The notes below the pieces were generated by a model that saw nothing but the letters and a program-made list of their open reading frames with translations, made no database searches and was not told where the DNA came from. A DNA stretch of 32,952 nucleotides, taken from NCBI GenBank assembly GCA_025937835.1, contig JAICQO010000075.1, forward strand, positions 1 to 32,952, given 5' to 3'. Made by a program: the position numbers and the translations under genes. Positions 1-32,952 of this stretch are shown here, piece by piece. The stretch is from Polyangiaceae bacterium. Its GTDB lineage: Bacteria > Myxococcota_A > Polyangia > Polyangiales > Polyangiaceae. Numbering within the stretch: position 1 is the stretch's first letter; each line of letters starts with the position of its first letter.

Positions 1-1
1 C

Positions 2-676
2 TTACCGAAGAACCCGAAGGGCAAGCTGCCCGTGATCTTGGTGGTGCAAGAGATCTTCGGTCTGCACGAGCACATCCAGGACGTGTGCCGAAGGCTCGCG
101 AAGCAAGGCTACTACGCGATCGCCACCGAGCTCTTCTACCGCCAGGGTGACGTGTCGACGCTCAGCGAGATCAAAGCGATCCAGGCGATCGTGGCCAAGG
201 TGCCCGACTCCCAGGTGCGCTCGGACCTCGACGCGACGCTCGAGCTCGTGAAGAAAGACGCGCGCGCCGACACCGGCCGCGTCGGCATCACCGGCTTTTG
301 CTGGGGTGGCCGCACCAGCTGGCTGTACGCCGCGCACAATCCGGCGTTGAAGGCCGCGGTCGCCTGGTACGGCCGCCTCGAAGGCGATCGCAACGAGCTC
401 CGTCCCAAGTTTCCGATCGACCTGGTGGACGAGCTGAAAGCGGACGTGCTCGGGCTATACGGCGCGAAGGACCAGGGCATCCCCGTCGAGAGCGTCGACA
501 GGATGAAAGCCGCGCTGGCCGCCTCCAAGAACCCGCACGCCAAAGCCTCGCGCTTCCAGGTCTACGCGGACGCGGGGCACGCCTTCAACTCCGACTATCG
601 CCCGAGCTATCACGAAGCCTCCGCCAAAGACGGGTGGAAGCGCATGCTCGCTTGGTTCAAGCAGCACGGTGTGTGA
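2..676 (+). CDS. Dienelactone hydrolase family protein (5' end missing)
   Basis: Alpha/beta-hydrolase of the dienelactone hydrolase (carboxymethylenebutenolidase) family, which opens lactone rings in aromatic degradation or acts as a general esterase. The frame is open from base 2, so the gene begins outside the window and about 30 N-terminal residues are probably missing. The catalytic triad is visible: the Cys nucleophile in GFCWGG, Asp in YGAKDQGIP, and His in DAGHAF. The early QEIFGLHEHI segment matches the family's usual N-terminal core. The stop is TGA at 674-676, and a purine-rich dispersed repeat begins about 25 nt after it. The family call is firm; the substrate cannot be read from sequence, and no aromatic-pathway genes are adjacent. 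Confidence 0.93.
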   Translation, partial: LPKNPKGKLPVILVVQEIFGLHEHIQDVCRRLAKQGYYAIATELFYRQGDVSTLSEIKAIQAIVAKVPDSQVRSDLDATLELVKKDARADTGRVGITGFCWGGRTSWLYAAHNPALKAAVAWYGRLEGDRNELRPKFPIDLVDELKADVLGLYGAKDQGIPVESVDRMKAALAASKNPHAKASRFQVYADAGHAFNSDYRPSYHEASAKDGWKRMLAWFKQHGV

Positions 677-700
677 AGTCACAGCGCGGCGTGGTGCGGG

Positions 701-895
701 GATGCAACAAGAAGGTCGGAAGGGGGGAAGATCGGAAGGGTTTGTTTTTTGGGCCTCGTGTAGACCGCCTCGTCCCGCCAAGACCTGACAGTCCGGCAAG
801 AGGCTCCAGCTGTCGAGAAACCCAAACCAATCCCTCTCACACCGAACTTATCGTCCCCGTTCCCTTCCTCCCCTTCCTATCTTCCAACCCAAAAA
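701..895. repeat. Purine-rich dispersed repeat, copy A, with pyrimidine-rich right arm
   Basis: Gene-free stretch between two convergent genes. The left part carries GATGCAACAAGAAG at 701-714 and GAAGATCGGAAGGG at 727-740, followed by a T-rich run. The right part (about 855-890) is pyrimidine-rich and roughly the reverse complement of the left, so the whole forms a loose inverted repeat. The left arm recurs after the diguanylate cyclase gene at 32656-32710 and, in shorter form, after the HD gene at 24485-24525. In all three places it starts about 20-30 nt after a plus-strand stop codon. It could be a terminator-like structure or a small non-autonomous element. Confidence 0.6.
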
Positions 896-916
896 TTCTG
901 CGCTGGGCGTGATGAG

Positions 917-2026
917 TCAGTACGCGTTGCGGTTGGCGCGGCCCAGGACGGTGAGGAGCACGATTTTCAGGTCGAACCAGAGGCTGTAGCGGCGGATGTA
1001 TTCGAGGTCGTGAGCGACACGCTGGATCATCTTGTCGAGCGTGTCGGTTTCGCCGCGCCAGCCGTTGACCTGCGCCCAGCCGGTGATGCCCGGCTTGACC
1101 TTGTGACGCAGCATGTATTCGAGGATCTGCGTGCGGTAGTGCTGGTTGTGCGCGACGGCGTGCGGGCGCGGGCCGACCACGGACATGTCGCCGATCAGCA
1201 CGTTCAAGAATTGCGGCAGCTCGTCGAACGACGTCTTTCGCAGGAATTTGCCGAAGCGCGTGACGCGGTCGTCGTCCTTCGTGGCCTGACGAACGATCGG
1301 GCCGTCTTCAGTGACGCGCATCGTGCGGAACTTGAAGACCTGGATCTCGCGGCCGCCGCGGCCATAGCGTCGCTGGCGGAAGAACACCGGCCCCGGCGAG
1401 CTCAGCTTGACCCCGGCAGCGAGCGCCGCGAGCAGCGGCAGCCCGCAGGCCAGCACCGCCGCCGAGAACAACACGTCGAACCCGCGCTTGCCGAGGCCGT
1501 CGATGCCCTCGGCCGCGTGGACGCAAAGATCGGCGACGTCTTCGCGAGACAGCGACAACGACAACACGAGCGCGACCAGGTAGCGCTCCTCTTCGAGGTC
1601 GAAGGCGTTGTCCGCGTCGCACACCTGACGCACGAGCTCGACCACGTGACGGCGCTCGGGCGGCGGTAAACGCTGCAGCACGTCAGCCACCTTCGTGAGC
1701 TCGAATTGGTTGGGATCGAACGACTCGATCCGCTCGTCCAGCCAGGCGGGCAGCTCGTTCGTCGACAGCAGGCGCCCCATCAAGCGGCGGATCGCACGCA
1801 GCTCGCGCGGGCAGGCGTCTCCGTCCGCGTGGGCCGCCGCGAGCAGCGCATCGGCGAGCGCACGGACGTACTCCTCCTCGGCAGGCGGCGGCATCGAGCT
1901 GGGCCGGAGCGCCGTCAAGCGGTAGGCGCGCGGCCCCGAGGACGGCGGCGGAACCGTCATCGACTCGCGATACGGGGCCTCCGAAGCACGGGTCGTGTCC
2001 CAGAATTCGTTCGCGGGACCTGGCAT
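917..2026 (-). CDS. TerB-like domain fused to a monotopic phosphoglycosyltransferase (bacterial sugar transferase)
   Basis: The C-terminal half (about residues 178-369) is a bacterial sugar transferase of the WbaP/WecP type. This family moves a sugar-1-phosphate from a UDP-sugar to undecaprenyl phosphate at the inner membrane, the first step of surface polysaccharide synthesis. Visible motifs are KRGFDV with the re-entrant hydrophobic helix at 180-206, SPGPVFFRQ, KFRTM, the catalytic Asp-Glu pair in SFDELPQFLN (D268, E269), SVVGPRP and KPGITGWAQVNG. The N-terminal half (about 50-175) has no membrane segments. It resembles a TerB fold, with AAAHADGDACPRELRAIRR and later CDADNAFDLEEERYL as two acidic helix repeats. 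The usual four-helix N-terminal region of WbaP-like enzymes is absent. ATG at 2026 is chosen because TAGCCT lies 9 nt upstream; Met23 is an alternative. Confidence 0.88.
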   Translation of the reverse strand: MPGPANEFWDTTRASEAPYRESMTVPPPSSGPRAYRLTALRPSSMPPPAEEEYVRALADALLAAAHADGDACPRELRAIRRLMGRLLSTNELPAWLDERIESFDPNQFELTKVADVLQRLPPPERRHVVELVRQVCDADNAFDLEEERYLVALVLSLSLSREDVADLCVHAAEGIDGLGKRGFDVLFSAAVLACGLPLLAALAAGVKLSSPGPVFFRQRRYGRGGREIQVFKFRTMRVTEDGPIVRQATKDDDRVTRFGKFLRKTSFDELPQFLNVLIGDMSVVGPRPHAVAHNQHYRTQILEYMLRHKVKPGITGWAQVNGWRGETDTLDKMIQRVAHDLEYIRRYSLWFDLKIVLLTVLGRANRNAY

Positions 2027-2035
2027 GATCGTCCG

Positions 2036-2041
2036 AGGCTA
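2036..2041 (-). promoter_or_regulatory. -10-like TAGCCT before the sugar transferase
   Basis: TAGCCT lies 9 nt before the ATG, with TTGTGT 17 nt further upstream as a possible -35. If used, the transcript would start within a few bases of the ATG, so no ribosome-binding site is needed. The same arrangement recurs at several other genes here. Confidence 0.4.
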
Positions 2042-2215
2042 CACCCCTCGAAATGCGGACACAATCGCATCGCCGGCTCGGCTCTTGCGGGAGTGCAGCT
2101 TTGGTACTTTGGTTGCCCCGGCGCTTTGCCGCCGTGATCGCGATTGACGCGTGGAAGCGGTGTGTCACATTCGACCCGCCCAGCTTTCGGGGCCACGAAC
2201 TCGAGGAGCCCGCAA

Positions 2216-2278
2216 ATGACCGCCATTGCCAGTGTCGAGACCTGCGCTTCTTCCCTCGCGTTCGCGGCTCGGTCGTAG
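2216..2278 (+). CDS. Possible 20-residue leader peptide upstream of rsgA
   Basis: Within the 375-nt gap between the sugar transferase and rsgA there is a 20-codon ORF (ATG at 2216, TAG at 2276-2278). It follows a strong ribosome-binding sequence GAGGAG at 2203-2208 with 7 nt spacing, one of the best Shine-Dalgarno matches in the window. The peptide begins MTAIASVETCASS and matches no family I recognise. It ends about 120 nt before rsgA, so it could be a leader peptide or chance. The remainder of the gap shows nothing else that I can support. Confidence 0.25.
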   Translation: MTAIASVETCASSLAFAARS

Positions 2279-2401
2279 CCCGCCATCCCGGCACTCGGCT
2301 GCTCCGACACCCGCTCGAGCGCGTTCCGCTACGCGTTCTTTCCCTGAGTTCGATTCGAGCTCGGCTGGATCAGACTCCGCCGCGCTCACGGGTGTCACCC
2401 C

Positions 2402-3523
2402 ATGCAGTGTCTTCAGCCGATCGAGTCCGAGCCGAGCCTCTCGGACCTGGGCTTCGTTAGTTTTTTTGCAGAGCAAGCGCGCGCTTTCGCTGGTCTCGTT
2501 CCCGCGCGCGTCGTCAGCGTCGAACGAGGCGAGTTCATCCTCCACACCGGCACGGCGCGAAAGCGCGCGGTGTTGTCGGGCAAGCTGCTCGACTCGCTCT
2601 CCACGCCTCCTTGCGTGGGCGACTTCGTGCTCGCACTCGATACGTCGGAGGGCGCTCTCACGCGGATCGAGCACGTCCTCGAACGCACCAGTTTGTTTCA
2701 GCGCAAATCGGTCGACCCGAGCGGACGCCCTCAGTCGATCGCCGCCAACATCGATCTCGCGCTCGTGGTCTGTGCGCTGCCACCGGACGGAGCGGATCCC
2801 CATGCGTACCACCACGGCGTGAACCCCCGCCGCATCGAGCGCTACTTGCACGCGATCGCCGAAGCCCCGGCGCGCGCGCTGGTGCTGCTCAACAAGGCCG
2901 ATCTCTGCTCGGACGCGGAGCGCCGCGTGGCAGAGCTCGAGGCGGCGCTCGGAGGCGTGGAGGTGTGGCCGGTCAGCGCGGAGAGCGGGCTCGGGATCGA
3001 GCGGCTCGAAGCCGCGATCGCGGCCAGCGGCACCGCCGTGCTGGTTGGTTCATCGGGCGTCGGGAAATCGAGCCTCACCAATCGTTTGCTCGACCGCGCT
3101 GCGCAGCCCGTCGGGGACGTGCGCAGCGCGGACACGCGCGGGCGGCACACCACGACGCGCCGCGAGCTGTTCGTGTTGCCCCAGGGAGGCGTCCTGATCG
3201 ACACGCCCGGCATGCGCGAGTTCGGGCTCGTGGCCCACGAGGATGCGGCCCAGGGCGAGGCCGTTTTCTCGGAAATCGAAGCGCTGGCGCAGCACTGCCA
3301 CTTCCGCGATTGCCGCCACCGAGACGAGCCCGGCTGCGCGGTGCGTGCCTCCGTCGCTCGAGGCGAGATCAGCGAGGCCCGGCTCGAACACGTTCACAAG
3401 CTGGAAAAGGAATTGGCCTGGCAGCGTGCTCAGCAGGGCAGCGCGGAGCGCCGCGCCACGCGCAAGCGCAGCAAGGGGAGAGCTCGTTCGCCACGCGCTG
3501 GTGGAGACGACGACGATGGCTGA
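2402..3523 (+). CDS. rsgA: Ribosome small-subunit-dependent GTPase A
   Basis: RsgA is a circularly permuted GTPase that checks late 30S ribosome assembly. The motifs occur in the permuted order expected: NKAD (G4, residues 164-167) comes before the P-loop GSSGVGKS (216-223), TRGRHTTT (G2 region) and DTPG (G3, 267-270). An N-terminal OB-fold region precedes the GTPase, and the C-terminal zinc finger is visible as Cys299, Cys304, His306 and Cys312. The tail is basic and then acidic. ATG at 2402 lacks a good ribosome-binding site, so the true start is uncertain by a few codons. The 3' end overlaps the next gene by 8 nt, suggesting co-transcription. Confidence 0.95.
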   Translation: MQCLQPIESEPSLSDLGFVSFFAEQARAFAGLVPARVVSVERGEFILHTGTARKRAVLSGKLLDSLSTPPCVGDFVLALDTSEGALTRIEHVLERTSLFQRKSVDPSGRPQSIAANIDLALVVCALPPDGADPHAYHHGVNPRRIERYLHAIAEAPARALVLLNKADLCSDAERRVAELEAALGGVEVWPVSAESGLGIERLEAAIAASGTAVLVGSSGVGKSSLTNRLLDRAAQPVGDVRSADTRGRHTTTRRELFVLPQGGVLIDTPGMREFGLVAHEDAAQGEAVFSEIEALAQHCHFRDCRHRDEPGCAVRASVARGEISEARLEHVHKLEKELAWQRAQQGSAERRATRKRSKGRARSPRAGGDDDDG

Positions 3524-4013
3524 GCGCCGCCCGGGGACGAACAGTGCTAACCTGGCGAGCGTGGAATCGGTCGCCTTGCCCTTCGAGGGTGCCGGCTACA
3601 GGTCCCCCAAGGGGCGGCTCGGCGTCTGGACGCCGTCGCCCGCGCTGCTGGTCGTGCAGTTCTCGGGTCACGGCGACAAGTCGTTCGTGAGGCCGATCGT
3701 CGAGTCCTTCGAGCGCTTGGTCGCCGGCGGCGCGCCACTACAGGTGTTCTTCGACCTCGACGCGATGCCGACCTACGACTCCGAGCTCCGCACCGGCCTC
3801 ACGGGTCGCTTCTTCGACGATCGCGCGCGGATCGCCGCCTTTCACGTGCTCTCGACATCGAAGCTGACTTCCATGGGAGTGAGCGTCGCGAACCTCGCGC
3901 TCGGCGGCATCATCACCTCCCACACCGAGCGCGCGCCGTTCTCGATCGTGCTCGACGCAACGCTCGCCCGGCAACACGTTACGGGCTTTTCCAGCAAAAC
4001 CCTCTCTCTTTGA
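3516..4013 (+). CDS. Small conserved-looking protein of unknown function, coupled to rsgA
   Basis: The 165-residue product has no signal peptide or membrane segment. Alternating strands and helices (LLVVQFSG, PLQVFFDLDAMP, IAAFHVLS, ANLALGGI) recall a small alpha/beta fold such as STAS/SpoIIAA-like domains. That resemblance is loose and I do not recognise a specific family. ATG 3516 overlaps the rsgA stop (ATGGCTGA) and has GGAG about 9 nt upstream at 3503-3506. An alternative start is GTG 3561, which has the -10-like TAACCT 7 nt before it and would begin right at the conserved-looking core. Translational coupling with rsgA is likely if the first start is used. Confidence 0.75.
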   Translation: MAERRPGTNSANLASVESVALPFEGAGYRSPKGRLGVWTPSPALLVVQFSGHGDKSFVRPIVESFERLVAGGAPLQVFFDLDAMPTYDSELRTGLTGRFFDDRARIAAFHVLSTSKLTSMGVSVANLALGGIITSHTERAPFSIVLDATLARQHVTGFSSKTLSL

Positions 4014-4042
4014 TCTGAAGCGCCCAGCGGGGGAGAGATCAC

Positions 4043-4157
4043 CGCAAAGGCGCAAAGGAGCGCAAAGACTCGCAAGGTTTTTCGTTCGAGCGCTCTGTCC
4101 GTCTGAGCGAACCCACAAAAAATCTTTGCGTCTTGGCGTCTTTGCGTCTTTGCGTCA
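4043..4157. repeat. Inverted array of CGCAAAG-type heptamers
   Basis: Left arm 4043-4075 holds CGCAAAG or CGCAAGG four times at 8-10 nt spacing. Right arm 4123-4157 holds the complement, CTTTGCG-type units, also several times. The arms could pair into a long, slipping hairpin with a loop of about 45 nt. It lies between two convergent genes, where a bidirectional terminator would be expected. Similar CTTTGCG-rich intergenic repeats are, to my knowledge, found in several unrelated phyla. The role is inference. Confidence 0.7.
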
Positions 4158-4181
4158 GTCCCAGTCCCCCCGACGTGACCG

Positions 4182-6398
4182 TTACTCGCCGATCGCCGGG
4201 ACCTCGCCGGACGCGGCCATCGACAGGAAGCGGACGACGTCGGCGCGGGCTTCGGGGACGCTGAAGGCGACGAAATGGCCGTCGTCACCGGCGGTCGGCG
4301 CGTATTGACGGAAGCCGAGCGTGACTCCGCCGACGTTGCCCGCGAGCGGCGGAGCGACCGCGGTGAGACCGAGCGGGAGAAGCTCCGGAGTGACCTGCCT
4401 GAAGCCACCGGCCAGCACGTACACGTCGAGCGTGGGCGGCGGGCTGTAGCTATCTTCGAGCCCGTAGGTCTGGAAGGCGTGGCGCGGCGTGTGACCCTCG
4501 AGCGGCGCGAGCGCGACGTGGCGCGCGAAGTTCACGGGATCCGCCGGGTCAATCCACTGCTGCAGGAGCGACAGCACCGGATGGTACTCGGCGGGATACA
4601 CCTGATCGTCGAGCGCGACGTCGGTCAACAGAATCGGCAGCGTGTTGCGCAGGTTCACCGGCTTGGTCTTGGTGAGCAGCGCGCGTTGCAGGCTGCCGCC
4701 GTTCCCGGACAAGACCACGGCGCGGTAGTCGTCGGCGTAGGGCGCTGCCAGGCTGCCTTCGGTCGCGCCCTGCGAGTGCCCGAGAAATACGATCCGCTCC
4801 GGATCGATCTTCACCGGTTCGTCGCCCGCACCGTCGAGCGTGCGAGCGAAGCGCAAGAGCGAGAGTTGATCGGCCGCGCCTTGCAGCGGATTGCCGCGCG
4901 CAGCGCTCGGGTTCATGAAGTTGAAGAACAGCGTTTCGGGCTGCGCGACCGAGCTGCCGCGCCGCGGGCCGTGCGCGACCTGATCGATGCCGAGCACGGC
5001 GAACTTCACGGCGCTCGACGAAAACACGCCGGCGATGCTGGGCGAGACGTGGCTGCGGAACGAGCCACCGGTACCGTGCGCGGACACCACGAGCGGGAAG
5101 CCGGAATCGGGCGCGGTGCCGGTTGGAACCGTCAGCGCGAGGCAGACATCGACGAGCTCGGGCGGCTCGCTCACGTCGACCTGCCCGCCGTTTTCGGGGC
5201 GCTGGTAGGGGGGCTCGCCCCGCTGGAACACCGGTAGCGAGACCAGCGCATGGTACTCGTCGTATTCGGCCACCGCGGAGCCGCAAGCGCGAGCGCCGTC
5301 GTGCTGCGGGCAAGGGGACTCGACACCTTCGCTACACAGCACCCAATCGCCGCTCACGGTCGGAGCCGGCTGCGCCTCGACCGCCTCGGCGAGCTCGGTC
5401 ATGGGCCCCGTCAGCTCGCCGACCGTGAACACCGCCGCCGTCAGCACGTCGCTCGTGTCGAGCTGCTGGGCGCTCAGGTAGTCGCGCAGCGGGGCATAGG
5501 CAATGCGTGCCGCCGCGAGCACCTCATCCGCGGGCTCGGACTCGCCCAGCACCGCAGCGAACGGCGCGGCCGGCTCGAGCTCCGACCCATCTGCGGCGCG
5601 CACGGCGCTCGTCAGGAACACGGCGTAGGTGTGGCCCGACAAGAGTGGCTCGCCTGGCGGCAAGCGAACGCCCAACCAGTCGTCGCAGACGTAGCGCGTG
5701 CGCTCGTGTGAGAAGACGAAGGTCGCGTCGCGCTCTTCGCCGTACTCGTCCGCGCCGTCGGTCACGTCGACGTAGCGGAGCGAAGCGCCGGACTCGAGCG
5801 TGTCGGGATCCAGCGGCCCGGAGAAGCGGAAGAACGTCGTGGGATCGGAGCCCCAACCGCGATCGGCCTCGACCGCCGAGACGTAAAGCGCGACCGGATC
5901 GACGCCGAGCACACCGACACCCGGAGTCGGATAGCCGGACAGATCCAGCCCGTCGTCACTTCGACGGATGTCGTTCGGGAACGGCAGACGAAAGAAATCC
6001 CCGGTGTCTGCCTGCTCTGCGCCGGGCACTTCGAAATAGGGGCGCACCGCGCCGTTTGCCGCGGCGCAGCTCACTCCCGTCCACGGGCCGCTCTTGCCGC
6101 CGGCTCCGGCCTCGCCTCCTGGATCGGCCGTGGCTCCCGCGCCGCTCGCGCCGCCTTCGGGAGCGCCGCCGCCTTCACTGCCGCCTTCGGGAGCGCCGCC
6201 GCCCTGCGAGCCGCCCTGGGCTCGACCTCCGGTGGTGTTGCCGCCCGCGGGGGAACGGCCGCCGGTCGGGTCGGCGGAGCTGCCACCCGTGCCCGGGGAG
6301 CCGCTCGTGTCGCCGCCGTCGTCGTCGGAGCAGCCGAAGCTTGCCGCAAGCAGACCGACGCTCACTCCTAAACCAAAAACCGAGAACCGATGTCGCAT
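4182..6398 (-). CDS. VolA-like lipase/lysophospholipase lipoprotein
   Basis: Predicted outer-membrane-anchored serine hydrolase of 738 residues. A signal peptide ends in a lipobox (LAASFGC, Cys23), followed by a Gly/Ser-rich linker (about 24-105) containing a 30-bp direct repeat. The region LPFPNDIRRSDDGLDLSGYP (138-157) matches the opening motif of the bacterial virulence factor lipase N-terminal family. HGTGG (441-445) is a probable oxyanion hole and GHSQG (540-544, Ser542) the nucleophile elbow. A late DDGHFVAF probably supplies the catalytic His. The start is the ATG at 6398, which gives a clean signal peptide and has GGGAG 11 nt upstream; TTG 6440 would add 14 residues. It is divergent from two FadL genes, as for VolA/FadL in Vibrio. 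The lipid substrate is inferred. Confidence 0.82.
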   Translation of the reverse strand: MRHRFSVFGLGVSVGLLAASFGCSDDDGGDTSGSPGTGGSSADPTGGRSPAGGNTTGGRAQGGSQGGGAPEGGSEGGGAPEGGASGAGATADPGGEAGAGGKSGPWTGVSCAAANGAVRPYFEVPGAEQADTGDFFRLPFPNDIRRSDDGLDLSGYPTPGVGVLGVDPVALYVSAVEADRGWGSDPTTFFRFSGPLDPDTLESGASLRYVDVTDGADEYGEERDATFVFSHERTRYVCDDWLGVRLPPGEPLLSGHTYAVFLTSAVRAADGSELEPAAPFAAVLGESEPADEVLAAARIAYAPLRDYLSAQQLDTSDVLTAAVFTVGELTGPMTELAEAVEAQPAPTVSGDWVLCSEGVESPCPQHDGARACGSAVAEYDEYHALVSLPVFQRGEPPYQRPENGGQVDVSEPPELVDVCLALTVPTGTAPDSGFPLVVSAHGTGGSFRSHVSPSIAGVFSSSAVKFAVLGIDQVAHGPRRGSSVAQPETLFFNFMNPSAARGNPLQGAADQLSLLRFARTLDGAGDEPVKIDPERIVFLGHSQGATEGSLAAPYADDYRAVVLSGNGGSLQRALLTKTKPVNLRNTLPILLTDVALDDQVYPAEYHPVLSLLQQWIDPADPVNFARHVALAPLEGHTPRHAFQTYGLEDSYSPPPTLDVYVLAGGFRQVTPELLPLGLTAVAPPLAGNVGGVTLGFRQYAPTAGDDGHFVAFSVPEARADVVRFLSMAASGEVPAIGE
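6150..6209. repeat. 30-bp direct repeat in the lipase linker
   Basis: Two tandem near-identical 30-bp units at 6150-6179 and 6180-6209 encode the 10-residue Gly/Pro/Glu unit GGSxGGGAPE of the surface linker. Unit number could change by slippage without shifting the frame. Confidence 0.75.
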
Positions 6399-6442
6399 AC
6401 CGAAGCGAACTCCCAAAAACCCCGTTGGTAGAACGCGCAACG

Positions 6443-6454
6443 TAGCACTACTCT
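6443..6454 (+). promoter_or_regulatory. -10-like region before the first FadL gene
   Basis: TAGCACTACTCT contains TACTCT (6449-6454), 7 nt before the TTG start. No Shine-Dalgarno is evident, so a near-leaderless transcript is likely. The same 11-mer TAGCACTACTC precedes the TTG start of the TrpF-like gene on the other strand. Confidence 0.35.
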
Positions 6455-6461
6455 TTAGGCC

Positions 6462-7712
6462 TTGGCACGGATCACACTCGTCTTCGGCGTGCTCCTGCTG
6501 CTCACACAGAAGGCGCTCGCCACACCGTCAGCGCTGTTTTCTCTCGGCACCGAAAGCCAGGCTCTCGGCAAGACGGGCGTCGCCGGTGTCTCGGATTACG
6601 GCGCGATTGTGCTGAACCCGGCTGCGCTCGCGGTCACACCGGAGCGCACGTTGTGGCTCGGCTACGCCGCCGCGCGCTTCGCGCCCGACGTCGAGGGCTA
6701 CACGGGACCGCGTCCAGCACAGCCATCGTTCGCTGCAGGCGTATTCGGGCTGCGGCTCCCGCTCACGCCGAACCTGGTACCGCCCGGGTTGACGCTCGGG
6801 TTCTCGCTGACCTCGCCGCGCGACGTGATCGTGCGCGCGGACCTCCCTCTACCGGAAACACCGCAATTTCCGCTACTTTCCACGCGCGCGCACGCGCTCG
6901 ACCTGGCCCTGTCGCTCGGCGCGAGCGTGAGTGAGCGGCTGTATCTCGGCGTCGGTCTGCGCGGCCTCGCGGGCCTCGAGGGCGACGTCGAGGTAGCGAG
7001 CGATTCGTCAGCCGGGGGAGTGAACGACGAGCTCGGCCTGCGGCTCGCTCCGGTGGTCGGCGTGCTGTTTCGGATCCGGCCCGGCGACGACGTCGGTATC
7101 GTCTATCGCGCCGCGCTCGAGGCGCCGTTCGAGGTCGAGCTCCGCGACCCGGGCCTCCAGGGTCTCACGTTGCCGCCGCTGCACCTCGACGGGATCGCGC
7201 ACTACGATCCCGCAGAGCTCGGCATGGAGTGGGCGCACGAGCTCGGTCCCGTTCGCCTGGCGCTCGGGGTCGCCTTCCAGCGCTGGTCGGCCTTCGAGGG
7301 CTGGCTCGGCCAAACGGTCCAGTGCCCGCCCGACGCCGAAAGCTGCGCCGCGCTCCCGAAGGAGGACGTCGAGCTCACCGACACGGTCAGCCCGCGACTC
7401 GGCGTCTCCTACCCGTGGTCGTTGCCTGGAGTCGAGCTCGCGTTCCGAGCCGGCTACGCCTACGAGCCGAGCCCGCTGCCCGAGCAGGTGGGCACCGCGA
7501 ACCGCTGGGACAACGCGCGCAGCGTCTTCACGCTCGGCTACGGTGTACACCTCTTGAACGCGCCGCTCGGTTTCGCGTTCGCGTACCAGGCGCACATCCT
7601 CCATGAGCGCCGCCACAGCAAGCTCCACCCCGAGGAGTCACCCGAGCTCGCGGACGTCCGCGTCAGCGGGATGGCTCACTTCCTCGGCATCAGCACGGAG
7701 CTCGTGTATTGA
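6462..7712 (+). CDS. FadL/OMPP1-family outer-membrane transport protein 1
   Basis: Predicted 416-residue beta-barrel of the FadL/TodX type, which passes long-chain fatty acids or other hydrophobic compounds across the outer membrane. A signal peptide (about 1-20, ending ALA) is followed by the family's N-terminal segment ALFSLGTESQALGKTGVAGV and DYGAIVLNPAALA. Many amphipathic strands follow, including SPRLGVSYPW and FRAGYAYEPSPLPEQ, which are typical FadL C-terminal motifs. The chain ends in an aromatic residue (LVY), as outer-membrane barrels usually do. The start is TTG. The stop overlaps the TTG of the next, related gene by 4 nt (TTGA). It is divergent from the lipase lipoprotein, so the exported lipase could release the lipids it imports. 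Confidence 0.88.
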   Translation: MARITLVFGVLLLLTQKALATPSALFSLGTESQALGKTGVAGVSDYGAIVLNPAALAVTPERTLWLGYAAARFAPDVEGYTGPRPAQPSFAAGVFGLRLPLTPNLVPPGLTLGFSLTSPRDVIVRADLPLPETPQFPLLSTRAHALDLALSLGASVSERLYLGVGLRGLAGLEGDVEVASDSSAGGVNDELGLRLAPVVGVLFRIRPGDDVGIVYRAALEAPFEVELRDPGLQGLTLPPLHLDGIAHYDPAELGMEWAHELGPVRLALGVAFQRWSAFEGWLGQTVQCPPDAESCAALPKEDVELTDTVSPRLGVSYPWSLPGVELAFRAGYAYEPSPLPEQVGTANRWDNARSVFTLGYGVHLLNAPLGFAFAYQAHILHERRHSKLHPEESPELADVRVSGMAHFLGISTELVY

Positions 7713-9010
7713 CCTGGCTCCGTCGCTCGGCGTGCCTGCTCGCGGCCCTGTCTGCGAGCTTCCCGGCCAGAGCCGAAGGGCCGCGCGACGCACACCTCAC
7801 TGGTGCGCGCTCCACCGCGCTCGCCGGAGCGGGCACGGCCAGCGCCGAGGACTGCTCGGCGAGTTATTACAACCCGGCAAACCTCGCCCGCGGCACGCGC
7901 TCCTGGGTGTGCGTCGACTACTCGGTGAGCGGCGCCACGCTCCAGCCCGGCGGTCGCTCGGAAGCGGATCACACGGTGCACACGTTCGGCGCAGGGCTGG
8001 TCTCTCGCGGCACAGTGCTCGGGGTGCCATTCGGTGTCGGAGCGCTGCTCTCGCTGCCGAACGGCAAGCTGTCCAGAATCGAGGGGATTGCGACGACGGA
8101 CGAGAGCTGGGTATTCGACACCAACCGGCCGCAAGTCTCGTTCGGCGCGCTCGGCATCGGCATCGAGCCCGTGCCGCGGCTCAGCTTCGGTGCGGCGCTC
8201 CACGTGCTCGCTGGGGTGCGTGGAGAGTTCGGCGTGGGCGGCAGGCTCGCTCGGCCGAACGAGTACGACTCCGAGCTCCGCCACGACGTGGACGCCGACC
8301 TCGCATCGGCGCGCTCGTTCGGACTGGGGGTCGCCGTGATGGTGACCGACCACACGCGGCTCGCGCTCGCCTACCGGCACCGCGCGCGGATCGACCAGAA
8401 AATTGCGGGCGATCTGGCGGGGGACGTCGGCGAGCCGCCGTCGACGATCCCGGCACGCTACGAGGTCGAGAGCGTCGTCACTCCGGCGGATTATCCGAGC
8501 GCGCTGTCGTTCGGAACGGCGCACGAGCTCGGTCGCCTGCAAGTGCTCGCCGAGATCGGCTGGGAGAACTTTTCGGAGTGGCGACCCCCCGACGGTCGCA
8601 GCACCACGCGGCTCGCGCTCGGCGGCTTTCCCGTCGATCTGGGCGACCGACAGCAACCGCTCGCCGATCTCGAGCTTCGGGATCGCTTCGTGCCTCGGCT
8701 CGGCTTCGAGTACCGGCTGCTCGCAGGCCCGCCTCGTGAGCTCCGTCTGCGCGCAGGCTACGCCTTCGAGCGCTCTCCGCTCCCCGAGCAATTCGGCACG
8801 CCGCGCTGGTTGGATAGCGATCGCCACCTGTTCACGGCGGGCGCGGGCTTCGAAACGAGCTTTGGTGACCACGCATTGCGCGTGGACCTCTTCGGCCGGC
8901 TCGCAGTGCTTGCCGAGCGCACCGCCGTCTCGGAGAGTTCTCTCGGCCCGGCGCTGAAAGCTTCCGGCAAGCGCTATGGAGCCGGCGTCACGAGCTCGTT
9001 CGGTTTTTGA
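7709..9010 (+). CDS. FadL/OMPP1-family outer-membrane transport protein 2
   Basis: Second FadL-type barrel, 433 residues, probably a tandem duplicate of the preceding gene that has diverged. A signal peptide ends near ARA (about residue 22). LTGARSTALAGAGTASAEDCSASYYNPANLA is the characteristic FadL N-terminal region with the NPA motif. The segment LRAGYAFERSPLPEQFGTPRWLDSDRH corresponds closely to YAYEPSPLPEQVGTANRWDNAR in the neighbour. The chain ends in Phe (SFGF). Translation starts at a TTG that overlaps the upstream stop codon, indicating coupling. The substrate is unknown; the pair may handle different lipids or form one lipid-import unit with the lipase. Confidence 0.87.
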   Translation: MTWLRRSACLLAALSASFPARAEGPRDAHLTGARSTALAGAGTASAEDCSASYYNPANLARGTRSWVCVDYSVSGATLQPGGRSEADHTVHTFGAGLVSRGTVLGVPFGVGALLSLPNGKLSRIEGIATTDESWVFDTNRPQVSFGALGIGIEPVPRLSFGAALHVLAGVRGEFGVGGRLARPNEYDSELRHDVDADLASARSFGLGVAVMVTDHTRLALAYRHRARIDQKIAGDLAGDVGEPPSTIPARYEVESVVTPADYPSALSFGTAHELGRLQVLAEIGWENFSEWRPPDGRSTTRLALGGFPVDLGDRQQPLADLELRDRFVPRLGFEYRLLAGPPRELRLRAGYAFERSPLPEQFGTPRWLDSDRHLFTAGAGFETSFGDHALRVDLFGRLAVLAERTAVSESSLGPALKASGKRYGAGVTSSFGF

Positions 9011-9022
9011 CGCGGAGCCGGC

Positions 9023-11059
9023 CTAGTCCGAACTGGAATCTGGCTCGATGTCTGCCGAGCTCAACAGCGCCCGCGCGACCGCGCGCTTCGGCCCCAGGGC
9101 GTCGGCGATCTTCCTGCAGCCGCGCCGGAGCGCCCGCACCGAGATGTGAGAAATCAGGTAGCGCCCCGGCTCGTCACCGGGATCGAGCCGCATGCGCTTC
9201 CTGAGCTCGTCGCGGCTGAGCGCGATCAAGACCTCGTTCGGCCCGGGTTTGAGCAACAGCTCACGGCTCTTCTGCTCCGAGAATTCACCTTCCGAGTTCG
9301 GGTGCGTGAAGAGCTGGAGGACGGTCTGCGCGGGGGGCGTGATCTCGATCAACATGATGTACGCACACGCCCTGCGCTTGGGCCGCAGGTTGAACTCCAT
9401 CTGCGGATCGCCGGGGGTCATGACGATCATGTTTCCGTCGATCTCCTCGAGCGTGGCGCGCCGAAAATCGACGCGGCTGAAGAACTTGCGACCGCGCGCG
9501 CTGGGAATGGTGCGGGAGCTGTCGAAATAGAACGAAGCAGCGGCGTGCTGCGGGTCCTTCTCGGTCTGCACGAAGAAGTAGCCGGCAGCGACGCCGAGCG
9601 GCAGCGCTGCTGCCAGCGCGGCGCGGTAGGGCGGCCTCGATTTGCGCAGCGACCACAGGTACTGCCAGAGCGCGTTACCCGGATAGGCTGCGCGGAACGC
9701 GAACACCAGGTTCAGCAACGTCGCGACCGCGAGCAGCACCGTGACGCTCTGCATCTCGGCCTCGGCGAGCATGCCCATGAACGTGTCGGTGTCGCGGCCG
9801 AAGCCGTAGAAGATCACGTCCGCCGTGAAGAACAGGAAGCAGCCGAACGCGAACGAGACCTGGCGCTCGCGAGACAGCAGCGCGACCACGGCCAGCAGCG
9901 GAATCGCCAGGAAATAGTGGTTCACGTGCTGGCCGGTGCGGAGCGCGTAGCTCGCCAGCACCTGCAAGCCGCCCGCCGAGAAGATCGCCAGCCGGTTCTT
10001 GTCGAGGTTCTTCCACAGCGAGCCGAGGTTCAGCGCCGTGAAGGCGAGGAACAGCAGCGTGCCCAGGCGATCGGGTCGGATCCCGGTCGTCTCGGCGAAG
10101 TAGCGATTTCTCACCTGCGACGACCACGGCTCGCCGATTGCGTCGAGCAGGTAATATTGGATGCCGTACCAGAAGTTGATCGCCTTGCGGCAGACGACGT
10201 CCAGCTGCATCCCGAGCCGCGCGAGCCCGAGCACCACCGAGATGCCGTGACCGCCGATGATGAACGGTGCCCACGACACGAGCACGATCCCCGCGCACAG
10301 GGCCCAGGCCTTCAAGTTCTGCTTGAGACCGTGCTCCTTCAGCGCGATCACCAACAACACGGGCAGCGCGACCACGCCCGTCGGTTTCATCAGCAGCGAG
10401 ACCGCGAACAGGGCATAAGCCCAGAAGACGCGCTTCTCGTAGAGCATGATCAGCGACGCCACCAACCACACCGCGCACAGCTGATCGAGGTAGCCTTGCA
10501 CGGGTGCGTTGAGCAGCACCAGCGGGTTCAGCCAGTAGGCAATGGCCGTGGGCAGAGCCAGATCGGGCCGGCTCGTGCGGCGGAGAAAGCGGTGGATCAA
10601 CAGCGCCGTCACCGCGGCAGAGACGAGGTTCAGCAGGTTGACGCAGAAGTTGAACCAACGCGTGTCCTCGAGGCCGCCGCTCGCGAGCTTGTACAGCCCG
10701 CCCACGGCCATCAGCGAGTACACGTAGAGCGGCGGCTGGGCCACCCACAGCCGTCGCCGCTTCGACGTGTCGCCGTAGGTCACCCGGTACGAGACCTCTC
10801 GCGCGTGGCGCTTCTGGAGCTCGTCGAAGCCGTAACCCTTCTGGTAGTCGTCGATGATCTCGCTGTCCGGGCTGCCGTAGAGCGAGATCAACGAGTCGTC
10901 GTAGGCGTACACGATCCACGACTTCCACCAATCCATGTCGATGGTGCCGTGGGCTCCGCCGAGCCCGAGCCTGAACAACAGCCCGAGCGTGATCAGAAGC
11001 ACGACGAACGGACGCGCCAGCCTCTTGCGCCAGCCGGGGCGCGGACGAACGTCAGTCAC
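9023..11059 (-). CDS. GT-C-type polytopic membrane glycosyltransferase-like protein
   Basis: The 678-residue product has about 11-12 hydrophobic helices up to about residue 500 and then a soluble C-terminal domain of some 170 residues. An acidic motif after the first helix (IDMDWWKSW) and a downstream Asp-rich loop resemble the catalytic loop of GT-C transferases such as GT39/GT87 mannosyltransferases, which use polyprenyl-phosphate sugars. Segments such as YWLNPLVLLNAPVQGYLDQLCAVWLV and SLLMKPTGVVALPVLL are typical of these integral-membrane enzymes. The start codon is GTG, without a strong ribosome-binding site or near -10. The 3' end is 12 nt from the convergent FadL gene. The family assignment is by overall pattern only; the sugar and acceptor are unknown. 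Confidence 0.7.
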   Translation of the reverse strand: MTDVRPRPGWRKRLARPFVVLLITLGLLFRLGLGGAHGTIDMDWWKSWIVYAYDDSLISLYGSPDSEIIDDYQKGYGFDELQKRHAREVSYRVTYGDTSKRRRLWVAQPPLYVYSLMAVGGLYKLASGGLEDTRWFNFCVNLLNLVSAAVTALLIHRFLRRTSRPDLALPTAIAYWLNPLVLLNAPVQGYLDQLCAVWLVASLIMLYEKRVFWAYALFAVSLLMKPTGVVALPVLLVIALKEHGLKQNLKAWALCAGIVLVSWAPFIIGGHGISVVLGLARLGMQLDVVCRKAINFWYGIQYYLLDAIGEPWSSQVRNRYFAETTGIRPDRLGTLLFLAFTALNLGSLWKNLDKNRLAIFSAGGLQVLASYALRTGQHVNHYFLAIPLLAVVALLSRERQVSFAFGCFLFFTADVIFYGFGRDTDTFMGMLAEAEMQSVTVLLAVATLLNLVFAFRAAYPGNALWQYLWSLRKSRPPYRAALAAALPLGVAAGYFFVQTEKDPQHAAASFYFDSSRTIPSARGRKFFSRVDFRRATLEEIDGNMIVMTPGDPQMEFNLRPKRRACAYIMLIEITPPAQTVLQLFTHPNSEGEFSEQKSRELLLKPGPNEVLIALSRDELRKRMRLDPGDEPGRYLISHISVRALRRGCRKIADALGPKRAVARALLSSADIEPDSSSD

Positions 11060-11252
11060 GAACCCAACTCGAGCTTTCGAACTCTTTCACACACCCGACG
11101 CAGCCTCGTGCTTGTACCCGACGAATTCTGGCGGGGCGGAATTTGGCAGTACGCCCCGAGGCTGTCAACGCGGCTGCGCTGGCCCCTATACGGCTTTCCC
11201 CCGCGCACGGACGGCGCGATACGGGATGGGTGCGGCGTTGAAGGCGTCGCGG

Positions 11253-11285
11253 CCGGCGCGGAGATCTGCCGGCAGGGCGCGCCGG
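11253..11285 (-). terminator. Possible hairpin after the TrpF-like gene
   Basis: CCGGCGCG (11253-11260) and CGCGCCGG (11278-11285) are perfect inverted repeats around a 17-nt loop containing a smaller palindrome. The hairpin lies about 47 nt past the stop codon on the minus strand. No T-run follows, so an intrinsic terminator is only possible. Nothing else is evident in the surrounding 272-nt gap. Confidence 0.3.
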
Positions 11286-11331
11286 TAAATCGTCGCTTCG
11301 CGCCGTTACTCGGCCGCGCACATCGCCGTAG

Positions 11332-12015
11332 TCAGTGTCGTAAGTCGATTTCGGGGACGGGGGTGCGACCGAGCGCGGCGAGGAACGAGCGCAGGCGGTC
11401 GAGATCGAGGTGGCCCGCGACGCGGACGCCGGAGCAGACGTCGACGCCCCAGGGACCGACCAGGTCGATGGCCCCGCGGACGTTGGCGGCATGCAGGCCG
11501 CCGGCGAGGAAAATCGGCGCGGGGACGGAGCGGCAGATTTCGGCGCTGAGCGCCCAGTCGTGGACGACGGCGTGGCCGGGCTCCTCGACGCCGTGGCGCG
11601 GAGCGCCGGAATCGAGGAGCAGCGCGTCGACGTACGGAGCCACGGCCAGCGCCTGGTCGATCGCTTCTCCACCGGTTACGTGGATCACCTGCACGAGCGC
11701 GGCTTCCGGAATGCTCTCGCGGAGCCGCTCGAGCGCGCCCGTGGTCCACCGATCACAGAGTTGAATCGTGGTCGTGCCGCAGCGCTCGTATTGCGCGACC
11801 AGCGCATCCGGCTCGGTCAAGCTGGTGAGCAGGACCGTCGACACGCGCGGCGGGACCGCAGCCGCGATCTCCGCGATTGTGCTCTCCGGGATCGCGCCCG
11901 CTGCGTTCGGCATCGCCGAAACCAGCCCGATCGCGTCGACGCCCTCGGCCACGGCCAGCCGAGCTTCCTCGACGCTCTCGATGCAGCACACCTTCGCGCG
12001 GGGGACTCGAGCCAA
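11332..12015 (-). CDS. Phosphoribosylanthranilate isomerase-like (TrpF-like) TIM barrel
   Basis: The 227-residue length and the order of motifs fit a TrpF-type beta/alpha barrel. KVCCIES near the N-terminus corresponds to KICGIT with the catalytic Cys retained. ALLLDSG carries the expected general-acid Asp, FLAGGLHAANV is a phosphate-binding strand, and GVDVCSGV resembles GVDVSSGVE. However, the loop that in true TrpF reads FxxxSPR is replaced by LVSAMPNAAGAIP, and the last Glu of SSGVE is Arg. No other trp genes are near. It may be a paralogue acting on a different phosphosugar, or an unusual TrpF. The start is TTG at 12015, without a Shine-Dalgarno but with TAGCACTACTC 9 nt upstream. Confidence 0.7.
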   Translation of the reverse strand: MARVPRAKVCCIESVEEARLAVAEGVDAIGLVSAMPNAAGAIPESTIAEIAAAVPPRVSTVLLTSLTEPDALVAQYERCGTTTIQLCDRWTTGALERLRESIPEAALVQVIHVTGGEAIDQALAVAPYVDALLLDSGAPRHGVEEPGHAVVHDWALSAEICRSVPAPIFLAGGLHAANVRGAIDLVGPWGVDVCSGVRVAGHLDLDRLRSFLAALGRTPVPEIDLRH

Positions 12016-12251
12016 GACGCCTGCGAGTAGTGCTAACTGAGCGCAGAAGCTCGGTCAAGCGGCCGATCTGGCCTGAATACGCGGGGTTGGGATCAATCTG
12101 CGACTCGGGACGGGAACCTTGCTCGGGCCGAGTCTGTACGGCTTCCAGCCCGAGCGCGGCGGTCGCGTCGTGGAGCTCGTGCTCGCGCAAATAGCGGGGT
12201 CGGCGAGACGGCACGGACGTTCGGACGTAGCACGCTAGAGTCACTCACCAC

Positions 12252-12275
12252 GGCTCGCCCGCTCGCCCGCTCGCC
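12252..12275. repeat. Short tandem GCTCGCCC units
   Basis: Three tandem copies of GCTCGCCC, the last slightly altered, lie in the probable 5' leader of the cytochrome gene. Too short to interpret. The rest of this 273-nt divergent gap shows no supported gene. Confidence 0.5.
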
Positions 12276-12288
12276 CCGTACCCAGGAA

Positions 12289-12801
12289 ATGACCATGGCA
12301 GGTCTCGGACCTCGACTCGAAGCTGAACTCATCGCCCGAGCATCCACCGTCATTTCCTGGCTCGCTCTCTCGAGCGTTGCAGGGGCCTTGAGCTTCGGCT
12401 GCGGCGACTCCGCCTCGGAAGGGGGCGACCAGGGCCCGCGCGAACCCGAGATTGCAGCCTCCGGCGAACAGGTGCTCGCCGGCAAGGATCTGTTCATGCG
12501 CCACTGCGCCCACTGTCACGGCGGCAGCGGCGAAGGAGGAGACGCGCCGCGCCTGGTGGATCTGGACCGCGGCGCGCTGCCGCTCGAGCCCCCTGCCGAC
12601 GCTCGGCTCCGCACTGATGAATTTCGGACCGCGGCCGACGTCGTTCAGTTTGCGAGCATCAACATGCCGATCGACGCGCCGGGCAGCCTGTCGCTCGACG
12701 AGTACTACGCGGTCGTCGCGTTCTTGCTCGATGAGAACGGCATCACTTCGGAATCCGTGCTCGACACCGACAGCGCGGCAGAGCTCGAGATCCCGCGCTA
12801 G
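12289..12801 (+). CDS. Monohaem c-type cytochrome lipoprotein
   Basis: The 170-residue product has a long N-terminal signal region ending in a lipobox (LSFGC, Cys38), so it is probably tethered to a membrane facing the periplasm. One haem-binding motif CAHCH (73-77) is followed by GGSGEGGDAPRL, and NMP (Met126) is a likely sixth ligand. This is the pattern of small class I electron-carrier cytochromes. ATG 12289 has AGGA just upstream; a second ATG lies two codons in. The 3' end is 20 nt from the convergent [2Fe-2S] gene, and no oxidase or dehydrogenase partner is adjacent. The electron donor and acceptor are unknown. Confidence 0.88.
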   Translation: MTMAGLGPRLEAELIARASTVISWLALSSVAGALSFGCGDSASEGGDQGPREPEIAASGEQVLAGKDLFMRHCAHCHGGSGEGGDAPRLVDLDRGALPLEPPADARLRTDEFRTAADVVQFASINMPIDAPGSLSLDEYYAVVAFLLDENGITSESVLDTDSAAELEIPR

Positions 12802-12820
12802 CCACGGCGGCGCGAACGGC

Positions 12821-13090
12821 TCACAGCCCTTCCCACTCCGGATCGATCCCGGCCAGCGCCGAGAGCGCGACCGGGTGATACGGCGGCCGCGGCGTGATCC
12901 CCTGCGCCGGATCCCCACCGCGCGCGAGCAGCTCTTCCGCGCATACCACGAGGCAGCCCTTGCCCTGGCACAAGCCGGTGCCGAACCCCGTGTAGCGCTT
13001 CAGCGACTCGATATCCCGGTGCCCGAGCTCCACCGCCCGCTCGAGCTCTTCGAGCGTGACGTCTTCGCAGCGGCACACGATGCGCTTCAG
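12821..13090 (-). CDS. BFD-type (2Fe-2S)-binding protein with probable CTG start
   Basis: The 89-residue protein has four cysteines arranged as CRC (residues 6 and 8) and CQGKGC (41 and 46), the signature of the BFD-like [2Fe-2S] domain of bacterioferritin-associated ferredoxin, NirB and opine/sarcosine oxidase subunits. The C-terminal TPRPPYHPVALSALA is typical of versions that partner FAD-dependent amine oxidases, but no such oxidase is adjacent. The frame has no ATG. The best start is CTG 13090, which overlaps the tlpA-like stop as CTGA and follows GGGAGAG with 6 nt spacing; GTG at 13078 would remove the first residues before CRC. Translational coupling to the upstream thioredoxin gene is therefore likely. 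Confidence 0.85.
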   Translation of the reverse strand: MKRIVCRCEDVTLEELERAVELGHRDIESLKRYTGFGTGLCQGKGCLVVCAEELLARGGDPAQGITPRPPYHPVALSALAGIDPEWEGL

Positions 13091-13746
13091 TAGGTCTCTC
13101 CCGCGTCGCTGCAAACCGTCTTCGCGTCCGAGCTCGGCTTGCCGAACTGGAAACCGACGTCGCACTGCACGGGGCCGAGCAGCGATTTCGCCAGATCGAT
13201 CGGGAGCGGGCTGGCCCAGTCGCGGGCGCCGTCGAAGCGAGCGCGGATCACGCCCTTGGGGTCGATGAACCAGGTCTCGGGGAACAGCTTGGTGCCGTAC
13301 GTGTCGCTGACGATCTCGGCGTCGGGATCGAGCAAGATGTGAAACGGCGGGTCGGCGCCGAGCACGCTGCGCATGGTGTCGCGCGTGTCCTCGAGCGTCT
13401 CGTCCGTCGACACCGTTAGCAACACGATGTCCGGGTGCTGGCGCAGCGACTTGGCGAGCTGGGCGATCGACGGCATCTCTTCCAGACACGGCCGGCAAGT
13501 CTTGGTCCAGAAGTTGAGGATCACGGTCTTGCCGCGGAAGGCGCTGAGCTTCAGCTTGCCGCCACCGAGCGCGGGCAGCTCGAAGTCCGGCGCGAGCCGA
13601 TTCTGCGCTGCGTAGTTGGGGCGCAGCGAGCACAGGGCGCTGCAAGCCCGGCGCGTCTCGCCGTCTTTGGCGGTGGCTACGAAGCCGTACACCCCCGCCG
13701 CCGCGAACGCGACACAACCGACCTGCGCGAGCCGAGCGAAATGCAC
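13087..13746 (-). CDS. TlpA/ResA-family membrane-anchored thioredoxin
   Basis: The 219-residue protein has an N-terminal hydrophobic anchor (about 8-25) and a thioredoxin fold of the TlpA type facing the periplasm. The active site is WTKTCRPC (Cys84, Cys87), the preceding strand TVILNFW is typical, and the cis-Pro loop is KLFPETWFID. Two further cysteines (CSALC, 35 and 39) lie just after the anchor. APDFELPALGGGKLKLSAFRGK is the standard AhpC/TSA-TlpA opening. Such proteins reduce disulphides, for example during cytochrome c maturation, which would suit the convergent cytochrome c gene. The start is GTG. It overlaps the [2Fe-2S] gene by 4 nt. Confidence 0.9.
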   Translation of the reverse strand: MHFARLAQVGCVAFAAAGVYGFVATAKDGETRRACSALCSLRPNYAAQNRLAPDFELPALGGGKLKLSAFRGKTVILNFWTKTCRPCLEEMPSIAQLAKSLRQHPDIVLLTVSTDETLEDTRDTMRSVLGADPPFHILLDPDAEIVSDTYGTKLFPETWFIDPKGVIRARFDGARDWASPLPIDLAKSLLGPVQCDVGFQFGKPSSDAKTVCSDAGETY

Positions 13747-13855
13747 GCGCCCGATCTACCACGATTTCCGGGCTCTGCCGCTCGGAAGCCGCCCGACGGC
13801 TCCTGCGCGCCCGGCGGCTGCGCCCCGGGCAACTGGGCGACTCGTGGTCCCGTGT

Positions 13856-13861
13856 CATAGT
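13856..13861 (+). promoter_or_regulatory. -10-like CATAGT before ttcA
   Basis: CATAGT ends 10 nt before the ttcA ATG, where no Shine-Dalgarno is present, fitting a leaderless transcript. No clear -35 was found. Confidence 0.35.
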
Positions 13862-13871
13862 CGCGGCCTCG

Positions 13872-14711
13872 ATGGACCGCCTCGAAAAACGACTGCTCGA
13901 CGGGGTCGCGCGCGCGAGCGGCGACTTCGGGCTGCTCGAGCCCGGCGATCGCGTGATGGTCGCCGTCAGCGGCGGCAAGGACTCGCACGCCCTCTTGTAC
14001 CTGCTTCGCGAGATCCAGCGCCGGGCGCCGTTCGAGTTTTCTCTGATCGCGGTCAACGTCGACCAGGGTCACCCGGGGTTTCCGAAGCGCTGCCTGCCAG
14101 ATTACTTCGAGCGCGAAGGCTACGAGTATCGCATCGTCGAGGAAGACACGTACTCGGTCGTCAAATCGAAGATCCCGGAGAACAAGACGTTCTGCTCGCT
14201 CTGCTCGCGGCTCCGTCGCGGCATCCTGTACACGCTCGCCGGCGAGCTCGGCGCCACCAAGATCGCGCTCGGTCACCACCGCGACGACCTGATCGAGACG
14301 CTGATGCTGAACCTGTTCTACTCGGGACAGATCAAGGCCATGCCGCCGAAGCTCCTCTCCGACGACGGTCGCAACGTGGTGATCCGCCCGCTCGTGTACG
14401 CGAGCGAGGCCGAGCTCGCAGAGTTCGCCGCGCTGAAGGCCTTCCCGATCATCCCCTGCGACCTGTGCGGTTCTCAGGAGAACCTGCAGAGAAAGCAGCT
14501 CAAGCACCTGCTCGACGAGCTCGACGCAAAGAACCCGCTGGTGCGCCGCAATCTGTTCGCGGCGCTCGCCAACGTGCGGCCCACGCACCTGCTCGACGTC
14601 GAGCTGTCACGGCGGCTCGGGTTGACCACGCTCGAGCCGAGTGACCACGCTGTTTCCGGGAGCGCTCCGCCCGATTCCGACGTCGTGCCGCTGAGCGCTC
14701 TCGTGCGCTGA
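13872..14711 (+). CDS. ttcA: tRNA 2-thiocytidine(32) synthetase
   Basis: TtcA is a [Fe-S] ATP-pyrophosphatase that thiolates C32 in certain tRNAs. The P-loop SGGKDS is at 33-38. Two CxxC pairs typical of TtcA are present, CSLC (Cys108, Cys111) and CDLCGSQ (Cys196, Cys199), with the family segment LGHHRDDLIETLMLNLFYSGQIKAMPPKL between them. The length of 279 residues is normal. ATG 13872 is preceded by CATAGT and no ribosome-binding site. The gene is divergent from the thioredoxin gene and is followed after 30 nt by a MarR regulator. Confidence 0.95.
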   Translation: MDRLEKRLLDGVARASGDFGLLEPGDRVMVAVSGGKDSHALLYLLREIQRRAPFEFSLIAVNVDQGHPGFPKRCLPDYFEREGYEYRIVEEDTYSVVKSKIPENKTFCSLCSRLRRGILYTLAGELGATKIALGHHRDDLIETLMLNLFYSGQIKAMPPKLLSDDGRNVVIRPLVYASEAELAEFAALKAFPIIPCDLCGSQENLQRKQLKHLLDELDAKNPLVRRNLFAALANVRPTHLLDVELSRRLGLTTLEPSDHAVSGSAPPDSDVVPLSALVR

Positions 14712-14720
14712 GCCGCGGAA

Positions 14721-14741
14721 GGATGTTAGCTTTCCACATCC
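14721..14741 (+). promoter_or_regulatory. Inverted repeat GGATGT-N9-ACATCC touching the MarR start
   Basis: The 6-bp arms (14721-14726 and 14736-14741) end directly before the MarR ATG. They enclose TAGCTT (14727-14732), which sits 9 nt before the start like other -10 candidates here. It could be the regulator's own operator or an RNA hairpin affecting start access. Confidence 0.35.
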
Positions 14742-15188
14742 ATGTCCCCTACCCGCGGCAAGCGCCTGAAGCCCGGTGACTACCGCGCGCTCGGGGCGTT
14801 CCGTTTCGAGATCCGGAAGTTCCTCGCGTTCAGCGAGAAGGCCGCGCGCGGCGCCGGCATCGAGCCTCAGCAACACCAGCTGCTGCTGGCGGTGCGCGGG
14901 CTGCCCACGGACACGCGCCCGACCATTCGCGCCGTCGCCGAGCGCTTGTGCGTCGCGCACCACACCACGGTGGCGCTGGTCGACAAGCTCGAAGACAAGG
15001 GGCTGCTCGAACGCGAGCGCAGCACCGAAGACCGCCGCGAGGTGCTGCTGAGTCTAACACCCGAGGGTGATGCGGTGCTGGAGCGGTTGTCGGAGCTGCA
15101 CCACGACCAGCTGCGCCGCGTCGGGCCAAACATGGTCTCGGCGCTGCAGGCAATCCTCGGCAAGCAGCGGCGCAAGACGGCGCGCTGA
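14742..15188 (+). CDS. MarR-family transcriptional regulator
   Basis: The 148-residue protein has the MarR winged-helix layout: an N-terminal dimerisation helix, then TIRAVAERLCVAHHTTVALVDKLEDKGLLERERSTEDRREVLLSLTPEG (about 64-112), covering the recognition helix and the wing with its conserved DRR. Family members repress nearby genes and respond to small phenolic or oxidative signals. The gene follows ttcA by 30 nt and precedes an unknown lipoprotein by 20 nt. An inverted repeat that may be its operator abuts the ATG. The ligand and targets are unknown. Confidence 0.92.
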   Translation: MSPTRGKRLKPGDYRALGAFRFEIRKFLAFSEKAARGAGIEPQQHQLLLAVRGLPTDTRPTIRAVAERLCVAHHTTVALVDKLEDKGLLERERSTEDRREVLLSLTPEGDAVLERLSELHHDQLRRVGPNMVSALQAILGKQRRKTAR

Positions 15189-15207
15189 CGCGGGCCAGGG
15201 GGGAGAG

Positions 15208-16725
15208 ATGTCGTACCCGTCCTTCGTGTTCGCGGTCTGTCTCGGGCTCGGGTTCGGTTGCGGCGCACCGCGTCCCGCCCTGCCCGGGCCCGCGCCCACG
15301 GCGACCGCAGCGACGCCTCGGCCAGCGGCGTCGGCTGCGGCGACTTCCGCCGCGAAGCCTCCGGAAACGCCGAGCCTCGAGCTCACCGCGCGCGCGGTCG
15401 AGGCCGAACCGTTCGGCCTGTGCACGGGCAACGTGCGCCCGCTGCCGCTGCGCGGGGTCGAGATTTACCAATCCGACTTGCCGTCGTCCGGCGACAACGT
15501 CGTGGCCTATGCCAAGCGGGCCCCCAACGCGAAAGACCACGAGAACGTGCTGCTCGACGCGGCTTCGGGCCGGCGCCTGGCGGTGGTCGGCGACGTCTAC
15601 ACGGGTGAGGCCCGTTTGAAGCGCGCGATCGTGTCGCCTACGGGGAGCGACGTTCAAGAGCTGCTCGACCTCGAGAACGGCAGCCGCGTGCGACCGCGAG
15701 TTACCACTCCCGAAGGTGCTGCAATCGAGTGGCGAATCGGCCTCGATGGCCGCCGCGGTCTGGTTTGGTTGGTGGCGCGCAGCAAAAACGGCCGCGCGTT
15801 CTTCGGCGTCTGGCCCGAGCCGCGCAGCGAGCCGGTTCTTCTCGCGCAGGCGCTGCCGTTCTGGCCCAAGTCCCTGAGCGAAGGCAGCGGGGTCCTGGTC
15901 AGCGACGGTGAGCAGAGCTGTCTGCTCGCGGGAACCGGCGCGCAGTGCCTTCCCGGGCAGCATACTCTCGAGCCACTGCTGGAAGGCCGATACCTCGCTT
16001 TGGACGCGGGCATCTACGACATCGCGCAGCAGCAGGAAATGCAGCTGGACGAGGACTGCGACTTTCGCAGTGTCGCGAGTCTCGAGGAGCCCCCGCGCGT
16101 GCTCTTCCGCTGCGAGAAACCGGAGCAGGACGAAGTGCGCTGGCTCGTCTGGTCCCCCGAGGGCATCCTCGCTCGCTGGACGTCGGGCCACTGGCTCGCA
16201 CCGCAGATGTGCTGCTATCACGGCACTCGGGTGGTGCCGCTCGAGCTCCTGGTGCGACCGGATGCGATCGTGAACCACTGGTTCGATCTGTTGCTTGGCA
16301 GGGTGGTCGTGACGCCGCCGCTGGTAACTCTTCGGCCACAGCGCGGGTTTGGCGCCCGGATCGTCGTCGAAACCGACGAGGAGCACGGCCCGCTGTTGCT
16401 GCTCGACGTCGAAGCGGGCACGCTCACGACGCTCGTTCCCAGCATCGACTGCGAATCACCGCTGATTTGGCAAGAAGGCTCGGACCAGCGAGGGCTCGTG
16501 GCGTGTCCGAAGCCGAGCATGGACGGGAATTACTTCCGTCCTGCGTCGCGCCCGTACCACTATGAGTGGCTCGAGCTGCTCGATTTCCGAACGCGCCGGC
16601 GACTGCGCACGAACCAGGTGTTCGAAGCGACGCTGACCGAGACCGGCATTCCGGTCGGATTTCAACCGGGACCCGTTTGGAACCTGGCGGCCGTCGATTG
16701 GCCCGCCTCGTGCCCGGGCGACTAG
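15208..16725 (+). CDS. Secreted lipoprotein of unknown function
   Basis: The 505-residue protein has a signal peptide ending in a lipobox (LGFGC, Cys18), then an Ala/Pro-rich linker (about 19-55). The body has short repeated strand segments that suggest a beta-propeller-like fold, but I do not recognise a family. It contains many cysteines (for example CTGN, CLLAGTGAQC, DCDF, CCYHG, CES, CPKP), some probably paired in disulphides. ATG 15208 follows a very strong ribosome-binding sequence (15196-15206), 20 nt after the MarR stop, so the two are probably co-transcribed. The stop codon shares the palindrome CTAG with the convergent antiporter gene. Confidence 0.8.
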   Translation: MSYPSFVFAVCLGLGFGCGAPRPALPGPAPTATAATPRPAASAAATSAAKPPETPSLELTARAVEAEPFGLCTGNVRPLPLRGVEIYQSDLPSSGDNVVAYAKRAPNAKDHENVLLDAASGRRLAVVGDVYTGEARLKRAIVSPTGSDVQELLDLENGSRVRPRVTTPEGAAIEWRIGLDGRRGLVWLVARSKNGRAFFGVWPEPRSEPVLLAQALPFWPKSLSEGSGVLVSDGEQSCLLAGTGAQCLPGQHTLEPLLEGRYLALDAGIYDIAQQQEMQLDEDCDFRSVASLEEPPRVLFRCEKPEQDEVRWLVWSPEGILARWTSGHWLAPQMCCYHGTRVVPLELLVRPDAIVNHWFDLLLGRVVVTPPLVTLRPQRGFGARIVVETDEEHGPLLLLDVEAGTLTTLVPSIDCESPLIWQEGSDQRGLVACPKPSMDGNYFRPASRPYHYEWLELLDFRTRRRLRTNQVFEATLTETGIPVGFQPGPVWNLAAVDWPASCPGD

Positions 16726-18860
16726 GCCAGCGACGGCGAAGACGACAATTCGAGCGCCTCGGACTCGGCGCTCGCCCGGCCGCGCACCACCAACAGCGAC
16801 ACCTTGGACTCGAGCATCAGCCGCTCGCGCTGCACGCCGAGTAGCCGCTGTTCGAGGCCCCACTCACGGCTGGCACCGACCACGACCAGGTCGTATCCGC
16901 GCTGCATCTCGGCGAGGGCCGCGCCGACCGGGGAGGGGTCGTGCACGACGCGAACCACGACGCGACCGCCGTCGGGCTCGTCGATGATCTCGTCCGAGTC
17001 GCGCTGGCCGGCCTCGGTGCCCGGCTCCGGCGTGCGCACGTGGAGCAGCGTCACCTCTACGTCGCTCGCGCTGCCGAGGATGCGCCGCGAAAGCCGCACC
17101 GCCTCGCGGTCGTGCAACGAGCCCACGAACGGGACGAGCACGCGGCGCACCCGCTCGAGGCCGCGATCGACGAACACCCCGACGCTGGCGGGTGCGTCCC
17201 GCAGGACTCGATACACGGTTCCGCCGAGCAGCGTCTGGCTGAACACGGGCTTGTGCCAGCCGATCAAGATCAGCTCCGCGTGCTTCTGGGCCGCGACGGA
17301 CTGGATGTCCTCGGCCGGATCGGTCGAGACGAAGCTCAACGGGCGGACGTCGGTGTCGAGCGCGCGCGCCCGCTCGACGAGCGGCATCAGCGCCGGTTCG
17401 TGCTCCGAACCGCGCGAGCCTTCGACGTAGAACGAGGCGCGATCGGTGGGGTTGATCAGGTGGAGGGCGTGCACGCGCACGCGATCCTTGCCGCAGAGGG
17501 CGCTGGCCAGCGTGACCAGACCCGGCCCTGAGCGGCCGTGCGACACGCAGACCAGCACGTCGAAGCGCGGTTGCAGCCGCGCCGGCAACGGAGTCTCCAG
17601 CCGCGCGGCGGACTCGGGCACGCGCAGCTTCTGCGGGTAGACGCGATCGAGCAGCGGCGTCGTCATGAACGTGGTCACGAGCGCCATCAGCACCAGCATC
17701 GTGAACAGCTTCGGCTCGATCACGCCCAGGTCGAGCCCGATGTTGAGCACCACGAGCTCGACCAGCCCGCGCGTGTTCATCAAGATCCCGAGCGCGCTCG
17801 ACTCGCGCCAGGGCAAGCCGCTGAGCCGCCCCGCCAGCGTCACGCCGCCGAACTTACCGAGGCACGCCACCAGGATGATCCCGCCGCAGAGCAGCCAATC
17901 CCGCCCGGTCTCGAGCAGGCCGAGCTCGGTGCGGAGCCCGCTGAACGCGAAGAACAGCGGCAAGAGCAGGACCAACACCAGATCTTCGAGCTTGTCCGCG
18001 AGGGCGCGGGCGAGGTTGCCATCCTTCGGCAGCGCGACGCCCAGCAAGAACGCGCCGAACAGCGCGTGGATGCCGATCAGCTCGGTCGCCCAGCTCGAGA
18101 TCAGGAGCAGCAGAATCACGGTGGCGACGAGGTTCTGCGTGAGCCCGGCGCGATCGCCGACGCGTGCGCCGAGCCGCGCCAGCACCGGTCGCACCACGAA
18201 CCACATCAGGGCCACGTAGCCGAGCGCGAGCACGGTGGTGACGAGCGCGCCCCCGATGCCCGTGGCGCGCGCGCCGCTGACCACGAACGCGAGCAAACAC
18301 CAGGCCGCGATATCCCCGACCGCCGCGCAGGCGATCGCGGTCGCGCCGAGCCGCGTGCTCAGCAGGTTGCCCTCGCTCAAGATCCGCGCGAGCACGGGGA
18401 ACGCGGTCACCGCCATGGCCACGCCCAAAAACGACGCGAACGCCGCGAAGGGCACGCCCGGTACGGACAGCTCGGCCTCGACGCCGAACGCGAGCAGCAC
18501 GCCCAGACCGAACGGCACCGCGATCCCCGCCTGGGACATCCAGAGTGACGTCTTGCCGCGTCCGCGCAACAGGCTCGGATCTAGCTCGAGCCCGATCAGG
18601 AACATGAACAGAACCAGACCGACCTGGCTCAGGAGCTGCAGGGCACCCAGAGATTGCTTCGCGAACAGCGCCTCGAGCGCCCCCGGAGCGAGCGCGCCGA
18701 GCAAGGACGGTCCGAGCACGATGCCCGCGAGCACCTCCGCTATCACTTGAGGCTGCCCGATGCGCCTGAGCAGCAGGCCGAGAACGCGCGACACCACGAT
18801 GATCGCCACGGCTTGGGCGAAGAACCTGGTCAGGGGGTCGTGGATCAGCGCGGCTCCCAT
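16722..18860 (-). CDS. CPA2 cation:proton antiporter with C-terminal universal-stress-like domains
   Basis: The 712-residue protein has about 12 membrane helices (1-410) with Kef/NhaA-like CPA2 features: LAGIVLGPSLLG, FMFLIGLELDP, and VGDIAAW in the ion-binding helix region. Two soluble domains follow (about 430-560 and 570-705) that resemble universal stress protein repeats; the second ends VVVGASREWG...SLLVVRG. This layout resembles CHX/Kef-type transporters with regulatory cytoplasmic tails. It probably exchanges K+ or Na+ for H+ across the inner membrane; ion and direction are not readable. GATACT lies 10 nt before the ATG. The last stop base pairs are shared with the convergent lipoprotein gene. 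Confidence 0.9.
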   Translation of the reverse strand: MGAALIHDPLTRFFAQAVAIIVVSRVLGLLLRRIGQPQVIAEVLAGIVLGPSLLGALAPGALEALFAKQSLGALQLLSQVGLVLFMFLIGLELDPSLLRGRGKTSLWMSQAGIAVPFGLGVLLAFGVEAELSVPGVPFAAFASFLGVAMAVTAFPVLARILSEGNLLSTRLGATAIACAAVGDIAAWCLLAFVVSGARATGIGGALVTTVLALGYVALMWFVVRPVLARLGARVGDRAGLTQNLVATVILLLLISSWATELIGIHALFGAFLLGVALPKDGNLARALADKLEDLVLVLLLPLFFAFSGLRTELGLLETGRDWLLCGGIILVACLGKFGGVTLAGRLSGLPWRESSALGILMNTRGLVELVVLNIGLDLGVIEPKLFTMLVLMALVTTFMTTPLLDRVYPQKLRVPESAARLETPLPARLQPRFDVLVCVSHGRSGPGLVTLASALCGKDRVRVHALHLINPTDRASFYVEGSRGSEHEPALMPLVERARALDTDVRPLSFVSTDPAEDIQSVAAQKHAELILIGWHKPVFSQTLLGGTVYRVLRDAPASVGVFVDRGLERVRRVLVPFVGSLHDREAVRLSRRILGSASDVEVTLLHVRTPEPGTEAGQRDSDEIIDEPDGGRVVVRVVHDPSPVGAALAEMQRGYDLVVVGASREWGLEQRLLGVQRERLMLESKVSLLVVRGRASAESEALELSSSPSLA

Positions 18861-18870
18861 GGGGCCTGGC

Positions 18871-18876
18871 AGTATC
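18871..18876 (-). promoter_or_regulatory. -10-like GATACT before the antiporter
   Basis: GATACT ends 10 nt before the antiporter ATG, and no Shine-Dalgarno is present. It lies back to back with TATGCT at 18901-18906 on the other strand. Confidence 0.4.
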
Positions 18877-18915
18877 GCCGACGGGCAGCGGGAAAGCGAC
18901 TATGCTCGCTGCGGC

Positions 18916-19011
18916 GTGGAGTCGATCGAAGCGCTGCTCGCCCGTGCTTTCCCCGGATCCAAGCTGCTCGAGAAGCGTCGGACGAGCTCACACGCTGTTA
19001 CCGCACGCTGA
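18916..19011 (+). CDS. Possible 31-residue ORF, perhaps a gene remnant
   Basis: GTG 18916 is preceded by TATGCT exactly 9 nt upstream, the same start arrangement as several real genes here. The first residues VESIEALLARAFPGSK look like the beginning of a normal protein, vaguely like BolA. The frame then stops after 31 residues, just before the tamB end. It may be the left-over 5' end of a deleted gene, or chance. Confidence 0.25.
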   Translation: MESIEALLARAFPGSKLLEKRRTSSHAVTAR

Positions 19012-19020
19012 CCTGAAGGT

Positions 19021-22000
19021 TTATTCGAACTCGAGGCGCCAGCGGATGTCTGTCCCGAGGTTGCCGAGAGACGAGCTCGAGATGTCGTTGACGTTGTCGT
19101 AGGAGCCCTCCACGCTGACGCGAGGCGAGAGTTGCCACTCGAGGTTCGAGCGGATCTCGCGCGACTCGGCCAGGCCCGTGGTCACGTTGCCGCGCACTCG
19201 CTCGGTCAGGCGCTTGCCGATCGTCACCGTGGGCTCGGTGCGGCCCGTGCGCGACGAATAGGTCGAGCCGAACCGGAACTCGTCGATCAGCGGCACCGCG
19301 TCCTTGATGGCCTTGTCGGCGCCCGTCAACGTTCCGAGCGCCTCGAGCGCCACGCTCTCGCCCACGCTCGCGCTCTGCGCCTGGTCGAGCTCGGCCCGTG
19401 TCAGGCCGACCGTGAGCAAGAGGAAGATGTCGTCCTGGGCGAGCGCCGGGTCGCTGGTCAGATCGACCTTCAAGTTGTCGGCGTCGCCGTAGGCGTGCAG
19501 CCGGATGTTCCAGCGGCCGCCAGTGGCGCTGGTCGAGCTGCCGGTGGTGGTGGTGGTAGTGGTCTGCGTGCTGGCGCTGGCGGCGTTCGAGTAGCGCCGG
19601 TACTCGGTCTCGGCCGTGACATCGACGTCGGGGTGGATGCGCGTCGTGTCGTTGAACTTGACGGTGCCGTCGGTGATTTCGAAGGTGTTGCGCCGGAGCG
19701 CGATCCGCCCGCCCGGCTGGACGCGCACGGCGCCGCGCAAGCCGAAACGGCCGTTGGTGCCGGCGAGCGACAAGCCCTCGTCGGCCAGCGTCAGGTTGGC
19801 TTCGATGAGCTCGTTCTGGATCTTGAGCGGCCGCTCGGAGCGGATCGCGACGTCGAACGCGAGCAGGTCTTCGCTCGGATCGTAGGCGTCGAACTCGGTG
19901 CGCTTGCCGCGCTGGGCGAGCGCGTTGAGGCCCGCAGTGATCGCGATCGGGCGCCGGTACTCGAAGCTCCGCAGCGTGACGTTGCCGGTCAGGCGCGGCA
20001 GCGAGCGGGTCGTGGGCTCGCTCGCCGGGTGGTACGCGAGCACCAGATCGGCGTCGGCCACGGCGCGGATGCCGTCGGTGGCCGGCAGGGACAGCTTCTG
20101 AGCGTTGATTCGGAGCCGCGCCTCTCCGACGGACAGACCCGTGAGCCGCAACCCTCCACGGAGCCCGAGCGCGCCGTCGCCGATCCGCGCCGTGCCCTTG
20201 GTGATCGTCAGATCGCGGCCATCGAGCTTGACCTGCAACGCCAGATCTTGAATCGGCGAGCTCAGGCCGCGCACGCTGAGCTCGCTGCTCTCGACCTGGA
20301 AGCCGCCCGCGTAGCGCAGCGCCGACGGCGGACCCTGAACCTGGAGCAGGCCGCTCAGGCTGCCGTTGGCGCGCTCGATGCGCGGCACGACGGCCGCGAG
20401 CGCCGACAGCTTGAGCGGGCGCATCACGAGCTTCACGTCGACGTTCGACCCGACGCCGACTCCGCTCACGCTGCCGGCCAGATCGAAGGCGGCCTTGTCC
20501 ACGGTGCCGGGCAATGCGACCTCCAGCGTCGCGCGCGGGATCTCGAAGCGCCGCTTCGAAAAAGCGATTGGCGCCGCGCCCGGTGACAGATCGACCCGGT
20601 AATCGCCGCGGGCGAGCGTCAGCGCCGTGAGCTCGAGCGCCCCGCTCGCGGTGTACGGGTCGGAGAGCTCCAGATCGTCGAGCCGAACCTTGCCGGACAC
20701 GCTGCCCGAAGGGCGCGCCGCCGCGTCGAGCCCCGGTCTTAGCGCCGCCAGCGCGCCCAGGTCGAAGCGATCGATCACGACCTCACCGCGCAGGTGCTTC
20801 TTGCGCTGGCGGGTGACGCGCAGGTCGTTCATCTGCACGCGCCCGCCGAACAGGCTGCCATTGATGCGGAAGATGCCGTCCACGAGATCGCGATCGAACT
20901 CGGCGCGGTCGAACTTGCCGGAGAGCGGCTGCCCGCACTTCGACGTTCCGCCGGTCGGTGGCTTCGCCGGCACCGGTTCGAGACGCACCGCGAACTCCGA
21001 GGCCGGCAAGGTCACGCTGCCGAGCCGCACCGGTGTCATGGTCGCGTTCACCTCGGCCTGCATCTGGTCGAGCGTGCCCGACACGGTCGCGACGGCGCTG
21101 GTCGTGCCCTCGGCCGCGCGCAGGATCGTGGGCAGCGCGTCGAGCTTGGACAGCGGCACGCTCGAGGCGACTACCTCGGCCGAGACCAGCGCGCCCGGCT
21201 CGAGGCCGATCGTGCCGCTGAGGGTGCCGCTGCCTTTTCGAAGCACGAGCCGCGGAACGCGCAGCGTCACGCCGCGGTAGCCCGCGTCTTGATCCGTCCA
21301 CGAGAAGTCGAAATCCGCCTCCCCGCCGTCGTAGTGCTCCTCGAACAGGTCGAGCGTGTGGGCGTTCATCTTGCCCGCGGTGCGCAGCACGCCGGTCTTG
21401 CAGCGATCTTCGGGTCCGCCGATCACGTAGCGGATGCTGGCGTTGACGGCGGTCTTGCCCTTGATCGGCTCGAAGCGCGGGTCTTCGTCGAAGTGCCACA
21501 TCTCGAAGAAGTCGCGCAGGTCGAGGTTGTCGGAGGTCGCCCGAGCCTCGAGCAGCAGCGACGGGCCGGCGTCGAAATCGAGCTTGGCCTCCGGCACGAG
21601 AAAATCGCTGCCACCCTTTCGGGCCTGGACGTCCGAGAACTTCACCCACAGCGGCCGGAACGTGACCTTGGCGCTCTTCACGTCGCCAATCGGGAACCCC
21701 GACATCTCGAAGCCGTCGATCTTGAGGTTGCCGGTGAGCAGCGGATCGCTGGCGAGCCCGGCGAGCTTCACGTCCAGCTCCGACAGCCCTTTTACCGGCA
21801 GATCCGCGATCGGGCTGATGTCGGCGAGGTCGATCCGCGCCCCCGGCGGGATGTCGATTTCGAGCTCGTTGGCGAAGCCCACCGACACCATCTTCACGTA
21901 GATCGAGCTCTTCCCGAAGTCGGCGCGCGTATCGTAGAACAGGATCGCGCCCGGCCGGACCCCGAAGCGCCCTCTCAACACCGAGGAGTGGACCCCCACC

Positions 22001-23406
22001 ATGTGGCGCCGCGCCGGATCGTGGTAGGCGCGGTCGAAGACCTCGAAGTCCTTCGTCTCGGCGGCGAGCTCTGCGTCGAGCTCGAGCGGCGCGAGCGTGC
22101 CGTGGATCTTCGTGACCCGGGTGTCTACCAGGTTCCAGCGCACGACCGTGTTCGGCGTGACGTCGAGGTCACGCATCATGCTCTCGAACAGCATGCCCGT
22201 GCCGTGCACGCGCGCGGCGCTGATCGGCACGCCCGGCGCCGTGGGCTCGATGCTGATGTTCTCGGCGACGACGTGGCCGTCCGCGAAGTCCATCTCGTAG
22301 CGCGGCAGCCGCACGACGTCGCCCTTCACGTCTACGTCGATCGCGAGCTTCTTCGCCAGGTGGTAGCCGCCGAAGGCGATGCCCGCGCCGCTCACCCGGC
22401 CCTTGACCTCCGGCAATTTGCTGTGCGGATCGTGCCGCAAATCCCCGGCAAAACCGGCCCAGCCGTCGAGCGGCGTGAGCGAGGCGAAGCGGTTCACGAG
22501 CGCGAGCGGCCCGCGCACCACGACGTGCCCCGATACGTACGGCAACCCCTTCTCGACTGGAACCACGCGCACCTGGGATAGGCGCACCGCGACGCGCCCC
22601 AGGTCCTCCTCCGGCGTGGAACAGAGCGGGCGCGTGCCGGGGGCCGGATCCAGATCCGCGACGCCGATCGTCGAGAGGCGACGCAACAGGAGCTCCTTAC
22701 CCTCGACCCGAAGCCGGAGCTCCATCCGGCACATCACGTCTTCATCGACCTCGAGCGGCGGTAGTCCCTCGCGAGCTCGCTTCGGCGCCTGCGTCCGCGT
22801 GATGCGGCTCTCCGTTGCGCGCAGCAGGATCTCGAAGGTTGGTCCCGCTTCGGCCAGCACGTCGAGGTCCATTGCGCCGGTTTCGAGCTTGGTGCCGTCG
22901 CTCTCGAGTGAGATGCGGGCTTCACTGACGGACAGCGAGCTGAACGGCGCGCGCTTGCTCGGCGGAGCAGAGCGCTTTGCCTCCGGCACGCGGTAGTTCA
23001 CGTTCTTCACGCGGCCATCCGCGAGCACGAGCCGCGCTTTCGGCGATTCGATCTCGATATCGCCGAAATCGAGCTTTCCCGCGAGCAGCGAGAACACGCG
23101 CGGGCGAACGCTGACCTCCTCGACCTCGAGCGCTGGACCGCCACCGTCGTTCGCGGCCACCACCAGCTTCGTCAGCCGCAGCCGGAGCGGAATCAGATGG
23201 ATGCGAACCTGGTAGGTGGCCTCGAGGCCCAGCTCGTCCCGCAGAACACGCCGGGTTTCCGCTGCGGCCCAGGCCTGGGCGGGGGCGAAGGCCAACACCG
23301 CTTCGGCCAGAAACGGCAGGGCTCCGATCAGTCCGAACACCGCGCACAGGACGCGTGCGGCGATGCGAACGGGATCGAACCGTTTGGCCGGCGGAGGGAC
23401 GCTCAT
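19021..23406 (-). CDS. tamB: Translocation and assembly module protein TamB
   Basis: Very long (1461 residues) AsmA/TamB-like protein spanning the periplasm, which in other bacteria works with TamA or as a lipid-transfer bridge in outer-membrane biogenesis. One N-terminal membrane helix (about 15-40) is followed by more than 1000 residues of repeated beta-strands (LRLGGLRLTGLSVGEARLRI-like), and the conserved TamB C-terminal domain ends LGTDIRWRLEFE. A Thr-rich insert (seven consecutive Thr from GGT triplets at about 19543-19563) interrupts the C-terminal domain. ATG 23406 is chosen because it directly precedes the signal anchor and has TACCCT 11 nt upstream; upstream in-frame codons overlap the divergent gene. 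No tamA/BamA homologue is present in the window. Confidence 0.9.
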   Translation of the reverse strand: MSVPPPAKRFDPVRIAARVLCAVFGLIGALPFLAEAVLAFAPAQAWAAAETRRVLRDELGLEATYQVRIHLIPLRLRLTKLVVAANDGGGPALEVEEVSVRPRVFSLLAGKLDFGDIEIESPKARLVLADGRVKNVNYRVPEAKRSAPPSKRAPFSSLSVSEARISLESDGTKLETGAMDLDVLAEAGPTFEILLRATESRITRTQAPKRAREGLPPLEVDEDVMCRMELRLRVEGKELLLRRLSTIGVADLDPAPGTRPLCSTPEEDLGRVAVRLSQVRVVPVEKGLPYVSGHVVVRGPLALVNRFASLTPLDGWAGFAGDLRHDPHSKLPEVKGRVSGAGIAFGGYHLAKKLAIDVDVKGDVVRLPRYEMDFADGHVVAENISIEPTAPGVPISAARVHGTGMLFESMMRDLDVTPNTVVRWNLVDTRVTKIHGTLAPLELDAELAAETKDFEVFDRAYHDPARRHMVGVHSSVLRGRFGVRPGAILFYDTRADFGKSSIYVKMVSVGFANELEIDIPPGARIDLADISPIADLPVKGLSELDVKLAGLASDPLLTGNLKIDGFEMSGFPIGDVKSAKVTFRPLWVKFSDVQARKGGSDFLVPEAKLDFDAGPSLLLEARATSDNLDLRDFFEMWHFDEDPRFEPIKGKTAVNASIRYVIGGPEDRCKTGVLRTAGKMNAHTLDLFEEHYDGGEADFDFSWTDQDAGYRGVTLRVPRLVLRKGSGTLSGTIGLEPGALVSAEVVASSVPLSKLDALPTILRAAEGTTSAVATVSGTLDQMQAEVNATMTPVRLGSVTLPASEFAVRLEPVPAKPPTGGTSKCGQPLSGKFDRAEFDRDLVDGIFRINGSLFGGRVQMNDLRVTRQRKKHLRGEVVIDRFDLGALAALRPGLDAAARPSGSVSGKVRLDDLELSDPYTASGALELTALTLARGDYRVDLSPGAAPIAFSKRRFEIPRATLEVALPGTVDKAAFDLAGSVSGVGVGSNVDVKLVMRPLKLSALAAVVPRIERANGSLSGLLQVQGPPSALRYAGGFQVESSELSVRGLSSPIQDLALQVKLDGRDLTITKGTARIGDGALGLRGGLRLTGLSVGEARLRINAQKLSLPATDGIRAVADADLVLAYHPASEPTTRSLPRLTGNVTLRSFEYRRPIAITAGLNALAQRGKRTEFDAYDPSEDLLAFDVAIRSERPLKIQNELIEANLTLADEGLSLAGTNGRFGLRGAVRVQPGGRIALRRNTFEITDGTVKFNDTTRIHPDVDVTAETEYRRYSNAASASTQTTTTTTTGSSTSATGGRWNIRLHAYGDADNLKVDLTSDPALAQDDIFLLLTVGLTRAELDQAQSASVGESVALEALGTLTGADKAIKDAVPLIDEFRFGSTYSSRTGRTEPTVTIGKRLTERVRGNVTTGLAESREIRSNLEWQLSPRVSVEGSYDNVNDISSSSLGNLGTDIRWRLEFE
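19543..19563. repeat. Triplet repeat in tamB
   Basis: Seven codons, all GGT or AGT on the plus strand, encode a run of seven Thr in TamB. Triplet slippage here would change the linker length and keep the frame. Confidence 0.7.
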
Positions 23407-23417
23407 CGCGTCCCGAA

Positions 23418-23423
23418 AGGGTA
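23418..23423 (-). promoter_or_regulatory. -10-like TACCCT before tamB
   Basis: TACCCT ends 11 nt before the ATG chosen for tamB; a weak GGGA lies between. Lower confidence than the 9-nt cases. Confidence 0.3.
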
Positions 23424-23526
23424 GGATCCCGAGGCCGGCCGGGCACGTTCCTGTCGGATCCCGCCGAGAAAGGCGGCTCTGGCTCTTGCGCTTCGCGCCG
23501 GCCGGCGTAGAAGTGCCGGCCCCGCC

Positions 23527-24456
23527 ATGGCCGAGCCCTCCGTTTCCAGCGCCGATCGCGACCGCGCCGTGGGTGCGCTCGAACGCGCCGTTTTCGCTGC
23601 CGAACGCGGCCTCGCGGACCGCCCGGTCGTGGTCGTGTCCGCCTCGGACCTGGCCGCCGTCCCCCGGGAGAACCTCCGCGCCTGTCTCGACCGCGTGATG
23701 ATGGGCGACCACCCGGACGAGGGGCTCGACGCCCTGCTGGTCACGGGCGTGCTCGATCGGCTGCTACCCGAGGTCAAGGCGATGGTCGGCTTCGGGGACG
23801 GCGAGTGGCGGCACAAGGACGTCTGGAAGCACACCAAGCAAGTGGTTGCCCAGAGCGTGCAGCGCCTCGAGGTCCGTTACGCGGCGCTGTTCCACGACAT
23901 CGGCAAGGTCAAAACGCGGAGCATCAGCCCCGACGGCGAGGTCCACTTCTTCGGCCACGCCGAGGTCGGGGCCCGCATGTTCGACAAGCTCGAGCGGCGC
24001 GAGCACCTGTTCAGCGTCGATGAGTCGCTGCGCTCGTCGATCCGCTTCCTGGTCCTACACCACCTGCGCGCGAGTCAGTACGACGGCAAGTGGACCGACA
24101 GCGCCGTGCGCCGGTTCGCCCGAGAGATCGGCCCGCACCTCGAAGACCTGCTCTGCCTGTCGCGCGCAGATATCACCACGAAACGCCCGGAGAAAAAGCG
24201 CCGCGGCATCTCGATGATCGACGAGCTGTCCGGACGCATCGGCGTGCTCGCTGCCGAAGACGAGAAGGAGCCGCCGCTACCGACCGGCGTCGGCAACGAG
24301 CTGATGAGCGCCTTCGGTCTGCCGCCCTCCCGCAAGATCGGCGACATCAAGCGCGCGCTCGAGGCCGCCATCGAGTCGGGCGAGCTCGAGCCGCGCATGG
24401 AGTCGTCGGCTTACGTCGAGTTCGTGGGGCAGAACCGGGCTCGCTTCGGTATTTGA
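23527..24456 (+). CDS. HD-domain phosphohydrolase resembling the C-terminal part of CCA-adding enzymes
   Basis: The 309-residue protein has an HD metal-binding domain: HKDVWKHTKQVV supplies the first His, RYAALFHDIGKVKTR the HD pair, and FFGHAEVGARM and LVLHHLRASQY further His ligands. The layout (about 90-200 HD, then an RRFAREIGPHLEDLLCLSRADITTK helix region) matches the HD half of bacterial tRNA nucleotidyltransferases. The N-terminal polymerase domain and its GSxxxDxD motif are absent; about 80 unrelated residues replace it. It is therefore unlikely to add CCA; a phosphohydrolase role is likely but the substrate is unknown. It is divergent from tamB with a 120-nt gap. A purine-rich repeat follows the stop. 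Confidence 0.85.
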   Translation: MAEPSVSSADRDRAVGALERAVFAAERGLADRPVVVVSASDLAAVPRENLRACLDRVMMGDHPDEGLDALLVTGVLDRLLPEVKAMVGFGDGEWRHKDVWKHTKQVVAQSVQRLEVRYAALFHDIGKVKTRSISPDGEVHFFGHAEVGARMFDKLERREHLFSVDESLRSSIRFLVLHHLRASQYDGKWTDSAVRRFAREIGPHLEDLLCLSRADITTKRPEKKRRGISMIDELSGRIGVLAAEDEKEPPLPTGVGNELMSAFGLPPSRKIGDIKRALEAAIESGELEPRMESSAYVEFVGQNRARFGI

Positions 24457-24484
24457 AAAGGCGCTTCGCGGCGCGGGACGTCTC

Positions 24485-24525
24485 GGGAAGGAAGAGGGCG
24501 GGAAGGGAGGAAGATCGGAAGGGTT
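24485..24525 (+). repeat. Purine-rich dispersed repeat, copy C (left arm only)
   Basis: GAAGATCGGAAGGG at 24510-24523, preceded by related GGAAG-type units, repeats the left arm of copies A and B. It begins about 30 nt after the HD gene stop and abuts the convergent gene's stop at 24540, so no right arm is visible. Confidence 0.55.
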
Positions 24526-24539
24526 GGCGTGCTCCCTGC

Positions 24540-25292
24540 CTAGGACTTGCTGGCGCGGGAGCGCTGGCGGACCGCCTCAATCATGCGGCGGTAGAGGTGG
24601 GTTCGGGCGCCGGTTTTGCCTCCGTTGGCTGTGGAACAGCTGGTTCCGGAGACGTACATGGCACTGGTTGCCCAGTCCCAGGGGACCTTGGGCGCCTGGC
24701 TCGCGCAGTAGGCCCGCGCCGTGACCAGCATGCGCATGCCGGTCCGGAAGCACTCCCTCAACGCCTGGGGGTTGCGTCCCATCAGGCTCTCGAGCGAGCC
24801 GTTGGTGAAGCGCTGATAGATCACGGGGTGGACTTGGAGCAGGCACGCTTCGCGACCCGGTCCGCGGCCGCGGCCGCCATCGTCGCTCGCCTTCTTGGCC
24901 GAGCCGCGACCGACTTGCACGTCTTCTCGAAGCCCACTTTCAATCACGGCGACCGCCGTGGTCATCGTGGACAACTCGGCGCGAGTCCAACGCAATCCGC
25001 GCTTACCGACGGCGCCGGCATAGGGCGTGCAATTGGCGCGCGGGCGGTCGTGCTCGTCGAGGCACAGGATGTCGCTGGCGGCATCCACGGCGGCGTTGAC
25101 GATCTCACCGAAGCGAGCCTCGGCGGTCGCGCGCGACTCGCGGCGCACCCAAGCTCTGTAGAAGGTGGACCAGCGCGCGTCCGGACACGGAGCAACGCTG
25201 GTGCAGTCCTTGGCGATCTCGACCGAGTAGGACGTACCGCCGGGTGACGTTTGAGTAAGAAGTACTGTCAGAAGAGTAGAGGTGAGCGACAC
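24540..25292 (-). CDS. Putative secreted lysozyme/lytic transglycosylase-like protein
   Basis: The 250-residue product has a hydrophobic N-terminus (LTSTLLTVLLTQ). The second half resembles a divergent SLT-type fold: a Glu in AVIESG (118) is placed like the catalytic Glu, CLLQVHP (150-156) corresponds to GLMQVHP, and later helices (TGMRMLVTARAYC; AMYVSGTSCS; RTHLYRRM) fit the rest. Eight cysteines (for example 30, 36, 77, 88, 150, 181, 196, 219) suggest disulphides in an exported protein. GTG 25292 is preferred because GGAGG lies 4 nt upstream; ATG 25331 would give a longer, more basic N-terminus. If real, it cuts peptidoglycan. The family call is tentative. Confidence 0.6.
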   Translation of the reverse strand: MSLTSTLLTVLLTQTSPGGTSYSVEIAKDCTSVAPCPDARWSTFYRAWVRRESRATAEARFGEIVNAAVDAASDILCLDEHDRPRANCTPYAGAVGKRGLRWTRAELSTMTTAVAVIESGLREDVQVGRGSAKKASDDGGRGRGPGREACLLQVHPVIYQRFTNGSLESLMGRNPQALRECFRTGMRMLVTARAYCASQAPKVPWDWATSAMYVSGTSCSTANGGKTGARTHLYRRMIEAVRQRSRASKS

Positions 25293-25490
25293 TCGACCTC
25301 CATGTAGGTTTGGAGGGGTCGTAGATGCCATGATGGTCCGACCCGTCAAACCGACCCCCGACCCAGTGTCGCCAACTCGGCACGAACGCACGGAAATCAG
25401 AAATGGCACGCTGATTGCTTATCAGCGACTTGGGCCATTCTCGCCGTGGAACAGTGAGAGGGGGATTCTTCACCCTGAAGGGTAGAGCGC

Positions 25491-25525
25491 GCAGCGAGGA
25501 GCTCATCGAGGAAGCTCCTCGCTGC
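25491..25525 (-). terminator. Strong hairpin after the methyltransferase gene
   Basis: Perfect 13-bp stem, GCAGCGAGGAGCT (25491-25503) with AGCTCCTCGCTGC (25513-25525), and a 9-nt loop. On the minus strand it comes 13 nt after the methyltransferase stop. There is no T-run, so termination is probable rather than certain. The sequence GCGCGCAGCGAGG at its edge also occurs near repeat copy B (32642-32654). Confidence 0.55.
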
Positions 25526-25538
25526 GGCCGTTCCTTGC

Positions 25539-26366
25539 TCAGCGCTCGATCACGACCTCGAGGTACTCCGCGGGGACCACGAACGACGTGGTGCGACGAT
25601 TGAAGCGAGACGAGAGCTCGATCAGCTCCGCCATCAGCCGAGCCTTGCCGTCGGCGTCGAGAGCGCCGAACGCCTTGAACGTCGGCCCGTAGAAGCGCTG
25701 GAACACGTCGAAGCAGTGGGCCGCCGACTCGTAGCGGAACACGAACTCCTTCCGCGTCACCCGGACCGAGCGGACGTCGTGGAACAAGTCGCGGAGCCGC
25801 GACTCGACGCCCCAGAACGCCGGCGACGGGACACCGGCCGGAGGCGGCACGTAGCGACCCACCGTCTTCAGCATCTGACCCACGAAGCCCTCGGGCGTCC
25901 AGTTGGCGAGGCCAATCTTGCCGCCGGGACGCACGACCCGGGTCAGCTCGTTGGCAGCCCGCTCCTGATCGGGAGCAAACATCACGCCGAAGGTCGAGAG
26001 GGCCGCGTCGAAGCGACCGTCCTGAAAGGGCATCCGCTCCGCGTCGCCGACCACGGTCGTGAGCTCGAGGCGCTCTGCGCGGGCGCGCTCGCCGGCCTTG
26101 TCCAGCAGCTCGGGGACGTAATCGAGGCCGGTTACGTGACAGAAGCGGCGCGCGGCCGCGAGCGCGGCGTTGCCGTTGCCACAGGCGACGTCGAGGACCT
26201 GCGAACCCGAGGTGAGATCGACGGCCTCGCACAGGCTCTCGCCGACGATCTGCAGGGTGGTGCCGATCACGGCGAAGTCTCCCGACGCCCACATGGCTTG
26301 CTGGCGGGTCTTGACGGCCTCGAAATCGACGGTGGAACGTGTAGTGGTGCTGAACGCCTGGGTCAT
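25539..26366 (-). CDS. SAM-dependent class I methyltransferase
   Basis: The 275-residue protein has a Rossmann-type methyltransferase domain: motif I VLDVACGNGNAAL (about 57-69), an acidic residue in VTGLDY, motif II-like GDAERMPFQDGRFDAALS, and VVRPGGKIGLANW before the C-terminal part. This resembles UbiE/phthiotriol-type small-molecule methyltransferases. ATG 26366 has GGAG 11 nt upstream. It is the last gene of the minus-strand run that begins with the UbiB-like gene, with a gap of 90 nt to the metallopeptidase and a strong hairpin after its stop. The substrate is unknown. Membership in the same transcript as the regulator is possible but not shown. Confidence 0.9.
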   Translation of the reverse strand: MTQAFSTTTRSTVDFEAVKTRQQAMWASGDFAVIGTTLQIVGESLCEAVDLTSGSQVLDVACGNGNAALAAARRFCHVTGLDYVPELLDKAGERARAERLELTTVVGDAERMPFQDGRFDAALSTFGVMFAPDQERAANELTRVVRPGGKIGLANWTPEGFVGQMLKTVGRYVPPPAGVPSPAFWGVESRLRDLFHDVRSVRVTRKEFVFRYESAAHCFDVFQRFYGPTFKAFGALDADGKARLMAELIELSSRFNRRTTSFVVPAEYLEVVIER

Positions 26367-26456
26367 GAGCGGTACTCCGTGGAGCGACGGGGGATGATTC
26401 CGTCGTCAACATCCGAGTCTTACGGGCAACTCTCGCGGGCGTTTCGCGAGCTCGCG

Positions 26457-27869
26457 TCAACGCGACGGCGGCGGCGGCTTCACCAATGCCGCGCGTACGG
26501 CCGACAAGGGCGCGTCGTTTCGCAGCTCGACGACGTTTCCCTCGCGGACCACGACGCCGAGCTCGGCGAACAGCGCATCCAGATCGACCGGCGTCGGGCG
26601 CTCTGCGTGGCGCGCGCGCAACGAAGACAACACCTCGGTGCCGAGCGCGCGCTCCGCGAACGAGAAGGTCTCGTCGAGCGACCAGACGTCGGAGGAGCGT
26701 CCGCCACGCTCGAACACGCTGCGCACCGCGTCTTCGAGCCCCAGCGTGAGCCGCGACGCTTTGCGGAGCTCGACGTCGGCGAGCAAGCAATAGACCGCGC
26801 CGCCCCAGTACATTCCTGCGTAACCCGGCGCGCGTTCGAGCCCGTAGCGCGCGAGCGCCGGGAGGCCGCGCGGCATCCCGCGAGCGAACTCTCGCCACAG
26901 CTCGAGCTCCGACAGCGCTCCCGCGCGCACGCGCAGTATCGGCTCGAAATAGGTCGCGAGCCCCTCGTCGAACCACTTGCCCTCGCCGTCGAAAGACGGG
27001 ACGCCGATGTGAAACAGCTCGTGGAGCAAGATCCAATCGCGCTCGAGCGCTTCGGCGCCGGTGCGCTTGCCGAGCAACACGGCCACGCCCGGCGCGCTCT
27101 CCGGCAAGAGCTTGCCGAACACCACCGCGGCTCCCTCTCCTACCGGAACCAGCACGAGCAGCGTGCGGGGCGCCGGGAAGCGACCGTAGAAATCGGCGAT
27201 CCAGCGCGCGCGTCGCTCGACCCAGCTGGCGAGGGCGTCGATCTCGAGCGGTGAGCCGTCGAGCAGCACGAGCTCGATGCGTCCGCCGGGGAGCTCGAGC
27301 GTGCGCCCGGTGAAACGGCCGAACACCGAATAAGTCGCGACCGAGATCTCGTGCGCCTGCAGAACATAGCCGTCGCCCCGCCGTTCGAGGCCCGACTCGA
27401 AACCAAAATTTCCGGTCGCCTGCACGCGCAGCTCGATCCGCGTCTCCGGCAGCAAAGGCAAGGGGTGAAGCAAGAAGGACGACGCGGGAGCCACCACGGA
27501 CTCGCCGCTCCGCAGCGCCAGGTCGAAGCGCCCGTGCTCGCGCGCGAAGCGCTCGAGATCGACGCGGTAGCGGAACGCTGCGCGCGGCTTCGGCGCCGCG
27601 AGCTCGAAGCGCTGACCCTGCTCGCGGAGCGCGCGGCCGCTCTCGGTCGGAGCAACGACGTAGCTCCGCAGCCGCGCGTCGGCGTAGCCGAGGCCTTCGA
27701 GCGCCGTCCCTTCGCAGCTCGCCGTCACGTCGAGCAGCAGCGGGCGCTGGCTCGCGACGCGCACGTCGTAGCGGCACTGCGTGACCGCGGGCGGCTCGGC
27801 TCTCGGCGCGCGCGGCGGAGCGCAGCTCAGCGCCGCGAGCGCGGCCAGCGCGACGAAAACGGCGCGCAC
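26457..27869 (-). CDS. M1/M61-like metallopeptidase lipoprotein
   Basis: The 470-residue product has a short signal peptide with lipobox (LAALSC, Cys16), so it is probably membrane-anchored outside the cytoplasm. Zinc-ligand motif HELFH (283-287) and the downstream Glu in WFDEGLATYFE (Glu302) form the HExxH-(14)-E gluzincin site of M1/M61 peptidases, and the helix ARWIADFYGRFPAPRTLLVLVP before it is typical. The PDZ domain common in M61 enzymes is absent. The start is GTG 27869, four bases after the regulator's stop; upstream codons lie in the regulator's DNA. The close spacing makes co-transcription with the pseudokinase-activator gene very likely. It could be a target or partner of that regulator. 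Confidence 0.85.
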   Translation of the reverse strand: MRAVFVALAALAALSCAPPRAPRAEPPAVTQCRYDVRVASQRPLLLDVTASCEGTALEGLGYADARLRSYVVAPTESGRALREQGQRFELAAPKPRAAFRYRVDLERFAREHGRFDLALRSGESVVAPASSFLLHPLPLLPETRIELRVQATGNFGFESGLERRGDGYVLQAHEISVATYSVFGRFTGRTLELPGGRIELVLLDGSPLEIDALASWVERRARWIADFYGRFPAPRTLLVLVPVGEGAAVVFGKLLPESAPGVAVLLGKRTGAEALERDWILLHELFHIGVPSFDGEGKWFDEGLATYFEPILRVRAGALSELELWREFARGMPRGLPALARYGLERAPGYAGMYWGGAVYCLLADVELRKASRLTLGLEDAVRSVFERGGRSSDVWSLDETFSFAERALGTEVLSSLRARHAERPTPVDLDALFAELGVVVREGNVVELRNDAPLSAVRAALVKPPPPSR

Positions 27870-27873
27870 GCTG

Positions 27874-30123
27874 TCAGCTTGCCTGCCCCGGTGAGCGCGG
27901 CGACGACAGCCCGAGGCGCGCCATCCAGCGGTAGACCTGGGCGCGCGTGGTGCCGAGGCGCCGCGCAGCTTCCGAGACGTTGCCGTCGCAGTCTCTGAGC
28001 AGGCTGTCGAGCGCGTCGCGGTCGCGCAGCGGATCGCGGGCAGCGACCAACCCGGACGGGCCAATGGCCACGGGCGCGGGAGCGGCCTGCGGCGCCGTCT
28101 GCCCGCGGTCGACCGGCGCCGCCATGGCCGGACACAGACGGTGCAGCTCCGAAGACGTGAGCTGCGCGCCGTTCGTGGCCATCGCGCACCAGCGGTGGAT
28201 CAGGTTCTCGAGCTCACGCACGTTGTACGGCCAGGACCAGAGCAGAAGCGACTCGGCGGCATCCGGCGCGAGGTTCAGGCGATGCCCCTGTTGCGTCGCG
28301 AACAGCGCCGCGAGCTCGAGCACCTCTTCGCGCCGCTCGCGGAGAGGAGGCAGCTCGATCGGCACCTGCGCGAGGCGCGCATAGAGGTCGGCGCGGAAGC
28401 GACCGTCGGCGACGGCGTCGTCGAGCCGCACGTTGGTCGCGGCGATCACACGCACGTCGACCGGCTGCTCTTCGTCCGCTCCGACGGGACGGATCGCGCG
28501 TTGCTGGAGCGCCCGCAACAAGAGCGGCTGAAGGTGGATCGGCAGCTCGCCGATCTCGTCGAGCAGCAGCGTGCCGCGCTCGGCCGCCTGAAACACGCCG
28601 CGGCGCGCGCCGGTCGCGCCGGAGAACGCGCCGCGCGTGTGCCCGAACAGCTCAGAAGCGGCGAGCTCGCGCGGCAGCGCCCCGCAGTTCACCGGGACGA
28701 ACGGGCCCGGGCGCTCGCTCGCGGCGTGAATTTCACGCGCGATCACCTCTTTTCCGACGCCGGTCTCGCCCTGCACCAGCACGGTGGTCAGCGAGCGCGC
28801 GGTGCGCTGGACGACCTCGCGCGCGATCTGCATGCGCGAGCCGTGGATCACGACCAGCACGCTGTCGCCGATCCGGAGCACGTCACCGTGGCCGAGGCGC
28901 GCGGAGCTCTCGCGCACGCCGTTGACGCGGATGCCGTTGCGGCTCTGCAAGTCCATCGCACGGTAGCACCCGAAGCGATCGTCCCAGACCACCCGCACGT
29001 GGCGGCGCGAGACGCGGCCGTCGGCGATGGACCAGCCCACGTCGCCGACGTCACGGCCGATCACGAGCTCGCCCTTGATCGGCAGCACCTGGTTGCGCAG
29101 CGTCCCGAGGTCGGGCCCGCTCACGAGCCTGAGCAGCGTGGGCGTCACCGCCTGCTGCGCGTAGCCGATCGCGTTCTGCTCGGTGGTCGACGGGTTCTTC
29201 GACCAGGTGGACATCGTGGTCGCGGCCTGGTCGCGGACGGTGCCGGGCGGAGCGGACGCACCGAGCAGCGCCGCGCGCATCTCGAGCGCGGACGGAAAGC
29301 GCTGGTTGGGGTCGAGCGCGAGCGCCCGATCGATCGCCAGCACCAACTCGCGCGGCAGATCACGCGCCACGCTGGCCACCGAACGGGCTGGCCGTTCCCG
29401 CGCGGCGCGAGCCTGTTCTTCGGGCGTCCCCTCGTGGACGTGGCGGCCGGAGGCGAGCGTGAACAGCGCCGCGCCGACGGACCAGAGATCCGCGCGCGGA
29501 TCGCGCTCGGCGTCTGGGTGGTGCAGGCGCTCGGGCGCCGTGAACGCGGGCGAGCCGTAGATCGACGGGCACTCGGCCGGCGGCAAGCAGCCGTTCACGC
29601 CGAAGTCGAGCACGCGCAGCTCGCCGCTCTCCGTCAAGAACAGGTTCGACGGCTTGATGTTGCGGTGCGTGAGCCCGACGCCGTGCGCGGCGACCAGAAA
29701 CTCGAGCAGCGCCGAGCCGAGCTCGCACACCTCGTGTGGGGGTAAGAGCCCTCCGACGCGCGTGCGATGGGTCTCGAGATCGCAGCCCACCAGCCAGTCC
29801 GCGGCGAGCCAGGGAATGCCACCCTCGACCACACCATGATCGAGCAGGCGCGGCAGCGCGCGGTGTGAGAAGCGCGACAACTCGGACAACTCCCGTAGGA
29901 AGCGGCCGATGGCGGTCGGCTCGGCGAGCGGCGTCGATAGGAACAACTTGAGCGCGACCACGCCGCCGTCGGGCCCGAAAGCGCGATACGTCGAGGCTCG
30001 CCGTCCGACGTGCATCAGCCGCTCGAGCCGAAAGCTCGAGACCAGGGTCCGAGGACCGGTCGGATGCGGGGCGGTCGGCATCTCGCGCACCTCAAACTGA
30101 CCTATCCTCGCCGGAAATTCCAC
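27874..30123 (-). CDS. Pseudokinase-like + FHA + sigma-54 AAA+ activator + Fis-type HTH fusion
   Basis: A 749-residue cytoplasmic regulator with four domains in order. (1) Ser/Thr kinase-like domain, about 30-290: VALK Lys59, Glu78 in the C-helix, DFG at 173-175 and the APE segment are present, but the catalytic HRD is HRN (Asn155) and the glycine loop is degenerate. (2) FHA domain, about 350-425, with GR, SRRH and NG phosphothreonine-binding marks. (3) Sigma-54 AAA+ domain, about 430-660: Walker A GETGVGKE (452-459), GAFSGA (498-503) in place of GAFTGA, Walker B LLLDEI (519-524), RADLYARL. (4) Fis-type HTH, 703-738 (GNVSEAARRLGTTRAQVYRW). The start is GTG 30123 with GGAA upstream; ATG at residue 15 has GAGGTG. 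It lies between the ubiB-like gene (29 nt) and the metallopeptidase (4 nt). Confidence 0.93.
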   Translation of the reverse strand: MEFPARIGQFEVREMPTAPHPTGPRTLVSSFRLERLMHVGRRASTYRAFGPDGGVVALKLFLSTPLAEPTAIGRFLRELSELSRFSHRALPRLLDHGVVEGGIPWLAADWLVGCDLETHRTRVGGLLPPHEVCELGSALLEFLVAAHGVGLTHRNIKPSNLFLTESGELRVLDFGVNGCLPPAECPSIYGSPAFTAPERLHHPDAERDPRADLWSVGAALFTLASGRHVHEGTPEEQARAARERPARSVASVARDLPRELVLAIDRALALDPNQRFPSALEMRAALLGASAPPGTVRDQAATTMSTWSKNPSTTEQNAIGYAQQAVTPTLLRLVSGPDLGTLRNQVLPIKGELVIGRDVGDVGWSIADGRVSRRHVRVVWDDRFGCYRAMDLQSRNGIRVNGVRESSARLGHGDVLRIGDSVLVVIHGSRMQIAREVVQRTARSLTTVLVQGETGVGKEVIAREIHAASERPGPFVPVNCGALPRELAASELFGHTRGAFSGATGARRGVFQAAERGTLLLDEIGELPIHLQPLLLRALQQRAIRPVGADEEQPVDVRVIAATNVRLDDAVADGRFRADLYARLAQVPIELPPLRERREEVLELAALFATQQGHRLNLAPDAAESLLLWSWPYNVRELENLIHRWCAMATNGAQLTSSELHRLCPAMAAPVDRGQTAPQAAPAPVAIGPSGLVAARDPLRDRDALDSLLRDCDGNVSEAARRLGTTRAQVYRWMARLGLSSPRSPGQAS

Positions 30124-30152
30124 GCTTTCCGGCGATTGACTTGTCGGCCGAA

Positions 30153-31541
30153 TCAGCTGCCGGATTGACCCGGCGTGCGGCCGCCGTTCTGCACGCCGTC
30201 GGCCGGCTCGGGGTGTGAGCCCCCGCCGGGGACCGGAATCACGAAGCCTCGAGCGAAGACCCGAGAAGCATGGGGCAGGACGAGCCCCGGCAACCCCGTG
30301 CGCGGGGCGAGCTGCCCGACCAGCCCGAACAACAACGCGAGCGTCCGCTCCACGTAGAAGTAGCCCTCCGGGTACTCGACGCTGCGCATGATCTCCCGCA
30401 AGCGACCGCGGATCTGGCGATAGCCCGAGAGCTTCTCGACCACGTCGCGGTCGAGCTTCGAGAAGTCTTCGATCTTCACCGTCGACAGCGCCCGTAAATA
30501 CTCACGCCCGATGCGCTTCAAGAGCTCGCGGTCGCCGCCTTCCGCGACGAAACCCATGCGCTCGAGCCCTGCCAGGATCTGATCGTCGTTTCGGGTGATG
30601 GCTCCGAGCACCACCGTGCGCATGCCCTCGGCGAGCGGAGCCGTGACGTCCTCGACCGCGCCGTAGTCGAGGATCACGAGGGTGGGCCCGGGGCGCACCA
30701 GGAAATTGCCGGGGTGAGGATCTGCGTGAAAAACCCCGTGATCGAACAGCATCACGAAGTACACCTCGACCAGCAAGCGCGCCACCGCGTCCGGATCGAC
30801 GCCTTGCTCTCGCTGCGCGCCGACGTCGGTGACCTTGATGCCCTCTTCGAACGACATCGTGAGCACGCCGGCCTGGGTGAGCTCGGGGACGATCTGCGGC
30901 ACCACGACGTCGGTGCGTTGGGCGAAGATCGCGCGCACACGCTCGATGTTGCGTCGCTCATGGGCGTAGTCCGTCTCGCGCGCCAGCATGGCCTCGAGCT
31001 GATCGAGGTTGCGCTCCGCGTGCGACACCGGCACGAGCCACTTCAAGACCGGCAGGATCCAGCGCAGCACGCGCAGGTCGCGGCGGATCAACAGGTCGAT
31101 CTTCGGGTACAGCACCTTCACGGCGACTTCGCGGCCTTCCGGCGTGGTCGCGCGGTGCACCTGAGCGAGCGACGCGGCCGCGATCGGCTGCTCCGAAAAT
31201 GAGCCGAACCTCGAGCGCGCGTCCGCACCGAACGCCTCGATCAAGCGCCCTTCGATCTCGGAGAACGGCCGAGGCGGCACGCGATCTTGGAGCTTCTCGA
31301 GCTCCTCCGCGTAGGCGGCAGGCAAGAACGTACCCATCACGCTCAGCACCTGCCCGACTTTGATGAACACGCCGCCGAGCGACGAGAAGCCGAGCATCAG
31401 TCGTCGGGCGTTGCGCCGGTGTGCGCGCTCCGAACGTCGCGCGACGCGCTCTGCCGAGAGCACTCGCGACAACAGCCACTCGAAGCCGTAGGACAGGAAG
31501 ACCGTCCAGAACAGAGCGAGCGCGCGGATCGAGCGAACCAC
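30153..31541 (-). CDS. UbiB/ABC1/AarF-family atypical kinase
   Basis: The 462-residue protein shows all UbiB-family marks: a KxGQ motif (FIKVGQ, 61-64), the Ala-rich loop AAASLAQVH (121-129), Lys142 in VAVKVLYP, the catalytic-loop-like HADPHPGN (272-279) and the DYG (292-294) in place of DFG. Members are ATPases or kinases of the membrane that support quinone and lipid metabolism. An N-terminal hydrophobic segment (about 8-25) fits membrane association, and the C-terminal region has further hydrophobic stretches. The start is GTG 31541 with TAGGCT exactly 9 nt upstream. It is the first gene of the minus-strand run and lies 29 nt before the kinase-like regulator. The quinone role is inferred; no other ubi genes are here. 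Confidence 0.93.
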   Translation of the reverse strand: MVRSIRALALFWTVFLSYGFEWLLSRVLSAERVARRSERAHRRNARRLMLGFSSLGGVFIKVGQVLSVMGTFLPAAYAEELEKLQDRVPPRPFSEIEGRLIEAFGADARSRFGSFSEQPIAAASLAQVHRATTPEGREVAVKVLYPKIDLLIRRDLRVLRWILPVLKWLVPVSHAERNLDQLEAMLARETDYAHERRNIERVRAIFAQRTDVVVPQIVPELTQAGVLTMSFEEGIKVTDVGAQREQGVDPDAVARLLVEVYFVMLFDHGVFHADPHPGNFLVRPGPTLVILDYGAVEDVTAPLAEGMRTVVLGAITRNDDQILAGLERMGFVAEGGDRELLKRIGREYLRALSTVKIEDFSKLDRDVVEKLSGYRQIRGRLREIMRSVEYPEGYFYVERTLALLFGLVGQLAPRTGLPGLVLPHASRVFARGFVIPVPGGGSHPEPADGVQNGGRTPGQSGS

Positions 31542-31550
31542 GGGGTCCGA

Positions 31551-31556
31551 AGCCTA
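31551..31556 (-). promoter_or_regulatory. -10-like TAGGCT before the UbiB-family gene
   Basis: TAGGCT ends 9 nt before the GTG start; no Shine-Dalgarno of note, only GGA, lies between. No -35 match was found at 17 nt. Confidence 0.4.
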
Positions 31557-31675
31557 CAACGGAACGCCCCGGCGCGAGCTGTCCGTTGGCCCGGCGACCG
31601 GGAATGCCTTAAGTCGGGACCCCGAGGACCGTATTGAGAACGAGGCTGTCGCCCCGGTGAGGCCTCGATCCGCCC

Positions 31676-32632
31676 ATGAAGATCCTGCTGGCCGACGATG
31701 AACCGATTGCACGCACCATGCTTCAGCATTGGCTGACTGGGTGGGGTTACACGGTCATATCGGTCAAAGACGGCGAAGCGGCGCTCGAAGCCCTGAAAAA
31801 TGACCCGGAGATCCGCCTGGCGGTGCTCGACTGGGTGATGCCCAAGGTCGACGGCGTCGAGGTCTGCCGGCACATCCGCAGCGGTCAGAGCGAGCCCTAC
31901 ATCTACGTCCTGCTGCTCACGGCTCGCGACAACAAGACGGACATCGTCGATGGGCTCGACGCGGGCGCCGACGACTACCTGATCAAGCCCTGCAATCCGC
32001 TCGAGCTCAAGGTGCGGCTGCGAGCTGGGCGGCGCGTGGTGGAGCTCCAGGAGGAGCTGGTCGCCGCGCGCGAGAAGCTTCGCTACGAGGCCATGCACGA
32101 CGGCCTCACCGGCCTGCTCAATCGACGCGCGGTACTGGATCAGCTCGACCGCGAGCTGTTGCGCGCCGGCCGCAGCGGAAATCCGGTTGCCGTGATGATG
32201 GGCGATCTCGACCACTTCAAGGCCGTGAACGACACCTTCGGTCACGCCGCGGGCGACGCGGTCTTGAGGGAAGCTGCGAGCCGGATCAAGAGCTGCGTGC
32301 GCGCCTACGACTCGCTCGGGCGCATCGGCGGCGAAGAGTTTCTGTGCGTGTTGCCCGAGTGCACCACTGCCGTGGGTTACACCGTCGCGCAGCGGATCGG
32401 CGCGGCGCTCTCGCAAACGCCGCTCGCGACCCCGAACGGACCGGTGCCCGTGACGATCAGCCTCGGCGTCGCCTCCACCGAGCAGACCGGCGAAACCACC
32501 GCAGAAGGCCTGGTCCGCGCAGCCGACGCCGCCCTCTACCGCGCCAAGGCCGCCGGCCGCGCCCGCGCCGCCCTCGCCACCCCCGTAGACTTCGTTCTGC
32601 GACGGAGCGGCGAGCTCCTCGCCATCCAGTAA
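31676..32632 (+). CDS. Response regulator with GGDEF diguanylate cyclase domain (PleD-like, single receiver)
   Basis: The 318-residue protein has an N-terminal receiver (1-120) with the acidic pocket ADDEP, phospho-acceptor Asp52 (LDWVMPKVDG) and Lys104 (LIKP). A short coiled linker (about 122-137, VELQEELVAAREKL) leads to a GGDEF domain (about 138-300). The active-site motif is GGEEF (218-222), which is catalytically competent in other proteins, and RAYD (209-212) five residues before it is an inhibitory c-di-GMP site (RxxD). It should therefore make c-di-GMP when phosphorylated and be product-inhibited. No partner histidine kinase is adjacent. ATG 31676 has only a weak upstream purine tract. 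A purine-rich repeat follows the stop. Confidence 0.95.
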   Translation: MKILLADDEPIARTMLQHWLTGWGYTVISVKDGEAALEALKNDPEIRLAVLDWVMPKVDGVEVCRHIRSGQSEPYIYVLLLTARDNKTDIVDGLDAGADDYLIKPCNPLELKVRLRAGRRVVELQEELVAAREKLRYEAMHDGLTGLLNRRAVLDQLDRELLRAGRSGNPVAVMMGDLDHFKAVNDTFGHAAGDAVLREAASRIKSCVRAYDSLGRIGGEEFLCVLPECTTAVGYTVAQRIGAALSQTPLATPNGPVPVTISLGVASTEQTGETTAEGLVRAADAALYRAKAAGRARAALATPVDFVLRRSGELLAIQ

Positions 32633-32640
32633 CGTCACTG

Positions 32641-32819
32641 CGCGCGCAGCGAGGGGATGCAACAAGAAGATCGGGAAGGGTTGAAGATCGGGAAGGGATT
32701 TTTTGTTGGGTGAGCTAGCCGTCTCGTGCTCCGCCGAGCACTTGCGGCCGCAAGGCTTCAGCACCGACGACGCTGAAGCCCCGCCCCCCAACAAACCTTT
32801 CCGACCTTCCTCCCGTTCC
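32641..32819. repeat. Purine-rich dispersed repeat, copy B, with inverted arms and internal hairpins
   Basis: Starts about 9 nt after the diguanylate cyclase stop. Left arm: GATGCAACAAGAAG at 32656-32669, then GAAGATCGGGAAGGG twice (32666-32680, 32683-32697). TTTGTTGGG (32702-32710) is perfectly complemented by CCCAACAAA (32787-32795), and the right arm is pyrimidine-rich. The middle holds three hairpins: GTGCTC/GAGCAC, the 14-bp palindrome CTTGCGGCCGCAAG at 32741-32754, and a 9-bp stem 32754-32762 with 32772-32780. The right end touches the group II intron. Copy A resembles it downstream of another stop. Confidence 0.65.
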
Positions 32820-32823
32820 GGTA

Positions 32824-32847
32824 GGGACGGCCCTTACGGGCCGCCCC
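32824..32847 (-). ncRNA. Group II intron domain VI hairpin
   Basis: GGGCCG pairs with CGGCCC around a TTAC loop (plus-strand reading), extended by GGG/CCC after an A/C mismatch. The minus strand then reads CCCTAC, a plausible intron 3' end. A clear bulged branch-point A was not identified. Confidence 0.65.
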
Positions 32848-32853
32848 CCGGAC

Positions 32854-32887
32854 AGAACCCGGCGAGCGGATTTCCCGCACCGGGCTC
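32854..32887 (-). ncRNA. Group II intron domain V
   Basis: Exactly 34 nt, the canonical length. The 5' strand begins GAGCCCGG with the AGC catalytic triad and pairs with CCGGGTTC at the 3' side through 8 pairs including a G-T wobble. A 2-nt bulge and an upper GCGG/CCGC stem with a small GAAA-containing loop follow the expected order. Confidence 0.85.
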
Positions 32888-32952
32888 CCACCTTGGGTCA
32901 ACGGAGGGCGAAGCGTTCGGATGGCCAGGGATGATGGATGTGAGCCCGAGGA

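Follow-up and report, generated by a model that had tools for sequence, protein, structure and literature searches.

The stretch of DNA analysed here (the window; 32,952 nucleotides from a Polyangiaceae bacterium) carries on its reverse strand, at positions 27874-30123, a gene for a protein of 749 amino acids that joins a kinase-like domain, a linker, an FHA domain, a sigma-54 AAA+ ATPase and a Fis-type HTH. The reading frame begins with GTG, and an alternative ATG start lies 14 codons past it. All five Pfam domains of the protein exceed their own cut-offs: Pkinase at residues 40-276 (75.1 bits, cut-off 31.7), FHA (PF00498) at residues 354-419 (45.7 bits), Sigma54_activat (PF00158) at residues 428-590 (200.4 bits), AAA_lid_14 at residues 595-662 and HTH_8 (PF02954) at residues 702-736 (25.5 bits). 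These matches confirm the one-polypeptide architecture that a first-pass annotation of the sequence had proposed.

From Pfam and a structure model, the kinase-like domain can be delimited to residues 30-288 (29260-30036, reverse strand like all features of this gene). The FHA domain (residues 346-425; 28849-29088) retains the phosphothreonine-pocket residues G356-R357, S372-R373-x-H375 and N396-G397 and stands directly before the AAA+ ATPase (residues 426-662; 28138-28848), where Walker A (GETGVGKE), the GAFTGA-type loop (here GAFSGA), Walker B (LLLDEIG) and NVREL are all found. The HTH, assigned by Pfam, is the predicted DNA-binding output (residues 698-741; 27901-28032). A NorR model also matches residues 429-740 with 297 bits, which is below its own cut-off of 476. 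With the features of a sigma-54 enhancer-binding protein (EBP) and of its FHA type in place, and rpoN present in the genome, the protein is predicted to be an FHA-type EBP, and thus an activator, with a Hanks-type kinase domain fused to it.

Directly upstream on the same strand, across a gap of ~30 bp, lies a UbiB/ABC1-like gene (30153-31541) with which the fusion gene is probably co-transcribed; this neighbour is conserved at 79% identity beside the closest orthologue, L011 (a public record whose protein is identical to that of genome G004). Divergent from the pair is a gene for a response regulator-GGDEF (RR-GGDEF) protein (31676-32632, forward strand), and in L011, too, the order is RR-GGDEF, UbiB, fusion and downstream gene. 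A search for a sigma-54 promoter upstream of the fusion gene and its UbiB neighbour returned no convincing site. Elsewhere in the window, an exact sigma-54 -24/-12 consensus, TGGCACGctgaTTGCT, occurs at 25404-25419 on the forward strand, where two genes of the reverse strand leave a space between them. It precedes no gene on its own strand, but an inverted repeat, GCAGCGAGGAGCT...AGCTCCTCGCTGC, is located ~70 nt downstream (25490-25527). The site is a candidate promoter for a sigma-54-dependent small RNA, or a chance occurrence; exact matches number 15 in the genome against 4 in a control. The window further encodes a bacterial sugar transferase with an N-terminal TerB/DUF533-like region (917-2026, reverse strand).

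Central to the interpretation of the fusion is its catalytic loop, HRNIKPSN at residues 153-160. As the first-pass annotation had noted, Asn replaces the catalytic Asp in H153-R154-N155 (CAC CGC AAC; 29659-29667), where orthologues have GAC or GAT, and the other motifs it listed as retained are indeed there: K59 (VALK), D173-F174-G175 and A196-P197-E198, along with the alpha-C Glu E78, the catalytic-loop Asn N160 and D212. Among the features of an active Hanks kinase, the domain thus has the beta-3 Lys, the alpha-C Glu, the catalytic-loop Asn and the DFG Asp. It lacks the catalytic Asp, which is D in 4/4 aligned orthologues, and the activation-loop Thr: the segment between DFG and APE (residues 176-195; 29539-29598) measures 20 residues against 24-25 in the HRD orthologues, i.e. 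it is 4-5 residues shorter, and the conserved (L/I)TG Thr is gone. A DNA pattern search of the whole genome found a single HRN catalytic loop, the present one, against 106 HRD loops, and none in a reversed control, which argues against a chance match. Pseudokinases are defined by a missing K, HRD-Asp or DFG-Asp (PMC12599244), and here the second of these is replaced (D155N). Three further changes, V45T, T108A and E109D, fall in the adenine pocket and the hinge, so that the domain may no longer bind ATP.

The glycine loop, in turn, had been taken as another sign of lost activity. It is degenerate, reading H-V-G-R-R-A-S-T (HxGxxA for GxGxxG), but this is no peculiarity of the window protein: HxGxxA is common to the HRD-bearing orthologues of the genus, and an A at the third glycine is already common in the wider HRD-bearing subfamily. 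The loop is therefore uninformative on the loss of activity, and we dropped it as a pseudokinase mark. The fold itself appears intact. Modelled from an alignment with 34 kinases, the domain forms a complete bilobal kinase (pLDDT 91.6) whose closest solved folds are PknB and PknA (best Z 31.8 over 253 residues, rmsd 2.2), in line with the profile search, in which the best NCBIfam kinase model is likewise of the PknB/PknA type. A full-length AlphaFold2 model built from five sequences reached a pLDDT of 63 and a pTM of 0.38, values too low for contacts between the domains to be interpreted.

Orthologues were sought in 97 related genomes. Full-length proteins of the same architecture are present in three same-genus genomes (G004, G003 and G001, the latter two represented by L040 and L041) at 54-61% identity, and a further genus (G049) carries more distant full-length fusion copies. 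All have HRD, in the loops HRDVKPQN, HRDIKPTN, HRDIKPAN and HRDISPNN, so HRN is specific to the window species and cannot be a conserved trait of the architecture. The fusion, regarded as unusual when first noticed, is hence real but not unique, the more so as G127 and G128 encode another (see below). Of the two orthologue features that the first-pass annotation had named as counting against its reading, the survey found one, HRD; the orthologues share the altered glycine loop. Nor is HRN a single mutation, given 43 kinase-specific changes, as follows.

In a leave-one-out comparison, each of four proteins was scored at sites where the other three agree. The kinase domain of the window protein has changed at 43/144 such sites (30%), compared with 6.5-9% in the orthologues; HRN is thus not a lone mutation. 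Set against L011 at positions identical in L040 and L041, the window protein shows 43 unique changes to 9 in the kinase domain (p=2e-6), yet 2 to 4 in the FHA domain, 10 to 12 in the AAA+ ATPase and 0 to 2 in the HTH, indicating that these other parts have evolved normally. Branch lengths repeat the picture: 0.78 for the window and 0.29 for its sister in the kinase tree versus 0.25 and 0.31 for the activator part. Likewise, identity to L011 is 55% in the kinase domain, 72% in the AAA+ ATPase and 79% in the neighbouring UbiB protein. A swap for some other kinase does not account for this pattern, as the window kinase groups with that of G004 (93/81) inside the clade of fused kinases (99/96).

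The changes are distributed unevenly within the domain. In the activation segment, 7/10 conserved sites have changed (P=0.008). By contrast, 17/18 kinase hallmarks are kept, the catalytic Asp alone being changed, which is fewer losses than the rate of the domain predicts (P=0.010). Values of pN/pS, which are rough because synonymous sites are near saturation, range from 0.57 to 0.63 in pairs with the window kinase and from 0.33 to 0.40 among orthologues, all below 1. Together, these data suggest that selection has ceased to act on catalysis but still acts on the fold and on some of the nucleotide site; the pattern best fits a recent pseudokinase. The pseudokinase proposal of the first-pass annotation is thus supported, and strengthened by a rate change and a loss in the activation segment that are confined to the kinase domain.

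Where the fusion came from is suggested by its unfused relatives. By its activator part, the window protein falls in a 16-member clade that a clear score gap (454 to 397 bits) sets off from other FHA activators. Six members are fused to a kinase, counting L043, one of two G049 copies, which is split by a frameshift, and ten are unfused. Eight of the ten adjoin a separate Ser/Thr kinase gene, in arrangements from a few bases between frames (L082, L084) up to divergent or convergent genes ~2 kb apart. The 6.9-Mb genome of the window species has 106 kinases, roughly one every 65 kb, so this adjacency is far above chance. Six of the partner kinases share the subfamily of the fused kinase (support 100/98), which suggests that the fusion joined an already existing kinase/FHA-activator pair, and the paired and fused forms together are evidence that such kinases and such FHA activators work together. 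In the kinase tree the six fused proteins group together (99/96); in the activator tree they do so with weak support (83/46). A second fusion, in the 13-Mb genomes G127 and G128, is placed elsewhere in both trees and, on this phylogenetic ground, is independent of the window type. In some fusions it is the activator part that has changed. L042 (G049 C203) is a kinase-FHA-AAA+ fusion without GAFTGA, and L068 and L069 (G127/G128) have RNALPGA in place of the sigma-54 contact loop, so these three proteins may not activate sigma-54; as their kinases keep HRD, they may represent a mirror image of the window case.

The other HRN kinases found are scattered, and the idea that they form a connected set associated with FHA activators found no support: where the neighbouring genes were inspected, the majority of these kinases are not close to any FHA activator. 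The exception is a convergent pair in G127 and G128, in which a stand-alone HRN kinase with DVG for DFG (L107, L108) has an FHA sigma-54 activator ~34 bp away; the two make up a putative second, unfused pseudokinase/FHA-activator pair. Other HRN loops occur in proteins that carry two kinase domains in tandem on one chain (L088, L089, L090); in G003 and G007 the first domain has HRN and the second HRD, and in G002 both have HRN. Finally, the stand-alone HRN kinases L104 and L105 (G114/G119) belong to the same subfamily as the fused kinase and have T or A for the glycine-loop valine. This resembles V45T of the window protein, and the change in the adenine pocket is possibly convergent.

FHA domains bind phosphothreonine, and the pocket residues are invariant among the fused proteins. 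A candidate ligand lies in the linker N-terminal to the FHA domain, where the window protein has TTE at residues 313-315 (29179-29187), with T313-T314 as the conserved TT. This motif was noticed post hoc in a tail that is otherwise poorly conserved; it is present in 13/16 clade members, with 5.9 expected from shuffles, and absent in 3/16. In a separate set of outgroup activators, it was found in 12/20 against 6.7 expected (P=0.006), and other doublets tried before the FHA domain gave a smaller excess or none. Given that OdhI and GarA have a TT at this place, we infer that the FHA domain recognises a phosphothreonine whose phosphate now comes from another kinase. The earlier suggestion that the FHA domain reads the output of the kinase domain agrees with the gene pairs and with conservation of the TT, but in the window species a different kinase would need to provide the phosphate.

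Taken together, we favour the reading, with a probability of about 0.58, that the protein is a pseudokinase-bearing, fused form of a two-part kinase/FHA-EBP switch whose phosphate comes from other kinases. The gene would combine the two parts of a myxobacterial switch, a Hanks-type Ser/Thr kinase and an FHA-type sigma-54 EBP, and the fusion, the orthology, the loss specific to one lineage, the normal evolution of FHA, AAA+ and HTH and the pairing with kinase genes that underlie this view are read directly from the sequences. In the ancestral form, as represented by the orthologous sequences, the kinase would phosphorylate a Thr, plausibly in the linker TT, and the FHA domain would bind it in the same or a neighbouring subunit. 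Binding would thereby control how the AAA+ subunits oligomerise (ring assembled or released), and the ring would then remodel sigma-54 polymerase and activate transcription. In the window species alone, the catalytic Asp and the activation-loop Thr have been lost from a kinase domain that retains its fold and the K/E/N/DFG nucleotide site. The phosphate would then have to come from one of the ~100 other kinases of the cell, and the pseudokinase may serve as a docking site or as an inhibitory scaffold or brake. More tentatively, and in a reading that is somewhat less likely than not, the findings can be generalised to a phosphothreonine sigma-54 switch that recurs in one- and two-gene form among the myxobacteria of this family, has the TT tail as the self-ligand of its FHA domain and was fused at least 2 times, the window kinase having become an allosteric scaffold or a decoy for a kinase acting in trans.

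Several other explanations need to be weighed against the favoured one. The kinase domain might be a decaying vestige, jobless in the window species and drifting under relaxed constraint while the FHA activator works without it, and its 30% of unique changes, raised pN/pS and shortened activation segment are what drift would produce. Yet the region runs through ~260 codons with no stop or frameshift, its GC3 of 0.87 equals that of the remaining gene, pN/pS stays below 1, nearly all hallmarks survive and the model is that of a confident, complete kinase fold, so that we regard decay as unlikely. An error of sequencing or assembly at codon 155 could be supposed, given that AAC and GAC differ by one base and that the assembly consists of 227 contigs; it is scarcely credible here, because no base-calling error gives 43 in-frame changes and a shortened activation segment in one domain.

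The remaining two alternatives grant the domain a function of a different kind. It could be a ligand sensor, a role named in the first-pass annotation; the kinase-like fold would bind a nucleotide or some other ligand and control the AAA+ ATPase directly, with no phosphothreonine step. Retention of the fold and of K59, E78, N160 and D173 would suit such a role, but the conserved phosphothreonine pocket and the linker TT point to a phospho-switch, the adenine-pocket positions V45T and T108A have changed and no ligand is known; we consider this sensor rather improbable. HRN kinases can keep weak activity, ERBB3 being an example, and residual phosphotransfer might suffice for autophosphorylation of the linker Thr in cis, at the high local concentration that results from fusing kinase and substrate. 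All residues of the nucleotide and metal site save the Asp are present for this, whereas the lost activation-loop Thr and the domain-wide acceleration would be unexpected if catalysis were still selected, which makes continued activity quite improbable.

The Ser/Thr kinases of myxobacteria run into the hundreds and their FHA-type sigma-54 activators are numerous, but to our knowledge most of these activators have yet to be matched with the kinase that drives them. The fused proteins and adjacent gene pairs offer ready-made partner assignments together with a testable candidate phospho-site. Moreover, judging from their sequences, the window species and its close relatives would constitute a natural on/off experiment, i.e. 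a switch with its kinase off beside close orthologues that keep theirs on. The value of the locus thus lies in partner assignment, a candidate phospho-site and a comparison between close species. A literature search, thin on older work on myxobacterial kinases, found no paper on a kinase-FHA-sigma54 fusion, and we do not put the architecture itself forward as new.

Among known systems, the nearest are the FHA-type EBPs of Myxococcus xanthus, reportedly described by Jelsbak, Givskov and Kaiser in 2005. They share the FHA–sigma-54 AAA+–Fis HTH order and are thought to respond to Ser/Thr phosphorylation; the window protein differs in the complete kinase-type domain fused in front, and within its own activator clade the kinase usually has a gene to itself beside that of the activator. 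EBPs of the NtrC/NorR type also have the AAA+ ATPase and HTH, with a receiver, GAF or NO-binding sensory part instead of kinase plus FHA. Compared to the Hanks-type kinases PknB and PknA, its closest match in fold and profile, the window domain has Asn for the catalytic Asp, no activation-loop Thr and no membrane or PASTA part.

In OdhI, the FHA domain binds Thr14/15 of the tail in front of it when these residues are phosphorylated (PMC2784874). The window protein shares with this actinobacterial OdhI/GarA switch the FHA domain and a TT in a short tail before it, here a candidate phosphorylation site; the outputs differ, being enzyme inhibition in OdhI/GarA and, by prediction, sigma-54 transcription in the window protein. 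As for bacterial pseudokinases, the ActPs2 family combines HRD to HRN with Lys to Arg and a DFG deletion (PMC12599244), and with K59 and DFG 173-175 present, the window kinase does not belong there. A functional parallel may be found in the ActPs3 family, where the MviN (MurJ) pseudokinase, once phosphorylated by PknB, recruits the FHA protein FhaA (PMC12599244, PMC6180346). There, as presumably in the window protein, a pseudokinase is linked to an FHA domain and another kinase supplies the phosphate. MviN, however, is a membrane protein without K, HRD and DFG whose FHA partner is a separate protein, whereas the window protein keeps K and DFG and has its FHA domain in the same chain.

Follow-up and report, generated by a model that had tools for sequence, protein, structure and literature searches.

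RmInt1 of Sinorhizobium meliloti is a IIB3, class D group II intron that lacks an endonuclease and uses a replication-fork primer, and for RmInt2 the two inverted repeats of ISRm17 both serve as targets, one of them always being on the lagging-strand template (PMC5894124). In Thermosynechococcus elongatus, one intron lineage comprises families F1-F6 with different EBS/IBS sequences and targets (PMC2882425). Two of the nine group II intron copies of Pseudomonas putida KT2440 are located in REP sequences (PMC1525189), and class C and IIC-attC introns are described with hairpin DNA around the target (PMC4424553, PMC7923331). Published work already covers introns that home to multi-copy elements, retargeting through the EBS, and the occasional copy in a REP palindrome (PMC5894124, PMC2882425, PMC1525189).

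Here, we analyzed a window of 32,952 nt, which is the entire contig C86 of genome G000 (6.9 Mb, 227 contigs, 2.7% contamination in the bin). Its right end falls within a group II intron that is probably a mobile element homing to a species-specific, dispersed, palindromic, and purine-rich intergenic repeat. The chemistry is known, and the target is unusual. As in RmInt1 and RmInt2, an intron that probably lacks an endonuclease homes to a multi-copy element; the target described there is a transposon, whereas the target here is a non-coding intergenic palindrome. The T. elongatus families resemble our case in that one lineage carries different guides for different targets, but the retargeting described there took place inside one genome, whereas here it lies between hosts and is sometimes directed onto the host's own repeat. 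The P. putida copies likewise lie in dispersed extragenic palindromes, but as a minority, whereas here all seven junctions do so in a fixed register. The literature searched contained no account of such an intron-repeat association in myxobacteria, and no intron subfamily restricted to an intergenic palindrome of one species and having relatives in the palindromes of other hosts. Mx.xa.I1 and Sg.ce.I1 are introns of variety g2, whose hosts we take to be myxobacteria. By description only, they resemble the present intron, as judged from its relatives, in that their proteins lack an endonuclease domain (PMC3552965).

The features of the window are as follows.

698..753, plus strand: second repeat copy (arm), intron-free, near the left edge of the window, found by repeat pattern match
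31676..32632, plus strand: gene with a response-regulator receiver and GGEEF (assigned by eye), ending just 5' of the repeat
32655..32712, plus strand: intact left arm of the repeat, GGATGCAACAAGAAGATCGGGAAGGGTTGAAGATCGGGAAGGGATTTTTTGTTGGG, with a pattern match at C86:32659-32677
32775..32814, minus strand: 3' exon, the inner portion of the right arm of the palindrome, with G as its first base, fitting GGAA/GGGAGGAAG... in intact copies (the slash marks the junction here and below)
32815..32854, minus strand: domain VI and the intron 3' terminus ...CCTACCGGAAC, from the Rfam match and the sequence
32855..32887, minus strand: domain V, 33 nt, with an AGC triad and a GAAA-type loop, paired GAGCC...GGTTC
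32815..32952, minus strand: 3' part of the group II intron, 138 nt (RF00029), identical on contigs C174 and C215, with the remainder beyond the contig end

Homologues of the gene at 31676..32632 were found in six of the seven other genomes of the genus. The GC skew over the window was flat and gave no information on strand or replication direction.

The Rfam model RF00029, covering domains V and VI, matched positions 32889-32815 of the minus strand with 47.1 bits (gathering score 40, E 2.1e-06), confirming the group II intron 3' end that a preliminary description had placed at the right edge. Domain V, which had been described there as exactly 34 nt long, spans 33 nt (32887-32855), and the Rfam alignment shows a one-base deletion in it. 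Both features reported in the same description, an AGC triad and full pairing of the lower stem, are present; as read from the sequence, the lower stem has eight pairs, one of which is G-U. The A eighth from the intron 3' end is the presumed branch point, judged by its position. On the minus strand, the 3' exon reads GGGAGGAAGGTCGG... The intron copies on C86, C174, C215, and C225 part right after ...CCTACCGGAAC and a common G, and the intron/exon boundary is therefore fixed by comparison at 32815/32814. Thus, the last intron base is 32815 and not 32821 as previously given, and the exon begins at 32814 within the right arm of the purine-rich palindrome, as had been proposed.

Contigs C174 and C215 each carry the same intron 3' end at one terminus with 100% identity, and the start of C225 holds its last 21 nt. 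With a relative's 5' end as the query, 5' halves were recovered from the termini of C186, C194, and C18, where the contigs break approximately 75-175 nt into the intron, short of EBS1. All copies of this subfamily in G000, at least four in number, break at contig ends, and neither TIGR04416 nor a relative's protein matched a reverse transcriptase in the G000 assembly. The 5' and 3' halves, which no contig joins, probably belong to one subfamily, judging from copy number and the common repeat. If the exon ends at GGAA, the 5' end of the subfamily is GCAGCGCC. This end does not conform to GUGYG, the usual but non-universal 5' end of group II introns, which appears as GTGCG in the relatives from G045, G065, and G162. 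Altered 5' splice sites are known among group II introns (PMC4424553). The assignment to group II was kept despite this 5' end because of domains V/VI and the conserved 5' region. The 5' ends of loci L072, L086, L090, and L088 read GCAGCG, GTAGCG, GTACGCG, and GTAATCG, respectively; they are not GTGYG, and the first G is retained.

Outside G000, the intron end had no match in the seven other genomes of the genus, and exact searches of IMG/VR for the subfamily gave no match. A scan of genome contigs yielded 14 related 3' ends, none of them from G000. Plasmid records contained distant relatives only, with DNA identity of at most 79% among the matches listed and protein identity of about 50%. Within G000, two further elements were observed. 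The end of C39 (L071, G000:C39:1-488) carries a related but distinct intron subfamily with the start GTAATCGCC, whose 5' exon is a tandem array of about 2.9 copies with a period of 19-20 bp. A further group II-like domain V (L004, G000:C78:20483-20606) scored 36.5 bits, under the gathering score.

All seven junctions of the subfamily in G000, comprising four of four 3' junctions (C86, C174, C215, and C225) and three of three 5' junctions (C186, C194, and C18), lie within copies of the repeat in the fixed register GGAA/G, and repeat pattern matches are present on all seven contigs. The 3' exons start with GGGAGGAAGG (C86), GGGGATTTTG (C174), GTTCGGAACA (C215), and GGGATTTTAT (C225), and the opposite repeat arm follows 137, 65, 142, and 115 nt past the exon start, respectively. 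The three 5' exons end with GAAGACGGGAA, GAAGACTGGAA, and GAAGACAGGAA. In every case the intron interrupts a repeat arm on its purine strand, between GGAA and G. The pattern of the repeat had 73 matches in G000 with up to two mismatches, compared with 3 for the reversed pattern, and 0-3 matches in each of seven congeners. The repeat makes up about 0.2% of the genome, assuming 200 bp for each of the 73 matches, and the chance of four of four insertions falling into it is about 2e-11. These results support the earlier proposal that the repeat is a preferred target; since all seven subfamily junctions lie in the same repeat, we regard it as the homing site.

Comparison with empty copies of the repeat in G000, which had been suggested in the preliminary description, showed that intact copies read as joined exons at GGAA/G. 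Intact copies with an uninterrupted junction carry GGAA/GGGAGGAAG, GGAA/GGGATTTT, and GGAA/GGGGATTTT, matching the exons, and exon halves are found joined in an intact copy, for example GACTGGAA/GGGAGGAAGATCGGGAAGGGATTTTT. The underlying list held 106 GGAAG sites in the examined stretches of G000, including coding non-repeat sites and the three 5' intron junctions. In synteny comparisons with G002, G005, and G006, matches were obtained for the genes to the left of the intron, and the right-hand genes matched none of C186, C194, and C18; these comparisons therefore yielded no orthologous empty site, and intact G000 repeats served as a stand-in.

The exon sequences also bear on how the copies arose. 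Homologous recombination or gene conversion might have spread a single insertion from one repeat copy to the others, which would be in line with the arms common to the repeat copies and the identical intron tails on C86, C174, and C215. We consider this unlikely, since the exon bases vary by copy both at the 3' junction (GGGAGGAAG, GGGGATTTT, GGGATTTT, and GTTCGGAAC) and at the 5' junction (GACGGGAA, GACTGGAA, and GACAGGAA), indicating that different repeat units were interrupted. The interruption of different units in different copies suggests independent insertions. The position of the four 3' and three 5' copies at contig ends, the absent intron body, and the 2.7% contamination might also reflect an assembly artefact, in which a collapsed repeat from a different organism of the bin became fused to contig ends. 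That explanation is extremely improbable, because short reads are expected to break inside a multi-copy element of 2 kb, and the boundary is precise at seven independent contig ends, each with G000's own repeat. We favor homing of a mobile intron to the repeat.

Relatives of the intron were found in other hosts, and the complete ones encode a reverse transcriptase/maturase (TIGR04416, 360 and 352 bits). In G010, five of five distinct 3' exons inspected (L031, L066, L067, L104, and L186) and three of three 5' exons (L086, L092, and L096) lie in a different hairpin repeat, CAACGCRRAGRCGC, which had 34 matches in that genome versus 8 for the control. The sole 3' exon read in G161 is of the G010-type repeat (90 matches versus 3 for the control), and G163 contains one full copy within a CCAAGACG hairpin. 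The intron of G085 is probably in a host repeat as well, its 5' exons being CCGCAGAGG and CCGCGGAGG; at L094 (G085:C29), an intron copy is cut off about 200 nt in and is directly followed by CCGCAGAGGACGC repeat sequence. A repeat target in all relatives was rejected, since the exon stretches inspected from G056, G011, G045, G065, G113, and G162 contained no such repeat. G046 was mixed, with several exons that look coding, and the G162 copies are located in homologous coding sequences. The full-length intron of G045 lies outside the G010-type repeat, although that genome contains 38 repeat copies (control, 5). Because these relatives lie outside repeats, repeat targeting is a trait of some members and not of the whole lineage. 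In a tree of the 18 proteins retrieved here, G010, G161, and G163 formed a single clade, nested in a larger, well-supported one that also contained G113, G162, G045, G065, and G085. In G162, four near-identical introns (L161-L164) occupy the same place in homologous coding sequences that are YD-repeat-like by eye.

EBS1 pairing was compared among eight introns with both a 5' exon and domain I (G045, G065, G113, G162, G163, G020, G085, and C39). Domain I contains a hypervariable stretch, about 190-225 nt from the intron start, which base-pairs with the final 5-7 nt of the intron's own 5' exon. Counting G-U pairs and using one fixed alignment register, the contiguous EBS1-IBS1 pairs numbered 6, 6, 7, 6, 7, 5, 7, and 5, respectively. 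Non-cognate combinations gave a mean of 1.6 pairs, and only one of 40,320 permutations, the true pairing itself, attained the cognate sum; these values are to be read with the register having been picked after viewing the alignment and the splice site having been set partly by pairing in G113, G163, G020, and C39. Adjacent registers failed to pair; the exception was G020, where the exon consists of consecutive G residues. The copy from G033, a ninth one that had no part in setting the register, pairs 7/7 at the same register by eye (CTGGCTA with TAGCCAG). In the G085 row, the exon is that of copy C29, truncated ahead of EBS1, and the EBS1 is that of copy C192; the exon of C192 itself differs by one base from that of C29 and still pairs, as G-U. 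The second and third G162 copies were omitted from the matrix because they have one EBS1 in common. EBS2-IBS2 pairing was non-significant, with 2,322 of 40,320 permutations equally good. Among the EBS1, EBS2, and EBS3 pairings that characterize IIB introns, EBS1 was observed in the relatives and EBS2 did not reach significance.

These comparisons, made in the relatives, suggest that the target is set by an RNA guide that varies between lineages. The guide appears to have been re-tuned in the relatives to other sequences, in several hosts to the host's own repeats. The EBS1 of the G000 intron is absent from the assembly, and its pairing is extrapolated from the relatives: it is predicted to be approximately TTCCNGTC and to pair with the GACNGGAA stretch of the repeat, and EBS3 is predicted to read the G that opens the 3' exon. 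Reverse splicing into a repeat arm, on its purine strand, would then be guided by EBS1 and this G, with reverse transcription following. Pfam searches with two relatives' proteins found RVT_1 only and no endonuclease domain, which makes a replication-fork primer likely, as for RmInt1. Owing to the palindrome, every copy would present the same purine target on both DNA strands, so that one should always be on the lagging-strand template, as for RmInt2 in ISRm17, and the intergenic location would make insertion cheap for the host.

A broader reading, which we put forward tentatively and hold at slightly below even, is that a group II intron lineage of Polyangiaceae-like bacteria tracks the dispersed intergenic hairpin repeats of its own hosts, with EBS1 re-tuned at each host entry or repeat change, thereby gaining many harmless two-strand targets. 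The successive targets would be the GGAAGAC units of G000, CGCAAAGRCG of G010/G161, CCAAGACG of G163, and probably CGCAGAGG of G085. The association ties the scattered hairpin repeats of bacterial chromosomes to the RNA-guided retroelements inside them, two subjects usually studied separately. If the reading is true, the history of the intron guide could be read against the history of host repeats, and whether a palindrome benefits an endonuclease-less intron by presenting a two-strand target would be directly testable where the replication direction is known.

The preliminary description had found a preferred target attractive because class C introns favor terminator-like hairpins. On this view, a class C (IIC) intron would recognize the repeat hairpin as it would a terminator or an attC site. 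The targets are indeed long hairpins, with folding energies of -44 to -55 kcal/mol for three intact repeat copies, and a different intron, in G146, directly follows the complete hairpin of a similar purine-rich repeat. This view is nevertheless very unlikely to hold. The domain V triad is AGC, whereas that of the Oceanobacillus iheyensis IIC intron is CGC (PMC3669008), and the EBS1 pairing in relatives comprises 5-7 bp, whereas IBS1-EBS1 of IIC introns is described as 3-4 bp (PMC7923331). In addition, the intron interrupts the hairpin arm itself instead of following the stem; together with the triad and the pairing length in relatives, this differs from class C and IIC-attC introns. None of nine folded 5' exons, three of them from G000, had an exceptional hairpin (z -1.83 to 1.42) of the kind that class C introns have directly upstream of IBS1. 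The G045 5' exon, outside the folded set, has a short inverted repeat before IBS1, GAACATTT..AAATGTTC. A relative's protein scored 141-144.5 bits with solved IIC enzymes versus 147 with an LtrA-named chain and 138 with the maturase 6me0, which is presumably IIB; this comparison, weak as it had no class C positive control, also counts against class C. Assigning the class from PDB scores was discarded as not decisive, because LtrA, IIB, and IIC enzymes score alike (two further proteins were also scored). The intron of G146 at L174 (G146:C5, approximately 963-1035 of the reverse complement) lies directly after a complete hairpin (CTTCCTG/GTGCGCC) in class C fashion; it is a separate element with a different reverse transcriptase and fits the class C picture of the preliminary description.
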